Positions 1 through 64,000 of a stretch of 64,000 nt of DNA are shown one piece after another. The stretch is taken from NCBI RefSeq assembly GCF_900129705.1, contig NZ_FQWO01000010.1, positions 62,001 to 126,000 of the forward strand, given 5' to 3'. Made by a program: the position numbers and the translations under genes. Position 1 is the first letter of the stretch; each line of letters starts with the position of its first letter. The notes beneath the pieces were generated by a model. That model was given only the letters and a program-made list of their open reading frames with translations. It searched no databases and was not told the origin of the DNA. This DNA comes from Flavobacterium granuli. GTDB lineage: Bacteria; Bacteroidota; Bacteroidia; Flavobacteriales; Flavobacteriaceae.

Positions 1-147
1 AGAATAGTTGTTTTAATAAAAAACATCTATAACCACAGCCATTTCAAAAGAAAAACTCCTTTTTTCTTTCACAACTTGTGAACCACTTGTGATATAAAAT
101 CAACCAATACCAACACTTTTGTACCATAACAAACTAAAACATAAGTT

Positions 148-483
148 ATGGCACTTGAAAGCAACAGCTCCACAAACACTACTAAAAACAGAATGTACCG
201 CGAGCAATTAATTACAATGGAAGACTTAAACGAATTTCGAACGCTTCTTCTCAATGATTTAAAAGGAATCATACAATCCAAACCACTACAGCAGAAACAA
301 TGGCTCAAATCCAATGAAGTTCGAAAACTGCTGAATATTTCACCAGGTACTTTACAAAACCTTCGTATTAACGGAACATTGACCTACACCAAAATCGGTG
401 GAATTATGTATTACGATCAAACTGATATTGAAAAACTTTTAAACGGAAATAAAGTAAATGCCCTTCCTACCCTTTTCAAGTAA
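148..483 (+). CDS. Helix-turn-helix (HTH_17/excisionase-like) protein
   Basis: A 111-residue protein with a polar N-terminal region and a C-terminal winged-helix DNA-binding domain at about residues 52-97. The visible motif is WLKSNEVRKLL followed by SPGTLQNLR and YTKIGGIMYY. This is the usual pattern of Bacteroidetes HTH_17 proteins carried by mobile elements, where they act as excisionase-like or regulatory DNA-binding proteins. It is the first gene of a plus-strand group that continues with a winged-helix protein and a DnaC-like ATPase, so a role in element regulation, excision or replication is inferred. A related protein is encoded at 29394-29684 in the second element. The exact target is unknown. 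Confidence 0.8.
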   Translation: MALESNSSTNTTKNRMYREQLITMEDLNEFRTLLLNDLKGIIQSKPLQQKQWLKSNEVRKLLNISPGTLQNLRINGTLTYTKIGGIMYYDQTDIEKLLNGNKVNALPTLFK

Positions 484-513
484 AGTTATCGCACGTAACG
501 AAGCAATCTCATA

Positions 514-629
514 CCGAGCACAGTCGAGGAACACTTCTCACTATTCACTTCTCACTTCTCACTAATCACCTTCATCTCGAGCGCAGTCGAGAGACATCAC
601 TCACTATTCACCACTCACTAATCACTAAC
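514..629. repeat. Two imperfect direct repeats with palindromic cores
   Basis: Two neighbouring copies (about 514-569 and 575-628) share a core of the type GAGCrCAGTCGAG, followed by a pyrimidine-rich tail made of repeated CTCAC/TTCAC and CTAATCAC words. In the second copy the core forms a short palindrome (CTCGAGCGCAGTCGAG). They lie between the HTH gene and the winged-helix gene. Short palindromic repeats with this kind of core are common between genes in Flavobacterium genomes. Their function here is not known. Confidence 0.55.
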
Positions 630-632
630 AAA

Positions 633-1490
633 ATGAACTACATCAAACACCTCACCGGATTTTTCAATAAAATCAGTTATGAAACCAACCTAAAACCAAC
701 GCACATTTCGCTCTATTTGGCTCTTTTCCAATGTTGGAACGTAAACCGATTCAATAACCCAACAAGCATATCTCGGGAAGAAATCATGAAAGCAAGTAAG
801 ATCAATTCTAAAGCAACATACCATAAGTGCATGAAAGAATTAGAACTTTTAGGGTTTATGATATACAACCCCACATTCAATCCCCACTCCTCCTCTACCA
901 TAATCATGATCAATTTCTCTGAAAAAATAGAAACAATTTCACAAACACCACAACCAACCCATTCAAATAATGAACCCGTTCACAATTTGACCAAAACAAA
1001 AAATGAACAAGTTATTGAACAGGTTAATGAACAGGTATATATATATAATAAAAAACAAACATCTAAAAACATTTTAAACAATATAAAAATAGATATAGAA
1101 AAAATTTCAAGAAATAAACCAGTTCAAAATTTGAATCCTTTAAAAAATCCAGAAGAAAAAAAAGAAAAAAGTTGCGCCAAAAAAGAAAAACCAGTTGAAC
1201 TGGAATTAATCTTCGATCACATTATCCCAACTCTTGAATTAGCGATTGATTATTTCCTTTCCCAGCAGAATACAGAAACGGAAGCCAATAAGTTTTTCAA
1301 TTACTACTCCAGCATCGGTTGGCTCATTGGTGGAAAAACAAAAATGAAAGATTGGAAAGCAGCAGCAAGAAACTGGATGCTCAACACCGCTAAGTTTGCA
1401 GCAAACGTTTCAAAATCCGATTACAACTCCCAACCAAAACCGATGCATCTGCACACGGCAACCCAAAAAAATTATGATGAACCATTGTAA
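633..1490 (+). CDS. Winged-helix replication/regulation protein of mobile element
   Basis: A 285-residue protein. Residues 1-90 form a probable winged-helix domain (LTGFFNKISYE, LKPTHISLYLALF, EEIMKASKINSKATYHKC, LLGFMIYNP). This resembles the N-terminal DNA-binding part of plasmid/phage replication or regulatory proteins in Bacteroidetes elements. The middle (about 95-190) is low-complexity, rich in Lys, Asn and Gln. The C-terminal part (about 195-260) contains FFNYYSSIGWLIGG and MKDWKAAARNWM, a DnaD/DnaT-like helicase-loading signature seen in replication organisers. It overlaps the downstream DnaC-like ATPase gene by 17 bases. I infer that it recruits that ATPase at an element origin. A shorter protein with the same N-terminal domain is encoded at 30222-30518. 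Confidence 0.65.
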   Translation: MNYIKHLTGFFNKISYETNLKPTHISLYLALFQCWNVNRFNNPTSISREEIMKASKINSKATYHKCMKELELLGFMIYNPTFNPHSSSTIIMINFSEKIETISQTPQPTHSNNEPVHNLTKTKNEQVIEQVNEQVYIYNKKQTSKNILNNIKIDIEKISRNKPVQNLNPLKNPEEKKEKSCAKKEKPVELELIFDHIIPTLELAIDYFLSQQNTETEANKFFNYYSSIGWLIGGKTKMKDWKAAARNWMLNTAKFAANVSKSDYNSQPKPMHLHTATQKNYDEPL

Positions 1491-2133
1491 ATCCGTCCGT
1501 GAAACCTTCGTGGTCCACAAAGGTTTCAAAGTGTATAATTTCCGGAAATGTCTAGATTACCTCGAAAACCAAGGAAAAATAAACTACGGAAATTCATTTC
1601 AAATTAACGAAACAGACCACCCAACCATTTACAAATTGTTGATTTATATGATTCAAGACGATAGAGCAGCCTTAAACTTAAAGATTGATCTTTCAAAAGG
1701 TATTCTTATCTCTGGAGCAATTGGTTGCGGCAAAACATCCCTTATGAACTTAGTACGCCCCTTTGCGTATCAAAACTTCGACTATAAAATCAAAACATGC
1801 CGAGAAGTCTCTTTTGAGTTTGCAAAAAATGGTTTTGAGGCTATCAACTGTTACACTTTGAAGCAAGCCAATCAATCAAAACTAACTGGTTATTGCTTTG
1901 ACGATTTAGGTGCCGAACAGCAAATAAAACACTTCGGTAACGATTGCAACGTCATGGCTGAGGTACTCATTAGCCGTTATGAACAGTTTGTCGAAAACAA
2001 ATCCGTCACGCACATTACCACCAACCTCTCCGCTTCCGAAATAGAAAACAACTACGGCAACAGACTCCGTTCCAGAATGAGAGCCATGTTCAACCTCATC
2101 ACATTCGATAAAGAAACAAAGGATAAACGTTAA
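1474..2133 (+). CDS. DnaC/IstB-like P-loop ATPase
   Basis: The ATG ATG at 1474 is chosen as start because it overlaps the end of the previous gene by only 17 bases; the frame is open further upstream to 1396. The resulting protein has about 219 residues. It has a Walker A motif GAIGCGKTS at residues 81-89, a Walker B motif FDDLG at 142-146 and a sensor-like segment ITTNLSASEIE followed by YGNRLRSRM. This is the arrangement of AAA+ helicase loaders of the DnaC/IstB type. With the winged-helix gene before it, it probably forms a replication-initiation module of the mobile element. A role as accessory ATPase of a transposition system is the alternative, but no transposase lies next to it. Confidence 0.75.
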   Translation: MMNHCKSVRETFVVHKGFKVYNFRKCLDYLENQGKINYGNSFQINETDHPTIYKLLIYMIQDDRAALNLKIDLSKGILISGAIGCGKTSLMNLVRPFAYQNFDYKIKTCREVSFEFAKNGFEAINCYTLKQANQSKLTGYCFDDLGAEQQIKHFGNDCNVMAEVLISRYEQFVENKSVTHITTNLSASEIENNYGNRLRSRMRAMFNLITFDKETKDKR

Positions 2134-2207
2134 TGCAAACAAATACATCTGACAATCGTAGTTCAACCCGCCCTTTGACTGTGGCAGCCGGGCACCCGTT
2201 TTTCGAA

Positions 2208-2275
2208 AATTCTGAAAAAATCCAACGCTGTTTGACCCCGAAAACTTTCGGGGGAGTTTGTTGGATTTCAGAATT
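2208..2275. other. Large noncoding two-stage inverted repeat
   Basis: The 264-base gap between the DnaC-like gene and the next gene holds an extended inverted repeat. The outer arms are 2208-2226 and 2260-2275 (AATTCTGA...ATCCAAC against GTTGGAT...TCAGAATT, with a 3-base bulge in a run of A). Inside lies a perfect 8-bp inverted repeat CCCCGAAA-AC-TTTCGGGG at 2236-2253. The 2-base spacer makes the inner part more suitable for a DNA cruciform or a protein-binding palindrome than for a simple RNA terminator, and no T-run follows. Next to a replication module, an origin, a transfer origin or a regulator site are all possible. Confidence 0.6.
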
Positions 2276-2397
2276 GAGAAAATAGCGGGTCGGCGAACAG
2301 TCCAGGGCTAGCGTTTTTTGTTTCTTTTTTGGGCAATGCAAAAAAGAAAAAATAGAAATCAAAAACCTGAAAATTTAAACCTGAAAAAAAACAACAA

Positions 2398-3051
2398 ATG
2401 AGAAAAATCAACACTTTCTGGAACTGGTTCCAAGACAATAATAAAACCATCAAAAACGGCATTAACGAAACCCCTAAAAACCAAAAAAATATCACTTTTT
2501 GGATGAACAAAAACCTGGGCTACTATTGTAAAGAAATCGATTTTATCATCATCTTCCCAAATAAGAATACGGATAAAACCGAACTCATCATAACCGCTAA
2601 CGGCAACCCTGACTATTTCGGTCAAGTAATTAATTTGGTAGATAAGGCACCCCTCTTAAGAAAATGGAAATTCACAGCCTTCATTCAACCAACCGAAAGA
2701 ATTAATGAAATTATCAATGGATTGGACGAACCATACATCTTGAAAGAAATTAGTTTAAAAGCCAGCGATACCAAATTTCTTTCTCTAGATTATGATGAGA
2801 AAACAGATAAGTACGACATAATAGTTTTTCTTAAAAACTACAATCTCTATTGTGATACCAAAACTTTAAAACAAGCTATATTTATCATTCTACAAAATAG
2901 CATAGCAGAAAATTCACTTTTCCAAAACATCAATTTTGTACAGCTGGCACAAATGCCGAATAACAATGAGGAATTGATTCATTTATACGATTTTCAAAGC
3001 TATATTGATACTTTTAATTCATACATATTAAAAAATAAAAGTGTTAAGTAA
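2398..3051 (+). CDS. Conserved hypothetical protein
   Basis: A 217-residue soluble protein without signal peptide. It starts with FWNWFQDNNKT and contains LGYYCKEIDFIIIF, ELIITANGNPDYF and LVDKAPLLRKWKFTAF. I recognise this pattern as a family of conserved Flavobacteria/Bacteroidetes hypothetical proteins, but I know of no proven function. It stands alone between the noncoding inverted repeat and the type I restriction operon on the same strand. The next gene begins 130 bases downstream, so co-transcription is possible but not obvious. No catalytic motif is visible. Confidence 0.6.
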   Translation: MRKINTFWNWFQDNNKTIKNGINETPKNQKNITFWMNKNLGYYCKEIDFIIIFPNKNTDKTELIITANGNPDYFGQVINLVDKAPLLRKWKFTAFIQPTERINEIINGLDEPYILKEISLKASDTKFLSLDYDEKTDKYDIIVFLKNYNLYCDTKTLKQAIFIILQNSIAENSLFQNINFVQLAQMPNNNEELIHLYDFQSYIDTFNSYILKNKSVK

Positions 3052-3181
3052 TACTAATTTTATTTAATTTCAAAAAAAAAAACACCCCCTTTACGGTCTT
3101 ACGCATTCTGCACGAAATTATTTTCAATACCTTAGCAATTATTAACTCATTAATTAGATTCTGATTTTTTAAATTAAAAAA

Positions 3182-6100
3182 ATGACTTCAAAATTCTCAT
3201 TTCTACAAATAAATTATCCTGAATTATTCACAATTAGTGAGTTATCTGAAAAATTAATACATATTGATCCCAGTTCATCATTGTCAAAATCTCGATTATT
3301 TTCGGAGAAATTGGCTGTTTTAATATGGCAATTTGAGGATTTAGGCTTTTTTGATGGAGTCCAACTAGAACGTATCAATCAATTATTCTACAAAAACTGT
3401 ATTCCTGATGTGATTAAAGATATTTTTCATGCTATTAGAAAGTCAGGAAATAAGGCTAGTCATGATGGAAGTGGTTCTCAATCGGAAGCATTGTTTATTT
3501 TGAAAAAAAGCTTTCAATTGGCTCAATGGTTTTATGAAACCTACGAAAATGAATATATTGAAACTACCGAATACCAACTCCCTGAAGATAATCAAAAAGT
3601 TAGTTTAGGTAAGCTAAATGCAGAGTTAGAAAGATTATCAAATCAAGTAATCGATTATCAGGCAAAAATTGCCACTTTCAATGCTACTCCAGAATTGGTT
3701 ATAGAACGCCAACGCCGCGCCATAACCAATGCCAACAATATTGGTAAAACCGAGGCAGAAACACGAGCCATTATCGACGAACAATTGCGGGAAGCAGGAT
3801 GGGAATGTGATACGGAAACCATCAATTTTAAAATAAAAAAATCATTACCCGAAAAAGGAAAAAACAAAGCGATTGCAGAATGGGCTTGCAATGGCAAATG
3901 GGCTGATTATGCCTTATTTGTTGGCACAAAACTATATGGAATTGTCGAAGCTAAAAAATTTGCTACCGATATTTCGACCAATTTAAATCAGTCTAAAATG
4001 TACGCCGAGCATGTACATCATCAGGAATCTTTTCAGTTCTTAACCCCAACGTTTTGGGATCAGAGTTCCTATAAAATCCCTTTTTTATTTTCGACCAATG
4101 GACGGAACTATTTAGAGCAAATTAAAACGAAAAGCGGGATTTGGTTTCTTGATATTCGCAAAGAACACAATCGTGCTGAAGCATTGCGAGGTTGGTTCTC
4201 CCCAGAAGGATTGGTTGATTTGTATGATAGAGATATTGCGATTGCAAATACCCGTCTACAAGAAAGTGATTATGACTATTTACAGAAACAAAGCGGATTG
4301 GGTTTACGTTATTATCAAATTGATGCCATAAGAGCGGTTGAGGATAAGATTATAAACCAGCCCCAAGACAAACGTTCATTATTGGTTATGGCTACCGGAA
4401 CCGGAAAGACCAGAACGGTTATTGGTTTGGCATATCGTTTTATAAAATCGGATCGTTTCAAAAGAATATTGTTTCTTACCGACAGACGATTGCTCGCCAC
4501 CCAAGCATTAGGCAACTTTATGGATAACAAAGTCCATGATTTAAATACTTTTGGAAACGTTTACAACATAGAAGAATTGAAAACGATTGTTCCAGATACA
4601 GAAACCCGTTTGCATTTTGCAACCGTTCAAAGTTTAGTCAAACGACTTTTTTATTCAGAAAATGACATTTTACCTATCGATACTTATGATTGCATCATTA
4701 TTGATGAAGCGCATCGAGGCTATAATTTAGATAAAGAAATGGACGAAGGCGATCTGTATTTCAAAGATGAGAATGATTATGTGGGCCAATACAAAAGAGT
4801 CATCGAATATTTCAACGCCTACATTATTGGATTAACAGCTACTCCAGCATTACATACCACTCAAATTTTCGGAAACGCAGTTCATAATTATTCCTATCGT
4901 GAAGCAGTTGTTGATGGTTTTCTTACCGATCACGAACCGCCTTTTATTTTGAAAACCAAGTTGAGTGAAGAAGGTATTTTATGGAAAAAAGGGGAAAAAC
5001 CAAAAGTCTTTATTGCCGAAACCAATACGATCGAAGAATTAGCGGAGCTCGAAGACGAATTGCACCTTGAGATTGAGCAATTCAATAAAATGGTGATTAC
5101 CGAGCCTTTTAACCGAGCCATTATCAAACAATTGGTACAAGAATTAGATCCAGAAAGTGATGAAAAAACGCTGGTTTTTGCTGTTCGTGACAGTCATGCT
5201 GATCTAATTGTACAATTATTATATGAAGAATTCGCTGCTATTGGTTTAGATGTAGCACCTGGTGTTATAGAAAAAATTACGGGCAAAGCCCATGATGTTG
5301 ATAGTTTGGTCAAACGTTTCAAAAACGAAAAGTTCCCAAACATTGTGGTTACGGTCGATTTATTGACTACCGGAATAGACGTACCTCAAATTACCAATTT
5401 AGTTTTTATTCGCAGAGTACGTTCCCGCATCTTATTTGAGCAAATGATTGGTCGTGCCACACGTTTGTGTCCGGAAATTGACAAACAATTTTTCAGGATT
5501 TACGATGCCGTACGGGTTTATGAAGCTTTAGAGCCATACACCCAAATGAAAACCGTTTCTAATCCTTCTATTTCTTTTACTAAATTGATCGAAGAATTAG
5601 ATTTTATTGATACACCTGAACGTGCCAAAAAACAATTGGAACAGATTATAGCAAAATTGCAGCGCAAGAAGAAATCGATAAAAGAAGAACAACTGGATCA
5701 ATTCATTTACATTGCCAAGGGAGATAGTCCAGAGGATTTTATAGAATTATTGAAAACTATTGATGGCGAGAATGCCAAAGCAGTACTGGCCGAATATTCC
5801 AGTTTATGGCAATTTCTAGACGAAAAAATATACCAACCCAAACTGCAATTGGTATCGGATCATCATGATGAAATCATAGGTATAGATCGTGGATATGGCA
5901 AAGCCAACAAACCTGAAGATTATATAGAAGGCTTCAAAAAATTTATCGAAGAGAACCGTAATAAAATTATAGCACTGAATGTAGTGTGTACCAAACCTTC
6001 TGAACTGGACAGGAAATCATTGAAAGAATTAAAAATGATGTTAGACCAAGAAGGATACAACGCCATGACGTTGCACACGGCTTGGAAAACGACCAAAAAC

Positions 6101-6409
6101 GAAGATATTGCAGCCGACATTATTTCGTATATAAGAACAATGGCTTTGGATACTGATTTGATAAGCCACGAAAAGCGCATAGAAAATGCCATTAACAAAG
6201 TGAAAATGCTAAAACCTTGGAATAAAATCCAACAAAAATGGATAGAACGTTTTGAGGCGCAATTGCTAAAAGAAACGGTTTTGACCAAAGAAGATTTGGA
6301 TGCCAAACCTTTTAGCGATGATGGCGGTTTTACGCGTTTGAATAAGATTTTCGATAATGAGTTGGAAAATATTTTAGTGGTCTTGAATGATAATTTATAT
6401 ACGGCATAA
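3182..6409 (+). CDS. hsdR: Type I restriction enzyme, R (translocase/nuclease) subunit
   Basis: A 1075-residue protein, a normal length for HsdR. An N-terminal DUF4145-like helical domain (about 30-135) is followed by the nuclease domain, with the PD-(D/E)XK residues D242 and E256-A-K258 in the segment YGIVEAKKF. The SF2 helicase motor has motif I MATGTGKT at 403-410 and motif II DEAH at 508-511, followed by GLTATPAL and a motif VI-like segment QMIGRATRL. The C-terminus matches the EcoEI-type R-subunit extension. It should cut DNA after ATP-driven translocation when HsdM/HsdS meet unmethylated sites. It is the first gene of the order hsdR, rhuM-fic, hsdM, hsdS. No disruption is visible. Confidence 0.95.
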   Translation: MTSKFSFLQINYPELFTISELSEKLIHIDPSSSLSKSRLFSEKLAVLIWQFEDLGFFDGVQLERINQLFYKNCIPDVIKDIFHAIRKSGNKASHDGSGSQSEALFILKKSFQLAQWFYETYENEYIETTEYQLPEDNQKVSLGKLNAELERLSNQVIDYQAKIATFNATPELVIERQRRAITNANNIGKTEAETRAIIDEQLREAGWECDTETINFKIKKSLPEKGKNKAIAEWACNGKWADYALFVGTKLYGIVEAKKFATDISTNLNQSKMYAEHVHHQESFQFLTPTFWDQSSYKIPFLFSTNGRNYLEQIKTKSGIWFLDIRKEHNRAEALRGWFSPEGLVDLYDRDIAIANTRLQESDYDYLQKQSGLGLRYYQIDAIRAVEDKIINQPQDKRSLLVMATGTGKTRTVIGLAYRFIKSDRFKRILFLTDRRLLATQALGNFMDNKVHDLNTFGNVYNIEELKTIVPDTETRLHFATVQSLVKRLFYSENDILPIDTYDCIIIDEAHRGYNLDKEMDEGDLYFKDENDYVGQYKRVIEYFNAYIIGLTATPALHTTQIFGNAVHNYSYREAVVDGFLTDHEPPFILKTKLSEEGILWKKGEKPKVFIAETNTIEELAELEDELHLEIEQFNKMVITEPFNRAIIKQLVQELDPESDEKTLVFAVRDSHADLIVQLLYEEFAAIGLDVAPGVIEKITGKAHDVDSLVKRFKNEKFPNIVVTVDLLTTGIDVPQITNLVFIRRVRSRILFEQMIGRATRLCPEIDKQFFRIYDAVRVYEALEPYTQMKTVSNPSISFTKLIEELDFIDTPERAKKQLEQIIAKLQRKKKSIKEEQLDQFIYIAKGDSPEDFIELLKTIDGENAKAVLAEYSSLWQFLDEKIYQPKLQLVSDHHDEIIGIDRGYGKANKPEDYIEGFKKFIEENRNKIIALNVVCTKPSELDRKSLKELKMMLDQEGYNAMTLHTAWKTTKNEDIAADIISYIRTMALDTDLISHEKRIENAINKVKMLKPWNKIQQKWIERFEAQLLKETVLTKEDLDAKPFSDDGGFTRLNKIFDNELENILVVLNDNLYTA

Positions 6410-6561
6410 AGCAAATTAGACTGCAACTTGCGTAAAAAACGGCACAAGTTGAAAAATAAAATTTATAAAATGCAATGTGCAACATTTGCACATACCACTC
6501 TTCATGATGAACCAAAAGGAAAAACAATGAGATTTTTAGTATACTTTAATATCGTTTCTTA

Positions 6562-7533
6562 ATGAGTGAAATACAAATATATAATTCACCTGAAAATCTA
6601 ACTCAAATTGAGGTGACTTTTGAGAATGAGACTGTGTGGTTAAATCAGGAGCAACTGGTGCATTTGTTCCAAAGAGATCAATCCGTTATTTCAAGGCATA
6701 TCCGTAATGTATTCAAAGAAGGTGAGTTAGACGAAAAAAGCAATATGCAAAAAATGCATATTGCAAATTCTGACAAGCCAGTAACGGTATACAACCTCGA
6801 CGTAATCATTTCCGTTGGCTATCGTGTGAAATCCAAGCAAGGCACACAATTCCGCCAATGGGCAACCCAACGATTAAAGGATTATTTGGTGCAGGGATAT
6901 GCCTTGAACGAAAAACGTTTACAAGAAGCTTCAGGCAAATTTCATGATTTACAAAATGCCATAAAGCTAGCTGCCAAAGCAGGAAATTTAGAAAGCTTGT
7001 CTTCTGTTGAAGCAAAAGGAATTCTGGGCGTTTTAGAACAATATGCGTATGCGTTAGAAACTTTAGACAAATACGATCATCAAAAACTAACCATAGATAT
7101 TCCTTTTGAGGAAGAGAAAATTCAAAAGCTCACTTATGAAAAGGCAATAAAAGAAATAATAATCTGGAGAGATTTTCAAAAAGCAGGTAATTTATTTGGC
7201 AACGAAAAAGATCAATCCTTTAAAAGTTCACTGGAAACTATTTATCAAACTTTTGATAGCGTAGATTTGTACCCAACTATCGAGGAAAAAGCAGCTAATT
7301 TGCTGTATTTCATTGTGAAAAACCATTCTTTTTCTGATGGAAATAAACGGATTGCCGCAGGACTGTTTGTTTATTTTTTAGACCTAAATAACAGATTGCT
7401 AAATGATTTAGGAAACAAAAGAATTGGCGATAATGCCTTAGTAGCCATAACGATCATGATTGCCGAAAGCAAATCCGACGAAAAAGACATGATGGTCAAA
7501 TTAGTGGTCAATTTGATTAATAACAAAAACTAA
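6562..7533 (+). CDS. rhuM: RhuM-Fic/Doc fusion protein
   Basis: A 323-residue protein with an N-terminal RhuM/virulence-type domain (about 1-115: VWLNQEQLVHLFQRDQSVI, HIRNVFKEGEL, VYNLDVIISVGYRVKS, FRQWATQRLKDYL). The C-terminal Fic/Doc domain is at about 185-320. Its active-site loop is HSFSDGNKR at residues 255-263, which keeps the catalytic His and the GNKR anion-binding segment, so NMP- or phosphate-transfer activity is possible. It lies between hsdR and hsdM on the same strand. Such genes are a recurring insert in type I restriction loci. Whether it regulates the system or acts as a companion toxin is not established. Confidence 0.88.
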   Translation: MSEIQIYNSPENLTQIEVTFENETVWLNQEQLVHLFQRDQSVISRHIRNVFKEGELDEKSNMQKMHIANSDKPVTVYNLDVIISVGYRVKSKQGTQFRQWATQRLKDYLVQGYALNEKRLQEASGKFHDLQNAIKLAAKAGNLESLSSVEAKGILGVLEQYAYALETLDKYDHQKLTIDIPFEEEKIQKLTYEKAIKEIIIWRDFQKAGNLFGNEKDQSFKSSLETIYQTFDSVDLYPTIEEKAANLLYFIVKNHSFSDGNKRIAAGLFVYFLDLNNRLLNDLGNKRIGDNALVAITIMIAESKSDEKDMMVKLVVNLINNKN

Positions 7534-7576
7534 ACGGTTTAATAACTTTAAACCTTAAAATTAAATAAAAATTAGA

Positions 7577-9037
7577 ATGAGCGCAGAAGAAATTGCCAAT
7601 AAACTCTGGAACCTATGTAATGTATTACGTGACGATGGAGTAACCTACCACCAATACTTAAACGAATTAACCTATATATTATTCCTGAAGTTATCTGAAG
7701 TAAAAAAGTTCGAAGAACACATTCCGGAAGAATACCGCTGGCAACGTTTTGTAAAAGAACACGATAATGCCGAAGCTTTTTTGCGTTACCGTAAATTCCT
7801 AGCTGAGGTAAGTGCAATGACAACTAGTGACAGTATAAAGGAAATTTATACCGATGCTTCTACCAGTTTACGCAAACCCGTAAACTTCAATACACTGGTT
7901 CAGGCCATAGATAAACTGGATTGGTACGAAGAAAACGATCGTGATGTCATGGGTGATATTTACGAGAGTTTACTAGAAAAAAATGCAGGAGAGAAAAAAA
8001 GTGGTGCCGGACAATATTTTACCCCACGCCCTCTTATCAATATCATGATTGATCTAATGGCTCCAAAAGTAGGTGAACGTTGGAACGATCCCGCGGCCGG
8101 AACTTTTGGATTTATGATTTCTGCGGATCATTACTTGCGCAGCAAATACGATAACTATTTTAAACTGGACGAAAAGGAACGTAAGTTTCAGGAAGAAGAA
8201 GCCTTCTCAGGGGTAGAACTTGTGGGCGATGCGCACAGACTAGCCTTAATGAATGCCCGATTGCACGGAATGGAAAGCCGTATCTATTTGCAGGATACCT
8301 TGACTGAATTTGGTAAAAGCCTGAAAGATTTTGATGGCGTCTTAGCCAATCCTCCTTTTGGAACCAAGCAAGGTGGTGAACGACCAACACGGGACGATTT
8401 TACGTTCCCAACAGCCAACAAACAACTGAACTTTTTACAGCACATTTACCGTAGTTTAAAGAAAGACGGCAAAGCCCGTGCAGCAGTAGTCTTGCCCGAT
8501 AACGTGCTCTTTGAAGATGGAGACGGACAAAAAATACGCCGTGACTTAATGGACAAATGCAACTTGCATACTATTTTGCGTTTGCCAACAGGTATTTTTT
8601 ATGCTGCAGGAGTTAAAACCAACGTACTCTTTTTTACCCGTGAAAAGACGGAAACCAACAATACCCAAAACGTTTGGTTTTACGACATGCGTACCAATGC
8701 ACCAAGCTACGGAAAACGCACCCCATTTACCGAAAAAGCCTTTGAAGATTTTGTTTTAGCTTACACAGGAGGAATTCCTTTTGATAAAGTAGAAGCCGAT
8801 TATGATGGGTTGGTGAATGAAAAAAATAGAGCCAAAATAAAAGATGAGCGCTGGAACCGCATTTCGCGTGCTGATATAGAAAAGAAAAGCTACAGTTTAG
8901 ATTTAGGTTTGATAGCCGACAGTTCTTTGACCAACAGTGATGATTTGGGAGAGCCAATTGATATTGCCAAGGAAGCCTTAAATGAATTGCAAAGCATTAC
9001 CGAGCAATTGAATGCGATGATAAAAGAATTAAACTAA
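7577..9037 (+). CDS. hsdM: Type I DNA methyltransferase, M subunit
   Basis: A 486-residue N6-adenine methyltransferase subunit. The N-terminal helical domain (about 1-140) is followed by the SAM-binding motif DPAAGTFGF at 171-179 and the catalytic motif IV NPPF at 258-261. The segment GAGQYFTPRPL before motif I is typical of HsdM. It transfers methyl groups to adenine at the target defined by HsdS and is part of the restriction complex with HsdR. Its TAA stop overlaps the hsdS start by one base (TAATG), which indicates translational coupling. No defect is visible. Confidence 0.95.
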   Translation: MSAEEIANKLWNLCNVLRDDGVTYHQYLNELTYILFLKLSEVKKFEEHIPEEYRWQRFVKEHDNAEAFLRYRKFLAEVSAMTTSDSIKEIYTDASTSLRKPVNFNTLVQAIDKLDWYEENDRDVMGDIYESLLEKNAGEKKSGAGQYFTPRPLINIMIDLMAPKVGERWNDPAAGTFGFMISADHYLRSKYDNYFKLDEKERKFQEEEAFSGVELVGDAHRLALMNARLHGMESRIYLQDTLTEFGKSLKDFDGVLANPPFGTKQGGERPTRDDFTFPTANKQLNFLQHIYRSLKKDGKARAAVVLPDNVLFEDGDGQKIRRDLMDKCNLHTILRLPTGIFYAAGVKTNVLFFTREKTETNNTQNVWFYDMRTNAPSYGKRTPFTEKAFEDFVLAYTGGIPFDKVEADYDGLVNEKNRAKIKDERWNRISRADIEKKSYSLDLGLIADSSLTNSDDLGEPIDIAKEALNELQSITEQLNAMIKELN

Positions 9038-10503
9038 TGGAGAGTAAATTGCCGAAAAACTGGGTAAAAACATCACCATTAGAAATTTCTAAAATAATTA
9101 GAGGTGTTTCTTATGGTAAAACGGATGCTTTTCAATTTGAATTTGATAATTCTTGTTTAATTCTAAGAGGAGGAAATATCCAAGATGGAGAAATTGTTGA
9201 TGGTAAAGACAATGTTTATGTTTCAATAGATCTAATTAAAAATGAACAATTCATTCAAAAATATGATGTAATAATTGTTGGTTCAACTGGAAGCAAGAAT
9301 TTAATTGGTAAAGCAGCTACATCATTATTTGAAAGTAATAAAATTAGTTTTGGTGCTTTTTTAATGAATATAAGGGCATTTGAAACAATTGATAAAAGGT
9401 ATTTTAGTTATTATTTTCAAACAAATTATTATAGAGAAGCTATTCGTAATTTAGCAGGAGGTGTCAATATAAATAATATTAGAAAAGAATATATTGAAAA
9501 CCTTTATTTTCCACTTCCCCCTCTAGCTGAGCAAAACCGCATTGTAGTTAAATTGGATCGTTTATTTGCCCAACTGGAAACCATAAAAAGTAGCATGTCA
9601 AAAATACCTGAGTTGCTTAAAGATTTCCGGCAGCAAGTGCTTAAGCAAGCTGTTACTGGGAAATTGACAAATAAAAATGATATAATTTCAGTTTCATTAT
9701 CCTCAACAATTACTATAGGGAGTCTTTTTGAAGAAGCTCCTCTCAATTGGAAATGGGTCAAACTTATTGATATTGCTAAACTTGAATCTGGACATACACC
9801 TAGAAAATCAGAAGAAGAGTATTGGATTAATGGTAATGTACCATGGATATCGCTTCAAGATATAAGAGCCGCTCATGGTAAAATAATAAATGAAACTAAA
9901 TATATGCCAAATGAACTAGGTATAAAAAAATCAAGTGCTAGATTATTACCAAAAGGTACAGTTTGTTTTTGTAGAGATATTTCTGTTGGATATACAACTG
10001 TTATGGGAAAAGAAATGTCCACAACTCAGCACTTCGCTAACTGGATTTGTGGAAATTCATTAAATAATATGTTTCTTTTATATGTTTTTATGTCAGCAAA
10101 AGATTTTTTAATTGCTTCAGGAAAAGGAACTACTGTTGGTACTATTTATATGCCAGCTTTAAAAGAACTTAGAATTCTGCTTCCACCTCTCGAAGAACAG
10201 CTACAAATCGTTCGTCGAGTAGAAAAATTGTTTGCCAAAGCAGATGCTATAGAACATCAATACAAAACGCTAAAAGCCAAAATAGATACATTGCCACAGG
10301 CGATCTTACATAAGGCGTTTAAAGGAGAGTTAAGTGAGCAGTTAGATACTGATGGAGATGCAAGGGAGTTACTGGAAGAGATTAAAGCGCTAAAGTATGC
10401 GACAGGAAAAGTTCTTAAAAGTAAAACGACTAAAAAGGCTACCAAAAAAGTAAAATCCTACCCTGAAAATGATGAGGTTTTGGGGATGGTGGCAGAGCCT
10501 TGA
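9037..10503 (+). CDS. hsdS: Type I restriction specificity subunit S
   Basis: A 488-residue specificity subunit with two target-recognition domains. The first covers about residues 5-165 and ends at LPPLAEQNRIVVKLDRL, which starts the central conserved helix. The second covers about 230-390 and ends at LPPLEEQLQIVRRVEKL, which starts the distal conserved helix. The C-terminus has a Lys-rich tail (KSKTTKKATKKVKSY). The repeated LPPL.EQ..IV segments mark the two half-sites of the bipartite recognition sequence. It overlaps hsdM by one base and is the last gene of the operon. The first recognition domain is more AT-rich than the flanking conserved segments, consistent with exchange of specificity cassettes; this is a visual impression. 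The DNA target cannot be predicted. Confidence 0.94.
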   Translation: MESKLPKNWVKTSPLEISKIIRGVSYGKTDAFQFEFDNSCLILRGGNIQDGEIVDGKDNVYVSIDLIKNEQFIQKYDVIIVGSTGSKNLIGKAATSLFESNKISFGAFLMNIRAFETIDKRYFSYYFQTNYYREAIRNLAGGVNINNIRKEYIENLYFPLPPLAEQNRIVVKLDRLFAQLETIKSSMSKIPELLKDFRQQVLKQAVTGKLTNKNDIISVSLSSTITIGSLFEEAPLNWKWVKLIDIAKLESGHTPRKSEEEYWINGNVPWISLQDIRAAHGKIINETKYMPNELGIKKSSARLLPKGTVCFCRDISVGYTTVMGKEMSTTQHFANWICGNSLNNMFLLYVFMSAKDFLIASGKGTTVGTIYMPALKELRILLPPLEEQLQIVRRVEKLFAKADAIEHQYKTLKAKIDTLPQAILHKAFKGELSEQLDTDGDARELLEEIKALKYATGKVLKSKTTKKATKKVKSYPENDEVLGMVAEP

Positions 10504-10567
10504 AAATAAAGTAGTATGAAATCGCCATGATTCCAAAACAAAAATTGAAATGAAGAATGGCGATACC

Positions 10568-10694
10568 ATATTTCTTAAAAAAAGAAATATTATCTTCATG
10601 TGAAACATTTAAATTACGGCTGTTTCTAATGCTTTAGTTTTTTGGTTTGGTCAATTCGCTAAGCTACCTTCCATTGATTAAGTAGCTGAGCGAA
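10568..10694. terminator. Two hairpins between convergent hsdS and WYL genes
   Basis: The gap between the 3' ends of hsdS and the WYL gene contains two inverted repeats. The first is ATATTTCTT with a 5-base A loop and AAGAAATAT (10568-10590). The second is longer, with arms at 10655-10670 and 10680-10694 (TTCGCTAAGCTAC against GTAGCTGAGCGAA, one mismatch). They probably stop transcription from both sides. Neither is followed by a clear T-run, so confidence is moderate. Confidence 0.45.
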
Positions 10695-10701
10695 CCTGAA
10701 A

Positions 10702-11706
10702 CTAATAATTAGTTAAACTGGTTAGTAACCGCTGCTTTATTGTGTTTTTTAAAAAATCAGGTTCCATCACTTTCAATCCCTCACCAAAGGATAAAATCAG
10801 TTTTTCCAATTCATGATTGGGAATCACTTCAATTGAAAAAGAAAAACCGTTATTATCATTACTGATTTTCTTTTGTGAACCGTGTAAAGGTTTTGTCATT
10901 ATGTAAGGTGCTAAATCGGCTGTAGCAAACAAAGTGATTTTCGAAACTATAGATTCAGCAGGAATAGAAACTCCGATAATATCATCAAAATACTCATTAA
11001 AATTAATTGAAGAAACTTGATACTTTTTATCAATTTCATTAAAAGAAACAATTCTATCCAAAGCCAAATTGGTCAAATTCTCAAATTCCGGATTATTCCC
11101 AATCAAAAACCAACGATTGTTGTACTGTTTCAAATAATGAGGATGAATTTCCAATGTAGTCATCACATCGCTTTTAAAAGATTGATAATCCACTTGCAAC
11201 ACTTTTTTGTACAAAATAGCATTGAACAAATCCCCTAGGAGATGGATGTTTTTCAGGTATTCATTGGCATCAAAACTAATAATTTCCCTTTCGTGCGATT
11301 CCAATTTGAAAGCTTCTTGCAATTTTAAAATCAATTCATTGACCCATTCAAACTGTGGTATCCCCTTAAAGCGGGACAAAACCAATAGAGCCGATTTCAA
11401 TTTTTCTGCTTCCAATTCATTCATGGGCTGTTTATTAATCGAAAAGTCGGAAGTGTCGTAGCGGTAATATACTTTCCTGCCCTCTTTAATTCGATCTAGT
11501 GGAACAGACCAGCCCTGACTACTTTCCATAAACTTAATATCTTCAAAAAGTTGACGTTTTTTTATACCATCCCCATCAGGATTGAGTTCATATAAAGCTT
11601 CATTACAATTTTCCAGTAAATCCTCTAAATAAAATTTCCTGCTGAAATTACTAAAACATCTGTCTAAAGCATGAAAACGAATAAGAGCATTTTTGTTGAT
11701 GGCCAT
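10702..11706 (-). CDS. WYL-domain transcriptional regulator
   Basis: A 334-residue protein with an N-terminal winged helix (about 8-75: IRFHALDRCFS, FYLEDLLENCNEALYEL, FEDIKFMESSQGW) and a WYL domain at about 145-215 with the core VLQVDYQSF and HPHYLKQYNNRWFLIG. WYL regulators often bind nucleic-acid or nucleotide ligands and control phage-defence loci (BrxR/CapW group). It is convergent to hsdS and divergent from the small exported-protein gene, 2.2 kb before the ABC three-component operon, so it may repress one of the flanking defence operons. That link is inference; no operator was identified. Confidence 0.85.
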   Translation of the reverse strand: MAINKNALIRFHALDRCFSNFSRKFYLEDLLENCNEALYELNPDGDGIKKRQLFEDIKFMESSQGWSVPLDRIKEGRKVYYRYDTSDFSINKQPMNELEAEKLKSALLVLSRFKGIPQFEWVNELILKLQEAFKLESHEREIISFDANEYLKNIHLLGDLFNAILYKKVLQVDYQSFKSDVMTTLEIHPHYLKQYNNRWFLIGNNPEFENLTNLALDRIVSFNEIDKKYQVSSINFNEYFDDIIGVSIPAESIVSKITLFATADLAPYIMTKPLHGSQKKISNDNNGFSFSIEVIPNHELEKLILSFGEGLKVMEPDFLKNTIKQRLLTSLTNY

Positions 11707-11771
11707 AGTTGAAAAGTTTCATACCGTAAATTTAAAACTAAACGATGCAAATAGACTGCACCAATAGCAAA

Positions 11772-11779
11772 TAGTTTTG
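11772..11779 (+). promoter_or_regulatory. Bacteroidetes -7 promoter element
   Basis: TAGTTTTG matches the Bacteroidetes TAnnTTTG -7 consensus and lies 25 bases before the ATG of the exported-protein gene at 11805. A good TTG -33 element was not seen at the right spacing. The divergent WYL gene starts 65 bases upstream, so a regulator site could lie here. Confidence 0.4.
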
Positions 11780-11804
11780 TAATCTAATTTAAAAAGAAAA
11801 TAGT

Positions 11805-12419
11805 ATGTATAAGAAAATTATGATTATCGCAGGGATTTTGACTTTGATGTTTAATACAAATGTATTAGGACAGGAAAAAATTTCCACCTACAATTCGGCT
11901 TATTTATCAAAAAACTTTGAAATTCAAGCAGGAAAACCAAACGAGAAAGGAGACTTTGATTATTATATTGATTGCTTCTCTTCGGATAGTTCTAGTAAAA
12001 AAGCATCGCTAATGCTAAAAAACAAAGAAGTTCCGGAATTCATTGAATTTCTTTCAAGTATAAAAGATACTTTTTTAAAATGGAAACAAACTGCGATAGA
12101 AAATAAAGTAACGGAATTGGACAAGAAAATTGAATATAAGAACTTGAATTACAGAGGTGCATTCCTTTATGGCAAATGGAATTTTGATTATTCAGTTAAC
12201 CTTTCAACCCGTTTTAGAATAATAAACGATAAATACTTGTTGATTATAGATAGCGATGCCTTGCAATCAAGTTCAAACCAATTTATTAAAAGTGATGGAT
12301 TTCGTTTTGTTTTTAGTTCAGCGCAGGAAATTGATGAATTAATAAATGGATTAGAAATTGAAAAAGTTAAAGCGTTTTATGCGGATAAAAATGGTAAGGA
12401 AGGTTTATTTAAGAATTAA
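11805..12419 (+). CDS. Small exported protein of unknown function
   Basis: A 204-residue protein. Residues 1-23 form a signal peptide (KKIMIIAGILTLMF, then TNVLGQE with a probable cleavage before Q or E), so the product is probably periplasmic or surface-exposed. The rest is Lys/Ser/Phe-rich, with a beta-rich look (FRIINDKYLLIIDSDAL, GFRFVFSSAQEIDEL). I do not recognise the family. It has its own promoter candidate and terminator, so it is probably a single-gene unit. It sits between the restriction locus and the ABC three-component operon. Nothing in the sequence links it to defence. Confidence 0.7.
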   Translation: MYKKIMIIAGILTLMFNTNVLGQEKISTYNSAYLSKNFEIQAGKPNEKGDFDYYIDCFSSDSSSKKASLMLKNKEVPEFIEFLSSIKDTFLKWKQTAIENKVTELDKKIEYKNLNYRGAFLYGKWNFDYSVNLSTRFRIINDKYLLIIDSDALQSSSNQFIKSDGFRFVFSSAQEIDELINGLEIEKVKAFYADKNGKEGLFKN

Positions 12420-12431
12420 AAAAAACACTAG

Positions 12432-12484
12432 CTTACAAAACATCCAATGAATTTTGAATTGTTGGATGTCTTGCAAGTTTTTTT
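12432..12484 (+). terminator. Rho-independent terminator
   Basis: Arms 12432-12447 and 12462-12477 pair in 14 of 16 positions (ACATCCAA against TTGGATGT forms the perfect inner part). They are followed by a run of T. It ends the transcript of the exported-protein gene just upstream. Confidence 0.75.
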
Positions 12485-12563
12485 ATATACTTTAGTAAAA
12501 TAGATAATAATGAATCTGTAATATCAGTCCTATACGATCCACTTTTAATACAAATAATAATTT

Positions 12564-13862
12564 ATGAGCCAACTTGGGGATATCAATGAGGAAGAAGTCC
12601 ATAGCGCAATATCTACTTGGAGTGGCTTTGTTTATCAGGGTAAAGTAGCACTTTATCAAACGCTTAAAATATTCAATGGTAATGATGAGGCTCAAAATTA
12701 TTCTTTACAACTCGATAGCCTGGAAGATTTTGCAATACTTCATGCAGAAGTAATAAAATCAATACATCAAGTTAAAGCAGTTAAAAACACCTATTACAGT
12801 GGTTACGAATCTGCTTTTAAACAATTAATTAAAAAAACAGTCAGCTATAATTGCAGTGTAGCTATATTTCATTTAGCAAAAAGTATCCACGACAAAACTG
12901 TAGCTTTTATTGAGGCGGCCCATCCACCCATGAAAATTTGCATGTATGGTACTGATTCACATTGCTCTCTTGAAAACATAGACTCTTTTATAGAAAAAGA
13001 AATAGGAATATATTATTCTAAGAATTTCAACTCCTATATTTGGAAATTAAGTCCTCATTATCTTAAAACTTCAAGACACTTTTTAGAGAATATCATACTT
13101 ACTAAGGTCATTCAGATTCATAGCATCATTCACCAAAACAAGAAAAGTGAAAATAAGGCGGCTTATACAGAAACTATCGCCTTTAATGATTTTAAAAGCA
13201 TACTTGATCAAGATAATTTAAATGAATCATTTAATCCTGATTATTATTTGCACCTCACTAAAGGAGATCTAAATCGATATTATCAGGAATATTGTATCGA
13301 ATTAGATGATACAGATATCAGTGAAGATGAAAAACAAAAACTAGAAAATTATATTATTGAAATCAACGATTTAAACGATTCCGAATTAGTACAGCTTATT
13401 CGAAACATTATGCCAAATCGATCCTTTAAATTTGATTCTATTTCTGATTATAAGGACAATAATATTCAAAAAACTGAATTTAAAAGGGGATTTTGTAAAA
13501 TATTGCATCATTTACGTTTCTTCAATGGTACTGTGAAAAATGATTTCGTTTGGATATGTGATGAGAAAAGTCGTTCGTTTCCAACCGTAATATGTGACGG
13601 AGAAGATTTCAAGAATGATGTCTGTCGGGATATTATAAAAAACATCAAAAATACAGATTTAGAAATCCCATATGCCAGTCATAACCTTATTACGTCCAGT
13701 ATTAACATTGAATCCTTACATTCAGAAATTAACAATATTATAGATGTTGAAGAGAATGATCCTGCAATTCTAAAAAACTACACTAGAATTACTGCTTGGG
13801 GAAAAGTTTCTTTAATAAAATTGACAGATGCAAAACTTAAACTAAATGAAAACAATAGTTAA
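12564..13862 (+). CDS. ABC three-component system effector with nuclease-like N-terminus
   Basis: A 432-residue protein, first gene of a five-gene operon. The N-terminal segment (ISTWSGFVYQGKVALYQTL, residues 16-34) followed by D51-S-L-E54-D55 and the Q69-V-K71 strand resembles the PD-(D/E)XK-like fold found at the N-terminus of DUF4297-type and ABC three-component (ABC-3C) effectors. The rest is helical with a C-terminal domain of unknown fold that probably contacts the partners. The order effector, small middle component, SMC-like ATPase is the hallmark of ABC-3C conflict systems, which are predicted to sense and act on invading nucleic acid. The gene overlaps the next by 17 bases. Nuclease activity is inferred from the motif only. 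Confidence 0.78.
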   Translation: MSQLGDINEEEVHSAISTWSGFVYQGKVALYQTLKIFNGNDEAQNYSLQLDSLEDFAILHAEVIKSIHQVKAVKNTYYSGYESAFKQLIKKTVSYNCSVAIFHLAKSIHDKTVAFIEAAHPPMKICMYGTDSHCSLENIDSFIEKEIGIYYSKNFNSYIWKLSPHYLKTSRHFLENIILTKVIQIHSIIHQNKKSENKAAYTETIAFNDFKSILDQDNLNESFNPDYYLHLTKGDLNRYYQEYCIELDDTDISEDEKQKLENYIIEINDLNDSELVQLIRNIMPNRSFKFDSISDYKDNNIQKTEFKRGFCKILHHLRFFNGTVKNDFVWICDEKSRSFPTVICDGEDFKNDVCRDIIKNIKNTDLEIPYASHNLITSSINIESLHSEINNIIDVEENDPAILKNYTRITAWGKVSLIKLTDAKLKLNENNS

Positions 13863-14550
13863 CGATATTTTTCAAAAACACGGTTATACACTTCAACAAT
13901 TGCCAGAGGGCAATTTGTTTTCATTTCCAATGGAAACAAGCAAAATATCCTTTTGGCTAGTAATTGAAAAAGATGACCTTGAAATTCTCGATCATCAGAA
14001 CGGATATTTTAAAGCTTGCAAAAACGCTATTGACAGTAATGATATTGATAAAAACACTTCATTGCTCATTCTTGCAAAAGTAACAGAAACTATAAAATTT
14101 AAAGAGTTAAAAGAGCAAATTCTTATTATTGAAGAGGATCCTTATCAGTTTAAAAAACTCGTTTTATTTTATTCTGAAAATGAATTAGAAGCCCTCAAAT
14201 ATGAAATTGATGATGTGTTGGAGGAACCGTTGTCATTTATAGAACAAAACATTATAGCATCAGAAAATTTCAGCACATACAAAACTAATCCAACTCAATT
14301 TTCTTGGCAATCATTAATTTACAGAATAACCCATAAAATACCTTTCATAAAAATTAATGTAGAAAAAGATAATAATTTGCAATCTTTATTTGATACTAAT
14401 TATAAAATACTAACCCAAAAGGGGGTTGCTGAATTTGATGATAAGATGAATAGTTCTCTATTATCATTAACACTTGAAGATTTCCAAAATATTAGCTCAG
14501 AAGAAATTCTAAAAAGACTAACTCCAGAAACACCACTTGATGAAAATTAA
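13846..14550 (+). CDS. ABC three-component system middle component
   Basis: A 234-residue acidic protein without signal peptide. It contains NLFSFPMETSKISFWLVI, SLLILAKV and IIEEDPYQFKKLVLFYSE. The last segment is typical of the middle component (MC1-like) that links effector and ATPase in ABC three-component systems. It starts inside the effector gene (17-base overlap) and ends inside the ATPase gene (11-base overlap), so the three genes are tightly coupled. The family assignment rests on size, context and the DPYQFKK segment. No enzymatic motif is visible. Confidence 0.72.
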   Translation: MKTIVNDIFQKHGYTLQQLPEGNLFSFPMETSKISFWLVIEKDDLEILDHQNGYFKACKNAIDSNDIDKNTSLLILAKVTETIKFKELKEQILIIEEDPYQFKKLVLFYSENELEALKYEIDDVLEEPLSFIEQNIIASENFSTYKTNPTQFSWQSLIYRITHKIPFIKINVEKDNNLQSLFDTNYKILTQKGVAEFDDKMNSSLLSLTLEDFQNISSEEILKRLTPETPLDEN

Positions 14551-16846
14551 AAAAATTTATATTCAAAACTTTAAAGTCTTTACCAAAGCAACATTTACTT
14601 TTGACAATTTTCATTTGTTGGTATTAGATGGCCCTAATGGATTTGGTAAAACATCACTATTTGATGCTATCGAGTTATTATTGACTGGACAAATAAGAAG
14701 GTATGTCAAACTGGGAGAGCAAACCATTAAAGGATCCCAAACATTCGGAGAATACCCATTTTATAATCAATATGGTGAAGATGGTGATATAATTATTAAA
14801 GCTGAAATTGAACACGATTCTCAAACTATTATATTAGAGAGAAGAGCTGAAAAGGCAAGCCTATCCTATAATCAATTCTTTAATTCTTATAAACTATACA
14901 CAAAAATAGATTTTGAGAGCCAGACTGAAACGCAAATAGAAAATGAAGTCAATTATTTACAGAATTTATTGGGACAGGATTACAAAGAAAATTTTGAATT
15001 TCTTAATTATATAGAGCAGGAAGACAGTATATACCTTCTCAAAAATAAAGATAAGGATAAACAGGACAGTATTGCATATCTATTTAATACCCAAGACTTC
15101 GAAAATAAAATTAACAAGTATGAAGAAATAAAGAAGAAGCTATTAAAACTATGTGATACTCCAGCCAAAGCTAGACTCCAGGAAAAAAAGGAAGAGTTGG
15201 ATACTTTAGGAGTTCAGCTATCCTCCCGTGAAAAAGTGGCTTATAATGAGCTGTTTAATTGCGAACAATATGAGTGGGATAAAAGCGAAATATCTTTTGC
15301 TTTGATAAGATATACCGATTTAGTAGGTGAAGATGGAATCGTCACTAGAATAAAAGATTTAGTACAACAAAAAACAACTTATCTAGATTATCAACTTAAT
15401 AATCAAGTTGATAAAATACTCGAACAATCCTCTAACCTAGAAAAAGTTATACGTTACCAAAATTTTTTAATAAAAAAAGAAGAGCTAAGCAAAGAAAAAG
15501 TATTGCAAGAAAAGCAAGCTGCTTTTTTAAAAGACCTAACGGAAATTGATATTGAAAAGGTCAAATCGGATTCTTTATCTATTAATCCGATTGATTTATT
15601 TCCTAAAACAGAGCTTACTCTTTTAGAAAATTTTTCAACGGATTTAATTTTTCTACAAATTTCAGCCAAGGAATTGTCCGATTTAGCGCTCATCCATAAT
15701 CAATTAGTGCTTACACGAGATTCACTAGTATCAAAGTTTGGAGATTTCAATCATTTAACCCATACCGCTGGAGAATGTATCTTATGTGGATTTGACTGGA
15801 AAGAATCTGACATTTTATATAAGAACATCATTACACAAACTGAAAAAATTAAAAACTTAGTAGATAGTTCATCCAATAATATTTCATTACAAATACAGGC
15901 ATTCAAAGACAAATATTTGATTGTAATCAACCGTATTATTGTTACACATCAGTTAGAGTATATTATTGATAAAGAATTTGTAAATAATTTGGTATTACAA
16001 CAAGATTCTGTGCTGCATCCAATTGTGCAAAAAATACAATCTTTAGGAATAGATTTAACTGAGTTTCTAAATTCTTCGGCTACAATGCAAATTAATCCAA
16101 AGACTGAGGAGTTAGTAGCGACTCTCAAAAGGCTAAAAAAAGAGATTGACATTGAAGTTATCAAACCTCACTTCAATGATACTTTTACACAATATTTTTT
16201 TAGCAATAAATTAAACATTTCGGACTTTAATCTTGATAAAATTGAGGGGAAGATTAATTATATAAATTGGCAATATTCACTTTATCAGAATAAAACCTTT
16301 ACGATTAAATCTTTGGAGTATAAAACTCTCAAACTACAATTTGATAATGCTGCAGAAAATGAAAAAACGGTTAAGAGAGTAATTACGGTCTATAAAGAAT
16401 CTTTAAAAAAATACAATCAAAAACTAATTAATGATATTGAAATACTCTTTCACATCTATTCAGGAAGAATTGTACAGGATTTTCAGGGTGGTTTAGGCTT
16501 ATTTATTTCAAATGACAAGGGAATTAAGTTTCAGACTGATCCTTCTAAAACTTACGATGCAATTTTTTCAATGAGTTCTGGTCAGCTATCAGCCTTGATT
16601 ATTTCATTTACACTAGCTTTAAATAAAAAATATTCTAAAAACAAAATCTTGTTTATTGATGATCCTGTACAAACCATGGATGAAATTAATGTTGTAGGTT
16701 TTATAGAGCTATTAAGGAATGATTTTTCCAATCACCAAATTTTTATGTCAACTCATGAAGATTTAATTTCAACATTTATGAGATATAAATTTAAAAAGTA
16801 TGGATTGTCACAAAAAAGAATAAACATTAGAGAAACAGCTAATTAA
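14540..16846 (+). CDS. SMC/RecF-like ABC ATPase of the three-component system
   Basis: The ATG at 14540 is preferred over a TTG three bases earlier. The 768-residue protein begins MKIKKIYIQNFKVF, as in RecF/Rad50/SMC-type ATPases. Walker A is GPNGFGKTS (31-39), the ABC signature is SMSSGQLSAL (677-686) and Walker B is ILFIDDP with D707-D708, followed by a switch His in FMSTHEDL. The central region is probably coiled coil and contains C413-I-L-C416, placed like a Rad50 zinc hook. It should bind DNA ends or unusual DNA and control the effector through ATP-dependent dimerisation. It overlaps the middle-component gene by 11 bases. No disruption is visible. Confidence 0.85.
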   Translation: MKIKKIYIQNFKVFTKATFTFDNFHLLVLDGPNGFGKTSLFDAIELLLTGQIRRYVKLGEQTIKGSQTFGEYPFYNQYGEDGDIIIKAEIEHDSQTIILERRAEKASLSYNQFFNSYKLYTKIDFESQTETQIENEVNYLQNLLGQDYKENFEFLNYIEQEDSIYLLKNKDKDKQDSIAYLFNTQDFENKINKYEEIKKKLLKLCDTPAKARLQEKKEELDTLGVQLSSREKVAYNELFNCEQYEWDKSEISFALIRYTDLVGEDGIVTRIKDLVQQKTTYLDYQLNNQVDKILEQSSNLEKVIRYQNFLIKKEELSKEKVLQEKQAAFLKDLTEIDIEKVKSDSLSINPIDLFPKTELTLLENFSTDLIFLQISAKELSDLALIHNQLVLTRDSLVSKFGDFNHLTHTAGECILCGFDWKESDILYKNIITQTEKIKNLVDSSSNNISLQIQAFKDKYLIVINRIIVTHQLEYIIDKEFVNNLVLQQDSVLHPIVQKIQSLGIDLTEFLNSSATMQINPKTEELVATLKRLKKEIDIEVIKPHFNDTFTQYFFSNKLNISDFNLDKIEGKINYINWQYSLYQNKTFTIKSLEYKTLKLQFDNAAENEKTVKRVITVYKESLKKYNQKLINDIEILFHIYSGRIVQDFQGGLGLFISNDKGIKFQTDPSKTYDAIFSMSSGQLSALIISFTLALNKKYSKNKILFIDDPVQTMDEINVVGFIELLRNDFSNHQIFMSTHEDLISTFMRYKFKKYGLSQKRINIRETAN

Positions 16847-16888
16847 CAATTATTGGTGGTTTAAAATGAGATATAAGGTAATTTATTA

Positions 16889-19348
16889 ATGCATTTAATA
16901 AAAAATAAAACGATGTCAGATTCAGAACAACATATAGAAAATAGTCTTGCAAAAAGTAAAATTTATACCATACTACGAAGAAAAGCACTTAACGAAAGTA
17001 GGACTATAGATTCTAACGTAAGTGATACAATACACAAATGTGTAAAATACGCATATGATAAGGCAAAACTTATTATTAAATATATGCCTGAATATACATT
17101 ACATGATAGTGAACACTTATTTAGGGTTTTGTATTTGATGGAAAAACTCATTCCGGAAGAAAATTTGGAAAATCTATCTGTTCCTGAATTAATGCTTCTA
17201 ATATTGTCAGCCTTTTTTCATGATTTAGGAATGTCTCCTGATGAAAATGAAATAAAGGCTTGGAAACAACAATGGTTAGGACAAGATCCTACAGATATTG
17301 AGAAAAAAGAGTATTCCAATTTCGAAAGGTTTAAAAATACTTATCCTGATCGGCTAGACGATATAGATAGATTACGAGTAAATCAGGAATTTTCAAAAGC
17401 GGAATTGATAGAACAATATTTAATCTCTGAATATATTAGACTTAATCACGCACAAAGGGTAAAAAAACTCATTGCTCGCGATTGGAAAGATCAAATTTTT
17501 TATCATGATACACCATTAACAAAAATCCTTGCCGATATATGCCAGAGTCATAATGAGGATGCGCTTTCATTAATGAATTTGGATGCAAATTTCTTAAGTG
17601 GTGAAGACGTAAATATTTGTATTCCCTATATTGCAGTGATTCTTCGCTTGGCTGACCTACTTGATTTTGATGCAAAAAGAACACCATCTGTACTATTTTC
17701 GCATTTATCTGTTAGAAATTCCGTTTCTTTATTTGAATGGCAGAAACACAGATCTATAAAGGCCTGGAGAATTAATCAGAATGAAATTTCCTTTTTTGCA
17801 GAGTGTAATCATCCTGTAATTGAATCCGGAATCAAAAAATTTTGTGATTACATTGATACAGAGCTTAAAAATTGTTCAGCAATCCTTTCAAAAATTTCAG
17901 AGCAAAGTGGCTTCCTCGATTTTTCTCAATATAAATTGAATCTCCCAATTAAAGTTAATAGGGAACGAATTGGTCCCGTAAAAGATATAGAATCAGGAGA
18001 CCCATTGTATGAATATTGGGACACCTCTTTTGAACTGAATAAAAATCAAGTCATTGAATTATTTATGGGGACACAACTATATGGTACCAAAGACGTGGCT
18101 TTAAGAGAACTTATTCAAAATTCAATTGATGCTTGCCTGCTTAGTGAAGCTATGCATAACTCATGGAATGCTCCTTATGTCCCTAACATTATAGTAAAAT
18201 TTTATACCATTGGTACAGAAGATTATCTTGAAGTTATAGATAATGGTATCGGAATGAATAAGGACATTATAAATAACTATTACTCAAAAGTTGGTTCTTC
18301 GTTCTACAAATCTAAAGATTTCTTTGACCTAAAAGCACAGACTGATTTAAGCTACAAACCCATATCTAGATTTGGAATTGGTATCCTTTCAACATTTATG
18401 GTTTCGGAAAGTGTTGAAGTCCAAACCAAAAGATTGAAAGGTAAATATAGTTATGATGACCCTCTGAAATTAGTTATTGAAGGCTACGACAGTATATTTA
18501 CCGTTTTAAAAAGTGATAAAGATGAACCAGGAACAAGTACAAAATTATTACTAAAGCAGAATCATCCGTGGAAACATTATACAGATGAAGCATTGATAAA
18601 GGCAATAAAACTTGCAGTTCCTAATCCGCAAGTCCCCATTAAAATAATAATTGAAAATGAAGAAAATAATTTTTCTAAAAACGATTTTCAAAATAAAAAA
18701 GCAGCAGAATTAAAAAGCTATTACTGGACAGAAAATGCCAATATACGCGAAGAATTAATAGAGTTTGATGAATCTGGATACATTGGAAATGCGATAGTTG
18801 GAATTATAGAACAAAATGGAATTCCTGTTGAAAAAGTTGATGTGCATTCAAATGAAACTAATGTAAATGGACAAAAATACAGTCTAAGTTTGCAAATGCA
18901 TTGGGAAACCAATGAAATAAAAAAGAAAGGGGATTCAATTGAAATTAACGATACAGGTGATATTAAATTGACTCCTCGTACACAAACACTGGCTAAATCA
19001 AATGCATCATTCTCAATACATGGCATCAGCTACTCTGGAGGTCTATTTCCTGAATATAGTTTTAATGCTAAAAAGACTATGTTGCTTTGGCCTTTTCCTA
19101 TGCTAATAGTTTTGGATTTAAATGGAAATAATGATTTAGATCTCAATTCAGCTAGAAATGAAATTGTATTAAATGAACTATGGAATTCTTTTGAACAAAA
19201 CCTTGCATTTATTATTTGCAAAAAACTATCAGAAAATTTAAAGGAAGAATATATATCAACATTATATAGTCTGTTTCGGGCAAATTCACAAAATGATAAT
19301 TTTTTAGTTGGATTAGAAAAAGCTCAGGAACTTTTAAAAAACCAATAA
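16889..19348 (+). CDS. HD-domain plus HSP90-like (GHKL) ATPase
   Basis: An 819-residue protein that joins two enzyme-like domains. The N-terminal HD phosphohydrolase-type domain (about 60-270) has YTLHDSEHLF, FFHDLGMS, CQSHNED and LRLADLLDFD, which keep the His/HD/Asp metal ligands. It resembles the HD domains of conflict effectors. The GHKL ATPase domain (about 380-590) has the N-box RELIQNSIDA, G1-box VIDNGIGM, the segment VGSSFYKS and G2-like SRFGIGILSTFM, then PGTSTKLLL. This is an HtpG/HSP90-type arrangement. A start at 16913 (MSDSEQH) is equally possible. It begins 42 bases after the ABC ATPase gene and is followed after 54 bases by the nuclease gene, so all five are probably one operon. 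Substrate and partner are unknown. Confidence 0.8.
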   Translation: MHLIKNKTMSDSEQHIENSLAKSKIYTILRRKALNESRTIDSNVSDTIHKCVKYAYDKAKLIIKYMPEYTLHDSEHLFRVLYLMEKLIPEENLENLSVPELMLLILSAFFHDLGMSPDENEIKAWKQQWLGQDPTDIEKKEYSNFERFKNTYPDRLDDIDRLRVNQEFSKAELIEQYLISEYIRLNHAQRVKKLIARDWKDQIFYHDTPLTKILADICQSHNEDALSLMNLDANFLSGEDVNICIPYIAVILRLADLLDFDAKRTPSVLFSHLSVRNSVSLFEWQKHRSIKAWRINQNEISFFAECNHPVIESGIKKFCDYIDTELKNCSAILSKISEQSGFLDFSQYKLNLPIKVNRERIGPVKDIESGDPLYEYWDTSFELNKNQVIELFMGTQLYGTKDVALRELIQNSIDACLLSEAMHNSWNAPYVPNIIVKFYTIGTEDYLEVIDNGIGMNKDIINNYYSKVGSSFYKSKDFFDLKAQTDLSYKPISRFGIGILSTFMVSESVEVQTKRLKGKYSYDDPLKLVIEGYDSIFTVLKSDKDEPGTSTKLLLKQNHPWKHYTDEALIKAIKLAVPNPQVPIKIIIENEENNFSKNDFQNKKAAELKSYYWTENANIREELIEFDESGYIGNAIVGIIEQNGIPVEKVDVHSNETNVNGQKYSLSLQMHWETNEIKKKGDSIEINDTGDIKLTPRTQTLAKSNASFSIHGISYSGGLFPEYSFNAKKTMLLWPFPMLIVLDLNGNNDLDLNSARNEIVLNELWNSFEQNLAFIICKKLSENLKEEYISTLYSLFRANSQNDNFLVGLEKAQELLKNQ

Positions 19349-19402
19349 CAATAGAAAAAGCATCTAAGGATAGCTTTTCCACTTTACGATTTAGCCAAAA
19401 AT

Positions 19403-21130
19403 ATGAACGATCATATAGAGAAATTATCCATAGAATTGAAAGATTATATTAGAAAGTACAATCATCAAACCTTTGTTGCACAATGTTGCTATATATGCAA
19501 TGCTCATTGGCGAACACAGAGTAATATCGTAGAGCTCCATTCTCCTGTAAGACAATTAATGTATCTCATAAGTTTATATCACAGTACAGCCTTCAAGGGA
19601 AATGAACGATTTGAGGCCTACGGTGATGAGTATGAAAATATAGTCCGTCTGTTGAACGCAATTGAAGACTGTTACGTCAGTACACCAGAGAATCTCATAA
19701 CTCCTGATTATACTGAGGAAAGTTTAAAACGTCTGTTTATAAGCAACAGTACTTTTCTGAATTATTACCTAAATGCATCACTGAGCTATTTTGAGCAGGA
19801 TGTTGAACGAATCAGACAAACATTCAAACATTTTGAATCACACATTAGGGATGAAACTGGATTGGAAATTCAGGATTTTATTGATTTTTTCTTCCTGATA
19901 ACAAATCTGGAAATCGAAATATATAATCAACATTTCAATCATAAATACAATCCAGAAGAACATATGTTAATCATTAAAATGCGTGACAATCCTACTTCAT
20001 TAACAAATGATGAGCTGTTACAAGTTAGTTATTTAGCGGAAAATGGCGTTCTCGGACTAGGTATACCAATCAATAAACTGAAGGAAAGTATGCCTTCAGA
20101 AAAAGTAGATAAGATACTAGTAATGTTTATGATGATTCGAAATGAAAATGAAAATTATCTTTACTATACAGATACCTGTGATTACCTATCTAAACCATTG
20201 TTAATGACAGATCCCGATCACATTGCTCTTCTATATTCAAAACAGCTCATTACCGCCATATATGATTATCTTTTTGAGCTGTGCAAGGAAGCAGATAAAA
20301 ATGGAAGAAAGGTTCTAATGAGAAGAGAGGATTATCTCGAAGATAAAACGTACGAAGTATTTCGTGACTTTTTTGGTGAGGAAGCAAAGATTTATAGCAA
20401 CTACCAAGTCAATGGTCCTGAAAAGGATTTGCTTATACTGAAAGGAAAACACGCCTACATTATTGAATGTAAGGCCAATAAATACAGAATACCTTTTCGT
20501 GACCCTATAAAAGCTTATGATAGAATTAATGATGACTTTAAGAAATCAATAGGTAAAGGATACCAACAGGCCAAAGAAATCGAAGATTTATTCAGCGGTG
20601 ACGAACCCTTTGAAATCAAAAATGAACGCGGTAAAATCCTTGAAACAATACATCCATCAGAGTTCATGGAAGTATTCACTATTGTGGTCACTCAAGAACG
20701 ATTTGGGCAAATTCAATGTGACCTTAATCATCTGTTGGAAATAGATGAAAACGACAATTTTCCTTGGGCGGTATTCATTGATGACCTTGAAACTTTTCTT
20801 ATAACTTTAAAACGAAAAAAAAATCATCTCTTTGAATTTCCTGTATTCCTATTGGAGAGAGAAAAATTACATGGAAGAATGTTTTGTTCTGACGAATTAG
20901 AACTGTGTGCCTATTTTCTTTTTGATCGCGATAATTTTTTAAAGTATTGCAACAGCGAAGACCTATTTGTTTCTAGTCCGGATGTGCATCAGTTCTTTGA
21001 CCTTTTATATCATGTAGGTTTTGGCTTCAAAAATGAATTGAATATTTCAGATAAACTAAAAAGATATTCACCTGAAGCTTTAGCTGTTATCAATAAAAAC
21101 AAATTACTAAAGCCTGAATCGTTTAAATAA
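19403..21130 (+). CDS. Predicted PD-(D/E)XK nuclease-like protein
   Basis: A 575-residue protein, last gene of the operon. Residues about 28-40 contain a CCYICNAHW segment that could bind metal. The centre (60-280) is helical and not recognised. From about 310 there is YEVFRDFFGEEAKIYSNY, then EKDLLIL and HAYIIECKANKY, which gives the E, D and E-x-K pattern of restriction-endonuclease-like folds. The C-terminal part (about 430-570) holds FPWAVFIDDLETFLITL. It follows the HD-GHKL gene by 54 bases, so it is probably its effector partner. Nuclease activity is inferred from the motif. I do not recognise the full-length family. Confidence 0.7.
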   Translation: MNDHIEKLSIELKDYIRKYNHQTFVAQCCYICNAHWRTQSNIVELHSPVRQLMYLISLYHSTAFKGNERFEAYGDEYENIVRLLNAIEDCYVSTPENLITPDYTEESLKRLFISNSTFLNYYLNASLSYFEQDVERIRQTFKHFESHIRDETGLEIQDFIDFFFLITNLEIEIYNQHFNHKYNPEEHMLIIKMRDNPTSLTNDELLQVSYLAENGVLGLGIPINKLKESMPSEKVDKILVMFMMIRNENENYLYYTDTCDYLSKPLLMTDPDHIALLYSKQLITAIYDYLFELCKEADKNGRKVLMRREDYLEDKTYEVFRDFFGEEAKIYSNYQVNGPEKDLLILKGKHAYIIECKANKYRIPFRDPIKAYDRINDDFKKSIGKGYQQAKEIEDLFSGDEPFEIKNERGKILETIHPSEFMEVFTIVVTQERFGQIQCDLNHLLEIDENDNFPWAVFIDDLETFLITLKRKKNHLFEFPVFLLEREKLHGRMFCSDELELCAYFLFDRDNFLKYCNSEDLFVSSPDVHQFFDLLYHVGFGFKNELNISDKLKRYSPEALAVINKNKLLKPESFK

Positions 21131-21418
21131 GTTTGTTTTTCTCTAGAGGGAGATATTACTTAGAGTGGCTAAATGATATCCCCAAGAGATATATAATTAC
21201 CCAGCCTTATTCAAGCTTACAGATGGTTTATGATAACATTTCCATTTAACATCACGGGCAATCAAGCGGTCTCTCTTCGGTCGTTCCCTTTGTTCCGTTC
21301 GGCTGTTCCAGTCGGTCAACCTTATATTTTAATAAGAACATTTTCGGTAAATAGTCTATTTATTATTTCAATTTAATATTCAGATTTCCCTCCGTTCCAC
21401 AGGCACTTCACAGCACTA

Positions 21419-21454
21419 AAAAAACAGCAGCTTAAAAATAAGCAACTGTTTTTT
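21419..21454 (+). terminator. Hairpin terminator after the five-gene defence operon
   Basis: The arms AAAAAACAG and CTGTTTTTT are perfectly paired, and an inner stem GCTT/AAGC lies between them. The right arm ends in a T-run, as in an intrinsic terminator. It lies 289 bases after the nuclease gene, so it either ends that operon or a short untranslated transcript. The A-run on the left arm would let it work in both directions. Confidence 0.6.
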
Positions 21455-21885
21455 CGCACTGTTTCGTTCCTCATCTTCACACGCTCTCTTCCTACGTTCG
21501 GTCGGGCTTATGCATCCACAATACCGCTTCATTTCGTTTCACTTCGCAGGCTACGCTTCACTGCATTCCAGCCATATTGCGTCTGCAGCCCTCCGTTTTT
21601 TCAGCGGTTGCTCCTTCGCACAGCCATCGGGTTTGGCTCCACTCACCTCACTTACGTTATCTTAGAAGCATCCATTTTCAATTATCAATTTCCCTATTAA
21701 TTATCAGTTGGTTCGGTCGCTTTGCCCTAAATCAAGGTACACCGCCGAAAAGGCGGTTGCCTTCTATTTTTTACCCGCCGTTTCACGCTCATAGCCGCTA
21801 CGTTTCGCTTCGTACCTTCGCTCAACTCTCGCGTCTATGGTGGCCGTTCGATTGCCGCAACCCCGCCACGGCGCTCCTCATCCGC

Positions 21886-21929
21886 AAAAAAAAAGTTCCT
21901 TGCCCTTAAAAGGGGGCACCACTTTTTTT
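21886..21929. other. Strong hairpin with A-run/T-run flanks
   Basis: A run of nine A, then TGCCCTTAAAAGGGGGCA as an inner stem, then ACTTTTTTT. The outer arms AAAAAAAGT and ACTTTTTTT pair perfectly. This would work as a bidirectional terminator. It could also be a conserved structural element of the island, because it is embedded in the pyrimidine-skewed region and has no gene immediately upstream. Confidence 0.5.
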
Positions 21930-22183
21930 GCTCCTTGCGGTGCTTGGGGGTGTTAATTGCCGTTTCCACAAGGACTCCCCTGAGAAACTACAACAAGTAC
22001 GATAGTGCATTTTTCTGAAAAGAAAAAGAAAAAAATCCAGCAAGAATAGCATTCATTCCTCACTTCCAGTCGGTCATTCTTCCCTCCATTTTCGTTCGTC
22101 ATTTCTGCTGTTATAACGGCTTTCTTTTTTTCTCTTTTTTCTTTTCCGAAAAATTAAGGTCGAATCTTTAACACCAAAGCGAT

Positions 22184-22618
22184 ATGCCGAATTTTATCAT
22201 CAAAACACACCAAAAAAATGCTATTTATAAAGGAAACCAAATCTACATCCTCAACAAAGGAATGAATTCCGGTAAACCACAAAACGAACCGTTCACTAAT
22301 AGCTTTGTAATCCTATTTCAAAACGATGAAGATGCTGAAACAGTGTATTGGTTAGCTTATAGTTTATGGAAAGCAAAATTCTGGCACCACTCATTATTTG
22401 GATCCGTAATTCCATTTTTAAGAATTGCTGATTTTAAAAAGGATTTTATGTCAAAAGTTAACGAAATGCTACAAGAACACGAGCTGCATAAAAAACAAAT
22501 CCAGGCGTTGAGGTTATTGGCACAAAAAGAGGACCAATTAAAGAAGAATATTGTCCTTATCAGTGAAATGAGAAGAGTGATATTGTTGAGGTATTGTAAA
22601 TCACAAAAAAAAGCCTGA
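22184..22618 (+). CDS. DUF6943-like conserved protein
   Basis: A 144-residue protein with the conserved features FIIKTHQKNAIYKGNQIYIL, GMNSGKPQNEPFTNSFVIL, VYWLAYSLWKAKFW and GSVIPFLRIADFKKDF. I recognise these as typical of a Bacteroidetes family of small proteins (DUF6943-like) that often lies in mobile elements. Function is unknown. The C-terminus is Lys-rich and probably helical. It converges on a minus-strand operon, and its stop codon lies inside the stem of that operon's terminator. Confidence 0.65.
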   Translation: MPNFIIKTHQKNAIYKGNQIYILNKGMNSGKPQNEPFTNSFVILFQNDEDAETVYWLAYSLWKAKFWHHSLFGSVIPFLRIADFKKDFMSKVNEMLQEHELHKKQIQALRLLAQKEDQLKKNIVLISEMRRVILLRYCKSQKKA

Positions 22619-22632
22619 TCTCTCGATCAGGC
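22605..22632 (-). terminator. Rho-independent terminator of the minus-strand operon
   Basis: A perfect 8-bp stem GCCTGATC/GATCAGGC with a 4-base loop (22613-22632). On the minus strand it is followed by eight T (the A-run at 22605-22612). It ends the four-gene minus-strand operon. The stop codon of the convergent DUF6943-like gene (22616-22618) lies in the stem. Confidence 0.85.
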
Positions 22633-22674
22633 CCTCCTATAAATTCGGGAAAAGGTTACCAAGCGAAACCCGAA

Positions 22675-22851
22675 TTATTTCTTTTTAAATTTTGTCAATC
22701 CTTTTAAAAGGAGCGAAATAATGAAACTAATAATAGCTCCAATTACCGCTAAGATAATCGTTTTTAGAATATCTTCAGAAACAATATTTGGCATCACACT
22801 TAATAAAGTTCCGGATGCGGTTCCGATTTGCAAGCTGTTATTTGATTCCAT
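22675..22851 (-). CDS. 58-residue small membrane protein
   Basis: A short gene read on the minus strand: ATG at 22851, stop TAA at 22675-22677. The product is about 58 residues, with a polar start (MESNNSLQIG), one long hydrophobic segment (IILAVIGAIISFIISLLL) and a basic tail (KGLTKFKKK). This is the size and layout of a single-span holin-like or other small inner-membrane protein. It overlaps the upstream gene by 14 bases and is followed by the terminator, so it is the last gene of the operon. Confidence 0.7.
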   Translation of the reverse strand: MESNNSLQIGTASGTLLSVMPNIVSEDILKTIILAVIGAIISFIISLLLKGLTKFKKK

Positions 22852-23116
22852 CTCGCGGTAAATTTTGATTGCCTTTTTTCAACCGGTTCACTATGGACCG
22901 CTCTCGGTTTGCCTCATCATCAACCGTAATTTGACTGATTACCGAAATGACACCTCCCGCAAGGGCTGCATATCCGGCAATACTGACAACGGCTACAGGT
23001 AAAACTACCGGAGCCGCAATTATACTCCCGCTGATAGCCAATAGGGCCATTCCAATACTTCTCAAAACCTTAAAAAACTTTGGGGTTGGTGCTTTCGCAC
23101 GTTCAACTATATTCAT
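22838..23116 (-). CDS. Small two-span membrane protein
   Basis: A 92-residue protein with a basic N-terminus (RAKAPTPKFFKVLRS), then two hydrophobic segments (about 22-42 and 45-62, rich in Ala, Val, Gly) and a charged C-terminus (DDEANRERSIVNRLKK). Size and layout resemble a holin or small membrane scaffold. It lies between the DUF5675-like gene and the 58-residue membrane protein, and overlaps the latter. Function is not known; a lysis-related role is inferred only from the neighbouring DUF5675-like protein. Confidence 0.65.
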   Translation of the reverse strand: MNIVERAKAPTPKFFKVLRSIGMALLAISGSIIAAPVVLPVAVVSIAGYAALAGGVISVISQITVDDEANRERSIVNRLKKGNQNLPRDGIK

Positions 23117-23131
23117 AATTACTTTACTTTT

Positions 23132-23557
23132 TTACCTTGTCATCCTGATCGGAGTCGAAGGATTAGATTGGATCTTTATTTTCACTTCTTCATTGCATCC
23201 CATAGCAGCATAGATCAATGTCGTAAGCTTTTGTAATGCTATACGAGAGGCACTACCCTTCCCTATTCCGGTATGTTTGGTTACGGGTGCGATACAGCCC
23301 AACAGTTCTTTTTTGGCGTCATTGGCAGGATGGATTAATATAAAATCTCGTCCTGGAACATTTTGTAAATACAAATGCCATTTGAATTTTGGGCTAAAAC
23401 GCTTCTGTAATACGTATTCTCCTTCAGGAATACAAGAAATGCGCCTTTGGTTTTCCAACCAGGGCAACTCGATGGTATAACAAACTAGAGTGCCGTTCCA
23501 TTCCAAAAATCCTTGTGTTCCCTCGGGAAAATAGGTCCTAATTAACACTAAAACCAT
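23132..23557 (-). CDS. DUF5675-like protein
   Basis: A 141-residue protein with IPEGEYVLQKRFSPKF (43-58) and the core FILIHPANDAKKELLGCIAP (72-91). The H76, N79 and G87-C88 pattern is typical of DUF5675. It recalls, without proving homology, the His/Cys active site of YkuD-type L,D-transpeptidases, so an action on peptidoglycan is possible. No signal peptide is visible. It starts one base after the end of the upstream gene at 23559, so the two are co-translated. It is followed by two small membrane proteins. Confidence 0.7.
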   Translation of the reverse strand: MVLVLIRTYFPEGTQGFLEWNGTLVCYTIELPWLENQRRISCIPEGEYVLQKRFSPKFKWHLYLQNVPGRDFILIHPANDAKKELLGCIAPVTKHTGIGKGSASRIALQKLTTLIYAAMGCNEEVKIKIQSNPSTPIRMTR

Positions 23558-23558
23558 C

Positions 23559-24314
23559 TTACAGACCGCTTACCTGTACCAATGACAATGGATTGTATGC
23601 ACCATTTTTCAATGGATACATTTTTCCATTTACCTCCTGAAAAAACTCAATCCCTAAAGCCAAAAACAACGGACTTACACTGTTTGGAGTCACTGCATTC
23701 AATTGATTGATAGCCACTACTGGAGTGGAATCCCATGGTTGGATCGCTGTTTCAGAACTAGAAACCACAAAAGTTTCCGCCTCAAAATTAATTTCGGCTC
23801 CCGCTGAAATAATTTTATAGTGAGTTGTTCCACCTGGAGCAGCAATCATATTGGCAGGTACAAAAGGATCCACCGCAACCGAAATTTCGCCTGCCACTCT
23901 ATCTATTGTTCCTACAAAAGGAACAAACAAAGTGGTCCCTAATTTTCCAGTGATATTGAAATCAAAACCTACAAGCAATTCCGCTTCGCCATCAATTACA
24001 TTGCGTAACCCTCTGTCGTTCACTAAATCCGCTTGAATCACTTTGACCATAGATTGAGTCAGTCGGCTCACCATTCTACTATCAGCAGAATTGATAAGCA
24101 AAGTTCTCAACGCTGTTCTTAGCGTTTTTCCCGCTTTACCTGCTCTACCAAACTCAGAATTGTTCTCACGAGTTCTTTGGAATGCGGGATCACTTTTGAT
24201 TCGGCTGGCATCAACACCGCCCTTTTCACGAGCTAAATGCCCGTCCTTGGTTTTGTAAAAGGTAATATCTCCGATAGTACCCTTCAATTTAATTATGCCT
24301 TTCTGTCTTGCCAT
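23559..24314 (-). CDS. Conserved Bacteroidetes protein of unknown function
   Basis: A 251-residue protein and the first gene of the minus-strand operon. The N-terminus MARQKGIIKLKGTIGDIT, then FYKTKDGHLAREKGG and GRAGKAGKTLRTALR, is a strongly conserved pattern that I know from many Flavobacteria proteins without assigned function. The rest is beta-rich (TTLFVPFVGTIDRVAGEI, FFQEVNGKMYPLKNG). No signal peptide and no catalytic motif are visible. Together with the DUF5675-like protein and two membrane proteins it forms a recognisable four-gene cassette whose function is unknown. Confidence 0.65.
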   Translation of the reverse strand: MARQKGIIKLKGTIGDITFYKTKDGHLAREKGGVDASRIKSDPAFQRTRENNSEFGRAGKAGKTLRTALRTLLINSADSRMVSRLTQSMVKVIQADLVNDRGLRNVIDGEAELLVGFDFNITGKLGTTLFVPFVGTIDRVAGEISVAVDPFVPANMIAAPGGTTHYKIISAGAEINFEAETFVVSSSETAIQPWDSTPVVAINQLNAVTPNSVSPLFLALGIEFFQEVNGKMYPLKNGAYNPLSLVQVSGL

Positions 24315-24626
24315 ACTTCCTAAATTTTTAAATGAATAATTTTGCTAAATACACTCTCAATCATCATCCTGTTGCAACACTTTTGGATTGATTATGAAAC
24401 AAATTTTAGTCAATTAAATCACATAAAAAAGACTCCCCTATACCATATGTCACTTTGTGACACAAATGGCATAAAATGACCTAAATACCCATTTACAACC
24501 AACATTGACGGGAGCAGATTTCCGCTTCTGAACCAAAGGAATTATTTACTATTTTTATGGAATGCCAGAACTTGAACCATAAAGGTTCCAGATTAGGCAA
24601 AGCCCAATCAAAGTCATAGATAGAGT
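24315..24626. other. 312-base intergenic region with two palindromes
   Basis: No gene is visible. It separates the divergently read minus-strand cassette and the 67-residue protein gene. It contains TGTCACTTTGTGACA at 24448-24462 (perfect 6-bp arms, 3-base spacer), which would suit a dimeric regulator, and GAACCATAAAGGTTC at 24574-24588, a perfect 5-bp hairpin 38 bases before the next start codon. Confidence 0.5.
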
Positions 24627-24830
24627 ATGAGAACGAATAACAAGAGATTATGTATCTACCCTAAGGATATACAACGCATAACCGGAAAGAGTTATCGCCA
24701 AAGTATTAGACTACTTCAAAAAATAAGAAAGGAGCTCAACAAGCTCCAAAATGAGTTTGTATCTGTCGAGGAGTTTTGCCAATATACCAGCTTAAAAATT
24801 GAACAAGTTGAACCTTTGATAATTGGGTAG
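24627..24830 (+). CDS. Small conserved DNA-binding-like protein
   Basis: A 67-residue protein starting MRTNNKRLCIYPKDIQRI, followed by TGKSYRQSIRLLQKIRKEL, FVSVEEFCQYTSL and EQVEPLI. I recognise it as a common small Flavobacteria protein of mobile-element regions. The segment PKDIQRITGKSYRQSIRLL looks like a helix-turn-helix, so DNA binding is a fair inference. It is the last gene before the putative tRNA-Ser att junction. Confidence 0.65.
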   Translation: MRTNNKRLCIYPKDIQRITGKSYRQSIRLLQKIRKELNKLQNEFVSVEEFCQYTSLKIEQVEPLIIG

Positions 24831-25056
24831 AAATTATACTTTAGGCAACTAAATTTTGAACCAATGCCTGTTCAAAAAAAAACGGTTAACCAGTTCAAAT
24901 TATGATAATTAATCATTAATTCCAGCAAAAAAACACTTATATTTGATAATTGAAATTTAGAACAATTTGCTAACATATTGAGAGGTGTCAGTTGAGGAGT
25001 CACTTAAAATAAAAGCTTTGCGAAGCCTTATTTTACGGCGCTTTAGAAAAACAAAC

Positions 25057-25075
25057 AACTCCCTCTTTCTCCGCC
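25057..25075 (+). other. Possible tRNA-Ser 3'-end fragment / attachment site
   Basis: AACTCCCTCTTTCTCCGCC followed by a strong terminator looks like the 3' end (T-arm and acceptor stem) of a Flavobacteria tRNA-Ser gene, without the rest of the tRNA upstream. Such 3' fragments are left as att sites when an integrative element enters the end of a tRNA gene. The integrase gene begins 260 bases downstream, which fits. The match is from memory of tRNA sequences and not from a model search. Confidence 0.45.
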
Positions 25076-25106
25076 AGATGAAGTTTCAAAAGAAACTTTA
25101 AAAATC

Positions 25107-25142
25107 AAAAGCCTTTAAATACTAGTATTTAAAGGCTTTTTT
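25107..25142 (+). terminator. Strong hairpin terminator
   Basis: AAAAGCCTTTAAATAC and GTATTTAAAGGCTTTT form a near-perfect palindrome of about 34 bp and the right side continues into a T-run. It lies 32 bases after the tRNA-Ser-like fragment. This is the place expected for the terminator of the original tRNA transcript. Confidence 0.8.
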
Positions 25143-25186
25143 GTTTTTTCTCACTTGTCAAAAAACACATATAGTATCAAAGAACA

Positions 25187-25276
25187 GTGACCCTATTAGT
25201 GACCCTATTTTTTTTTCAGCCTTTTTAGGCAAAATAGGGTCACTAAATTGGGAGAATTCCCCGGGAATTCCCCGCC
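25187..25276. repeat. Repeated GTGACCCTATT sites upstream of integrase
   Basis: GTGACCCTATT occurs directly repeated at 25187-25197 and 25199-25209 and inverted at 25233-25243. A G/C-rich near-palindrome built on GGAATTCCCC copies follows at 25251-25276. Repeated short sites between an att site and an integrase gene are the expected place for arm-type integrase or excisionase binding. The rest of the 507-base gap (24831-25337) holds the att-like fragment and the terminator and no gene. Confidence 0.5.
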
Positions 25277-25337
25277 AATACTAGCTACTTTCAAAGTTTT
25301 TAAATCAATTTGATTATTAATTTAAAAACAAGAAGCT

Positions 25338-26561
25338 ATGTTAAAAGTAATTTTTTATCTCAAAGCTGGAAAAGCCAACAAAAGTGGAGAATCTCCTATT
25401 TTTGCACGCATCACCTACAAACAACAATCCATCACTATGGCAACCGCTAAATCAATTTCAAAAGAGAGATGGCAGTTTACCAAAAACCTTAGAAATGTAC
25501 TTAAACTTGAAAAAGAAAAAGTATTAAAACATAGCCTTGACTTATTTCAACTGAATATTGAAAAGAAATACAATGAAATGACTAAAGTAAGTTCCGATAT
25601 TTCACTTCTATCGCTTAAGAATGAAGTAACTGGCAGGGCAAAAATACCGTCTAAGGAAATTAGTGTTATAGAAATCTTAGAAAAGCACAATCAGTTCTTT
25701 GAAAGAAAAGTAAAAGCAGACGAGCGTTCCAAGGCTTCATTCCAAAAATACGAGCGCTCTAAGGAATTGCTTCTAAACTTTATGAAAAAGCAGTATCAAG
25801 TGAACGACCTTCCGTCAAACGAAATTTCCAGCGCATTTATATACAATCTCGAATCCTTCCTTAAATATGAAAGTGATTTTAAAGGACGAGTTGGCATTAA
25901 AAACAACTCGATGGTAAAATATATGAGAATGTATAAAACAGCCTTTAATTACAGCATAAAAATGGGACTAATTGAAAAGAATCCCTTTAATCTTTATGAT
26001 GGCAAACTAAATATTAAAGATGCTGTGTTTCTTACCCAAAGCGAACTAGACAGTATAGAAAACAAAAAATTTTCTGTTGAACGCCTGGAAAGAGTAAAAG
26101 ATATTTTTCTTTTTAGTTGTTATACAGGATACGCACCTGTAGATGCCTTAAATCTTACCTCAACGAACATCTTTCAGGATTCCAATAACGATTTTTGGAT
26201 CATGACTAATAGAGCAAAAACAGCTATTCGAGCAAATGTTCCCATCTTACCTCCCACTATGAAGATAATTAATAAATACAAAAACCTACAAGTTGGACTA
26301 CTCCCGCAGATATCTAATCAAAAGATGAATGCCTATCTTAAGGAAATAGCTGATCTTTGTGGAATAGAAAAAAACCTTACCTGGTATGTGGCCAGGCATA
26401 CTTTTGCAACGACAGTAACCTTAGGCAACGGAATTAGGATTGAAAATGTTTCATCAATGATGGGTCACACCAACATTAAGCAAACACAACATTATGCTAA
26501 AGTGCTTGATGTAAATGTAATGGAAGATATGTCTAAACTAAGGCAAAAATTTAGTTCATAA
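25338..26561 (+). CDS. Tyrosine recombinase (integrase) of an integrative element
   Basis: A 407-residue site-specific integrase. The N-terminal arm-binding domain (about 1-95) is followed by a SAM-like core-binding domain (about 105-210) and the catalytic domain (about 230-400). Visible catalytic residues are in ARHTFATTV (Arg II with His), MGHTNIKQTQHYAK (His and the nucleophile Tyr). In the position of the first catalytic Arg the sequence is CYTGYAPVDAL, so Arg I is replaced. Loss of Arg I is known from the Bacteroides IntDOT group. It probably recombines at the tRNA-Ser-like att site 260 bases upstream. Its own terminator follows. Confidence 0.93.
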   Translation: MLKVIFYLKAGKANKSGESPIFARITYKQQSITMATAKSISKERWQFTKNLRNVLKLEKEKVLKHSLDLFQLNIEKKYNEMTKVSSDISLLSLKNEVTGRAKIPSKEISVIEILEKHNQFFERKVKADERSKASFQKYERSKELLLNFMKKQYQVNDLPSNEISSAFIYNLESFLKYESDFKGRVGIKNNSMVKYMRMYKTAFNYSIKMGLIEKNPFNLYDGKLNIKDAVFLTQSELDSIENKKFSVERLERVKDIFLFSCYTGYAPVDALNLTSTNIFQDSNNDFWIMTNRAKTAIRANVPILPPTMKIINKYKNLQVGLLPQISNQKMNAYLKEIADLCGIEKNLTWYVARHTFATTVTLGNGIRIENVSSMMGHTNIKQTQHYAKVLDVNVMEDMSKLRQKFSS

Positions 26562-26599
26562 TCACCTAATCTTTTTCCTGTTTTATCTAGTGCAAAATC

Positions 26600-26646
26600 A
26601 AATAAACATAAAAGAATCCCTATCTGGAATCCTTTTATGTTTATTT
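26600..26646 (+). terminator. Terminator after the integrase gene
   Basis: AAATAAACATAAAAG at 26600-26614 pairs with CTTTTATGTTTATTT at 26632-26646, a 15-bp stem. It lies 38 bases after the integrase stop codon and is followed by CTTG, so the T-run is only the arm itself. Confidence 0.65.
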
Positions 26647-26657
26647 CTTGTACGTCT

Positions 26658-26779
26658 CTCCTCAAAAATAAGCTATTCTTACATCTTGAAAATAAAATAA
26701 GTATGTGGTTTATTGTTTATTCTGATTGAGTATTTTTTAAAATCGACTAAGCAAAGGATTCAGTAATTACTTAATTGAA
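26658..26779 (-). pseudogene. Decayed, internally deleted copy of the HTH gene at 29394-29684
   Basis: This noncoding stretch matches the HTH gene and its 3' flank in two pieces. CTCCTCAAAAA, then TTTATTGTTTATTCT and GAGTATTTTTT, correspond to 29346-29420 (the 3' flank and the end of the gene). Next to it, ATCGACTA, AGGATTCAG and TTACTTAATT correspond to 29599-29640 (the N-terminal coding part). The middle of the gene is missing. Read on the minus strand it cannot make a protein. Confidence 0.6.
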
Positions 26780-27035
26780 TTTAAATTGATTGTTATTTCA
26801 ATCAAAACAACCAATTTTATATAGAATAACAATCATTTTATAAAAATAAACTGTTTTTCCAAAATACTAAGAACTTCCAGCGATTCTGCAAGTTTTTTCA
26901 CTGGGTGTAGCCATATTATTATTTTTTATTGCAATACTACACTGTTGCACTGTGTAAAATATGCTCAATTTTATGAATTAATTCAGCTTGACTTATAAAT
27001 CTTGGCCCAGTTAGTTCTACAACTCGTAAAAAATC
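26780..27035. other. AT-rich noncoding stretch
   Basis: The interval between the HTH-gene relic and the next gene remnant is AT-rich and holds no recognisable gene, terminator or repeat. It may be further decayed coding sequence. Confidence 0.4.
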
Positions 27036-27194
27036 TTAAACTATTTTTTTATCGCTACCGTCCCACCATATATCATAAGCACCTTTTACATTGCTTTCAT
27101 CTTCTATATAAATGGAACGTTTTTCATCAGTAAATAAATGACCTGGTCTTTTATAACTGTCATTCGGAATATCATCTCCCAAACAGAAGCCCAT
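27036..27194 (-). pseudogene. 3' remnant of an unidentified gene
   Basis: On the minus strand a frame of 52 codons reads MGFCLGDDIPNDSYKRPG, then EDESNVKGAYDIWWDG and a stop. It has protein-like composition. The same frame continues upstream (NSVFTPAFCF) after an in-frame stop, so this is the end of a broken gene and not a small intact one. I do not recognise the family. It lies next to an IS-like end, which suggests that a mobile element caused the damage. Confidence 0.45.
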
Positions 27195-27246
27195 CGTGTT
27201 GTCTTAGACAAAACAAAAAGCTGGTGTAAATACACTATTAGAAAAA

Positions 27247-27291
27247 CCGGTCAAATTGACCACCACTTTCCAGTTCAAACTGACCACCTGG
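27247..27291. mobile_element. Terminal remnant of an IS21-like element
   Basis: CCGGTCAAATTGACCACC is followed after 13 bases by TTCAAACTGACCACC. Repeated TCAAAnTGACCACC words are typical of the multiple transposase-binding sites at IS21-family ends. No transposase gene remains. The same TTGACCACC word occurs in the arms of the MITE-like element at 48231-48425. Confidence 0.4.
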
Positions 27292-27314
27292 TTTTAGGGT
27301 AAACTACTAAAGCT

Positions 27315-27411
27315 ATATGCTTTTACATATAAATTAATTTAATATTAATATTTTATATGCTTTTACATATAAATAACTATATTTGTTTAGAATCGTTGTA
27401 AAAGCATATAA
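27315..27411. promoter_or_regulatory. hipBST promoter with three repeated operator sites
   Basis: A 21-bp sequence (TATATGCTTTTACATATAAA plus T) occurs at 27315-27335 and again at 27355-27375, exactly 40 bases apart. Its core TGTAAAAGCATATA is inverted at 27398-27411. Each site has half-palindromic TATG-N6-CATA symmetry. A -7 element TATATTTG (27379-27386) sits between the second and third copies. This layout fits autorepression by the HipB protein encoded 78 bases downstream. Confidence 0.75.
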
Positions 27412-27488
27412 TCCTATAGTCGCCATCATAAAAAAAAAACATAAGTAGTGGCAACAGATAACCGATGAAAAATAATAAGTTTCGGAAT

Positions 27489-27707
27489 ATGAAAACATTA
27501 GCAGATTTTGTAAAAGAGAAAAGAAATGAAGTAAAACTCACACAGGAAGCCTTTGCTGAACGTGCGGGAGTGGCACTAACCGTTATCCGTAAAATCGAAC
27601 AAGGCAAGGAAAATCTAAATCTTGAAAAAGTAAATCAGGTTCTCAAAATGTTCGGGCATACTTTGGCACCGGTTAACGCAAGGGAATTATCCAAAAATAA
27701 TGACTAA
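27489..27707 (+). CDS. hipB: HipB-type antitoxin/regulator
   Basis: The ATG at 27489 is preferred to one at 27465 because the HTH family begins at MKTLADF. The 72-residue protein is a Xre/Cro-type helix-turn-helix (VKLTQEAFAERAGVALT, IRKIEQGKENLNLEKVNQVL). It is the first of three genes (hipB, hipS, hipT) and probably binds the repeated sites upstream. In the HipBST family HipB represses the operon and contributes to complex formation. It ends 5 bases before hipS. Confidence 0.85.
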   Translation: MKTLADFVKEKRNEVKLTQEAFAERAGVALTVIRKIEQGKENLNLEKVNQVLKMFGHTLAPVNARELSKNND

Positions 27708-27712
27708 GAACC

Positions 27713-28045
27713 ATGAGAAAAGCTGCCATATATTATAAAGAATTCCTGGCCGGAATACTTACAGAAACGGATGAAGGAGAATATACCTTTCAGTACGAGC
27801 AAAATTACATCAAAGAACATCCTCGAGAAAGCATCACCCTCACAATGCCGGTCAGCACAAAAATCTATACAGACAAACGATTATTTCCGTTTTTTGAAGG
27901 TCTAATACCCGAAGGATGGTTACTGGATATTGCTTCTAAAAACTGGAAGATAAACCAGAATGACCGCATGGGCTTGCTTTTGGCCTGTTGCCAAAATTGT
28001 ATCGGAGCAGTAAGTGTCCAACCAATACCAAACGAAAATGAGTAA
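27713..28045 (+). CDS. hipS: HipS-like antitoxin (stand-alone HipA N-subdomain)
   Basis: A 110-residue protein that corresponds to the N-terminal subdomain-1 of HipA, here encoded as a separate gene. Visible features are EFLAGILTET, SITLTMPVST and LFPFFEGLIPEGWLLD with W69. In the described HipBST system of E. coli O127 the small HipS protein is the antitoxin and places a conserved Trp in the kinase active site. I infer that W69 could do the same here. It overlaps the kinase gene by 8 bases. Confidence 0.82.
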   Translation: MRKAAIYYKEFLAGILTETDEGEYTFQYEQNYIKEHPRESITLTMPVSTKIYTDKRLFPFFEGLIPEGWLLDIASKNWKINQNDRMGLLLACCQNCIGAVSVQPIPNENE

Positions 28046-28994
28046 GAACTGTCTATATTGTTACAAACCATTAGAAGATACAATTGTTGGTGATTTTCAC
28101 GAACAATGCAGCCTCGAATTTTTCGGTACAAAACAACAACCGCTATTCGAACATTCGCTAAAACAAATGGCGGAATTGGCCAAAAATGTAGTCGAAAGAA
28201 GTGTGGCTGTTCCCGGTGTACAACCCAAATTATCTTTATCAATTGTAAGCGATGCCATTCAAGACGGAAATAAAGGCCGCCTTACGGTAGTCGGGGCCTT
28301 GGGCGGTAATTATATATTCAAACCACCCTCCAACCAGTTTCCTGAAATGCCTGAAAACGAACACTTAACCATGCGCATAGCTGAAGCTTTCGGAATCACT
28401 ACCGTAAAGTCAAGCTTGATAAGGTTACAGTCAGGAGAGCTCTCCTATATCACCAAACGCATCGACCGAACTGCTACAGGAGAAAAAATCCACATGCTCG
28501 ATATGTTCCAAATCACCGAAGCCTTTGACAAATACAAAAGTTCCATGGAAAAAATAGGTAAAGCACTGGACGAATTTTCAGATAACACCTTGCTCGACAA
28601 ACTGTATTTTCTCGAATTAGCTATTTTCAGTTTCCTCACGGGGAACAACGACATGCATCTCAAAAACTTTTCGATGATCTATTCCGGTAAAATCTGGACT
28701 CTGGCCCCAGCCTATGATCTGTTAAACGTAGCCATAGTAAATCCAGACGACACCGAAGAACTGGCGCTGACCTTAGAAGGAAAGAAGAAAAAACTAAAAT
28801 GGGAACACTTTGAAAGACTAGGCATCAACCTTGACTTAAACACAAAACAAATAAAGGGTATTGCAAAGCGTTTCCAGAAAAACAAGCCCATTGCCATCCA
28901 ATGGATCAATAATTCATTCCTATCAGATGAATTCAAAGACAAATACAAAACACTCCTGGAAGAAAGGTATCATACTTTATTTCACTCTAAATAA
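28038..28994 (+). CDS. hipT: HipT-like serine/threonine kinase toxin
   Basis: The ATG at 28038 (MSKNCLYCYKPL) is chosen because it overlaps hipS by 8 bases. The 318-residue kinase begins with a zinc-ribbon-like segment (C5, C8, C24) typical of HipT. The Gly-rich loop region is VAVPGVQPKLS (56-66). The catalytic loop is GNNDMHLKNFS and the metal-binding Asp lies in APAYDLLN. HipT of E. coli phosphorylates tryptophanyl-tRNA synthetase and is controlled by autophosphorylated serines before GVQ. Here that place reads AVP, so the usual serines seem absent. The target is not known. The three genes are intact. Confidence 0.85.
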   Translation: MSKNCLYCYKPLEDTIVGDFHEQCSLEFFGTKQQPLFEHSLKQMAELAKNVVERSVAVPGVQPKLSLSIVSDAIQDGNKGRLTVVGALGGNYIFKPPSNQFPEMPENEHLTMRIAEAFGITTVKSSLIRLQSGELSYITKRIDRTATGEKIHMLDMFQITEAFDKYKSSMEKIGKALDEFSDNTLLDKLYFLELAIFSFLTGNNDMHLKNFSMIYSGKIWTLAPAYDLLNVAIVNPDDTEELALTLEGKKKKLKWEHFERLGINLDLNTKQIKGIAKRFQKNKPIAIQWINNSFLSDEFKDKYKTLLEERYHTLFHSK

Positions 28995-29171
28995 TCATGT
29001 CCTTTTTCTTATTAGTTTTATTCAATCAACTGCCCTGTTCAATTAAAAACAGGATTAATTTTTAATAACTTGTATCGTTATTTCAGGACGGGATACAAAG
29101 CATTTAAGTAAAAAGCAATACTGTATTTACCAATACGGGTTTCTGTACAATTATTAATTTTAATTGTCTGA

Positions 29172-29312
29172 ATTTTGCATTTAATTTTCCGTCCTGAGAT
29201 CCGTTTTGAATTTATCAAAGACGGTTTGAGCATTAAAAATGTAGTTTTAAAAATAGTAGAACTTGATGAATTTTCGGAAAAACACCAGAAAATAATCAAC
29301 GGAGATTTGTAG
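29172..29312 (+). pseudogene. Possible 3' gene remnant
   Basis: After a stop codon the plus strand stays open for 46 codons (FRPEIRFEFIKDGLSIKN, LDEFSEKHQKIINGDL) and ends with TAG. No start codon is present. The composition is protein-like, with FEFIKDG resembling a beta-strand repeat, so it may be the tail of a deleted gene. The rest of the gap between hipT and the HTH gene (28995-29393) holds nothing else that I can name. Confidence 0.35.
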
Positions 29313-29393
29313 TTGATTGTTTTAATCCAAAAGTTAGTGCATCACTCCTCAAAAATTAAGCTGTTTTTACAGCTTGTACACTACAGCTGTGAT

Positions 29394-29684
29394 TTATTGT
29401 TTATTCTCATGGAGTATTTTTTCTATTTTAGCAGCCTCATACAAATAGATGTCCCCAAGTTTCGTATAAGGCAATATACCAATCTGGCGGTATTTAATAA
29501 TGGTATTATTTGACAGTCCAAATAGCTTCTTTAAATCCTCATTTCTGTAATACTGTGCCGCCTTTTTTCTACTCTCCTCCCTCATCTTAAAATCTATTTT
29601 TTCTAATCGACTGTGTAAGGGATCCAGCAATTGCTTAATTGCAGCGATATAAGAGAACTTATTTTCTTTACTTTGTTTAGACAT
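29394..29684 (-). CDS. Helix-turn-helix (HTH_17-type) protein
   Basis: Translation probably starts at 29684 (MSKQSKENK); the frame is open to 29726. The 96-residue protein has a coiled-coil-like N-terminal half (LLDPLHSRLEKIDFKMREE) and an HTH_17 domain with YYRNEDLKKLFGLSNNTI, IKYRQIGILPYTKLGDIYLY. The layout is the same as for the protein at 148-483. It lies at the end of the transfer region of the second element and probably regulates element genes. A decayed partial copy is found at 26658-26779. Confidence 0.75.
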   Translation of the reverse strand: MSKQSKENKFSYIAAIKQLLDPLHSRLEKIDFKMREESRKKAAQYYRNEDLKKLFGLSNNTIIKYRQIGILPYTKLGDIYLYEAAKIEKILHENKQ

Positions 29685-29750
29685 GATCAAAAAATTTAAT
29701 TTAAATAAAGTTTCAAAATAATTCATTCTAGAAGAGCACTTCTTAAAGTA

Positions 29751-30188
29751 CTAGCGGCAAGCGACTATTCCTTTCCTCCTTTTGAGTATTTTAATCAATT
29801 TATTGAGAAATTTTAGTTGCTTTGCACCATAAGTAAAGCCTTTCGACTCAGAAAATTGCTTGCTAATGGTATGTATGCCAACCTGCGATCCTGAATCCCC
29901 TGCATAAGTAAAATTGTCTTGAATAAATTGCTGCATTTTGCTTCTATTATTCTGTTCACTTTCACGATCAAAAAATAAAATATTTTCATCCATAAGAATG
30001 TAGAAAAACTGAGCTAAATCACTTTTGTTAAAACTTGAACTGCATTTACCTCCAGTCAAATCGTTTTTAAACTTCACATTATAGCCACTGCTATAGCTGT
30101 TCTGTTTCAAGACTGTCTCTAGAGCTTCGATCTTCCCGTATAATGCTACTACAGCTTCGGGAAGTTCTTCTAATGTGGGCTTTTTCAT
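29751..30188 (-). CDS. RteC-like regulator (short)
   Basis: A 145-residue protein with FNKSDLAQFFYILMDENILF, RSKMQQFIQDNFTYAG and IHTISKQFSE. These segments resemble the C-terminal half of RteC-type regulators, which act on excision and transfer of CTnDOT-like elements. It is shorter than full RteC (about 280 residues), so it may be a compact relative or a truncated one. It lies 33 bases after the winged-helix gene and 66 bases before the HTH gene, on the same strand, which fits a regulatory module. The assignment is moderate. Confidence 0.5.
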   Translation of the reverse strand: MKKPTLEELPEAVVALYGKIEALETVLKQNSYSSGYNVKFKNDLTGGKCSSSFNKSDLAQFFYILMDENILFFDRESEQNNRSKMQQFIQDNFTYAGDSGSQVGIHTISKQFSESKGFTYGAKQLKFLNKLIKILKRRKGIVACR

Positions 30189-30221
30189 AATAATACTATT
30201 TGAAAAAACAAGAACACTCCT

Positions 30222-30518
30222 TTAATTTTCCGGATCAATAAAATAGACTTTGCTTCCTTTATTTCTTTTAAAAGAAGGTTCGTACTTGATATAGCCATAT
30301 TCGCTTAATTCTTTTACACACTTCAGATAAGTCGTGGGGGCTGATATCTTGGCTAAATACATAATTTCAAAACTAAAAACCTGTATGGGATTAATTAAAC
30401 CCTTATCCATTCTAAACTGCAACAAAGCAGCATAGATACCAATATGGGTAATACTGATACGATAATCTTTTTCAATAGCTGAAAAAAAATTGGATAAGGG
30501 TGTTAAGGACTCCATCAT
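30222..30518 (-). CDS. Winged-helix DNA-binding protein
   Basis: A 98-residue protein with LSNFFSAIEKDYRISITHIG, IYAALLQFRMDKG, SFEIMYLAKISAPTTYLKC and LSEYGYIKYEPSF. This is the same domain as in the first 90 residues of the protein at 633-1490, so the two elements carry related regulators or replication proteins. Here the long C-terminal part is missing. It begins 3 bases after the stop of the upstream gene, so the genes are in one operon. Confidence 0.65.
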   Translation of the reverse strand: MMESLTPLSNFFSAIEKDYRISITHIGIYAALLQFRMDKGLINPIQVFSFEIMYLAKISAPTTYLKCVKELSEYGYIKYEPSFKRNKGSKVYFIDPEN

Positions 30519-30521
30519 AAT

Positions 30522-31322
30522 CTACATTGAGTTAGACTGTTTTTTTCTTCTTTTTTTTTCTTGTGGCACTTCTGAACCATCATCAGCAGCATTCTGGCTT
30601 TGCTTTTTAGCATCCTGTTTTACCGCTTTACTGCTTCCCTCAGACTGCTTTTCCTCTTTTGATTGGCGGTTATCAATACGCTGTCTATTCCCATCGTAAA
30701 TAGTAATGGTTTTAAATTGGGGATTCGCCTCAACAAACTGCTTAATCTCATTTCCTTCTCTTAAAAAAGTAACTGATTGTAGATTTCCTTTCTTGAGAGA
30801 ATCCATTAGCTCTTCTTTATACTTAGGATTTGCCAACTCCTTGATTGAATGCTTAGAAAGCGTATTCTCAAGGTCGTAACCGTAATTTTCATGGTAATGG
30901 TTTAGTTTAAAATTCCCTTTGGTATCGATTTCTTTAAAATCCATTTGAACCCAAGCATTGTAAAGTTGCCCTTCTTTGTTAGTGAGATCTTTATTGACCG
31001 CCCTACCTTCCATCAAATTATAAGCTTCTTTCATTGTGATATTATTCCCTTTGTTAATGTAGAAAGTCTGCTGTAAGGAATCTTTCGTATGCTCTTTTAA
31101 CAAATCGACTTTGTACGAATTAAAGAAATACATATCACTTTGCTCTGACTTCTTAAAATTCAAAGACACTCGAGCGACATCCTTCCCATAATAAGCTTCA
31201 TGATTCATGGTGAAACTGGGCTTTTGCTCTTGCATTTTTTCTTTTAACTCCCCTTCTAATCCCTCACCGAAACCGGTATACTTTACCTGATCACGCAGGT
31301 ATTCAAAATTTTTCTCGTTCAT
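30522..31322 (-). CDS. Conjugative-element protein of unknown function
   Basis: A 266-residue protein starting with NFEYLRDQVKYTGFGEGL, followed by ELKEKMQEQKPSFTM, VSLNFKKSEQSDMYFFNSY and YNLMEGRAVNKDL, then WVQMDFKEIDTKGNFKL. I recognise the pattern from DUF3945/DUF4099-like proteins in Bacteroidetes conjugative elements. The last 50 residues are very basic with KKRRKKQ, typical of nucleic-acid binding. It follows traN on the same strand (28 bases apart). No enzymatic motif is visible. Confidence 0.55.
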   Translation of the reverse strand: MNEKNFEYLRDQVKYTGFGEGLEGELKEKMQEQKPSFTMNHEAYYGKDVARVSLNFKKSEQSDMYFFNSYKVDLLKEHTKDSLQQTFYINKGNNITMKEAYNLMEGRAVNKDLTNKEGQLYNAWVQMDFKEIDTKGNFKLNHYHENYGYDLENTLSKHSIKELANPKYKEELMDSLKKGNLQSVTFLREGNEIKQFVEANPQFKTITIYDGNRQRIDNRQSKEEKQSEGSSKAVKQDAKKQSQNAADDGSEVPQEKKRRKKQSNSM

Positions 31323-31350
31323 GACTATCTATTTTAAATGATTAAATAAC

Positions 31351-32199
31351 TTATAGCGCAGGCAACACAGCCAGCTGCATCATCTTTCCATTTTTCACGC
31401 GGAGCTCCAAATGCCTCCCTCCCCTGTTTTCCATAAGTTGTATCGCAAGATATTTTTTATCAGGTATAGTGAATTTTTCCAAAGCAAATACTGCAAAAGC
31501 TTCTGACAGCTGCTCGATAACTAAAGGATTATTGTAAATATAGATGGGCTTGATCTCTATTTCCTGTGATGCGGTACGCTTGGATTTCTTCTGGTCTCGA
31601 ATAAAAAAGCGCAACTGGCTGATATCGTAATTTATATTCGAATTATTTTCTATTCTTATCCTATAATACATCACATTCTCATAAATAAATAAGCCATTTA
31701 ATTGAAACTTGATACCAAACCTTTTATCCCTTACACCTCGCAGTTTCTTTCTTTCATAAGAGGCTAAGGCTGAATAATCATGTAAGTCTACTTCATTCTC
31801 ATTGTCAGGCGATACTAAATGCTCTTGTCTTTCCCCCTTTGCTTTACTGATGATCCAATTTAATATTGGTGTTTCTTCATTGTAATTCAAAACAAAAGAA
31901 TAGAGCTGCCCATCGGAAGTAACAACCGTAAGATTTGTTTCAATAAAATTAGGATGGGCTGCCTTTAATTGAAGTATGTTTTCAACATCTTTTCCTTTTT
32001 GTACTAATACAGCATTACTCCCCCTATCAACACTTTTAACGGAATACGGAAACACAATCGTTGTTGTTTTCGAATGCCCTATAACTAAGGAATCTGATTC
32101 AATCTGATAGCGCTCACTTCTAGGCAATTGTTGTTGACCAAATACGTTTCCGGTACTACATCCTATATAGAGCAGTACCAATAGACTCATGTTTTTCAT
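31351..32199 (-). CDS. traN: Conjugative transposon protein TraN
   Basis: Start at 32199 (MKNMSLLVLLYIG) is preferred over 32256 because it gives a clean signal sequence. The 282-residue protein matches the TraN/DUF4138 family: SDSLVIGHSKTTTIVFPYS, VKSVDRGSNAVLVQKG, YSFVLNYNEETPIL and FGIKFQLNGLFIYENV. TraN is thought to be an outer periplasmic component of the Bacteroidetes type IV secretion channel, comparable to VirB9. The segment YIGCS could be a lipobox. It is the last classical tra gene in the operon. Confidence 0.82.
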   Translation of the reverse strand: MKNMSLLVLLYIGCSTGNVFGQQQLPRSERYQIESDSLVIGHSKTTTIVFPYSVKSVDRGSNAVLVQKGKDVENILQLKAAHPNFIETNLTVVTSDGQLYSFVLNYNEETPILNWIISKAKGERQEHLVSPDNENEVDLHDYSALASYERKKLRGVRDKRFGIKFQLNGLFIYENVMYYRIRIENNSNINYDISQLRFFIRDQKKSKRTASQEIEIKPIYIYNNPLVIEQLSEAFAVFALEKFTIPDKKYLAIQLMENRGGRHLELRVKNGKMMQLAVLPAL

Positions 32200-32394
32200 A
32201 TGTGTTTTATTTATTTGTTTGTTAACAGTTATACATAGAATGCTTAGACAGCTCATCCTGATTCTATCGGCATTAGATTCGTCTTTTTTATGTAAGGTTT
32301 TTTATCGCACAGTATTTTATTTCTAGTGGGGTTCGATGGTTTTTCTATTACCTAAATAAACTTGTTGTTAATGGCAATTTTAAATTCTTGTTTT

Positions 32395-33690
32395 TTACTC
32401 TTTTCTGTTTTCATCACGGATCAGCACCTGATACCCAGCCTTTACCATCACTTTTACTAGCTTCACTTTTTTACTTAAAAGATTTTTGGCCGCCTCAATA
32501 CCAGCTCCCGCCGCTTGGGCACCCCAAGACTCGTCAAATGTGTTTAGCCCCAAGCTTTGCATTGAACGATCTGCGGTAGTCTTTGCTACATCCCGGTTAA
32601 TCGCACCTGGTATATAAATGCCTTCGAGACCATCCATATCATAAACAGAGAGCTCCACCGGAAAAATAGAATTCCCAAAACGGAGACTATTGATCTTAAC
32701 AGTCAACCTCTCTCCTTTCAATGAAGCAATCCCAAAAAGGAAATGATCCTTTGGAATCATAACCCCATTGACAAAGATTGCATTACTGAGTCTTAGCTTG
32801 ACTGTCGAACCATTCACCAAAGTTTGCGTTTCATGAATAACCGCTTCAACTGCATTGTGTACAACGGAAGCATTTATAGGTTCTTCAAAAGAATAGAATG
32901 CATTATATGCTGTCTGTATTCCTATGTCGGCATTGTTTGACTTTTTACTATTCTCCAAAGAAGTAATCCTATCATCATTCCCTATAGTAGAGATGGTAAA
33001 CACCTGCCCTTTATTCGCTTCCGAAGTTTTTCTCATTTTTTCCTGTACCCGGTCTGGATGCTGGATATCAAGTATATTTTCCAACATTCCACTTAGCTTT
33101 TGCAATTCCGGATCTTCGCTTTCCGATTGACTCATCGACTGCATCATCTGTTCCAGTCGGTCAACATCTTTCGAATGGAGACTACTGCTACTCTGGTCTT
33201 CATATACTTTATAAACGGGCTGTTTAGGTGTTGGTACTGGTTTGTCTATAAGCTTTTGAAGCTCTTCCAGCTTCTTATGCATTTTTTCTTCATTGGGATC
33301 ACGGTAGATGTTGCTAGTAAGGCCTCCGCCTCTCCTTCTAAAACTATTATCCTCCTGATTACCATTCGCTCCTACTATAGCTGAATCACCAAAAATAGAA
33401 TGCTGCAAATAATTGGGGTCTTTCTTAATCAGTTCTCTTATTTTTGTCGAATCCAAAATGGCCTTATCATAATAACTCATTTTATCCAACAAGGGCTCAT
33501 TTTTAAAATTGGGAATAGGAAGCGTAATATTAAAGCCTTCTTTTTCGTCTGCATTTACATCTGCGGTTTCAACTTCTCCTCCTCCAAGTAACCAAAATAA
33601 TAGACTAATAAATGGTAGTGTTAGCAGGGGTAACACCAAAAACATCTTGCGTTGTCGGAGTGAATGAATAGATTTAGTTTGTTTTTCCAT
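32395..33690 (-). CDS. traM: Conjugative transposon protein TraM
   Basis: A 431-residue protein. A single membrane segment (KMFLVLPLLTLPFISLLFWL) near the N-terminus is followed by a long disordered, charged region (about 60-220) and a conserved C-terminal domain with LVNGSTVKLRLSNAIFVNG, FLFGIASLKGERL and AVFAL-like strands. This is the typical TraM layout, comparable to VirB10, which spans the periplasm between the two membranes. It lies between the traL-like gene and traN. Confidence 0.85.
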   Translation of the reverse strand: MEKQTKSIHSLRQRKMFLVLPLLTLPFISLLFWLLGGGEVETADVNADEKEGFNITLPIPNFKNEPLLDKMSYYDKAILDSTKIRELIKKDPNYLQHSIFGDSAIVGANGNQEDNSFRRRGGGLTSNIYRDPNEEKMHKKLEELQKLIDKPVPTPKQPVYKVYEDQSSSSLHSKDVDRLEQMMQSMSQSESEDPELQKLSGMLENILDIQHPDRVQEKMRKTSEANKGQVFTISTIGNDDRITSLENSKKSNNADIGIQTAYNAFYSFEEPINASVVHNAVEAVIHETQTLVNGSTVKLRLSNAIFVNGVMIPKDHFLFGIASLKGERLTVKINSLRFGNSIFPVELSVYDMDGLEGIYIPGAINRDVAKTTADRSMQSLGLNTFDESWGAQAAGAGIEAAKNLLSKKVKLVKVMVKAGYQVLIRDENRKE

Positions 33691-33784
33691 AGTCGTTGTC
33701 TTTAAAATTGTATTGATAATAATTTTCTAGGATAGCAAGGCTATCTAGTAAGCCGGCAAGGTGGTTTACAATACTTTCGTAGCT

Positions 33785-34189
33785 TTACTTCCCTGTTGGA
33801 CAGCGACCCAAACTATCGATATAGGCACGAAAACGAATTATTTTTTCAAATTTGTCCTTGTCAGCGGAACTATTCTCTTTGCTTATTTCATCATCCTGTT
33901 GCAGTAACTGTAGCGGTTTATTAATCGGTGTTATTTTGATGTTATTGACTGTAGCTCCTGAAAAACCTTGAACAATCATATAAATACTATAGCCCCCCGA
34001 AATACCGATAAAGAGACTCCAAATAACCACCAAAGCGCTATGGGATAGCTTTGCCATTTTCTTTGCCATCCATTGTGCCCATTTTGTTTGGGCTACCAAG
34101 TAGACTTTATTGACCTGTTTCATTAGTGTATCACTTATTAGCCTACCATCGGATCTAGGCTTTTTTCTTCTTTTGTATAGGAATTCCAT
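33785..34189 (-). CDS. traL: TraL-like small membrane protein
   Basis: A 134-residue protein with a basic N-terminus, one membrane span (ALVVIWSLFIGISGGYSIYM) and a polar tail ending RFRAYIDSLGRCPTGK. It occupies the traL position between traK and traM. The name is assigned from order and layout; the sequence family is weakly conserved. A start at 34123 (MKQVNKVY) is possible, but the ATG at 34189 lies 15 bases after the traK stop. Confidence 0.6.
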   Translation of the reverse strand: MEFLYKRRKKPRSDGRLISDTLMKQVNKVYLVAQTKWAQWMAKKMAKLSHSALVVIWSLFIGISGGYSIYMIVQGFSGATVNNIKITPINKPLQLLQQDDEISKENSSADKDKFEKIIRFRAYIDSLGRCPTGK

Positions 34190-34204
34190 AGCTCTTCAAT
34201 TGAA

Positions 34205-34825
34205 TCATTTTCTATTTTCAATTTTGAGATCTTTATTCTCGATCGTTTTCCATCGTTCGACTAAAAAACCGTGCGGATTATTATCACTCCGAGATACATT
34301 GCGTAAACTCCCTTCGGTAATCAAGCTGCGGTGAGCAATACTGGTAGCCCTGATAATACGTTGTACCGCATAACATCGAAAAAGATAAGGGTATTGATTA
34401 ATATCTACCGATATGCTGTCTATTTCAATACTTTGGCTGATATTACCGGATATAATTCCTGCATAGTATCCATTCTCTCTTAAATCATCGTAGATCCGCT
34501 TGGCACTGTCATCGCAGAGATACAATGCCTTGGTAACATTACTTTTGATTACCTTATCGTCTGGATCAAGAGTAAAGAAAAATTGATGAAATGTTTTTAC
34601 ATGATCTCTAGCTTCCACCGCTATATTGTCTTTTCGATCTGAAGCAAAGGCTTCCAGCGCTTTTCCATTTGCAAGAATATACACCTTGGACTGCATTTGT
34701 GCTACAAGCTTAAAACTTTTGTAAAGTGTGAAACAACATATAATAATGCATCCGACAATGACTAACATTGAAAAGCCTCTTATATGTCTAAAAGCTGTAT
34801 CGATATTTTTCATTTTACTAAACAT
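34205..34825 (-). CDS. traK: Conjugative transposon protein TraK
   Basis: A 206-residue protein with a membrane segment at about 18-36 (GFSMLVIVGCIIICCFTLY) and a periplasmic domain containing ANGKALEAFASDRKDNI, EARDHVKTFHQFFFTLDPD and ALYLCDDSAKRIYDDL. This is the TraK signature, comparable in fold to VirB8. It lies between traJ and traL-like genes. Start at 34825 or 34813 (MKNIDT) cannot be separated. Confidence 0.87.
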   Translation of the reverse strand: MFSKMKNIDTAFRHIRGFSMLVIVGCIIICCFTLYKSFKLVAQMQSKVYILANGKALEAFASDRKDNIAVEARDHVKTFHQFFFTLDPDDKVIKSNVTKALYLCDDSAKRIYDDLRENGYYAGIISGNISQSIEIDSISVDINQYPYLFRCYAVQRIIRATSIAHRSLITEGSLRNVSRSDNNPHGFLVERWKTIENKDLKIENRK

Positions 34826-34846
34826 GATTCTTGTTTTTAATGGTTA

Positions 34847-36043
34847 TCAGGAATTACCTTTTAATTTATCTCCCATATAATTGGCCTTCTCTCCAAAATA
34901 AGGAGAAGAAGTTTGATGTCCTGACATACTTTGAGACATGCGACCTGCCGCGTTGCCCATCGCATCCATAGCCATTCCAGCTCCTGTCGAGGCCGTGTTA
35001 GCCACTGTATTTGTCGAGCTACTTAAAATAGTGGTCACTTTTTGACTCAAAGCCCCACCACCTCCTGCATGAACAATGTAATTAGCTACTGATGGCACCG
35101 TGAAATACCCCACAATACCGATAATCATAAATACCAGATATGCCATATCTGTGCGACTAAAAAAAGTGTCTCCATAATCATTAAGCTGTGATATATCTAG
35201 TTCCAGCATCTTCTCTTGTATCTTTCCGATAATGCTTCCAAAAATATTAGCCACAGGAAGCCATAGAAAAATATTGATGTAACGTGCCAGCCAGACCGTA
35301 AGTGTATGTTGAAAGCCATCGAACACCGAAATACCGAAAACTAAAGGACCTAAAACGGAGAGTACGACCAGCTGAAAGGTTCTTAGCGTATCAATACAAA
35401 GGGAGGCGGCTTCAAAGAGTATCCGCAATACTTCACTCAACCACTCTTTTACCGAATTGCGAAAATTAAAGGAGGCTTTCGACATCGCAAACTTGATATC
35501 GTTACCAATTCCCTCAAATAAACCCGAACCATTCTGATCAGCAGCATCATGGGTGTATTTATACCATCTGTCCTGATCACCACTACCCGACTCGCCAACA
35601 TACATCTGCCAGGCATCTGTCGATTTTATAGCTTGCTCTTTTCTCTTCAAAAGAACTTCAATTGCCTTATTCGAACCATCCACCATCGAAGCTGTTGCTG
35701 TAACCGTGGGCTTCATAATACCATTTATCAAATAGAGCACCGAAGGAAAAATCATAATACAGAATCCAATCACAAACGGTCGGAAAAGAGGATAGAAATC
35801 GATCGATTCCGCATTAGCAATATGCCTCCATACACGCGAACCGATATACCAAATAGCGGCAAAACCGGCAATACCTTGCCCCACTCCCAATAAGTTACTA
35901 CACAAAGGCATCATTTCATCATACAGCTGATCAAGTACCCCATGAAGACTATTCATTTCTGCTGCCAGACTTTGTGCTTTTGTTGCAAAGGGACAAGCAA
36001 TACTAAGACTTGTAACTAAAATGACCTTGTATATTTTTTTCAT
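34847..36043 (-). CDS. traJ: Conjugative transposon protein TraJ (VirB6-like)
   Basis: A 398-residue polytopic membrane protein with an N-terminal signal-like segment (ILVTSLSIACPFATKAQ) and about six further hydrophobic stretches such as FVIGFCIMIFPSVLYLI and LVFMIIGIVGYFTVPSV. The Gly/Ser/Ala-rich C-terminus with GGGGALSQKV and MAMDAMGNAAGRM is typical of TraJ. It forms part of the inner-membrane channel. It follows the third TraI-like gene by 12 bases. Confidence 0.87.
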   Translation of the reverse strand: MKKIYKVILVTSLSIACPFATKAQSLAAEMNSLHGVLDQLYDEMMPLCSNLLGVGQGIAGFAAIWYIGSRVWRHIANAESIDFYPLFRPFVIGFCIMIFPSVLYLINGIMKPTVTATASMVDGSNKAIEVLLKRKEQAIKSTDAWQMYVGESGSGDQDRWYKYTHDAADQNGSGLFEGIGNDIKFAMSKASFNFRNSVKEWLSEVLRILFEAASLCIDTLRTFQLVVLSVLGPLVFGISVFDGFQHTLTVWLARYINIFLWLPVANIFGSIIGKIQEKMLELDISQLNDYGDTFFSRTDMAYLVFMIIGIVGYFTVPSVANYIVHAGGGGALSQKVTTILSSSTNTVANTASTGAGMAMDAMGNAAGRMSQSMSGHQTSSPYFGEKANYMGDKLKGNS

Positions 36044-36055
36044 AGTGCTAACTTT

Positions 36056-36691
36056 TTATTTCTCTAGTTTATAAATGGCCCGAAGGGATTTTACATCTTG
36101 CTGCTCTTTGGCACGTTGCACTGCCAGTAAAGCAGTATTAGAATTAAAACTTCGAAGAAACAGCAGTTTATCCTGCATAGCAGCATAGATTTCATCAATG
36201 GATTGCAGCCGCTCATCATCAGACATCTGCAGTTTATTCGCCGTTATAACTGTCATGAGTTCATCCAGATGGAGAAGGCTTTGTTTAAAGAGCTTACCAT
36301 AAACCTTTTCTATGTACTTTATTTCCTTTTCATCAAAAAGGCTATTGCTTCCAAACCGCTGAAATGCACTCTTGTATTCTTTTACCAAAAGCATCTGATA
36401 GTGAATGATATCCCCAATACGATGGTATTTTCTTACCGCCGGACTGACCTGCATTAATGCATCGATAAAAGTCTTGTGAAGACTAAAATTACCCTGTGTT
36501 AAATCCTTCACAGTGTTGTAACCTCCATTGAGAATTTGATAGCCTTTTTTCATATCCTGCAAAATCTGCTTAAACTGGGCCAATTTCTCTATATTCAACA
36601 GCAATTGTTGCATTTCTTGAGATTGGGCAGCTGTCTTCCATGGTAAAATCATACTCAAAAGAACCACACAGATAATGAATAGCTTCTTCAT
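36056..36691 (-). CDS. TraI-like periplasmic protein (third copy)
   Basis: A 211-residue protein with a signal peptide (residues 1-22, ending KTAAQS) and helical body with KGYQILNGGYNTVKDL, GNFSLHKTFIDALMQVSP, VKEYKSAFQRFGSN and DDERLQSIDEIYAAM. It belongs to the same family as the two neighbouring genes upstream. All three share the order signal peptide, amphipathic helices, DDER/DAKR-IDxI segment and a LxRAKxxxDVxSxxxxYxL end. They resemble the TraI position of CTnDOT-type operons. Confidence 0.65.
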   Translation of the reverse strand: MKKLFIICVVLLSMILPWKTAAQSQEMQQLLLNIEKLAQFKQILQDMKKGYQILNGGYNTVKDLTQGNFSLHKTFIDALMQVSPAVRKYHRIGDIIHYQMLLVKEYKSAFQRFGSNSLFDEKEIKYIEKVYGKLFKQSLLHLDELMTVITANKLQMSDDERLQSIDEIYAAMQDKLLFLRSFNSNTALLAVQRAKEQQDVKSLRAIYKLEK

Positions 36692-36693
36692 AA

Positions 36694-37317
36694 TTACTCC
36701 TTTATTAGCTCGTGTAGGCCACGAGACGTTTGTACATCTTTATTATCCTTTGCCCGCGATAAACGCAGTATTTTAGCTTGTTTATTGAAACTTTGGGAAA
36801 ACATATAATTCTCCTTCATAGTAAAATAAAGGGCGTCAATTCGCTTTATCCGCTCATCATCCTTCATTACAAACTGACCATCCGTTGTAACTGCAATCAG
36901 TTCTTCCATAGTTTTACTGCAACCATCTAATAAACGTTCAAACACTCTTTTGATATAGGCTAACTCACTCCCATGAAATAAATCAGCTTGTTCTAATTGT
37001 CCTAATACCCGTTTATGATTCTCTACAAGCTTCCATTGTAATACTATAATTTCAACCAGCCTGCTATACTTTTTTATTTCGGGGTTTATGCTCTTTAATG
37101 AGCTGAGATAATCAGTATGAAGCCGCAACTCGCCCTTTTTCAAATCAGCTGCTATACCCAGTCCTTTCTTGGCTATTGAATAGCCTTCTTGTGCATAATT
37201 GATATATACTTTCAGTCCTGCTATTTGTTCGAGCAACACTTTTCTTTGCTTTTCTTGAGCATAGGGAGTCGTAACTGCCCATGCCATAAAGAATACCGAT
37301 AAATATAACTTTTTCAT
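36694..37317 (-). CDS. TraI-like periplasmic protein (second copy)
   Basis: A 207-residue paralogue of the flanking genes. The signal peptide is residues 1-20 (SVFFMAWAVTTPYAQE). The body has EGYSIAKKGLGIAADLKKGEL, LHTDYLSSLKSINPEI and DDERIKRIDALYFTM, and it ends LRLSRAKDNKDVQTSRGLHE. It lies 2 bases before the third copy. Paralogy is visible by eye from these segments. Role in the secretion channel is inferred from position. Confidence 0.65.
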   Translation of the reverse strand: MKKLYLSVFFMAWAVTTPYAQEKQRKVLLEQIAGLKVYINYAQEGYSIAKKGLGIAADLKKGELRLHTDYLSSLKSINPEIKKYSRLVEIIVLQWKLVENHKRVLGQLEQADLFHGSELAYIKRVFERLLDGCSKTMEELIAVTTDGQFVMKDDERIKRIDALYFTMKENYMFSQSFNKQAKILRLSRAKDNKDVQTSRGLHELIKE

Positions 37318-37460
37318 AAGTCGATAATGGTTTGATAAGCCGTCCTTAATTGATAAATATCATACCTTCTTTTACTTGTCTTACAGCACTGCGTTTCGCA
37401 TATCTTCATTACTGTTTCCTAACAATCTGCGATTCTGCTCTTTTTATAGCTCTCCATCTA

Positions 37461-38153
37461 TTAATTTGGAAGCCCATAAAACTTCTTGACTGCACTCACA
37501 TCTTGTTTTGTTTTTGCTCGTTGCAGACTCAGGAGGATATTCTGCTTGTTAAAAAGAATCAAATCATTGTAGTTGAAATCGATTTGATCAGTAGCGGCAT
37601 TAATAATATCAAGTCTCTTAGCATCACTCATCTGGGTACTAAAGGAATCCAGTATTAAAAATATCTGATCTATATTTTTCATGCTCTCTTCCAAAATACC
37701 GGAATACACTTGCTGCATATATCCCAATTCATCCCGGTTAAAGTGACTGTCTTGTTGGAACAACCGCCATGCCCTTTCATACTCATTTACCAGTCGCACT
37801 TGCTTTTGACTAATCTCCTTGATGCGTTGGTAATAACTAATAATTGATTTAACTTTTGCTAATTCTTCATAATAGTCCCGATAAAGATCACGTTGTCGCT
37901 CTGTCCAATCTGAAATTTCATTCAATTTTAATTTTGAAAGCACATTCTCTATTTTTTTCTGCGCGTTCTGCAACCATATCGTTTTGTTTTGGAGTCGCTG
38001 AATTCTTAGGTCAATTGCCTTAATTACTTTTTTTACAGCTACAGAAATTATTCCGACAATTGGTACAGCGGCAACGTTTTCCGCTCCCTTGACTGGGGTA
38101 GTAAAAAGCAATAGGCACATCAAGCCCACCATGACTTTCTTTCTTGTTTTCAT
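37461..38153 (-). CDS. traI: TraI-like periplasmic protein (first copy)
   Basis: A 230-residue protein with a signal peptide (VMVGLMCLLLFTTPVKGAE). The body has KAIDLRIQRLQNKTIWLQNA, YEELAKVKSIISYYQ, VNEYERAWRLFQQDSHF and ends LSLQRAKTKQDVSAVKKFYG. Among the three paralogues it is directly after traG (11 bases), the position of traI in Bacteroidetes conjugative transposons, so the symbol is used here. The 143-base gap after it holds nothing recognisable. Confidence 0.7.
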   Translation of the reverse strand: MKTRKKVMVGLMCLLLFTTPVKGAENVAAVPIVGIISVAVKKVIKAIDLRIQRLQNKTIWLQNAQKKIENVLSKLKLNEISDWTERQRDLYRDYYEELAKVKSIISYYQRIKEISQKQVRLVNEYERAWRLFQQDSHFNRDELGYMQQVYSGILEESMKNIDQIFLILDSFSTQMSDAKRLDIINAATDQIDFNYNDLILFNKQNILLSLQRAKTKQDVSAVKKFYGLPN

Positions 38154-38164
38154 AATCCTATCAT

Positions 38165-40639
38165 TTAATTTCCGTTACGAAGGGCTATTGCAAGGGCAGC
38201 AATCCCTTTTTTTATGTCTCCTCCATATTTCTTAGAGTACTCCTGCACTTTCATTTTTTCTGTTTCCTCCGTAGTATAAGCCAGGTACTCCTCCAGGGAT
38301 ACTTCAGTTCGGTAGACTTTAGATAACACTCCGCCTAATGAAATAAATACTTCTTTGTACTTCTTGTCTGGGTCATTGGCTTTGTTAACAGAAAGTACCA
38401 ATGCTTTTTCTTTCTCGGTCAGCCCCAACAGTTCCTGAATTTGCTCAAACTTATTCTGGTATTTACTCTGGTCCAGTAATATTTTACAATCACTGTTATT
38501 AATAATCGCCTGTTTTACCACGGGGGATGAGATGATGTCTTCTACTTCCTGCGTAACTACTATTGCTTCCCCAAAAAACTTCCTAACCGTCTTAAATAAA
38601 TACTTTATGTATTCCGCCATACCTTCCTTAGCAATAGCTTTCCAAGCTTCCTCAATTAATATCATCTTGCGCACGCCTTTGAGCTTGCGCATCTTACTGA
38701 TAAAAACCTCCATAATGATGATGGTGACCACTGGAAAAAGGATAGGATGATCTTTGATATTATCCAATTCGAATACAATAAAACGTTCTTTTAATAGGTC
38801 CAAATTTTCGGTGGCATTGAGCAAATAGTCAAACTCTCCTCCCTTATAATAGGGTCGCAATACATACATGAAATTATTGATGTCAAAATCCTTTTCCTTC
38901 ACCTGCTCTCCTTCCAATACCTTAACAAAATCATCTTTCAAAAAATCGTAAAAACTGTCAAAGCAGGGAAATAATTCTTGGTTTGACTCCAGCTTTTCAT
39001 AGTACAGCTGTAGTGCATTGGATAAAGCGACATACTCGCTTCGATTAAAGGTTTCATCGTCCTTTTTCCATAAGGCCAAAAGAAGTGTTTTAATACTTTC
39101 CTTTTTCTCCGTATCCAAGCTGTCACCCGCTCCAATATAAAAAGGGTTAAATCGAATGGGATTCTTTTCATCATAGGTAAAATAATAGCCGCCCACCATA
39201 TCGCAAAGCCCTTTGTAACTGTGCCCAACATCTACTAAGACGATATGAGTGCCCTGCTCATAATAACTTCGAACCATATGATTGGTAAAAAAAGATTTTC
39301 CGCTTCCTGAAGGCCCCAATATAAATTTGTTTCGATTGGTACAGATGCCTCTTTTCACAGGTTCATCACTGATATCCACATGTACAGGCTTACCCGTAAG
39401 ACGGTCACCCAAACGGATTCCAAACGGACTTAGCGAAGAACGGTAGCCCGTTTCCATATTCAGAAAGCAAACTGCCTGTTCCGCAAAGGTGTCAAAAGTA
39501 TCATTCATCGGAAAATCCGCTTCGTTTCCGGGGATTCCTGCCCAAAATATCTGGGCTGCCCCAACAGTCTCTTGTTTAGCCATAGCGTCCATTTGTGCCA
39601 ATGCCGAGGAAACCTTGTTTTTAATGTCTTTTACTTCATCCTTCTCTGCTGTCCATGCCAGTACATTAAAATGAGCCTTGACTGGCAGTCGCTGATCGCT
39701 AATCGCCTCATTGAGGAAATCATTGGTCGCATCACGAGCAATACTGTTTTCACGGCTATAAGCTGAAAGCGATTGCAATCGCAATCTTTTGCTTTCCAGT
39801 TTTTGCAGCGTCTTCTGTGCATCTTCAACAAATAAGTATTGGTTATAGATATGATTACAGGACAAAAGCTGTCCCAAGCTGGAGGCAAAACCAATACTGA
39901 ATTTCGTTCTATCGGTAGAGTATCGATCATAATTAATACGCGAACCACAAAGCGCGGGAAGATCAGCAGCATCTGCTAAAGTATAGGTTTGGCAATGCTT
40001 ATCTCCTACCTTCAGTCCCTCATCGAAGGAAATATCATTAAAAACAAAAGAATTCTCCTTTTCTGTCAAAAAGCAGTAGCGCTCAATCAATCCCACTTTT
40101 CGGTTATGACTCCTTAGTTCGTCATTAAGAAGACGCCTTAGTGTAACAAAACCGCTATCTTCAAGTATGCGCTTGAATTGTTCCGAGCTTTCAATAAAAT
40201 CCTCCAATACTTGCCCTTTCAGCGTTTCTTGGGGAACAACAGAACTTCGAACTAAAGTGGAAAACAAAGAACTGGACGCTTTCCTACCCATAGGCTTCTT
40301 TGTCAGCAAAATGTAACTACAATGATCCAAAAATGGACGTTCGTTAAAAAAGTGCTCACTGCTACGACTTAGAAAACTATCGTCCAAATTATTAAAATCC
40401 GGCTCGTACTTGCTTTCAATAAACCAATCCTGCTTATGAAATATACAAAATTTCGGAAGCACCTTTATAGCTTTCAACCAGGTCTGGTGAAAAGTTTCGT
40501 ATTCCTGATCTGATAAAGTAAATAGCTCCGGTAATTCTACTTTAAATACTGCTGTTATATCTCCTTGCTTGGATAAAATACAATCGTGTTGCACATCCAT
40601 AATCGGCAAAATAGCATCCATCCTCTTTTCCATCTTCAT
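38165..40639 (-). CDS. traG: Conjugation ATPase TraG (VirB4-like)
   Basis: An 824-residue protein, a normal length for Bacteroidetes TraG. The N-terminal region (1-400) matches the family (MDAILPIMDVQHDCILSKQG). Walker A is GPSGSGKS at 442-449, in the context FILGPSGSGKSFFTNHMV. Walker B is in KMILIEEAWKAI at about 655-666, followed by VVTQEVEDIISSPVVKQAI. It powers assembly of the type IV secretion channel and is the best conserved gene of the operon. No frameshift is visible. Confidence 0.95.
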   Translation of the reverse strand: MKMEKRMDAILPIMDVQHDCILSKQGDITAVFKVELPELFTLSDQEYETFHQTWLKAIKVLPKFCIFHKQDWFIESKYEPDFNNLDDSFLSRSSEHFFNERPFLDHCSYILLTKKPMGRKASSSLFSTLVRSSVVPQETLKGQVLEDFIESSEQFKRILEDSGFVTLRRLLNDELRSHNRKVGLIERYCFLTEKENSFVFNDISFDEGLKVGDKHCQTYTLADAADLPALCGSRINYDRYSTDRTKFSIGFASSLGQLLSCNHIYNQYLFVEDAQKTLQKLESKRLRLQSLSAYSRENSIARDATNDFLNEAISDQRLPVKAHFNVLAWTAEKDEVKDIKNKVSSALAQMDAMAKQETVGAAQIFWAGIPGNEADFPMNDTFDTFAEQAVCFLNMETGYRSSLSPFGIRLGDRLTGKPVHVDISDEPVKRGICTNRNKFILGPSGSGKSFFTNHMVRSYYEQGTHIVLVDVGHSYKGLCDMVGGYYFTYDEKNPIRFNPFYIGAGDSLDTEKKESIKTLLLALWKKDDETFNRSEYVALSNALQLYYEKLESNQELFPCFDSFYDFLKDDFVKVLEGEQVKEKDFDINNFMYVLRPYYKGGEFDYLLNATENLDLLKERFIVFELDNIKDHPILFPVVTIIIMEVFISKMRKLKGVRKMILIEEAWKAIAKEGMAEYIKYLFKTVRKFFGEAIVVTQEVEDIISSPVVKQAIINNSDCKILLDQSKYQNKFEQIQELLGLTEKEKALVLSVNKANDPDKKYKEVFISLGGVLSKVYRTEVSLEEYLAYTTEETEKMKVQEYSKKYGGDIKKGIAALAIALRNGN

Positions 40640-40672
40640 CTGTATTTAGCTACTGTTCAACCTCAATCCTTA

Positions 40673-40990
40673 CTAGGGTATCATCATGAAAACTTTCCTA
40701 CTATAAATCTTTATGGCCTTAGGGAGCTGTCTTTTAGATAAGGCTTTCATCATACCGTGCTCGCCATACTTATGGCTCATCTGATATATTTTCATTACCA
40801 AAATGGCTCCTGAGATTCCTATAACTCCAACGCAGATCAATGATGGAATCCCAATAATATACAAAGCAGCAAAAACAATCATAAGCATAACAACCCCTCC
40901 ACCTAAATACCATATATACTGTGCCTTGAGTCCCTTGAATTCAATGCTTTGATTAATCCCTTTATTTATTTTATAAACACTATTGCTCAT
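40673..40990 (-). CDS. traF: TraF-like small membrane protein (DUF4133)
   Basis: Start at 40990 (MSNSVYKINKGINQ) is preferred to 41065 because the latter would overlap traE. The 105-residue protein begins with the typical KGINQSIEFKGLKAQYIWYL and has two membrane segments (about 30-70), a VirB3-like layout. The C-terminus is basic (KRQLPKAIKIYSRKVF). It lies 8 bases after traE and 33 bases before traG. Confidence 0.82.
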   Translation of the reverse strand: MSNSVYKINKGINQSIEFKGLKAQYIWYLGGGVVMLMIVFAALYIIGIPSLICVGVIGISGAILVMKIYQMSHKYGEHGMMKALSKRQLPKAIKIYSRKVFMMIP

Positions 40991-40998
40991 GACTTTAA

Positions 40999-41337
40999 CT
41001 AAACACCGAAGAACGATTTGATCACTGTAGCCACAACAACAAGAAAAACACAACTGCCAAACCAAGCTGCCGCAACCTTCCCCGTATCGGGGTCACCTGC
41101 ATTCCACTTTTGATATACCTTCACGGCACCAATCAAACCCAATATGGCACCAACGGCATACATAAGTTCGGTACCTGCATCAAAGTAGCTGCGAACTTGC
41201 TGATTGGCCTCATTGATTCCCGCTATTCCATCCTGAGCATAGCTTTGATAATGAAACAACATTAGCGTCAAAACAACCACAAACGAGCATGTTTTTTTTG
41301 AAATTAGCGTGCCAAAATTCCCATTCGACTTTTTCAT
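40999..41337 (-). CDS. traE: TraE-like small membrane protein (DUF4134)
   Basis: Start at 41337 (MKKSNGNFG) is preferred; the frame is open to 41418. The 112-residue protein has a signal-type segment (CSFVVVLTLMLFHYQSYAQ), then INEANQQVRSYFDAGTELMY, GAILGLIGAVKVYQKWNAGD and VAAAWFGSCVFLVVVATVI. This is the DUF4134/TraE pattern, a VirB2-like pilin candidate. It is the first well-conserved gene of the tra operon. Confidence 0.85.
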   Translation of the reverse strand: MKKSNGNFGTLISKKTCSFVVVLTLMLFHYQSYAQDGIAGINEANQQVRSYFDAGTELMYAVGAILGLIGAVKVYQKWNAGDPDTGKVAAAWFGSCVFLVVVATVIKSFFGV

Positions 41338-41471
41338 AATACAATATTTTAAAGTGTGAAAACATTTTAGAAAAACGGAGGATTCACCGCTGTCGTAATA
41401 CCCTCTTTCTCTTGTCACATTAAGCCCTACCGCACTGGGACAGACAGGAGCAATTCCTCCGTATTATTATT

Positions 41472-41960
41472 TTAGTTTCTTTTATTCCACAAGGCTGCAA
41501 CCTCCTGCTGGATCAAAACTGGCAATCCGTACTTTTCGCATTCCGAAACAATCAATTCAGTAACTGCACTATGATAAGGAGAATTGCTTAGTAAGGGATA
41601 TTCAATTAAGATTAATCGGAGCTCCTCCTCGAGCTCCTGTTTGCTAGGTTCTTTTTGAGCGGCCACATTGAGAACACTTTTTAATTGTTTGATCAACGCC
41701 TCTACTTCGTGGAAGATCGTATTTGATTCCTCAGGATACATTTCCGACGAACTCCCTTCAAGAGAATCCTGAATTCTCAAATCAGCTTCTGGCTCCACCT
41801 TCAATTCTTCGTTTTTCTCCCAGCCTTGAAGTTTCTTTTTGCCTCCTACGACATCTTTTATTTCATCAAGATAGTATCGTAGCCCCACAAATACATACCA
41901 ACATACCATCAAGAAAACAACCACAATAATGTAATCGTTCCATAAAATATTTCTAAACAT
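41472..41960 (-). CDS. Membrane-anchored protein at the head of the tra operon
   Basis: A 162-residue protein with an N-terminal membrane span (YIIVVVFLMVCWYVFVGL) and a long acidic cytoplasmic region ending LIVSECEKYGLPVLIQQEV. It occupies the place of TraD in related operons but I cannot confirm the family. The 134-base gap to traE contains a short C/G-rich stretch and nothing else. Confidence 0.5.
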   Translation of the reverse strand: MFRNILWNDYIIVVVFLMVCWYVFVGLRYYLDEIKDVVGGKKKLQGWEKNEELKVEPEADLRIQDSLEGSSSEMYPEESNTIFHEVEALIKQLKSVLNVAAQKEPSKQELEEELRLILIEYPLLSNSPYHSAVTELIVSECEKYGLPVLIQQEVAALWNKRN

Positions 41961-42142
41961 AACTGCTTCCGTTTTCGTTAGACATTCTTCCTATTGCTTT
42001 CTATAATCGTTAATCATATCCAAGGATTCATTTTATTTTTCAAAGGAACAACATGATATAAATTACTACAAGTACAACTTTATGTTGTACCCTTTTGTAC
42101 CCCTGATTATAAGGCAATAAAAACAAGTAGCGGTATCCGAAA

Positions 42143-43345
42143 TTAATAACCATTTATCTTAGTAATCATCTTCTCTAGCGTCCGAATGGCAACAACCTTA
42201 TCTCTGTCCTCCGCATTATAAGACTTGCTTCGAACGGATTGATAGGAGAGCTCTTTTTTGAAAGGGGTAGACAAATAAGGAACAATACTTTTAAATACCT
42301 GACTCATCGAACGAGCTTTAACAATGCGGGACTCATCAGCAGCCCTCAAAATAAGTGCGATCTGATCGCAAGACAGATCACATTCCATTTTATAATCGGA
42401 CTTAATTAACCCTATGGATTGATTAGAAACTTGCTCTGCAGCTGTTTCTTCATTGGCAGTTATTTGCTTTTCCAAATAGCGAATTTCATGTTGAAACCAG
42501 CTTTCTAAAACTGCTTTCAAATGGGGCTCTTGAGCATCAAACATCCTTTTGGGCTTGCAATAAAGTTGTCCAAATTCTTTAAAATAACATAAAATAGTTC
42601 GCATCCTTACCCCTGCTGTTCCGCAATGATTAAGCCGACTAAGAATCTTATTCTTCAAATAAGTGCTGTATTCTTGGCAATTAAAATTAAGACCAATCAA
42701 TACTTCGTCTGTTGCAGAATACATAGTGCTTTTTGCCATTGATTCGGAAGCATGCGCTAAGGCATTCAATAATTCCTTTCGATAAACAATCTCTCTGTAA
42801 GTACTTTTATTAGTATGCTCTGACAACACTTTTTGATAAAGCTTTGATATAACAAGTTGCAAAGCTTCTTCAACATCTATAGACTGGCAAGCATTATTCT
42901 TAAATTCGTCTAGCTTTGATAATAACTCTCTTTTAGAGACCATCTGATAAGTAATTGGAACCCGAACATCCAAACTGAGGTACTTGTAAAAACGATTTTC
43001 TACAAACGTCAGTAAATCCTCCAAAACAGTAACTATAGTAGTACTAATATGGCGCAGATGAGGCTCTTTAAAACACTTATGTTGTTGATTCTCTATCATG
43101 CAATCCAGCAGATAAATAAAGCTGGAATGGTATTTTCGAACCAAATGGCGAAACTGCCTCTTTTTTCGGATAGAAAAAATTTCTTCTTTGATTTGAATTT
43201 GAATTCTTCGGGATTCCTTTACAATATGAGCTACGAGTTCCTTGCTTTCTTCAATCGATATGGATTGTAGCTCATCGTTCTTAGGGTTAAGTTCCTGCAC
43301 TATTAAACAATCGAACCATTCTAAGGGATATTTTGTATGCATCAT
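42143..43345 (-). CDS. Conserved conjugative-element protein of unknown function
   Basis: A 400-residue soluble, helical protein. The C-terminal third contains LESWFQHEIRYLEKQI, LSCDQIALILRAADESRIV, ARSMSQVFKSIVPYLSTPF and SVRSKSYNAEDRDKVVAI. I recognise this as a protein widespread next to tra operons of Bacteroidetes elements. Function is not known; a regulatory role is possible because an AraC-type gene lies directly upstream (52 bases). No catalytic motif is seen. No signal peptide. Confidence 0.6.
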   Translation of the reverse strand: MMHTKYPLEWFDCLIVQELNPKNDELQSISIEESKELVAHIVKESRRIQIQIKEEIFSIRKKRQFRHLVRKYHSSFIYLLDCMIENQQHKCFKEPHLRHISTTIVTVLEDLLTFVENRFYKYLSLDVRVPITYQMVSKRELLSKLDEFKNNACQSIDVEEALQLVISKLYQKVLSEHTNKSTYREIVYRKELLNALAHASESMAKSTMYSATDEVLIGLNFNCQEYSTYLKNKILSRLNHCGTAGVRMRTILCYFKEFGQLYCKPKRMFDAQEPHLKAVLESWFQHEIRYLEKQITANEETAAEQVSNQSIGLIKSDYKMECDLSCDQIALILRAADESRIVKARSMSQVFKSIVPYLSTPFKKELSYQSVRSKSYNAEDRDKVVAIRTLEKMITKINGY

Positions 43346-43397
43346 AGAATTGTTGTATTGGTTGTGAAAAACAATAAATAGGAGAAGAATAAATGGA

Positions 43398-44267
43398 CTA
43401 GCTCAAACGCTTACGGTAGACCCTAGGTGAGATCCCAGCATGCTTTTTGAAAAAAGTGCAAAAAGTGGAACAACAGCTAAATCCCAATTCTTCCGCTAAC
43501 AACGTGATGGTAATTTGGGCATCTTCAAGAGCCGTTTTTGCTTCCATAACAAGAGCTTCGTTAAGGATTTTTTTTACCGATTTTCCGATAGTTTGCTTAA
43601 CCACCTTATTTAAATGTCCGGCCGATACATATAAAACACCTGCGTAAAATTGTACCCTATGCTGCTCTTTAAAATGAATGGCTACAATGTTTAAAAATTG
43701 AATGGTTAAATCTTCATTTCTTGTAAAGTTCAAATGGTAATCACTAGCAAAATGCCCATAAACACAGCGAAGCTCATATAAAAACAGATTAAAACTAATG
43801 CGTTGCAAATCTGTTGCTAGCTGTCGAACTTCGCTATCTTTATTTACTTGATATAATAACTTGTAAATTAGTGATAACACTAAAAAACATTTTAAATCCA
43901 AACTAAGCTTTCCAATGCTTTGACCACTGATAAAGTAAAAAGCATCTAAAAGACTCTGCCTATTACAATTTTCAATCGCAAACTCATTGCTGAACGAAAG
44001 GGAGAAAAGTTGCAGCTGAGGGTCTATAGATACAATAGCTAAAGCTGCCTCCTTAGAAAACACTACCAAGTCATGAGCAAACAGTTCTATAAAAACATCC
44101 TGACAACGAATTCTTAAACTGCCTGATTTTATAAGCAGCACTGTCGTATTGCGAATCATAAAAGCTTCATGACCGTCTTTCTTTAGTATACAATTCTTTA
44201 CTATTTGAACACTCAAACCGCGTACAGCTAGTTCATTTAAATCAATATGTAGTAAAGTCCTTAACAT
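43398..44267 (-). CDS. AraC-family transcriptional regulator
   Basis: A 289-residue protein. The N-terminal part is a probable ligand-binding beta-barrel (TTVLLIKSGSLRI). The C-terminal HTH_18 domain (about 190-289) has FYAGVLYVSAGHLNKVVKQ, KSVKKILNEALVMEAKTALE, ITLLAEELGFSCCSTFCTFF and GISPRVYRKRL. The layout is that of AraC-type activators. Position directly upstream of the tra genes on the same strand suggests control of conjugation genes. The inducer is unknown. Confidence 0.88.
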   Translation of the reverse strand: MLRTLLHIDLNELAVRGLSVQIVKNCILKKDGHEAFMIRNTTVLLIKSGSLRIRCQDVFIELFAHDLVVFSKEAALAIVSIDPQLQLFSLSFSNEFAIENCNRQSLLDAFYFISGQSIGKLSLDLKCFLVLSLIYKLLYQVNKDSEVRQLATDLQRISFNLFLYELRCVYGHFASDYHLNFTRNEDLTIQFLNIVAIHFKEQHRVQFYAGVLYVSAGHLNKVVKQTIGKSVKKILNEALVMEAKTALEDAQITITLLAEELGFSCCSTFCTFFKKHAGISPRVYRKRLS

Positions 44268-44314
44268 AATTCAATCGTTTCTAATAAAAAAGAAGACCAT
44301 AGACTAAATCGTTT

Positions 44315-44545
44315 CTAATCATTCTTATATGATTTTTCTAATGCAATCAACGATAAAAAATACAAATTGGAGAGGGTCACAATAAACAATACATAGCCCA
44401 TCGTCCTTGGGCTCGTGTTTTTCCTGCGCCCGCTAATCCAATAGCCAACTATTTCATCATAACTTAATAGATCTATAATGAAATAGAGGCTAATAAGATT
44501 AAAAATGACCAACACTAAAAAAAAGAAGAAGCGTAGTTTCATCAC
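44315..44545 (-). CDS. Small two-span membrane protein
   Basis: A 76-residue protein with hydrophobic segments at about 5-26 and 48-67 and a polar loop with SYDEIVGYWISGRRKNTSP between them. It lies 47 bases before the AraC gene and 35 bases after the lipoprotein gene, so the three are probably one operon. The family is not recognised. Confidence 0.5.
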   Translation of the reverse strand: MMKLRFFFFLVLVIFNLISLYFIIDLLSYDEIVGYWISGRRKNTSPRTMGYVLFIVTLSNLYFLSLIALEKSYKND

Positions 44546-44580
44546 TAAAAAGATAAGTTATAGGCACAAAGAGGTATCAA

Positions 44581-45276
44581 TTATAAGTAGTAAGGCAAAT
44601 GGGCAATTACAGAAATAAGCGATGCTCGAAAAGGATATACTCCTGATTTGACTTTTTTATTTCCAACAGAAATTTCCCAATCTCTATCCTTATGCTCTCC
44701 TTCTGCATCAAGCGCATATCGGGTAACTGAGGTAATTCCTAAAATAGTTTCTACTTCCTGCCTTGTTAAAGTACTAGAATCAATTACTCCAGCTTCATAA
44801 GCAACAATGAAATCATACAATAGCTTGTACTCGGCTTCTTTCTCCTGAATCAGCCATAAAAATAAGCCTAGCAAACTGGTTTTAGCTTCGTCTCCCAATG
44901 TCCCCATAGCAAACGCTGATGCAACGCTAGCCTCAGGATTGCTGACAATCACACTAATATCCTCTGCCGTAATAACGATGCTGCTTTTACCCGCAAAATT
45001 GGGTGCTTTCCACTTTGCTCCAGAATAATTGACCAGCGCCCTTAGCTCATCTATGCCCTTAGGATACCCTTTGCTTTGATAGTACTCCGAAAGCCAGATA
45101 CCATATCTTTTTCCAATAGCATCAAAAGGATTGGCTGCATTAGCTGGTCCCGATTGTTTTGATATGGTAGCTTCCGCAGCTATATTCTTATCAACTTCAA
45201 CTGCTACCCCATCTCCGTCCGAAGAGCAGCCAACTACTAAAAAAATAACAAGCATACTTAAAAATAAATTTTTCAT
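44581..45276 (-). CDS. Putative lipoprotein of unknown function
   Basis: Start at 45276 (MKNLFLSMLVIFLVVGCSSD) gives a lipoprotein signal with the lipobox VVGC followed by SSDGDG, so the protein is anchored after C16-C17. The frame is open to 45321. The 231-residue product contains YYQSKGYPKGIDELRAL, SSIVITAEDISVIVSNPEA and LLYDFIVAYEAGVID. I do not recognise the family. It is divergent from the TPR/AraC regulator at 45617, so the two may share control. Confidence 0.65.
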   Translation of the reverse strand: MKNLFLSMLVIFLVVGCSSDGDGVAVEVDKNIAAEATISKQSGPANAANPFDAIGKRYGIWLSEYYQSKGYPKGIDELRALVNYSGAKWKAPNFAGKSSIVITAEDISVIVSNPEASVASAFAMGTLGDEAKTSLLGLFLWLIQEKEAEYKLLYDFIVAYEAGVIDSSTLTRQEVETILGITSVTRYALDAEGEHKDRDWEISVGNKKVKSGVYPFRASLISVIAHLPYYL

Positions 45277-45616
45277 AATAACTGGTTTTAAATGTGACTG
45301 AGAAAAAATTTCTCCGTTCATTTACCCGGGTAAGCAGAACTTTAATTTAGCACGATGCCAAACTTTTTGCTTTTGAATTCGAAACAAATCTATAGGATCT
45401 AAAACACCTTTGCAACAACATGGTGGTGGGTTTTCTGAATTTCAACTATGGATTTTCACGAAATCCAACACTATTCTCCTGTTAATAAATTGTTATTTAT
45501 CAACAGATTATCTTATTTTTGAAGTTGGTTTGGCTGAAAGTATTCAGTACGTAGCTCTTGCAACAACAGGATTGTTTCCAGACAAAGAACAATCCCCGAA
45601 TTTAATTGATGCGCCT
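45277..45616. other. 340-base divergent intergenic region
   Basis: It lies between the lipoprotein gene and the TPR/AraC regulator, read in opposite directions. The frame of the regulator is open upstream to 45410 but that extension has no protein-like composition. No clear hairpin or operator was seen. It should hold the promoters of both genes. Confidence 0.4.
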
Positions 45617-47293
45617 ATGAAACAGCTTTTTAGATTAGTGCTACTCGTTCCCTTTTGGCTACAGTCGCAAAACGCCTCGTTCCAAATTCCGGATTCGATC
45701 CAGCACAAAGATTTTCGTTATTTGGAAGACCGGATTTATCAGTTTAGAAATGACAGTACCAAAGCTGCCCTATACTTGTTTAGTTATGTCAAAAAAGCAA
45801 AAGTGGAGAAAAACTGGCGGGAACTTCAAAATGGATACCAAAACCTATTGCATCAGTCTCCCCCAGTCCTGCGTTTAATTTATGCCGACAGCATGCTGTA
45901 TGCGGCAAAAAAGACAAAAGAGGATGCCGCTATAGGGGCTGCTTTCTTAACTAAAGGAATCGTTTTTTTCGCTCAAAAAAAGCACAAAGAGGCCTTAGAC
46001 AACTATCTGACTGCCAACGAATACATTGCCAAAACAGACGATCACTACCTCATATATAAAGTAAAATACAACATGGCACAGCTCAAAAACTACCTGAGTT
46101 TTTACGATGAAGCCATCGCTCTATTGCGAGAATGCATCAACTACTATAAAAAAAACCATGACAGAGCCTACCTCAATTCCTTGCATTCGTTGGGACTTTC
46201 CTATAATAAGCTGGGGAATTATGGGCTGTGTTCCCAAACTAATGCCGAAGGAATCAGAGAAAGCGAAAAGCGAGCTGTCCCGGAAATGAGTACTTATTTT
46301 AGGCATTCGGAGGGAGTCAATCAGTATTTCCTCAAAAATTACCAACAGGCGATTGATTATCTGAAAAATACAGTCGCTGTCTTAGAAAATAACGACGATT
46401 TTGCCAATGAGGCAGTCGCTAACTTTTACATTGGCAAAAGTTATTGGAACCTTAAAAACCAGCAAACTGCCATCCCCTATTTTTCTAAAGTGGACCAGAT
46501 TCTTAACAGCAGGCAGTTTACGCGGAGGGATTTACTGGAAAGCTATGTATTATTGATTCATTATTATAAAGCAAAACATGATCCCAAACTACATCTGTAT
46601 TATATAGACCAGTTCTTCAAAGCAGAGCATTTACTGCATGAAACCAACCGTTACCTCGCTTCCAAAGTGCACAAAGAGTATGACAGTAAAAGCTATTTGA
46701 TTGAAAAAGAAAAATTAGAACGTAAGGTGGATACAGAGAAATACCATAGAATCCTTTCTATAGCTATTATCAGCTTTCTATTCTTACTATTAGTTTTTAT
46801 AAGCTATCGCCACTACAAAAAAAATAGCGTGTATAAAAAGAAGTTTGAAGCGCTTATGGGTAAAAGCAGTGAAGCTAAAAAAGAAACCAACAAAATACCG
46901 CCTATTGGTATTGCCGACATCAATCCAACAGTAGCAGCTGAACTAATCAAACAACTGGAAAAATGGGAAGAGGATAAGAAATTCCTAGAGCAAGACATTT
47001 CCCTAGTGAAACTAGCCGCTGCTTTTAATTCCAATACCAAATACCTTTCTCTGATTGTGTACCACTACCGTCAGAAAAAATTTGTAACTTATGTCAACGA
47101 TCTGAAAATAGATTATCTGATTCAGGCGCTTCAGGAAAATAAGCAGTTACGACAGTATAAGCAGAAAGCCTTGGCCGATGAAATAGGCTTTAGCTCTATC
47201 CAGCGTTTTGCCCATGCTTTTCAGGCAAGAGCTGAAATGCCTGCTTCCTATTTTATAGCTCAGCTCCTAAAAGAAGAGACGGCAACCGACTAG
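45617..47293 (+). CDS. TPR-containing, membrane-anchored AraC-type regulator
   Basis: Start at 45617 (MKQLFRLVLLVPFWLQSQ) gives a signal peptide and is preferred over 45410. The 558-residue protein has TPR-like repeats over about 60-370 (AYLNSLHSLGLSYNKLGNYG, AVANFYIGKSYWNLKNQQTA). A membrane span lies at about 375-395 (ILSIAIISFLFLLLVFISY). The C-terminal cytoplasmic HTH_18 domain is at about 455-550 (ISLVKLAAAFNSNTKYLSLI and ALADEIGFSSIQRFAHAF). This layout belongs to Bacteroidetes sensor-regulators that connect a periplasmic TPR domain to transcription. The ligand and targets are unknown. Confidence 0.8.
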   Translation: MKQLFRLVLLVPFWLQSQNASFQIPDSIQHKDFRYLEDRIYQFRNDSTKAALYLFSYVKKAKVEKNWRELQNGYQNLLHQSPPVLRLIYADSMLYAAKKTKEDAAIGAAFLTKGIVFFAQKKHKEALDNYLTANEYIAKTDDHYLIYKVKYNMAQLKNYLSFYDEAIALLRECINYYKKNHDRAYLNSLHSLGLSYNKLGNYGLCSQTNAEGIRESEKRAVPEMSTYFRHSEGVNQYFLKNYQQAIDYLKNTVAVLENNDDFANEAVANFYIGKSYWNLKNQQTAIPYFSKVDQILNSRQFTRRDLLESYVLLIHYYKAKHDPKLHLYYIDQFFKAEHLLHETNRYLASKVHKEYDSKSYLIEKEKLERKVDTEKYHRILSIAIISFLFLLLVFISYRHYKKNSVYKKKFEALMGKSSEAKKETNKIPPIGIADINPTVAAELIKQLEKWEEDKKFLEQDISLVKLAAAFNSNTKYLSLIVYHYRQKKFVTYVNDLKIDYLIQALQENKQLRQYKQKALADEIGFSSIQRFAHAFQARAEMPASYFIAQLLKEETATD

Positions 47294-47353
47294 CATGTAA
47301 GAATTACTTTGTAATTTTATTCTTTAGCTTAATTAAACTATAACGAAAATTAT

Positions 47354-47361
47354 TAGTTTTG
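47354..47361 (+). promoter_or_regulatory. Bacteroidetes -7 promoter element
   Basis: TAGTTTTG matches the TAnnTTTG consensus and lies 25 bases before the ATG of the Hc1-like gene. A matching -33 TTG was not found at standard spacing. Confidence 0.45.
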
Positions 47362-47386
47362 CGCTCTAACTTAATATCGTATTATC

Positions 47387-47563
47387 ATGACTGATTTAAT
47401 CCAAAAAATCAATGCCGAATTTGAAACATTCAAAACAGAATCTGGATCTTTAATAGAGAAAGGAATTAAAGCAGCCGGACCAAGAGCCCGTAAATCTACC
47501 CTAGAGCTAGAGAAACTATTAAAAGAGTTTAGAAAAGTATCTATAGCGTCAACTAAAGAATAA
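47387..47563 (+). CDS. Histone H1-like (Hc1-type) DNA-binding protein
   Basis: A small gene with ATG at 47387 and TAA at 47561-47563. The 58-residue product reads MTDLIQKINAEFETFKTES, then GIKAAGPRARKSTLELEKL and LKEFRKVS. I recognise this as the histone H1-like (Hc1) family of Bacteroidetes, in which the AAGxRARK segment is conserved. These small proteins are thought to be nucleoid-associated. It has its own -7 element and a strong terminator, so it is a single-gene unit. Confidence 0.82.
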   Translation: MTDLIQKINAEFETFKTESGSLIEKGIKAAGPRARKSTLELEKLLKEFRKVSIASTKE

Positions 47564-47590
47564 ATGACCGCTTTGAAGCCCTCTATGAAC

Positions 47591-47629
47591 ATGCCCCAAA
47601 AAGTTAGACACTATTTGGGGCATTTTTTT
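47591..47629 (+). terminator. Rho-independent terminator of the Hc1-like gene
   Basis: ATGCCCCAAA at 47591-47600 and TTTGGGGCAT at 47614-47623 form a perfect 10-bp stem and are followed by a T-run. It lies 28 bases after the Hc1-like stop codon. Confidence 0.9.
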
Positions 47630-47835
47630 ATTTGTCTTCCCTGGTATACCACAGCAAACTTAGGTTTTCAACCCAAATCATCAAAAAAGAAGCAAATCTA
47701 AGTTACTATAAAATATTTCTAAAAATATTATAATACAATGATTTTAAAGCTAAGTACAACCATTTCATAGCTTCTCAGTACAACTGCCAGTAATCCGAGG
47801 TCAGCAGACATCAAATTGAGGAATGTCGAACTCTC

Positions 47836-47852
47836 TCTGGTTCCCAACCAGA
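47836..47852. other. Short perfect hairpin in intergenic region
   Basis: TCTGGTTCCCAACCAGA has 7-bp arms and a 3-base loop. The flanking sequence is G/C-richer than its surroundings. It does not match a tRNA or a riboswitch that I know and no gene begins soon after it. Confidence 0.35.
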
Positions 47853-47886
47853 ACGGTGCGAAACAGCAGGAGCAAATCCTTGTAAT

Positions 47887-48076
47887 TTGCTTTCAAAATT
47901 GTGCCTTAGCTAATAATCATCAACTGCAAAAATCTATAATTTTTACAACATATGTTGAGAATTAGTTTAAAAATTGTAATTTAGCTAATAATCCACAACC
48001 TAAGTTAAAGAAAGTGAATTTATCTAATAGTTGTGAATTGCTTTCAAAATTGTATTTAAACTTATAATCCACAACA
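47887..48076. repeat. Three imperfect short repeats
   Basis: Three related copies start near 47887, 47964 and 48037, about 75 bases apart. Their common parts are TTGCTTTCAAAATTGT (copies 1 and 3; the second has AAAAATTGT) and then TAATAATC or TATAATC followed by CACAAC or ATCAAC. They lie in the 960-base noncoding region 47564-48523. Their function is not known. Repeated words of this kind could be binding sites or remnants of a decayed gene array. Confidence 0.45.
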
Positions 48077-48230
48077 CAATCGGGCTGAATAGCTTGGGAC
48101 ATTTGGTTTGTCCTCCAAAACTAAACTGTATCCTTGTTTTTCTACAAGCTTTATCTTGACTATTAATTGAAGCTAGCTATCTGTTTTTTTTAGAAACAAA
48201 TAAATTGCACTTTTACAATGAATGCAATAC

Positions 48231-48425
48231 TGCAAATTCCAGTGATATTGACCACCCAATTCCAATTTTAATTGCCCCATAAAAAACATTAAAAAAATCG
48301 ATTTCAAACACAAAACAGTTTATTAAAAATCAACAAATTATCATTTATTTTCACGAACAGCACCTAATAGAATTCAGTTGTCATTTCAAATTGGAATTGG
48401 GTGGTCAACGCCATTGGAATTTACA
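48231..48425. mobile_element. MITE-like element with 35-bp inverted ends
   Basis: A 195-base segment starts TGCAAATTCC and ends GGAATTTACA, so it has TG...CA-type ends. Its arms 48234-48268 and 48388-48422 match in 31 of 35 positions when one is inverted; the inner 21 bases, starting at TTGACCACCC, are identical. There is no gene inside. I could not find a target duplication. The TTGACCACC word also occurs in the IS21-like remnant at 27247-27291, so it may be a non-autonomous relative of an IS21-type element. Confidence 0.6.
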
Positions 48426-48523
48426 TGATGGCTAAGTTAGCATGTCCAAAGACTATCTTATTTTTTAATTTAGATAGTCAATTAGTGCTAAAAAAAGGGA
48501 ATTTATGAACAACAAAAATATAT

Positions 48524-49357
48524 TTATTTAAAATTCCATCCTAATGTTACCCCAAAAGCAACAGGTTTAATTTCAGCATTTTTATCTGTACCATACAATC
48601 CATTAGCCTTTCTATCTGTAACTGATGTTGGATTATAACCTATATAAGACTCATTTTTATCTTGATCAAGGATAGATCCATACCCACTTTCAAGAAACAT
48701 AGCTGCATACAATGAATTTTTAGTACCCATATCAAATGTAAATCCTAACTCAAGCATGCTCATCACAATGCCCTTAGTTTGGTATTCGCCAGTTGCCGAA
48801 TAGTTACTTTGACCTCCAAAACCATACTCCGGTAAATTATCAATAGTCAAATTAACATCTGGATAATAAGCTGTGCCATTTACATTATTTGCTGTTGCTT
48901 CTATTTTATATTTTACAGGCAAAAAGTACTTAGCTCCTACTCTAAAATTAAAATCTACACCTTTATTAATGTTTGTTTTGTACTGCACAAAAAGTGGAAT
49001 TTGAATGGCATGTAAGCTTTGCTTTTCTTTGTAATTACTTGCTGTAATCCTGTATTCAAAAGCAGAAGTAGAAGGATCGATCTCATAATTAGTTAAGGTT
49101 ACCGACGAATTACTTAAAGAAACATCTTGCTTGTATTGAGAAAATTCTACACCACCCCCAATGCCGATATGGTGGGTTAGGGAATAAATATAACCCGCTT
49201 TTATGGCACCTCCAAGTGCATAACCAGCAGTAGTTCCTTTAACATCACTTTGAATATTCCCAATGCCTGCTTGGGCACCTATATAAAACTGAGCAGCCAT
49301 TCCCTGAGAAATTAGGAAGACTATAACTCCTATTATGTTTTTAATATTAAATTTCAT
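48524..49357 (-). CDS. Outer-membrane beta-barrel protein
   Basis: A 277-residue protein with a signal peptide (IIGVIVFLISQGMAAQF, cleavage after AA) and alternating Gly/aromatic strands such as FYIGAQAGIGNIQSD, IGIGGGVEFSQY and FGVTLGWNFK, which ends with the aromatic C-terminal residue expected for an outer-membrane barrel. The layout fits the OmpA/PorT-type porin family. It is read after the giant secreted protein (71 bases apart) and is probably in its operon, possibly as its surface anchor or partner. Substrate is not known. Confidence 0.78.
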   Translation of the reverse strand: MKFNIKNIIGVIVFLISQGMAAQFYIGAQAGIGNIQSDVKGTTAGYALGGAIKAGYIYSLTHHIGIGGGVEFSQYKQDVSLSNSSVTLTNYEIDPSTSAFEYRITASNYKEKQSLHAIQIPLFVQYKTNINKGVDFNFRVGAKYFLPVKYKIEATANNVNGTAYYPDVNLTIDNLPEYGFGGQSNYSATGEYQTKGIVMSMLELGFTFDMGTKNSLYAAMFLESGYGSILDQDKNESYIGYNPTSVTDRKANGLYGTDKNAEIKPVAFGVTLGWNFK

Positions 49358-49428
49358 ATGTATATTTTTTGTTATTAGAATAATCCGTCCTCATTTACAA
49401 AAAATGAGGACTTCATACTCTTGATTAT

Positions 49429-52400
49429 TTAATTTTTAACTAGAAGATTTTTGGTGAAAATTTTACCATTTGCTAGAGTCATTCTAACTATATAAATCCC
49501 CTCAACAGTTGGCGCTTTTAAAGTCACTGAATTTTGACTAGTTATTTTATTCTCCATCAAGACACCAATCATATTAAAAACCTCAACATGTGCATTCTGT
49601 AATCTAGAAGACGATACATTAGTAAGTAGCTCATAAGTTGCATCCGGTTTAACAGGGTTAGGTACAATTTTTATGTATTCCTCTTCTACTGTTGGAGATA
49701 AAATTAATGGACAGCTAGTAATTAATGTTCCGTCCAATTTTGTAGCCACTGCATAATAAGTCCCATTAAGAGCACCGCTTTCTTTAAAATATTGATTCGT
49801 TTGGCTTGGAACTAAAACACCATTTTTATACCAAGTATATGATTTAAAACTCTTAGAACTATTGTCAAAGAATATAATATCTTCAAACTGTTTTCTAATT
49901 AAATTTGGCTGACTATTTACTACTGGCAATACCACTAATGGAGCTGCATTATAATTATTATTTCCCGTTTGTGAGGCAGTAATAGAAGCTGAACCGTAGT
50001 CTTTAGAAATTACTGAACCATTTACAACTGCTACAACATCACTATTAGAAGAAGTGTAATTGACAACTAAACCACTATTAGATGTAGCATTTAACAATAC
50101 TGAATTCTGACCATCACAACCTAATGTTATAGCTTGATTCCAAGTAATCAGCTGATCAGCTTTAGTAATACTAAAATCAGTTCCTACATAAGTAATAGTA
50201 TAATTCAAGCCTGCACTCAAAGTACCTTGATTAATAGCATAAACACCTACATCATTCCCAACAGTTCTTATTAAAGATCCTGTAAACACATCACCATTTA
50301 CTAAACTTGGTGAAACGGAATAACTAAAAATTGGATCTATTGTTCCATACACTTTTGTTTGAGAGAAATTAGCCGAAACAGTAATTGGCTTGGCAGTAAT
50401 ACCAAAATCTTTACTTACATAGCTAATAGTATAATTTGAACCAGCACTCAAACTTCCTAGTGTAATAGCATAAGTCCCTACATTCTCTCCCGCATTTCTG
50501 CTTAGCATTCCAGTGAACAAATCGACACCAACTAAACTTGGTGAAACGGTGTAAGCAAAAATTGGATCTGTTGTTCCATACACTTTTGTTTGAGAAGCAG
50601 TAGCCGTAACGGTAATTGGCTTAGCTGTAATAGTAAAATCTTTACTGACATAGCTAATAGTATAATTAGATCCGGCACTCAAACTTCCTTCTGTAATAGC
50701 ATAAGTTCCTATATTCTCTCCAGCATTTCTGGTTAGAGTTCCAGTGAATGAATCGCTACCAACTAAACTTGGTGAAACTGAATAAGTAAAAATTGGATCT
50801 GTTGTTCCGTACACTTTTGTTTGAGAAGCAGTAGCCGTAACGGTAATTGGCTGAGCTGTAATCGTAAAATCTTTACTAACATAGCTAATAGTATAATTAG
50901 ATCCAGCACTCAAACTTCCTTGTGTAATAGCATAAGTTCCTATATTCTCTCCTGTAGCTCTTGTTAAAGCTCCTGAAAAAGTATCGCTTCCTACTAAACT
51001 TGGCGAAACTGAATAAATATAAACAGGATCAACAACACCATACACTTTAGATTGAGAGGCAGTAGCCGTGACTGTAATTGGCTTAGCTGTAATCGTAAAA
51101 TCTTTACTTACATAGCTAATAGTATAATTAGATCCAGCACTCAAACTTCCTTGTGTAATAGCATAAGTCCCTATATTCTCTCCTGTAGCTCTTGTTAAAG
51201 CTCCTGAAAAAGTATCGCTTCCTACTAAACTTGGTGAAACTGAATAAGCAAAAACAGGATCAACAACACCATAAACTTTATTCTGAGAAGCAGTAGCCGT
51301 AACTGTAATTGGCTTAGCTGTAATAGTAAAATCATTACTTACATAGCTAATAGTATAATTAGAACCGGCACTCAAACTTCCTTCTGTAATAGCATAAGTT
51401 CCTATATTTTCTCCAGCATTTCTCGTTAGCACTCCAGTGAACGAATCGCTACCAACTAAACTTGGAGAAACTGAATAACTATAAACAGGATTAACAATAC
51501 CATAAACTTTCGTTTGAGAAGCAGTAGCCGTAACGGTAATTGGCTTAGCTATAATAGTAAAATCTTTACTGACATAGCTAATAGTATAATTAGATCCGGC
51601 ACTCAAACTTCCTTGTGTAATAGCATAAGTCCCTATATTCTCTCCTGTAGCTCTTGTTAAAGCTCCTGAAAAAGTATCACTTCCTACTAAACTTGGCGAA
51701 ACTGTATAAGTAAAAGTTGGATCTGTTGTTCCGTACACTTTTGTTTGAAAAGCAGTAGCCATAACTGTAATTGGCTTAGCTATAATAGTAAAATCTTTAC
51801 TAACATAGCTAATAGTATAATTAGATCCGGCACTCAAACTTCCTTGTGTAATAGCATAAGTCCCTATATTCTCTCCTGTAGCTCTTGTTAAAGCTCCTGA
51901 AAAAGTATCGCTTCCTACTAAACTTGGTGAAACTGAATAAGTAAAAATTGGATCTGTTGTTCCATACACTTTTGTTTGAGAAGCTGTAGCCGTAACGGTA
52001 ATTGGCTGAGCTGTAATCGTAAAATCTTTACTTACATAGCTGATAGTATAATTAGATCCGGCACTCAAACTTCCTTGTGTAATAGCATAAGTTCCTATAT
52101 TCTCTCCTGTAGCTCTTGTTAAAGCTCCTGAAAAAGTATCGCTTCCTACTAAACTTGGTGAAACTGAATAAGTAAAAATTGGATCTGTTGTTCCATACAC
52201 TTTTGTTTGAGAAGCAGTAGCCTTAACGGTAATTGGCTGAGCTGTAATCGTAAAATCTTTACTTACATAGCTAATAGTATAATTAGATCCAGCACTCAAA
52301 CTTCCTTCTGTAATAGCATAAGTTCCTACATTCTCTCCAGTATTTCTGGTTAGCGTTCCAGTGAACGAATCGCTACCAACTAAACTTGGAGAAACTGAAT

Positions 52401-55400
52401 AAGCAAAAACAGGATCAACAACACCATAAACTTTATTCTGAGAAGCAGTAGCCGTAACTGTAATTGGCTTAGCTAAAATATCTGCTGTGGTTGTTGCGGT
52501 CGTATTGACTGTATAGTTTGCTGCATCTGCGCCACTGATGGTGATACCAAAGATACTTACCGTTTTATCTACTCCAACATTCTTGTTATTAAAAGTAGCC
52601 GTTGTGTTCGATACTGATAGTATGTCTCCGTTTACTCTATCATCTGATAATGCTACTGTAGCCATAGTACTGCCGTCGTAAGTTTTATCTGTTGCCGTTG
52701 CTGTTACCGTCAAGGTTCTGGCAGTAACATTAGCGGTGAATGTTGGTTGTAAAATTGTATAGTTAACTGCATCAGTGCCACTTAACATATATCCCGCAGT
52801 AGTGATGGAAATTCCTGTACCTACGTTTGCATCTGCAAAAGTATAAGTTGGTGTACCATTTAAGGAAGCGATATCTCCATTTTCAATACCTGTTAAGTTA
52901 ACTGTACCACTCACTGTCGCTATCTTAGTTGCATCGTAAACTTTATCGACTGCAATTAGCCCAGAAACATTCAATTCTTTTTTCAAGATAATCCCATCAT
53001 TTACAACCAAACTTTCTGGTGCGGTATATTTAGAAGCATCAGTACCTCCAATAGTGTAAACCACCGTAATTGTTTTGCTGGTACCTGCAATTTTATTATC
53101 ATAGGTAGCTTCTCCAGTAACTGTGACGTCATCGCCTGATTGAATCCCTAATAAATCAATATTAGAAACCGAAGCTAGATTAGTACCATTATACGTTTTT
53201 GACTTAGCCAAATTCTGACTATTTACAGTCAAATTAATTTTAGTTTGAACTCGGTACAAAGCGTAAGTATTTCCTGCAACCAAAACAGGGTTAAATGTTG
53301 TTGTAGTTTCGTCTACTACCATTCTGGTATTTGAAGCATCTCCCACTAAATCTGTAAGTCCGGTGCTTCCTGCTTCTGAACCACTAAATAATTTGGCAAT
53401 ACCACTTGATCCAGTAGTAATTATTGGAGTTCCAGACACAAGAATATCCCCACCTGTTTTTACCCCAATATTCTTGCTTTTACCTGCATTAAGAATTATG
53501 GCATTCAAAGAGGAAGAAGTTGTCGTTAAATTTCCTGCCAATGTCAAATTTCCCTCATTGGTAGCAATCTCAATTTCGCCTGTCGCATTTATATCTTCCA
53601 GCGTAAGCGCATTACTATCAAGATATTTGATTGTACCTGTATCAGCGGTTAAACTGTTTATATTATTTCCTGAATTAGAAAAATCATATACAACTCCCGA
53701 GCCCAACAATTCGAGATTATTGGCAGTGATGACACCAGCATAGTTAATAAATGTATTCGAATTAAACGTGATATCTCCACTAAATGGATTTATACCATCG
53801 AAACCTATGGCACTGTTTGTATTTCCAGGCCACTGATTTATACCTGCAACATTTGAGTTAGCGGAAGTACCCTCCAAATTAATCGTTCCAGTTTGAGAAA
53901 CGATTTGTTCTTGTCCTCCTCCAAATAAGAAAATCCCTCCATATTGATTATTAAACCCAGTACTTTTTAATCTTCCCTTAATATCTATAGCTCCCGATAC
54001 ATTTTTTATCATGACTGTGCTATTGGCATTTCCAAAGGAATAAAGTCCTACTCCAGCTCCATAAGTTTGCTCACTAAAGTCTGTTTCTCCAAGAATGGTG
54101 ATTTTACCCGATGTACTTGCAATAGTAGCTGTTGTATTGTCCTCAACCGTTCCCATTAACAATCCATAATGCCAGCTGCCATCATTATTCGTAGCTGTAG
54201 AGATGGCTTTTAAATCTATGTTTCCTGACCCTGAGACTAAAGAGCTTTGTTCCATATAAACCCCATTATAGCCATTTGAGACACCACTCACTCCGTCAGC
54301 GATACCCGAAACGGCTAAATTACCCGCATCTGTATTTACCGATGATTTAAAAAAAGTGATTCCATTTTTGTAATTATTGGTATTTGCTCCAATTGTAAAG
54401 GTGTGTATGGCACTTGCATAAGCACTACCATCTCCGACAGTTAATCCATTCCACGGAGTGGCACTTTGAGTACCTCCACCTATCCATAAATGTCCTCCAT
54501 TTGTAGTGATAGCGCTCTGTTTCAAATAAATAGCTCCAGCCTTATCCTTGTCCGAATCTGACCATAGAACAGTGTTTAAAGCTTTCCCTGAAACTACTAT
54601 AGAACTTCCTGTATTAAACATAATATTCCCAGTAGCTTTAAGAGTAAGAGTTCTTTCTGTACTAAGTGCTCCGCTGATATTGGTAGCTAAAACAATATTT
54701 CCGTTACAAGACTGTAAAATAAGATTTCCTGTATTCTGGAGATAATCAAGGATAACTGAAGCAGGAACTGTTGCATCACCTGCCGTTGTTAAAACACCAT
54801 TGTTAATGGCGTATCCTGCACCAGATGCTATTGTTCCTATTGTAATTGTTCCTGCACAAGGAGGGCTGCTAGTGGTAAAACTCTCCTCATTGCCATAACT
54901 GGTTCCCACACTGTTAATAGCATAGGCTCGTACATAATAAGTAGTAGAAGCATTAAGTCCTGTAATAACTTCTGAAAAAGCACCTGTCCCTGTTCCATCC
55001 TGTACTTTGGTATTTGAAGTGGTTGGATTAGTGCTGGTAGCGTATACAAATCCGCGCTCAGTTACTGCCGCTCCACCATCAGCACTTACTTCTCCACTGA
55101 ATGTAGCTCCAGATGGGGTAATATTCAAAACTGTTAAAGTGGTAACAGTCGATACACAAGCAATTCCACTTCCGGTAGTAGCTACGTTAGTGGAGGTTGC
55201 TCCGCCACCGCCGATGGTTATATTTCCATTATAAGTTTGCACTGCAGTTGGTGTAAACTTCACGTAAATTGGCTGTGAGTAACTTCCTCCTGATTGCACA
55301 AGATTTAGCGTGCTGGTATAGGTACCCCCTGCGGTTGTACTATATGTATATCCAGACAAAGCCCCAACTGTTATGTTAGCTGTTGTTAAATCTGTTCCTG

Positions 55401-57429
55401 AAATAGTGAATGAATTAGGAGCAGAGGTAGTGTTTAAACAAACATTGTCAAAACCGGTAAGTGAAGTAGTTGATAAAGCAGGAGAATTTGAAAGAACAGA
55501 ATTATTAAAAACTAACGAATATACATTCATTTTATAATATCCCAATCTAGTAATACCAGTACCAGTCAACGACATCCTTTTCAGACCAGTATGTCCAGAG
55601 CTAAAAACCGGATCATAATCTAAAACATAAATAAAGCTATTACTTGAATCAACAAAAACATCATTATATCCTGTTTTTTGTTCATTTAATACTAATGTTG
55701 CACTGCCGCCACTGCCTAATGAAACTGCTTTTTTGTATAAGTACCCTTCATTGGTAGAGGATTTGTTCTCCGTCCAATAGGCCGTCCCATTAACTACGTT
55801 GAGCCCTTTTATATAATTAGACGTTGTGTACAAAACAGTAAGACCGGTCCCATCTGTATTACACTGAATTACTTTATATTTAGAATCAGAACATGTATTA
55901 TAAACAAAATATAATTTACCGTTATCATATTCAATATCACCAATGTCGCATAAATCCAACATATCAAAAGATACAGCAGCTTTGCTACTACCATCAAGAT
56001 TTGAAACCTGAATACCTGAATAACCAGAATAATATAGCTTATTCCCTCCAACGGCAACCCCTGTCAAACCGCTCTCATCTGCATTAGCTATAGTACCAAC
56101 TCCAGTCCCATCCAGATTACAATAACTAACATTACTATAATCAGCATTAGACCAATAGATCTTGCCATTTGTTTCATCAATAGCAATGTCAAACCCTTTA
56201 TAAGTATCACTTCCAGATAGCAGGGTATTTGGTTGAGTAACGGTTCCTGTAGTCCTATTTATGTCGGCAGAAAATAATTGTTGGTCAGCATGATCATTGA
56301 CTAAATACATCTTGGTTCCATCAAAATCACTGCCAAGAAGTACTGGCAGGTTTGCAGATGTTGTAGTTGTACTATAAGCAGTAGTTCCTCCTGTAGTACT
56401 AATAACATGAAAAGTTCCATTATAATTTAAACCATTTGTACCGTCCCAAGCCCTAAAATCAAAAGTTGGAGTTCCAACTCCAGTTGGGACAAATCTAATT
56501 TTTGTTTTATTTTGATAAGGGGTAAGGCTGGCATCAGCCAATAAGTGAAGCGCATTTGAAGCACTTACTGATCCAAAATTAGCCCAACTACCCGATCCAA
56601 CTTTGTATTGCCATGTTCCATTTATCGCAGTCTGATTGTAAATAGCAATCCCTCTGGGAACTGCAGTTTGAAAAGTAGTATTACGATCATCTGCATCGGT
56701 AATCAAATGTGCAGTAGGCTCGTTCATATCTACCAATTCATTGATATAAAAACCTTCATTATTAGTATCTGTTGACTTGATAGAACTCAAAGTATTGGTT
56801 AAAGAAGTATTTAAAACCGGCGCGACATTAGCTTGAACCACCATATAATAGTCTTCAACCTCTTCGGCTGTTCCGCAAGCTGTTGCTGTATCAGTTCCAC
56901 CCTTTAACACAAAACGAATTCTTATATTTCCAGGTATAGCAGCTAATTCAGGAACTATCCCACCACCTGTAGTACTGCTGGAATTAGGAGGTACACTTGT
57001 ATTATAATTAAGAAAAATCTCTAAAAGATCATCAAAATCCCCGTCATTGTTCCAATCGGCATAGCCTTTCAAATTAACTTGCTTAGCACTGCCAGTTGAA
57101 TTGTTGATTGAATGAAAGAATGAAGAATAATGGTATTGATTTAAATTACCTGATGATGAACCTAATGTTGCTGTGTAACCACTATTTCCATTAGAAATAT
57201 ATGATTGAGAAGGCGTACCATAATTAAACTGAAGACTATTAATATAAACACCCGTATTGGAAATAGCTGGAGTACAGTAAGTTTGTGCCTTTAACTGCAA
57301 AGAAAGTAGGCAAAATAAGAAAATTAGATTAATAGAAAGTTTTCTATTTGTTAATAAATTCAATTTAGATTTAAATAAAACCCTGAATTGATTTATAAAA
57401 AAAGGGAAGTTTGAGTAGTTTTGTTTCAT
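49429..57429 (-). CDS. Giant type IX-secreted protein with MBG repeats
   Basis: A 2666-residue protein. A signal peptide ends at LQLKAQ (about residue 49). Then follow a GEVED domain (about 90-205, ADWNNDGDFDD and AEEVEDYYMV), a propeller-like region with YWTD-type repeats (about 370-640), an Fn3-like module (about 765-860, STTYYVRAYAINSVGTSYG), a beta-helix-like region (about 870-1310), YDG-type modules (about 1370-1655), ten MBG repeats of 77 residues (1656-2425) and a C-terminal type A sorting domain (about 2590-2666, IVPNPVKPDATYELL and EGIYIVRMTLANGKIF). This is a surface or secreted adhesin-like protein exported by the type IX system. No frameshift is seen in 8 kb. Confidence 0.9.
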   Translation of the reverse strand: MKQNYSNFPFFINQFRVLFKSKLNLLTNRKLSINLIFLFCLLSLQLKAQTYCTPAISNTGVYINSLQFNYGTPSQSYISNGNSGYTATLGSSSGNLNQYHYSSFFHSINNSTGSAKQVNLKGYADWNNDGDFDDLLEIFLNYNTSVPPNSSSTTGGGIVPELAAIPGNIRIRFVLKGGTDTATACGTAEEVEDYYMVVQANVAPVLNTSLTNTLSSIKSTDTNNEGFYINELVDMNEPTAHLITDADDRNTTFQTAVPRGIAIYNQTAINGTWQYKVGSGSWANFGSVSASNALHLLADASLTPYQNKTKIRFVPTGVGTPTFDFRAWDGTNGLNYNGTFHVISTTGGTTAYSTTTTSANLPVLLGSDFDGTKMYLVNDHADQQLFSADINRTTGTVTQPNTLLSGSDTYKGFDIAIDETNGKIYWSNADYSNVSYCNLDGTGVGTIANADESGLTGVAVGGNKLYYSGYSGIQVSNLDGSSKAAVSFDMLDLCDIGDIEYDNGKLYFVYNTCSDSKYKVIQCNTDGTGLTVLYTTSNYIKGLNVVNGTAYWTENKSSTNEGYLYKKAVSLGSGGSATLVLNEQKTGYNDVFVDSSNSFIYVLDYDPVFSSGHTGLKRMSLTGTGITRLGYYKMNVYSLVFNNSVLSNSPALSTTSLTGFDNVCLNTTSAPNSFTISGTDLTTANITVGALSGYTYSTTAGGTYTSTLNLVQSGGSYSQPIYVKFTPTAVQTYNGNITIGGGGATSTNVATTGSGIACVSTVTTLTVLNITPSGATFSGEVSADGGAAVTERGFVYATSTNPTTSNTKVQDGTGTGAFSEVITGLNASTTYYVRAYAINSVGTSYGNEESFTTSSPPCAGTITIGTIASGAGYAINNGVLTTAGDATVPASVILDYLQNTGNLILQSCNGNIVLATNISGALSTERTLTLKATGNIMFNTGSSIVVSGKALNTVLWSDSDKDKAGAIYLKQSAITTNGGHLWIGGGTQSATPWNGLTVGDGSAYASAIHTFTIGANTNNYKNGITFFKSSVNTDAGNLAVSGIADGVSGVSNGYNGVYMEQSSLVSGSGNIDLKAISTATNNDGSWHYGLLMGTVEDNTTATIASTSGKITILGETDFSEQTYGAGVGLYSFGNANSTVMIKNVSGAIDIKGRLKSTGFNNQYGGIFLFGGGQEQIVSQTGTINLEGTSANSNVAGINQWPGNTNSAIGFDGINPFSGDITFNSNTFINYAGVITANNLELLGSGVVYDFSNSGNNINSLTADTGTIKYLDSNALTLEDINATGEIEIATNEGNLTLAGNLTTTSSSLNAIILNAGKSKNIGVKTGGDILVSGTPIITTGSSGIAKLFSGSEAGSTGLTDLVGDASNTRMVVDETTTTFNPVLVAGNTYALYRVQTKINLTVNSQNLAKSKTYNGTNLASVSNIDLLGIQSGDDVTVTGEATYDNKIAGTSKTITVVYTIGGTDASKYTAPESLVVNDGIILKKELNVSGLIAVDKVYDATKIATVSGTVNLTGIENGDIASLNGTPTYTFADANVGTGISITTAGYMLSGTDAVNYTILQPTFTANVTARTLTVTATATDKTYDGSTMATVALSDDRVNGDILSVSNTTATFNNKNVGVDKTVSIFGITISGADAANYTVNTTATTTADILAKPITVTATASQNKVYGVVDPVFAYSVSPSLVGSDSFTGTLTRNTGENVGTYAITEGSLSAGSNYTISYVSKDFTITAQPITVKATASQTKVYGTTDPIFTYSVSPSLVGSDTFSGALTRATGENIGTYAITQGSLSAGSNYTISYVSKDFTITAQPITVTATASQTKVYGTTDPIFTYSVSPSLVGSDTFSGALTRATGENIGTYAITQGSLSAGSNYTISYVSKDFTIIAKPITVMATAFQTKVYGTTDPTFTYTVSPSLVGSDTFSGALTRATGENIGTYAITQGSLSAGSNYTISYVSKDFTIIAKPITVTATASQTKVYGIVNPVYSYSVSPSLVGSDSFTGVLTRNAGENIGTYAITEGSLSAGSNYTISYVSNDFTITAKPITVTATASQNKVYGVVDPVFAYSVSPSLVGSDTFSGALTRATGENIGTYAITQGSLSAGSNYTISYVSKDFTITAKPITVTATASQSKVYGVVDPVYIYSVSPSLVGSDTFSGALTRATGENIGTYAITQGSLSAGSNYTISYVSKDFTITAQPITVTATASQTKVYGTTDPIFTYSVSPSLVGSDSFTGTLTRNAGENIGTYAITEGSLSAGSNYTISYVSKDFTITAKPITVTATASQTKVYGTTDPIFAYTVSPSLVGVDLFTGMLSRNAGENVGTYAITLGSLSAGSNYTISYVSKDFGITAKPITVSANFSQTKVYGTIDPIFSYSVSPSLVNGDVFTGSLIRTVGNDVGVYAINQGTLSAGLNYTITYVGTDFSITKADQLITWNQAITLGCDGQNSVLLNATSNSGLVVNYTSSNSDVVAVVNGSVISKDYGSASITASQTGNNNYNAAPLVVLPVVNSQPNLIRKQFEDIIFFDNSSKSFKSYTWYKNGVLVPSQTNQYFKESGALNGTYYAVATKLDGTLITSCPLILSPTVEEEYIKIVPNPVKPDATYELLTNVSSSRLQNAHVEVFNMIGVLMENKITSQNSVTLKAPTVEGIYIVRMTLANGKIFTKNLLVKN
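50155..52464 (-). repeat. Array of ten 231-bp MBG repeats
   Basis: The interval of 2310 bases is exactly ten units of 231 bases (77 codons). Each unit has the pattern KVYG..DP.F.YSVSPSLVG, then GTYAI..GSLSAGSNYTIS. Two sub-types alternate: TFSGALTRATGEN and SFTGxLTRNxGEN. Several copies are almost identical in DNA, which shows recent duplication or gene conversion. The outermost C-terminal copy is most diverged. Such arrays tend to change length by recombination. Confidence 0.92.
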
Positions 57430-57981
57430 AATATTTTTGGGGGATCAGTGTAGAACTAAAAAATCATTTTATTCTAAATATTTTACAGAAGCAGGCTTGT
57501 TTTTTTAAGATAATTAATCTTAATGTATCATGAAAAGACACTTCTCTAGTAAAAATGGTTTCTGTTCATTTTTAGGTACTACACACATAAACAATAAAAA
57601 AGTATTCATTTTTTTCATAAGCAACTATATTTGGGATTAAGATTGATTTTCAATTTAACAAGAGGGGCAAACTTACAAAAAAAGGGGAAATTTTAACATT
57701 TGTTTATTAATTTTAGTTAATTATTTTATTAATTAGACACTGTTTTTCTAAGTCTTATTAGTAAACGAATTACTAGGATTTTGTCCACTATAAAACCTAA
57801 AACATTACTAGAAAAAGAAATAACTGAACTGTCTATAATTCTAGCTTACAAGTAAAATATTGTAACATTTCATTTATTAATGAAATACTCTTCCTTAAAT
57901 TTTCATGTATTTAAAAGAATAGATAATCGATATTTTATCGATTATACACTTATTGTTTCACAAACAAAAACAAAACAGATT
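57430..57981. other. 552-base AT-rich noncoding region
   Basis: It lies between the divergent giant-protein gene and the AbiE remnant. It is AT-rich with several T- and A-runs and has no convincing gene, terminator or repeat. It should contain the promoter of the giant protein near 57430-57600, but no clear TAnnTTTG element was seen on the minus strand. Confidence 0.4.
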
Positions 57982-58620
57982 ATGGATTTCAGCAGATTAT
58001 TATCTACTTTTGAAGGACAGCCAATAACGCATCAAATGCTGACCAGCATACTGAGTTAATACAAGCGACCTTATGACAAAATCAAAGCACTGAAAGACAA
58101 AGACATAATCAAATCTGTAAAAAGAGGGATCTACATTCCAGGAAAAAACGCAAATATGCGAGTGCCTGAAAGCGGCTTGATTGCCAATCATATTTATGGC
58201 CCAAGTTATTTATCAATGGAAACCTCATTATCTCATTACGGCTTGATTCCAGAACGCGTATATGCAGTAACATCGATGACAACGAAACCTTCAAAAGAAT
58301 TCAGAACTTCGATCGGACTATATAGTTACTCCTATCTTCCACTGCCTTATTTTGCCTTCGGAATTAAGAATGTAATACTTCACGAGAAACAGCAAGTCCT
58401 TATGGCTTCGCCGGAAAAAGCACTCGCCGATAAAATAGCAACAACATCAGGAGTTATACTTAGAAGTATGAATAATGCTCAAAATTATGTTTTCGAAAAT
58501 CTTAGAATGGAACAATCCGATTTAAAAGACTTTAATACCACTGAAATGCGTTCCTGGTTATCAGATGCACCAAAAAAAGAGAGCTTGGAAATACTAATAA
58601 AAATGATAGAGAAATTATGA
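57982..58620 (+). pseudogene. abiEi: AbiEi-like antitoxin gene with a nonsense codon
   Basis: Starting from ATG at 57982 the frame reads MDFSRLLSTFEGQPITHQM, reaches TAA at codon 26 (58057-58059) and continues in the same frame as YKRPYDKIKALKDKDI, IKSVKRGIYIPG and beyond to 58620. The joined protein would have about 212 residues and fits the AbiEi antitoxin (winged-helix N-terminus, then LSHYGLIPERVYAVTSMT). The internal ATG at 58156 could still give a truncated 154-residue protein without the DNA-binding part. It overlaps the toxin gene by 4 bases. Confidence 0.75.
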
Positions 58621-59282
58621 TAAAAGAATGGCTTGAAAGTTATAATCCTAAAAACAAAGAAGAAGCACAATCAGCACTTCGAGAAATCATGCAAGAAATT
58701 GCACTTGCAGGACTCCAACGCTCGAACTTTTTTGACAAAGCGGCTTTTTATGGAGGAACGGCATTGAGAATATTCCATAACCTCGATCGTTTCTCCGAAG
58801 ACCTTGACTTTTCATTATTACAAACAGAACAAGATTTCTCCTTAGAAAAGTACCAGCATGCAATTGTAAATGAATTTGCATCCTTAGGAATGACCGTAAG
58901 TATAAGTGAGAAACAGAAAGTGAAGCAGAATAATATCAATTCAGCCTTCCTAAAATCTGAAACCCTTTGGCGTGAATTAAAATTGGAAACTATCATACCT
59001 CAAAATGGTCTCGATACTAAAGCCAACATAAAAATCAAGATCGAGGTAGATACAGAACCGCCTTTAGGTTTTAAAACAGAAGAAAAACTTCTTGTAAAAC
59101 CTTTCTCCTTTTACGTCAAGTGCTTTACTCTTCCAGACCTCTTTGCTGGTAAGATGCATGCACTGCTATTTCGGAAATGGGGAACTAATGTAAAGGGACG
59201 TGACTGGTACGATATGGAATGGTATATCAAAAAAGGGATTAAACTTGATCTTGGTCATTTCCCCCGCTACCGCACGAAATGA
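58617..59282 (+). pseudogene. abiEii: AbiEii-like nucleotidyltransferase toxin, truncated by insertion
   Basis: The protein has the AbiEii/AbiGii core FYGGTALRIFHNLDRFSEDL with D-x-D (DLDF) and the later KMHALLFRKWGTNVKGRDWY segment. AbiEii enzymes are nucleotidyltransferase toxins of type IV toxin-antitoxin systems. Translation ends at 59282, after about 221 residues, which is short for the family (about 300). The last six codons (PRYRTK) come from the left inverted repeat of the RAYT element at 59261. The remaining 3' part is not found after the element. It is probably inactive. Confidence 0.78.
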
Positions 59283-59981
59283 AATTCAGCGAAGCTAATC
59301 CTTTCGTGTGGTTCATTATCGTTAAACATTATACATTCTAAAGACTACTACATCGTCAATTAATCCTTTTTGCCCCGAATAATCTATGGCACTACTATAT
59401 ACATAATCTTCTGCTTTATAAACTAAACCTTCTTCTACAGGATTATTATCTACATAATCTATCTTTTGTTGAATAACCTTATTGCTCCATAGCTCAATTG
59501 GTTTGTTATCGTGTCTCCAAAACTGATAATGCTATACATTAGAACTCTTTTCTGCTTCTTTTTTAAAAAAATCCAACAAGAACTCTTTTCTACTTTCTCT
59601 TGGATTTTCTCGAATGCTTTTTACAATTGATTGACTAGTAAACCTTTTTAAATCACCAATCAATAATTCCGGTTTTTGATCATTTATACTCCTAAAAACC
59701 AGATGTACGTGATTACTCATTATACACCAAGCATGAATTTCTAAACCTTTGCTTTTTTTGACAAAAAATTAAACTCTCTAAAAACAAATCTTTATATTCA
59801 TTCCTCGTAAATACATCCAACCAAGCTACCACTGCAAAGCTTATAAAATACCATCCCTCTGGATTGTGAAATTTATAATTTCTACTCATAATTATTAGTT
59901 TTTACACAAATTTTGCACTTTAATCACGAATCACACGAAAGGATTAGCTTCGCTGAATTTCATTTCGTGCGGTAGCGGGGG
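59261..59981. mobile_element. RAYT-type element with 50-bp perfect inverted repeats
   Basis: The ends 59261-59310 and 59932-59981 are perfect inverted copies of each other over 50 bases. They contain CCCCCGCTACCGCACGAAAT at the outer end. Inside lies a decayed RAYT (Y1/IS200-like) transposase gene on the minus strand. The total length is 721 bases. It interrupts the abiEii gene on the left and a different gene on the right, so the insertion was accompanied by a deletion or rearrangement. Confidence 0.8.
59322..59889 (-). pseudogene. RAYT (REP-associated tyrosine transposase) pseudogene
   Basis: The minus strand reads MSRNYKFHNPEGWYFISF, then FTRNEYKDLFLESLIFC, followed by a frameshift in a run of A and then GLEIHAWCIMSNHVHLVF in the other frame. 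The HVHL motif is the metal-binding HUH-type signature of Y1 transposases. After a TAG stop at NV the frame continues HYQFWRHDNKPIELW and KIDYVDNNPVEEGLVY to the end. So one frameshift and one nonsense codon have destroyed the gene. The intact protein would be about 190 residues. Confidence 0.8.
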
Positions 59982-60185
59982 CACAAATAAATTTTCAGAT
60001 TCTGTTAATAGCTCGCCATCATATCCTCCAGTATTCACATCCTCTCCATAAGAGAATTGCAAATGTCTTATAGAATTAAAATCTATTGTTGCTACAATTA
60101 GTTTCCTTATCAGTTACGGAAGATAATATTTGCATTCTATCGTGTCCGCCCAATTCTCAATTTCTCCTGTAGTAATAAGTCTCAT
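59982..60185 (-). pseudogene. 5' fragment of a broken gene
   Basis: On the minus strand ATG at 60185 begins MRLITTGEIENWADTIECKY, then YLP, a TAA stop, and LIRKLIVATIDFNSIRHLQF, YGEDVNTGGYDGELLTES up to the RAYT inverted repeat. This pattern (an N-terminal region with a GGYDGE-type segment) is known to me from N-terminal domains of larger proteins, but I cannot name the family. The rest of the gene has been lost at the element. The gap 60186-60313 is AT-rich and empty. Confidence 0.55.
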
Positions 60186-60313
60186 AGTAAGTTTTATATA
60201 TATTTAAACTAATTTATTTAGGTTTATTGATTGCTATCAATCACAAATTTTAAATATTTTTTTGGTGGTCATGAATTTTATTTCATTGTTCGTTCTTCGC
60301 ACGTAACTAAAAC

Positions 60314-61117
60314 TTAACTGTTAGCAACGCTATTGTATTCAATAACTGGAATGTCGCCTATATTATCTTTTACAGCAGCTTCAATTTCTAATTTATGTTT
60401 TGTCGAAATATTTTTTCCTAAAATAATTTTATTAAAAGCTTCACGAGGTAGTTTAATTTGACGATCAGTTATTTTAGCTGGTGATTCCCAAAACATATGT
60501 GTTCTATATTCTTTTTCAAAATTCCATTTAATTTCTTTTGAAAAAATTTGACTAGTTCGAATTTGGTGCCATGACATTATTGGTTCCGGCAGTAAAATAG
60601 GCAACTGTTCTAAATAACTTACAGCACCTCCACCTCCTAAGTGTTCAAACATTATGCGAGAATTATAGCCAATACAGAAACCTTTTGCTGAATTTGCATA
60701 TTTTTCCCACATGGCATCTAGAAACGGTTCAGCAGTTAAGCTTAAGACACCTAATCGGGTATCATGTTCCTCGCTATAAAATTTGTGATAGTCATCTAAA
60801 TATGCCTTATTCTTTAAAAGTTTTTGCTTAGTCCATTCTCTAATATCTTTTCTATGCTGTTGCCTTGTAAAATGTGGATTTGCCATTTTGGATAGTCGCA
60901 TAGCAAATATCATTGTTTGTTTTTCATTAAGCAGATCATAACGTACAGGGATTTTACAATCGACTTTATCTTCAAAAGAACTTGGAGCAGCCAAATATAC
61001 TTCGCGATTTTTTATGTACCGGTCGTGGTAACTGTAATTCCAATCTCTATATTTATAGACTACTGCGGGAAATTCCCCATCATCTAATGTTCCATGATAT
61101 ATACTAGTGATTTCCAT
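60314..61117 (-). CDS. DUF2971-domain protein
   Basis: A 267-residue protein with YKYRDWNYSYHDRYIKNREV, YLAAPSSFEDKVDCKIPV, LGVLSLTAEPFLDAMWEKYA, AKGFCIGYNSR and KWNFEKEYRTHMFW. These are the conserved blocks of DUF2971. Proteins of this family are often found near defence or mobile genes, but their function is not known. It is read on the same strand as the STAND gene, 205 bases apart. Confidence 0.85.
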   Translation of the reverse strand: MEITSIYHGTLDDGEFPAVVYKYRDWNYSYHDRYIKNREVYLAAPSSFEDKVDCKIPVRYDLLNEKQTMIFAMRLSKMANPHFTRQQHRKDIREWTKQKLLKNKAYLDDYHKFYSEEHDTRLGVLSLTAEPFLDAMWEKYANSAKGFCIGYNSRIMFEHLGGGGAVSYLEQLPILLPEPIMSWHQIRTSQIFSKEIKWNFEKEYRTHMFWESPAKITDRQIKLPREAFNKIILGKNISTKHKLEIEAAVKDNIGDIPVIEYNSVANS

Positions 61118-61322
61118 AAATAATATTTCCTAAGGTTGGTTCGTCTAAAAATCTTCAAACGAACTTTATCTTGTTAATTAGAATGTAGATATATTAATTT
61201 AAGTTACAATTGTTTTTCTTTTTTAAAACTGTATCCGGTTCCGTTCAACACGGATGTCATTGTTCGTGCTGCTCACACAACGAAGCCTTAGTGTTAGCTC
61301 TCGTTATTTCTTTAATTCTAAA

Positions 61323-64000
61323 TTAATCGTCATTTTCTTTAAAAAGTTTTTTCATATCGTCTTCAAGAAATTTATAAATCCAATTTCTAATTACACAGTA
61401 TTCATCAACTTTTGATGTATTAATCTTATCAACCGTTTGCACGGGATAACGAGCATAATCATTAACACATAATATTGCGTCTAGTGAAAATGTCCTTAAA
61501 CATTTAAGGCTTTCTTTTCCAAAAGCTTCTCCCGATTTACTAGTATCTTTAAAATAAATTTCAAATTTACCGGTTTGAGAGGGGCGATAACCGAAAGTTC
61601 CCCATTTAAGCACATCAGATTCTTTCATATAAAAGATATATTCATGGGGGATTGCTGTATAAAATGGGAATTCATCTTTAAAGGTTGGAAAGCAATATTC
61701 AACAAATTCTTTATAACAGATTTCTAAATGTTTAAAAAACTCTGTAATGTACAGTTTCGCTTGTGATTCACTGTATTGTACCATTCTAATTTGATTAATG
61801 TAATTCTTTCTGTTTTGTTCATAGAACTTTTTAGTTTCAATTATTGACGCGTCTGGAAGGGGCAGGTAATGTTCTTTGATTTGGTCGTAGCCTCTTTCTA
61901 ATAATATGTCTACAATTTTACTTAATTCTTCAAATGGAGGAACATCACCTGTTGTATTGTATTCCGGAATTTTACGATTTTCTTTCAATGCATTTTCGAC
62001 GATTTCATTTATAAGGTTTTGTTCCATAGGTTCATACCTATAAAATTCTGTGAGTTTGAACTTATTTATTCTGAGATTTAAGTCTTTCAAATCTATAGGA
62101 TAAATACTTTTGAATCTGGGCAGATAATATTCCTCGATGCTAAATTCATAGTCAAGTTTTTTGTAATAGTAATAAAGAATTACGGAAACTTGTTCAAGAA
62201 GGAGAGTATCGGAATTATAGACACTAATTCTTCCTTTTTCAATTGTCTTTTTTAATTGTTTGAAAATATTATTCTTGATAACTGTACTTTGGTCTTTGAC
62301 AAATAAAGAAGTATTACTTCCATAGATTGTTTCAACACCCATTTGCAATATAGTATTTGTTTCATAAGGAGCATCGAAACTCAAATCTTCGTATGCAGTT
62401 ATATCATTTGATTTTGAATCCAGAGGGAAGAGACCATAACCATCATTGTTGATGAGATCCTTTGGCATTACTATTCCAATATTACCATTTGTCTGTGGAT
62501 CAAATTTATTTTTGAATTTATTAAAATTATCCTCTAAGTATAAATTATAACCAAGAACATAACTAAGAGCTTTGTCCTTCTTGAATTTGATCAAAACGTT
62601 TAGATGAGAAGAACTAGCATTTTCGATGTAAAAATCGAGAGCACTTTTGCCTATGTGATTTTGATAGAAATCACATAAAACAGTATAAAATTCATCATTT
62701 GTTAATTTATCTAACCGATACGAATGAAAGCATATTATATAGTCACGGATTTTTGAATAATAGAATGAGATATTGTACGAGTCCTCATTGTTAGATTTGA
62801 TGAGTATATTTCTGGTAAATAAATCTTCAGGGATATTTTCATCAAGAGAAAAATTTAATTTTTCAAGTATATGATTCACATCTAAACCTTCATCTTTATA
62901 AGCTTCCAAAGAAGTATATTCATGATTAAGAATAATATTTCCAATTGCAGAAAGCGTCCTTAGGCTCGACAACAAACCAATAGTTGTTTCTTCGAGCGAT
63001 TGTTTTAAATATTTTTTTATTAGTTCTTTATCATTTATTTTTTCAGGTATCAGTTTACCGCAATAAACTTCACTAAATATTTTTAAAAAGAACCCATTTC
63101 TTAGTTCTTTTAATAACGAACTTGAGATTACTCCTTTGAAACCGAATTCATTTTGGTACAAGGGCAGAACACTGTTTAATTCTTCATCCGTAAAATCAGT
63201 TAAAAGGAATCCTGGATTATTTTCTAGACTACTGATTCTATTGTGAGATTTACTTAACTCGTCGTAAAGATGGGTTGGTTTATTCTTGATTTTCAATATT
63301 GTGTTCCAAATATTGGATTTGCAACTAATTATTATTTTGACTCTATCTGAATTTTTAGCTACTAAGGCCATTTCACTTAATTCATGAGTGATATTTTGAT
63401 TAGTACATTCGTCTATTGCATCAATAAATATTAGAACATTTTTGTTTGCATACCTACCTAATTCATCAAGTTTTTTTAGAACAATATCAGTTTCGGTTCT
63501 ACTGGAAAATGCAATATTCAGATCTTGAGAAATGCATTCTAGTGGTGAGTTGAGAATAGCGGCATTGTAAAAAAAAACAAATGTATTTTCTAACTTTTGA
63601 AGTGCCAATGAGCATATTGCATTTGTTTTGCCGACTCCTGCCGCTCCGACCAAACCAAATATAGATTCATCAGAATTTATGAAATCCTCAAATACAATTT
63701 GTAGCTCTTTACGTTGAACATAAAGTTCTTTAACAAATTTGGAAAATGGACTATCTATACTCCCGATAATCTGTCCCATTCTGTCTCGAACCTGCGATTC
63801 ACAAAAGACTTTTAAATTTTCTGGAGATAAGGAAATAAAGTTTTTGAGTGCTTCATATCTAATCCTTATTTCTTCCTCTGTAGAAAGTACGTAACCATTT
63901 TTCCAAAAAGATGATTGACCAGAGATCTTGCCTGAAAGTTCTTCTCTTGAAACTGAATCAAAAATCCTTGTTATTTTTCCATTAGTTACTATTGTAAATG
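61323..64000 (-). CDS. STAND/NACHT-type NTPase, 5' end beyond the window
   Basis: The gene is read on the minus strand and its 5' end lies past position 64000. An internal ATG at 63779 gives 818 residues, but the same frame stays open for 73 more codons to the window edge. The upstream part (FTIVTNGKITRIFDSVSRE, STEEEIRIRYEALKNF) resembles the C-terminal strand-helix of Mrr-like restriction-endonuclease domains. Then follow Walker A GAAGVGKT (45-52 counted from the internal Met) and Walker B VLIFIDAIDE. The long remainder is helical. This is the layout of Avs-like STAND defence proteins with an N-terminal effector. The effector type is inference from few residues. Confidence 0.7.
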   Translation of the reverse strand, partial: FTIVTNGKITRIFDSVSREELSGKISGQSSFWKNGYVLSTEEEIRIRYEALKNFISLSPENLKVFCESQVRDRMGQIIGSIDSPFSKFVKELYVQRKELQIVFEDFINSDESIFGLVGAAGVGKTNAICSLALQKLENTFVFFYNAAILNSPLECISQDLNIAFSSRTETDIVLKKLDELGRYANKNVLIFIDAIDECTNQNITHELSEMALVAKNSDRVKIIISCKSNIWNTILKIKNKPTHLYDELSKSHNRISSLENNPGFLLTDFTDEELNSVLPLYQNEFGFKGVISSSLLKELRNGFFLKIFSEVYCGKLIPEKINDKELIKKYLKQSLEETTIGLLSSLRTLSAIGNIILNHEYTSLEAYKDEGLDVNHILEKLNFSLDENIPEDLFTRNILIKSNNEDSYNISFYYSKIRDYIICFHSYRLDKLTNDEFYTVLCDFYQNHIGKSALDFYIENASSSHLNVLIKFKKDKALSYVLGYNLYLEDNFNKFKNKFDPQTNGNIGIVMPKDLINNDGYGLFPLDSKSNDITAYEDLSFDAPYETNTILQMGVETIYGSNTSLFVKDQSTVIKNNIFKQLKKTIEKGRISVYNSDTLLLEQVSVILYYYYKKLDYEFSIEEYYLPRFKSIYPIDLKDLNLRINKFKLTEFYRYEPMEQNLINEIVENALKENRKIPEYNTTGDVPPFEELSKIVDILLERGYDQIKEHYLPLPDASIIETKKFYEQNRKNYINQIRMVQYSESQAKLYITEFFKHLEICYKEFVEYCFPTFKDEFPFYTAIPHEYIFYMKESDVLKWGTFGYRPSQTGKFEIYFKDTSKSGEAFGKESLKCLRTFSLDAILCVNDYARYPVQTVDKINTSKVDEYCVIRNWIYKFLEDDMKKLFKENDD

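Follow-up and report, generated by a model that had tools for sequence, protein, structure and literature searches.

The 721-nt feature at positions 59261-59981 of the window (the whole 64,000-nt stretch of Flavobacterium granuli DNA that was analysed) is likely a decayed transposable unit, composed of a RAYT gene and two cognate inverted REP hairpins. The window copy is an ordinary decayed member of its family. The behaviour of the family is less ordinary: judged from sequence comparisons, this RAYT seems to transport itself, enclosed by its own REPs.

A broken RAYT gene between two long REP hairpins

The unit comprises the following features.

59261..59981, minus strand (the RAYT strand): REP-RAYT-REP unit, decayed copy, 721 nt, delimited by its inverted ends, a sister copy in contig C14 and flank homology that stops at both edges
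59261..59314, plus strand: left end, long-form REP with a C-run, a GCTACCG foot and a hairpin with an extra inner stem
59322..59889, minus strand: RAYT (TnpA_REP-type HUH-Y1 transposase) pseudogene, the end at 59322 set by alignment to the C14 copy
59928..59981, minus strand: right end, long-form REP in inverted orientation, with a G-run terminus on the plus strand

The arms at 59261-59314 and 59928-59981 are inverted copies that match at 53 of 54 nt, and each folds singly as a hairpin (the left arm also when folded on the opposite strand). Unrelated pairs of 220-nt windows from other loci reached a maximum score of 13 (n = 60, +1 per match), and the match between the arms is far above chance. 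Relative to the intact C14 copy, the enclosed gene is disabled by one frameshift and one nonsense codon. The original prediction, made from the window alone, had described perfect 50-base inverted repeats around a RAYT gene with exactly these two lesions; both points were confirmed, the first 50 nt of the arms being perfect.

The window copy itself is broken, and the HUH and Y---NP motifs were found in its intact relatives. N59 H60 x H62 and Y155 x x N159 P160 are invariant across seven of them, the C14 copy included, and the intact RAYT copies keep the HUH and Y1 residues. The intact C14 protein (198 aa) passes the NCBIfam model REP_Tyr_transpos (NF047646; 81.5 bits, cut-off 80), and its nearest solved structure in an alignment-based search is the E. 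coli-type TnpA_REP 4er8 (E 3.6e-4). The IS200 transposase model NF033573 scores 25.2 bits on the same protein, below its cut-off of 55. Plasmid relatives of the RAYT amounted to six records only, all at 42% identity or less, and none was found in the phage records searched. A reading of the gene as defence cargo was discarded, with no PADLOC match.

The sister copy in contig C14 (5523-6259) retains an intact RAYT; aligned over 722 columns, it is 92.7% identical to the window unit and differs by 15 substitutions. The 54-nt long hairpin of the window recurs at the C14 right end, and the C14 left end is a short hairpin without about 20 inner nt. Across the genome, six matches to the 31-nt core of the ends were found with at most 3 mismatches, and the 14-mer foot occurs at seven sites with at most one mismatch, two in the window and five in C14; further copies of the 50-base ends and an intact RAYT, proposed earlier as checks, are thereby both present. 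Three of the C14 foot sites are solo right ends that carry a piece of the RAYT 5´ region. Two solo right ends (C14 near 2785 and 13896) share an identical left junction with half a REP in otherwise unrelated surroundings, and this common junction at unrelated places suggests two copies of one small derivative.

The intact C14 RAYT also contains a 30-nt in-frame insertion (11 residues, about DPSLKGELAKQ; L009:5836-5874) that is absent from the window copy. The repeat of about 31 nt that makes up this insertion occurs in many genomes of the genus and once in F. granuli. It was present in 11 of 18 fetched regions (at most 4 mismatches), sometimes in frame within longer ORFs, and folds no better than shuffles. 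Further along C14 (L009:6585-9791) lies a pair of genes that are nearly identical (300 nt at 97%); they start with MEVICKEEQLRFVGGSGGYTW or with a short extension before it and resemble a secreted-peptide leader.

Inverted REPs are the rule in Flavobacteriia, and two long ends are rare

A family sample was drawn by scanning the contigs of the best 80 of 357 relatives, which yielded 79 loci. In this sample an inverted repeat between the RAYT flanks, with a score of at least 14, was observed in 65 of the 76 scorable loci. The repeat is CCCC-GCT[ACG]-CCGCACGAATCCTTTCGTGTGG or a close variant. Both REPs were found in 77 of the 96 collected gene pieces (at most one substitution in the 12-nt foot). 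Seven of the 96 rows were left out of all subsequent copy and pair counts (L191.0, L191.1, L192.0, L193.0, L194.0, L194.1 and L196.0); six of these are repeat records or a contig-end twin, and L196.0, whose duplicate status is unproven, was removed alongside. Both REPs, in inverted orientation, then flank 71 of 89 RAYT copies.

The earlier view that such long perfect ends are unusual holds for their length but not for their presence. A long hairpin at both ends occurs in only two of the 71 two-REP copies, the window copy, with the longest perfect arm pair of the set (50 nt), and L074 from Chryseobacterium sp. VAUSW3, with the next (42 nt). Inverted REP ends themselves are the rule in the 76 scorable loci, as they are in the available part of PMC2817692. 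The inner stem of the long form reads AGC/GCT in F. granuli and GAC/GTC in seven other aligned genomes, a compensatory difference of two base pairs; row L094L of this alignment, which is misplaced, is disregarded.

The variable base of the foot is the same at both ends in 51 of 71 copies, compared with a mean of 24 and a maximum of 40 in 10,000 shuffles. With swaps allowed among near relatives only, the mean rises to 42 and the maximum to 50 (949 samples), which suggests that most of the agreement reflects shared descent; the rest is modest evidence for homogenisation of the ends. Whether the long perfect ends of the window copy arose by gene conversion between the ends or were inherited as a long/long pair is evenly poised. 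All five right ends of the F. granuli lineage are long and the C14 left end is short, and the window left end is long with an inner sequence that is otherwise of the left type. The foot-base agreement points the same way when set against the unrestricted shuffles, but its excess over the near-relative null is modest, and a deletion in the C14 left end would account for the same difference. In addition, the window right end carries a private change at position 51, so that a conversion would predate this change. The window left end may well have acquired its long form by conversion between the ends.

Movement of the unit and homogenisation of both its ends, as originally proposed, both appear plausible. 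The recency then attributed to the movement is not supported, given 15 substitutions in 685 nt plus indels relative to the sister copy and two disabling changes.

The unit lies between two truncated genes

Three features adjoin the unit or belong to the interrupted gene pair.

57982..58620, plus strand: abiEi (antitoxin) with an in-frame stop, partner of the truncated abiEii (by-eye comparison with L134 ORF 611-1249)
58617..59260, plus strand: abiEii (type IV toxin-antitoxin, nucleotidyltransferase), 3´ part missing, cut at the element (Pfam AbiEii 2-177 of 238; PADLOC AbiEii; intact relative L134, 284 aa)
59982..60185, minus strand: 5´ fragment of an unnamed gene, 68 codons, one in-frame stop, cut at the element (comparison with G344 L149:1532-3232)

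In the best reading of these flanks, the window unit now occupies the junction left by a deletion in which abiEii and a second gene were truncated. The abiEii homology ends at the left edge of the element, where 217 of the 284 codons of the G073 protein have been matched. F. granuli itself retains residues 1-217 only, and a search of its genome found the missing 3´ part neither 3´ of the element nor elsewhere. The right-hand gene is 94% identical at the amino acid level to G344 L149:1532-3232 over its first 70 codons, and its homology ends at the right edge. The remainder was not found in the F. granuli genome (1-70 of 567 only), and the fragment had no match in Pfam or PADLOC. Different truncated genes had been predicted on the two sides, and this is what abiEii on the left and the 68-codon fragment on the right represent. 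The genes point towards each other with the element in the middle, so that both truncations are accounted for by a single deletion spanning their junction or by recombination between two units. The in-frame stop in abiEi indicates that the abiE pair as a whole has decayed.

The earlier description of an element inserted in abiEii is accurate in that the abiEii homology stops at the edge; abiEii is not otherwise complete, however, and its 3´ part is absent beyond the element. The suggested comparison with an uninterrupted abiEii likewise yielded intact relatives of each flanking gene separately, but a joined empty site was not found. We infer the order of events at abiEii. Recombination between two units in direct orientation, one in abiEii and one in the right-hand gene, with deletion of the intervening DNA, is a tentative account of the junction, somewhat short of an even chance. 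Both gene fragments end at the element edges and neither missing half is present elsewhere in the genome, as such an event would leave them, but a single insertion followed by a deletion from one edge gives the same picture.

The surroundings of the unit (window 57982-63779) form a defence-type neighbourhood, with the decayed abiEi/abiEii, a DUF2971 gene (PADLOC PDC-S31) and an 818-aa NTPase with a weak Avs2/nSTAND match. A predicted surface protein of 2666 aa with many near-identical repeats (ITVTATASQTKVYGTTDP...) is encoded at window 49429-57429 on the minus strand.

Homology between copies stops at the REPs

Mobility was assessed by aligning pairs of copies together with their flanks; some flanks are shortened by contig ends, and the pairs are not independent. 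Among the 438 pairs from different loci with at least 80% identity, 432 have no common flank and six have one (e.g. L109/L112). In six of the seven pairs at 95% or above, homology runs 1-12 nt past both REPs before it ends. This overhang is usually 4-6 nt long and corresponds to the C/G-run, suggesting that this run belongs to the unit. At 85% or above (n = 63), homology ends at both REPs in 25 pairs and falls short of the REP edge on one or both sides in 34, often where REPs vary; 3 pairs extend past one side and 1 past both.

Same-genome copies whose homology ends at both REPs were observed in five other genomes, at 95.6-100% identity.

L099 (MAG): 100%
Chryseobacterium rhizoplanae L086/L092: 98.8%
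C. gwangjuense L077/L084: 98.2%
Uncultured Flaviramulus L119: 97.4%
Winogradskyella tangerina L132: 95.6%

Four of these five pairs lie within 8 kb on one contig, a closeness that leaves some room for local duplication mechanisms. In a search of the genus, 89 of 398 genomes contained a RAYT relative at E 1e-60 or better. In 40 genomes the relative reached 1e-85 or better, and 5 of these 40, including G341, had two. The two copies of G341 were not counted as a true duplication; their flanks are identical to the contig ends (L192:1-127), and they are probably an assembly duplicate. L119.0 and L119.1, 235 nt apart, were rejected as separate copies and are pieces of one gene.

Target-site duplications were no commoner than chance, with words of at least 4 nt occurring in 2 of 71 copies, where shuffled flanks predict 2.2. 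A search of 398 genomes for a clean empty site of the L056 element, whose neighbours are moaA and an M28 peptidase gene, found none; six regions were examined. The region is rearranged and G358 matches its right side only, and it was rejected as proof either way. The element lies at about the same place in four species (L056, G417, G300 and G282), which suggests that some copies are also inherited. The description of RAYTs as single-copy, immobile and vertical does not fit this clade. The window unit, too, may have moved at some point before it decayed, in trans or autonomously, which are indistinguishable for this copy.

The same limits of homology would also arise if the RAYT did not transpose and the REP-RAYT-REP block spread by homologous recombination with REPs resident elsewhere, including after horizontal transfer. 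REPs near many RAYTs, and arrays of them in some genomes, would provide places for such exchange. We nevertheless consider this unlikely. All seven foot sites in the F. granuli genome (at most one mismatch of the 14-mer) lie in RAYT-derived pieces, abiEii and the right-hand gene run on as coding sequence without a REP in relatives, and a 30-nt repeat offers little homology for recombination. A chance local inversion or duplication unrelated to transposition, as the origin of the inverted ends, has only the perfect arm match in its favour and would have confined the repeats to this place; it is refuted by further copies, since the same ends recur at five further sites in the genome and in dozens of species, always of one type around this RAYT clade.

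Shortened derivatives and a second RAYT clade

Inverted REP pairs spaced 45-420 nt apart were found fifteen times in 90 loci, some of them overlapping. The derivatives in L026, L055, L059 and L121 still contain the ends of the RAYT gene, and L026 fuses its first and last about 70 nt. These REP-bounded gene-end pieces are what look like internally deleted transposon copies. Two candidates were rejected: L064_3591_3879 is part of the L064 element itself, and a short site at window 4182, obtained with a loose pattern, is a chance match in what is seemingly coding sequence, without a hairpin.

A second RAYT clade, at 45-53% protein identity, was compared in forty regions. An inverted repeat above the control maximum was present in 37 of 41 flank pairs, with the REP consensus GCT[AG]GCGCGAGCGTCCCGCTCGTG, which is unlike the REP of the first clade. 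Pairs of at least 80% identity lack a common flank in 227 of 229 cases, and one of the two exceptions consists of two pieces of one locus. The one-contig genome G320 contains two second-clade copies (96.0%), the homology of which stops at the REPs. By these comparisons the second clade, with its different REP, behaves alike. A second-clade REP (CACGAGC...GCTCGCGCTAGC) at L009:13840-13880 directly adjoins the small first-clade derivative.

Relation to known systems

In the available parts of the cited papers, RAYTs are always located between two inverted REPs (PMC2817692), are single-copy and vertical (PMC8049555) and show "no evidence of tnpAREP mobility" (PMC8266576). RAYT duplication and RAYTs at novel chromosomal sites have been described in pseudomonads (the available part of PMC3686654), so RAYT relocation as such is not new. 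As the literature in its accessible parts mostly calls RAYTs single-copy and immobile, the mobility of the unit is the notable point. No report of unit mobility in Bacteroidetes was found in the open-access literature searched; the RAYT-group survey of Bertels 2017, which is outside that scope, may bear on it.

The arrangement resembles RAYT/TnpA_REP with its REPs, or REPtron, as described in the available parts of Nunvar 2010 (PMC2817692) and Quentin 2018 (PMC6006769): the same HUH-Y1 family (NF047646), a gene between two inverted REP hairpins and a REP type matched to the RAYT clade. It differs in its near-identical second copies and in cross-species homology that stops at the REPs, compared with the single copies and lack of mobility in those parts of the literature. 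The foot here is on the outer side, GCT[N]CCG, with the C/G-runs outside. REPs are also few, and the 7 sites in the F. granuli genome (at most one mismatch) fall short of the expected abundance, which lowers the claim of an active REP population and leaves the gene-family claim unaffected.

Within the Quentin 2018 scheme, subclass 2.6 (Bacteroidetes, atypical structures) is similar in lineage, in NHVH and Y[IV]HNNP, in a length of about 188 aa and, apparently, in REPs without a fixed 5´ GT[AG]G, a placement by motif alone without a tree against the Quentin set. The NH[LIV]H motif of this subclass appears as NHVH and its YIH[QN]NP as YVHNNP or YIHNNP in six of seven rows, with YTHKNP in L024/L025 off the pattern. 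In place of WQ, the W is followed by R or W and not Q (FWRHDN or FWWHDN, the presumed corresponding W being assigned by eye). The REPs of F. granuli have GTAG at the 3´ foot and other copies GCAG or GGAG, compared with the GT[AG]G consensus of typical structures.

TIRtrons/TIRYTs (Di Nocera 2013, PMC3733652) similarly place a tyrosine transposase gene between long inverted repeats, some of which are partly self-complementary; in contrast, the repeats here are REP hairpins, and the GGGGWSAS motif is absent from the ends (by eye). IS200/IS605 elements share the Y1 transposase fold family, end hairpins, the lack of target-site duplications (71 copies against shuffled flanks) and multiple copies in some genomes. 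They differ from the present unit in having non-inverted ends, and the present proteins have the Y-NP motif of TnpA_REP and reach 25 bits against the NF033573 cut-off of 55. The derivatives of 143-258 nt are inverted REP pairs with a short spacer, like REPINs in the available part of Bertels and Rainey 2011 (PMC3116915), but at four loci remnants of the RAYT gene ends persist in the spacer.

Proposed mechanism and significance

With some reserve, we favour the view that Flavobacteriia have RAYTs that remain autonomous transposons, in two or more clades whose REPs differ, that REP-RAYT-REP moves as one unit with the REPs as its ends, and that the REPIN-like repeats are internally deleted derivatives. 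In this mechanism the transposase would bind the REP hairpin on single-stranded DNA, make a cut at the outer foot of both REPs and transfer the intervening strand to a new site, as IS200/IS605 transposases do. The intact C14 copy could still act on both units in the F. granuli genome. The window copy is dead as a gene, and it lies where a deletion or a recombination between two copies would have taken the 3´ portions of the two genes that converge there.

The persistence of immobile RAYTs and the origin of REPs and REPINs are stated as open questions in the available parts of PMC3116915 and PMC8266576. If the proposed behaviour is true, flavobacterial RAYTs would represent a still-living stage between IS200/IS605 elements and the immobile RAYTs described in proteobacteria. 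A self-carrying RAYT family would then be the missing autonomous form and would allow direct tests of how ends are recognised, how the unit transposes and how REPINs are born.
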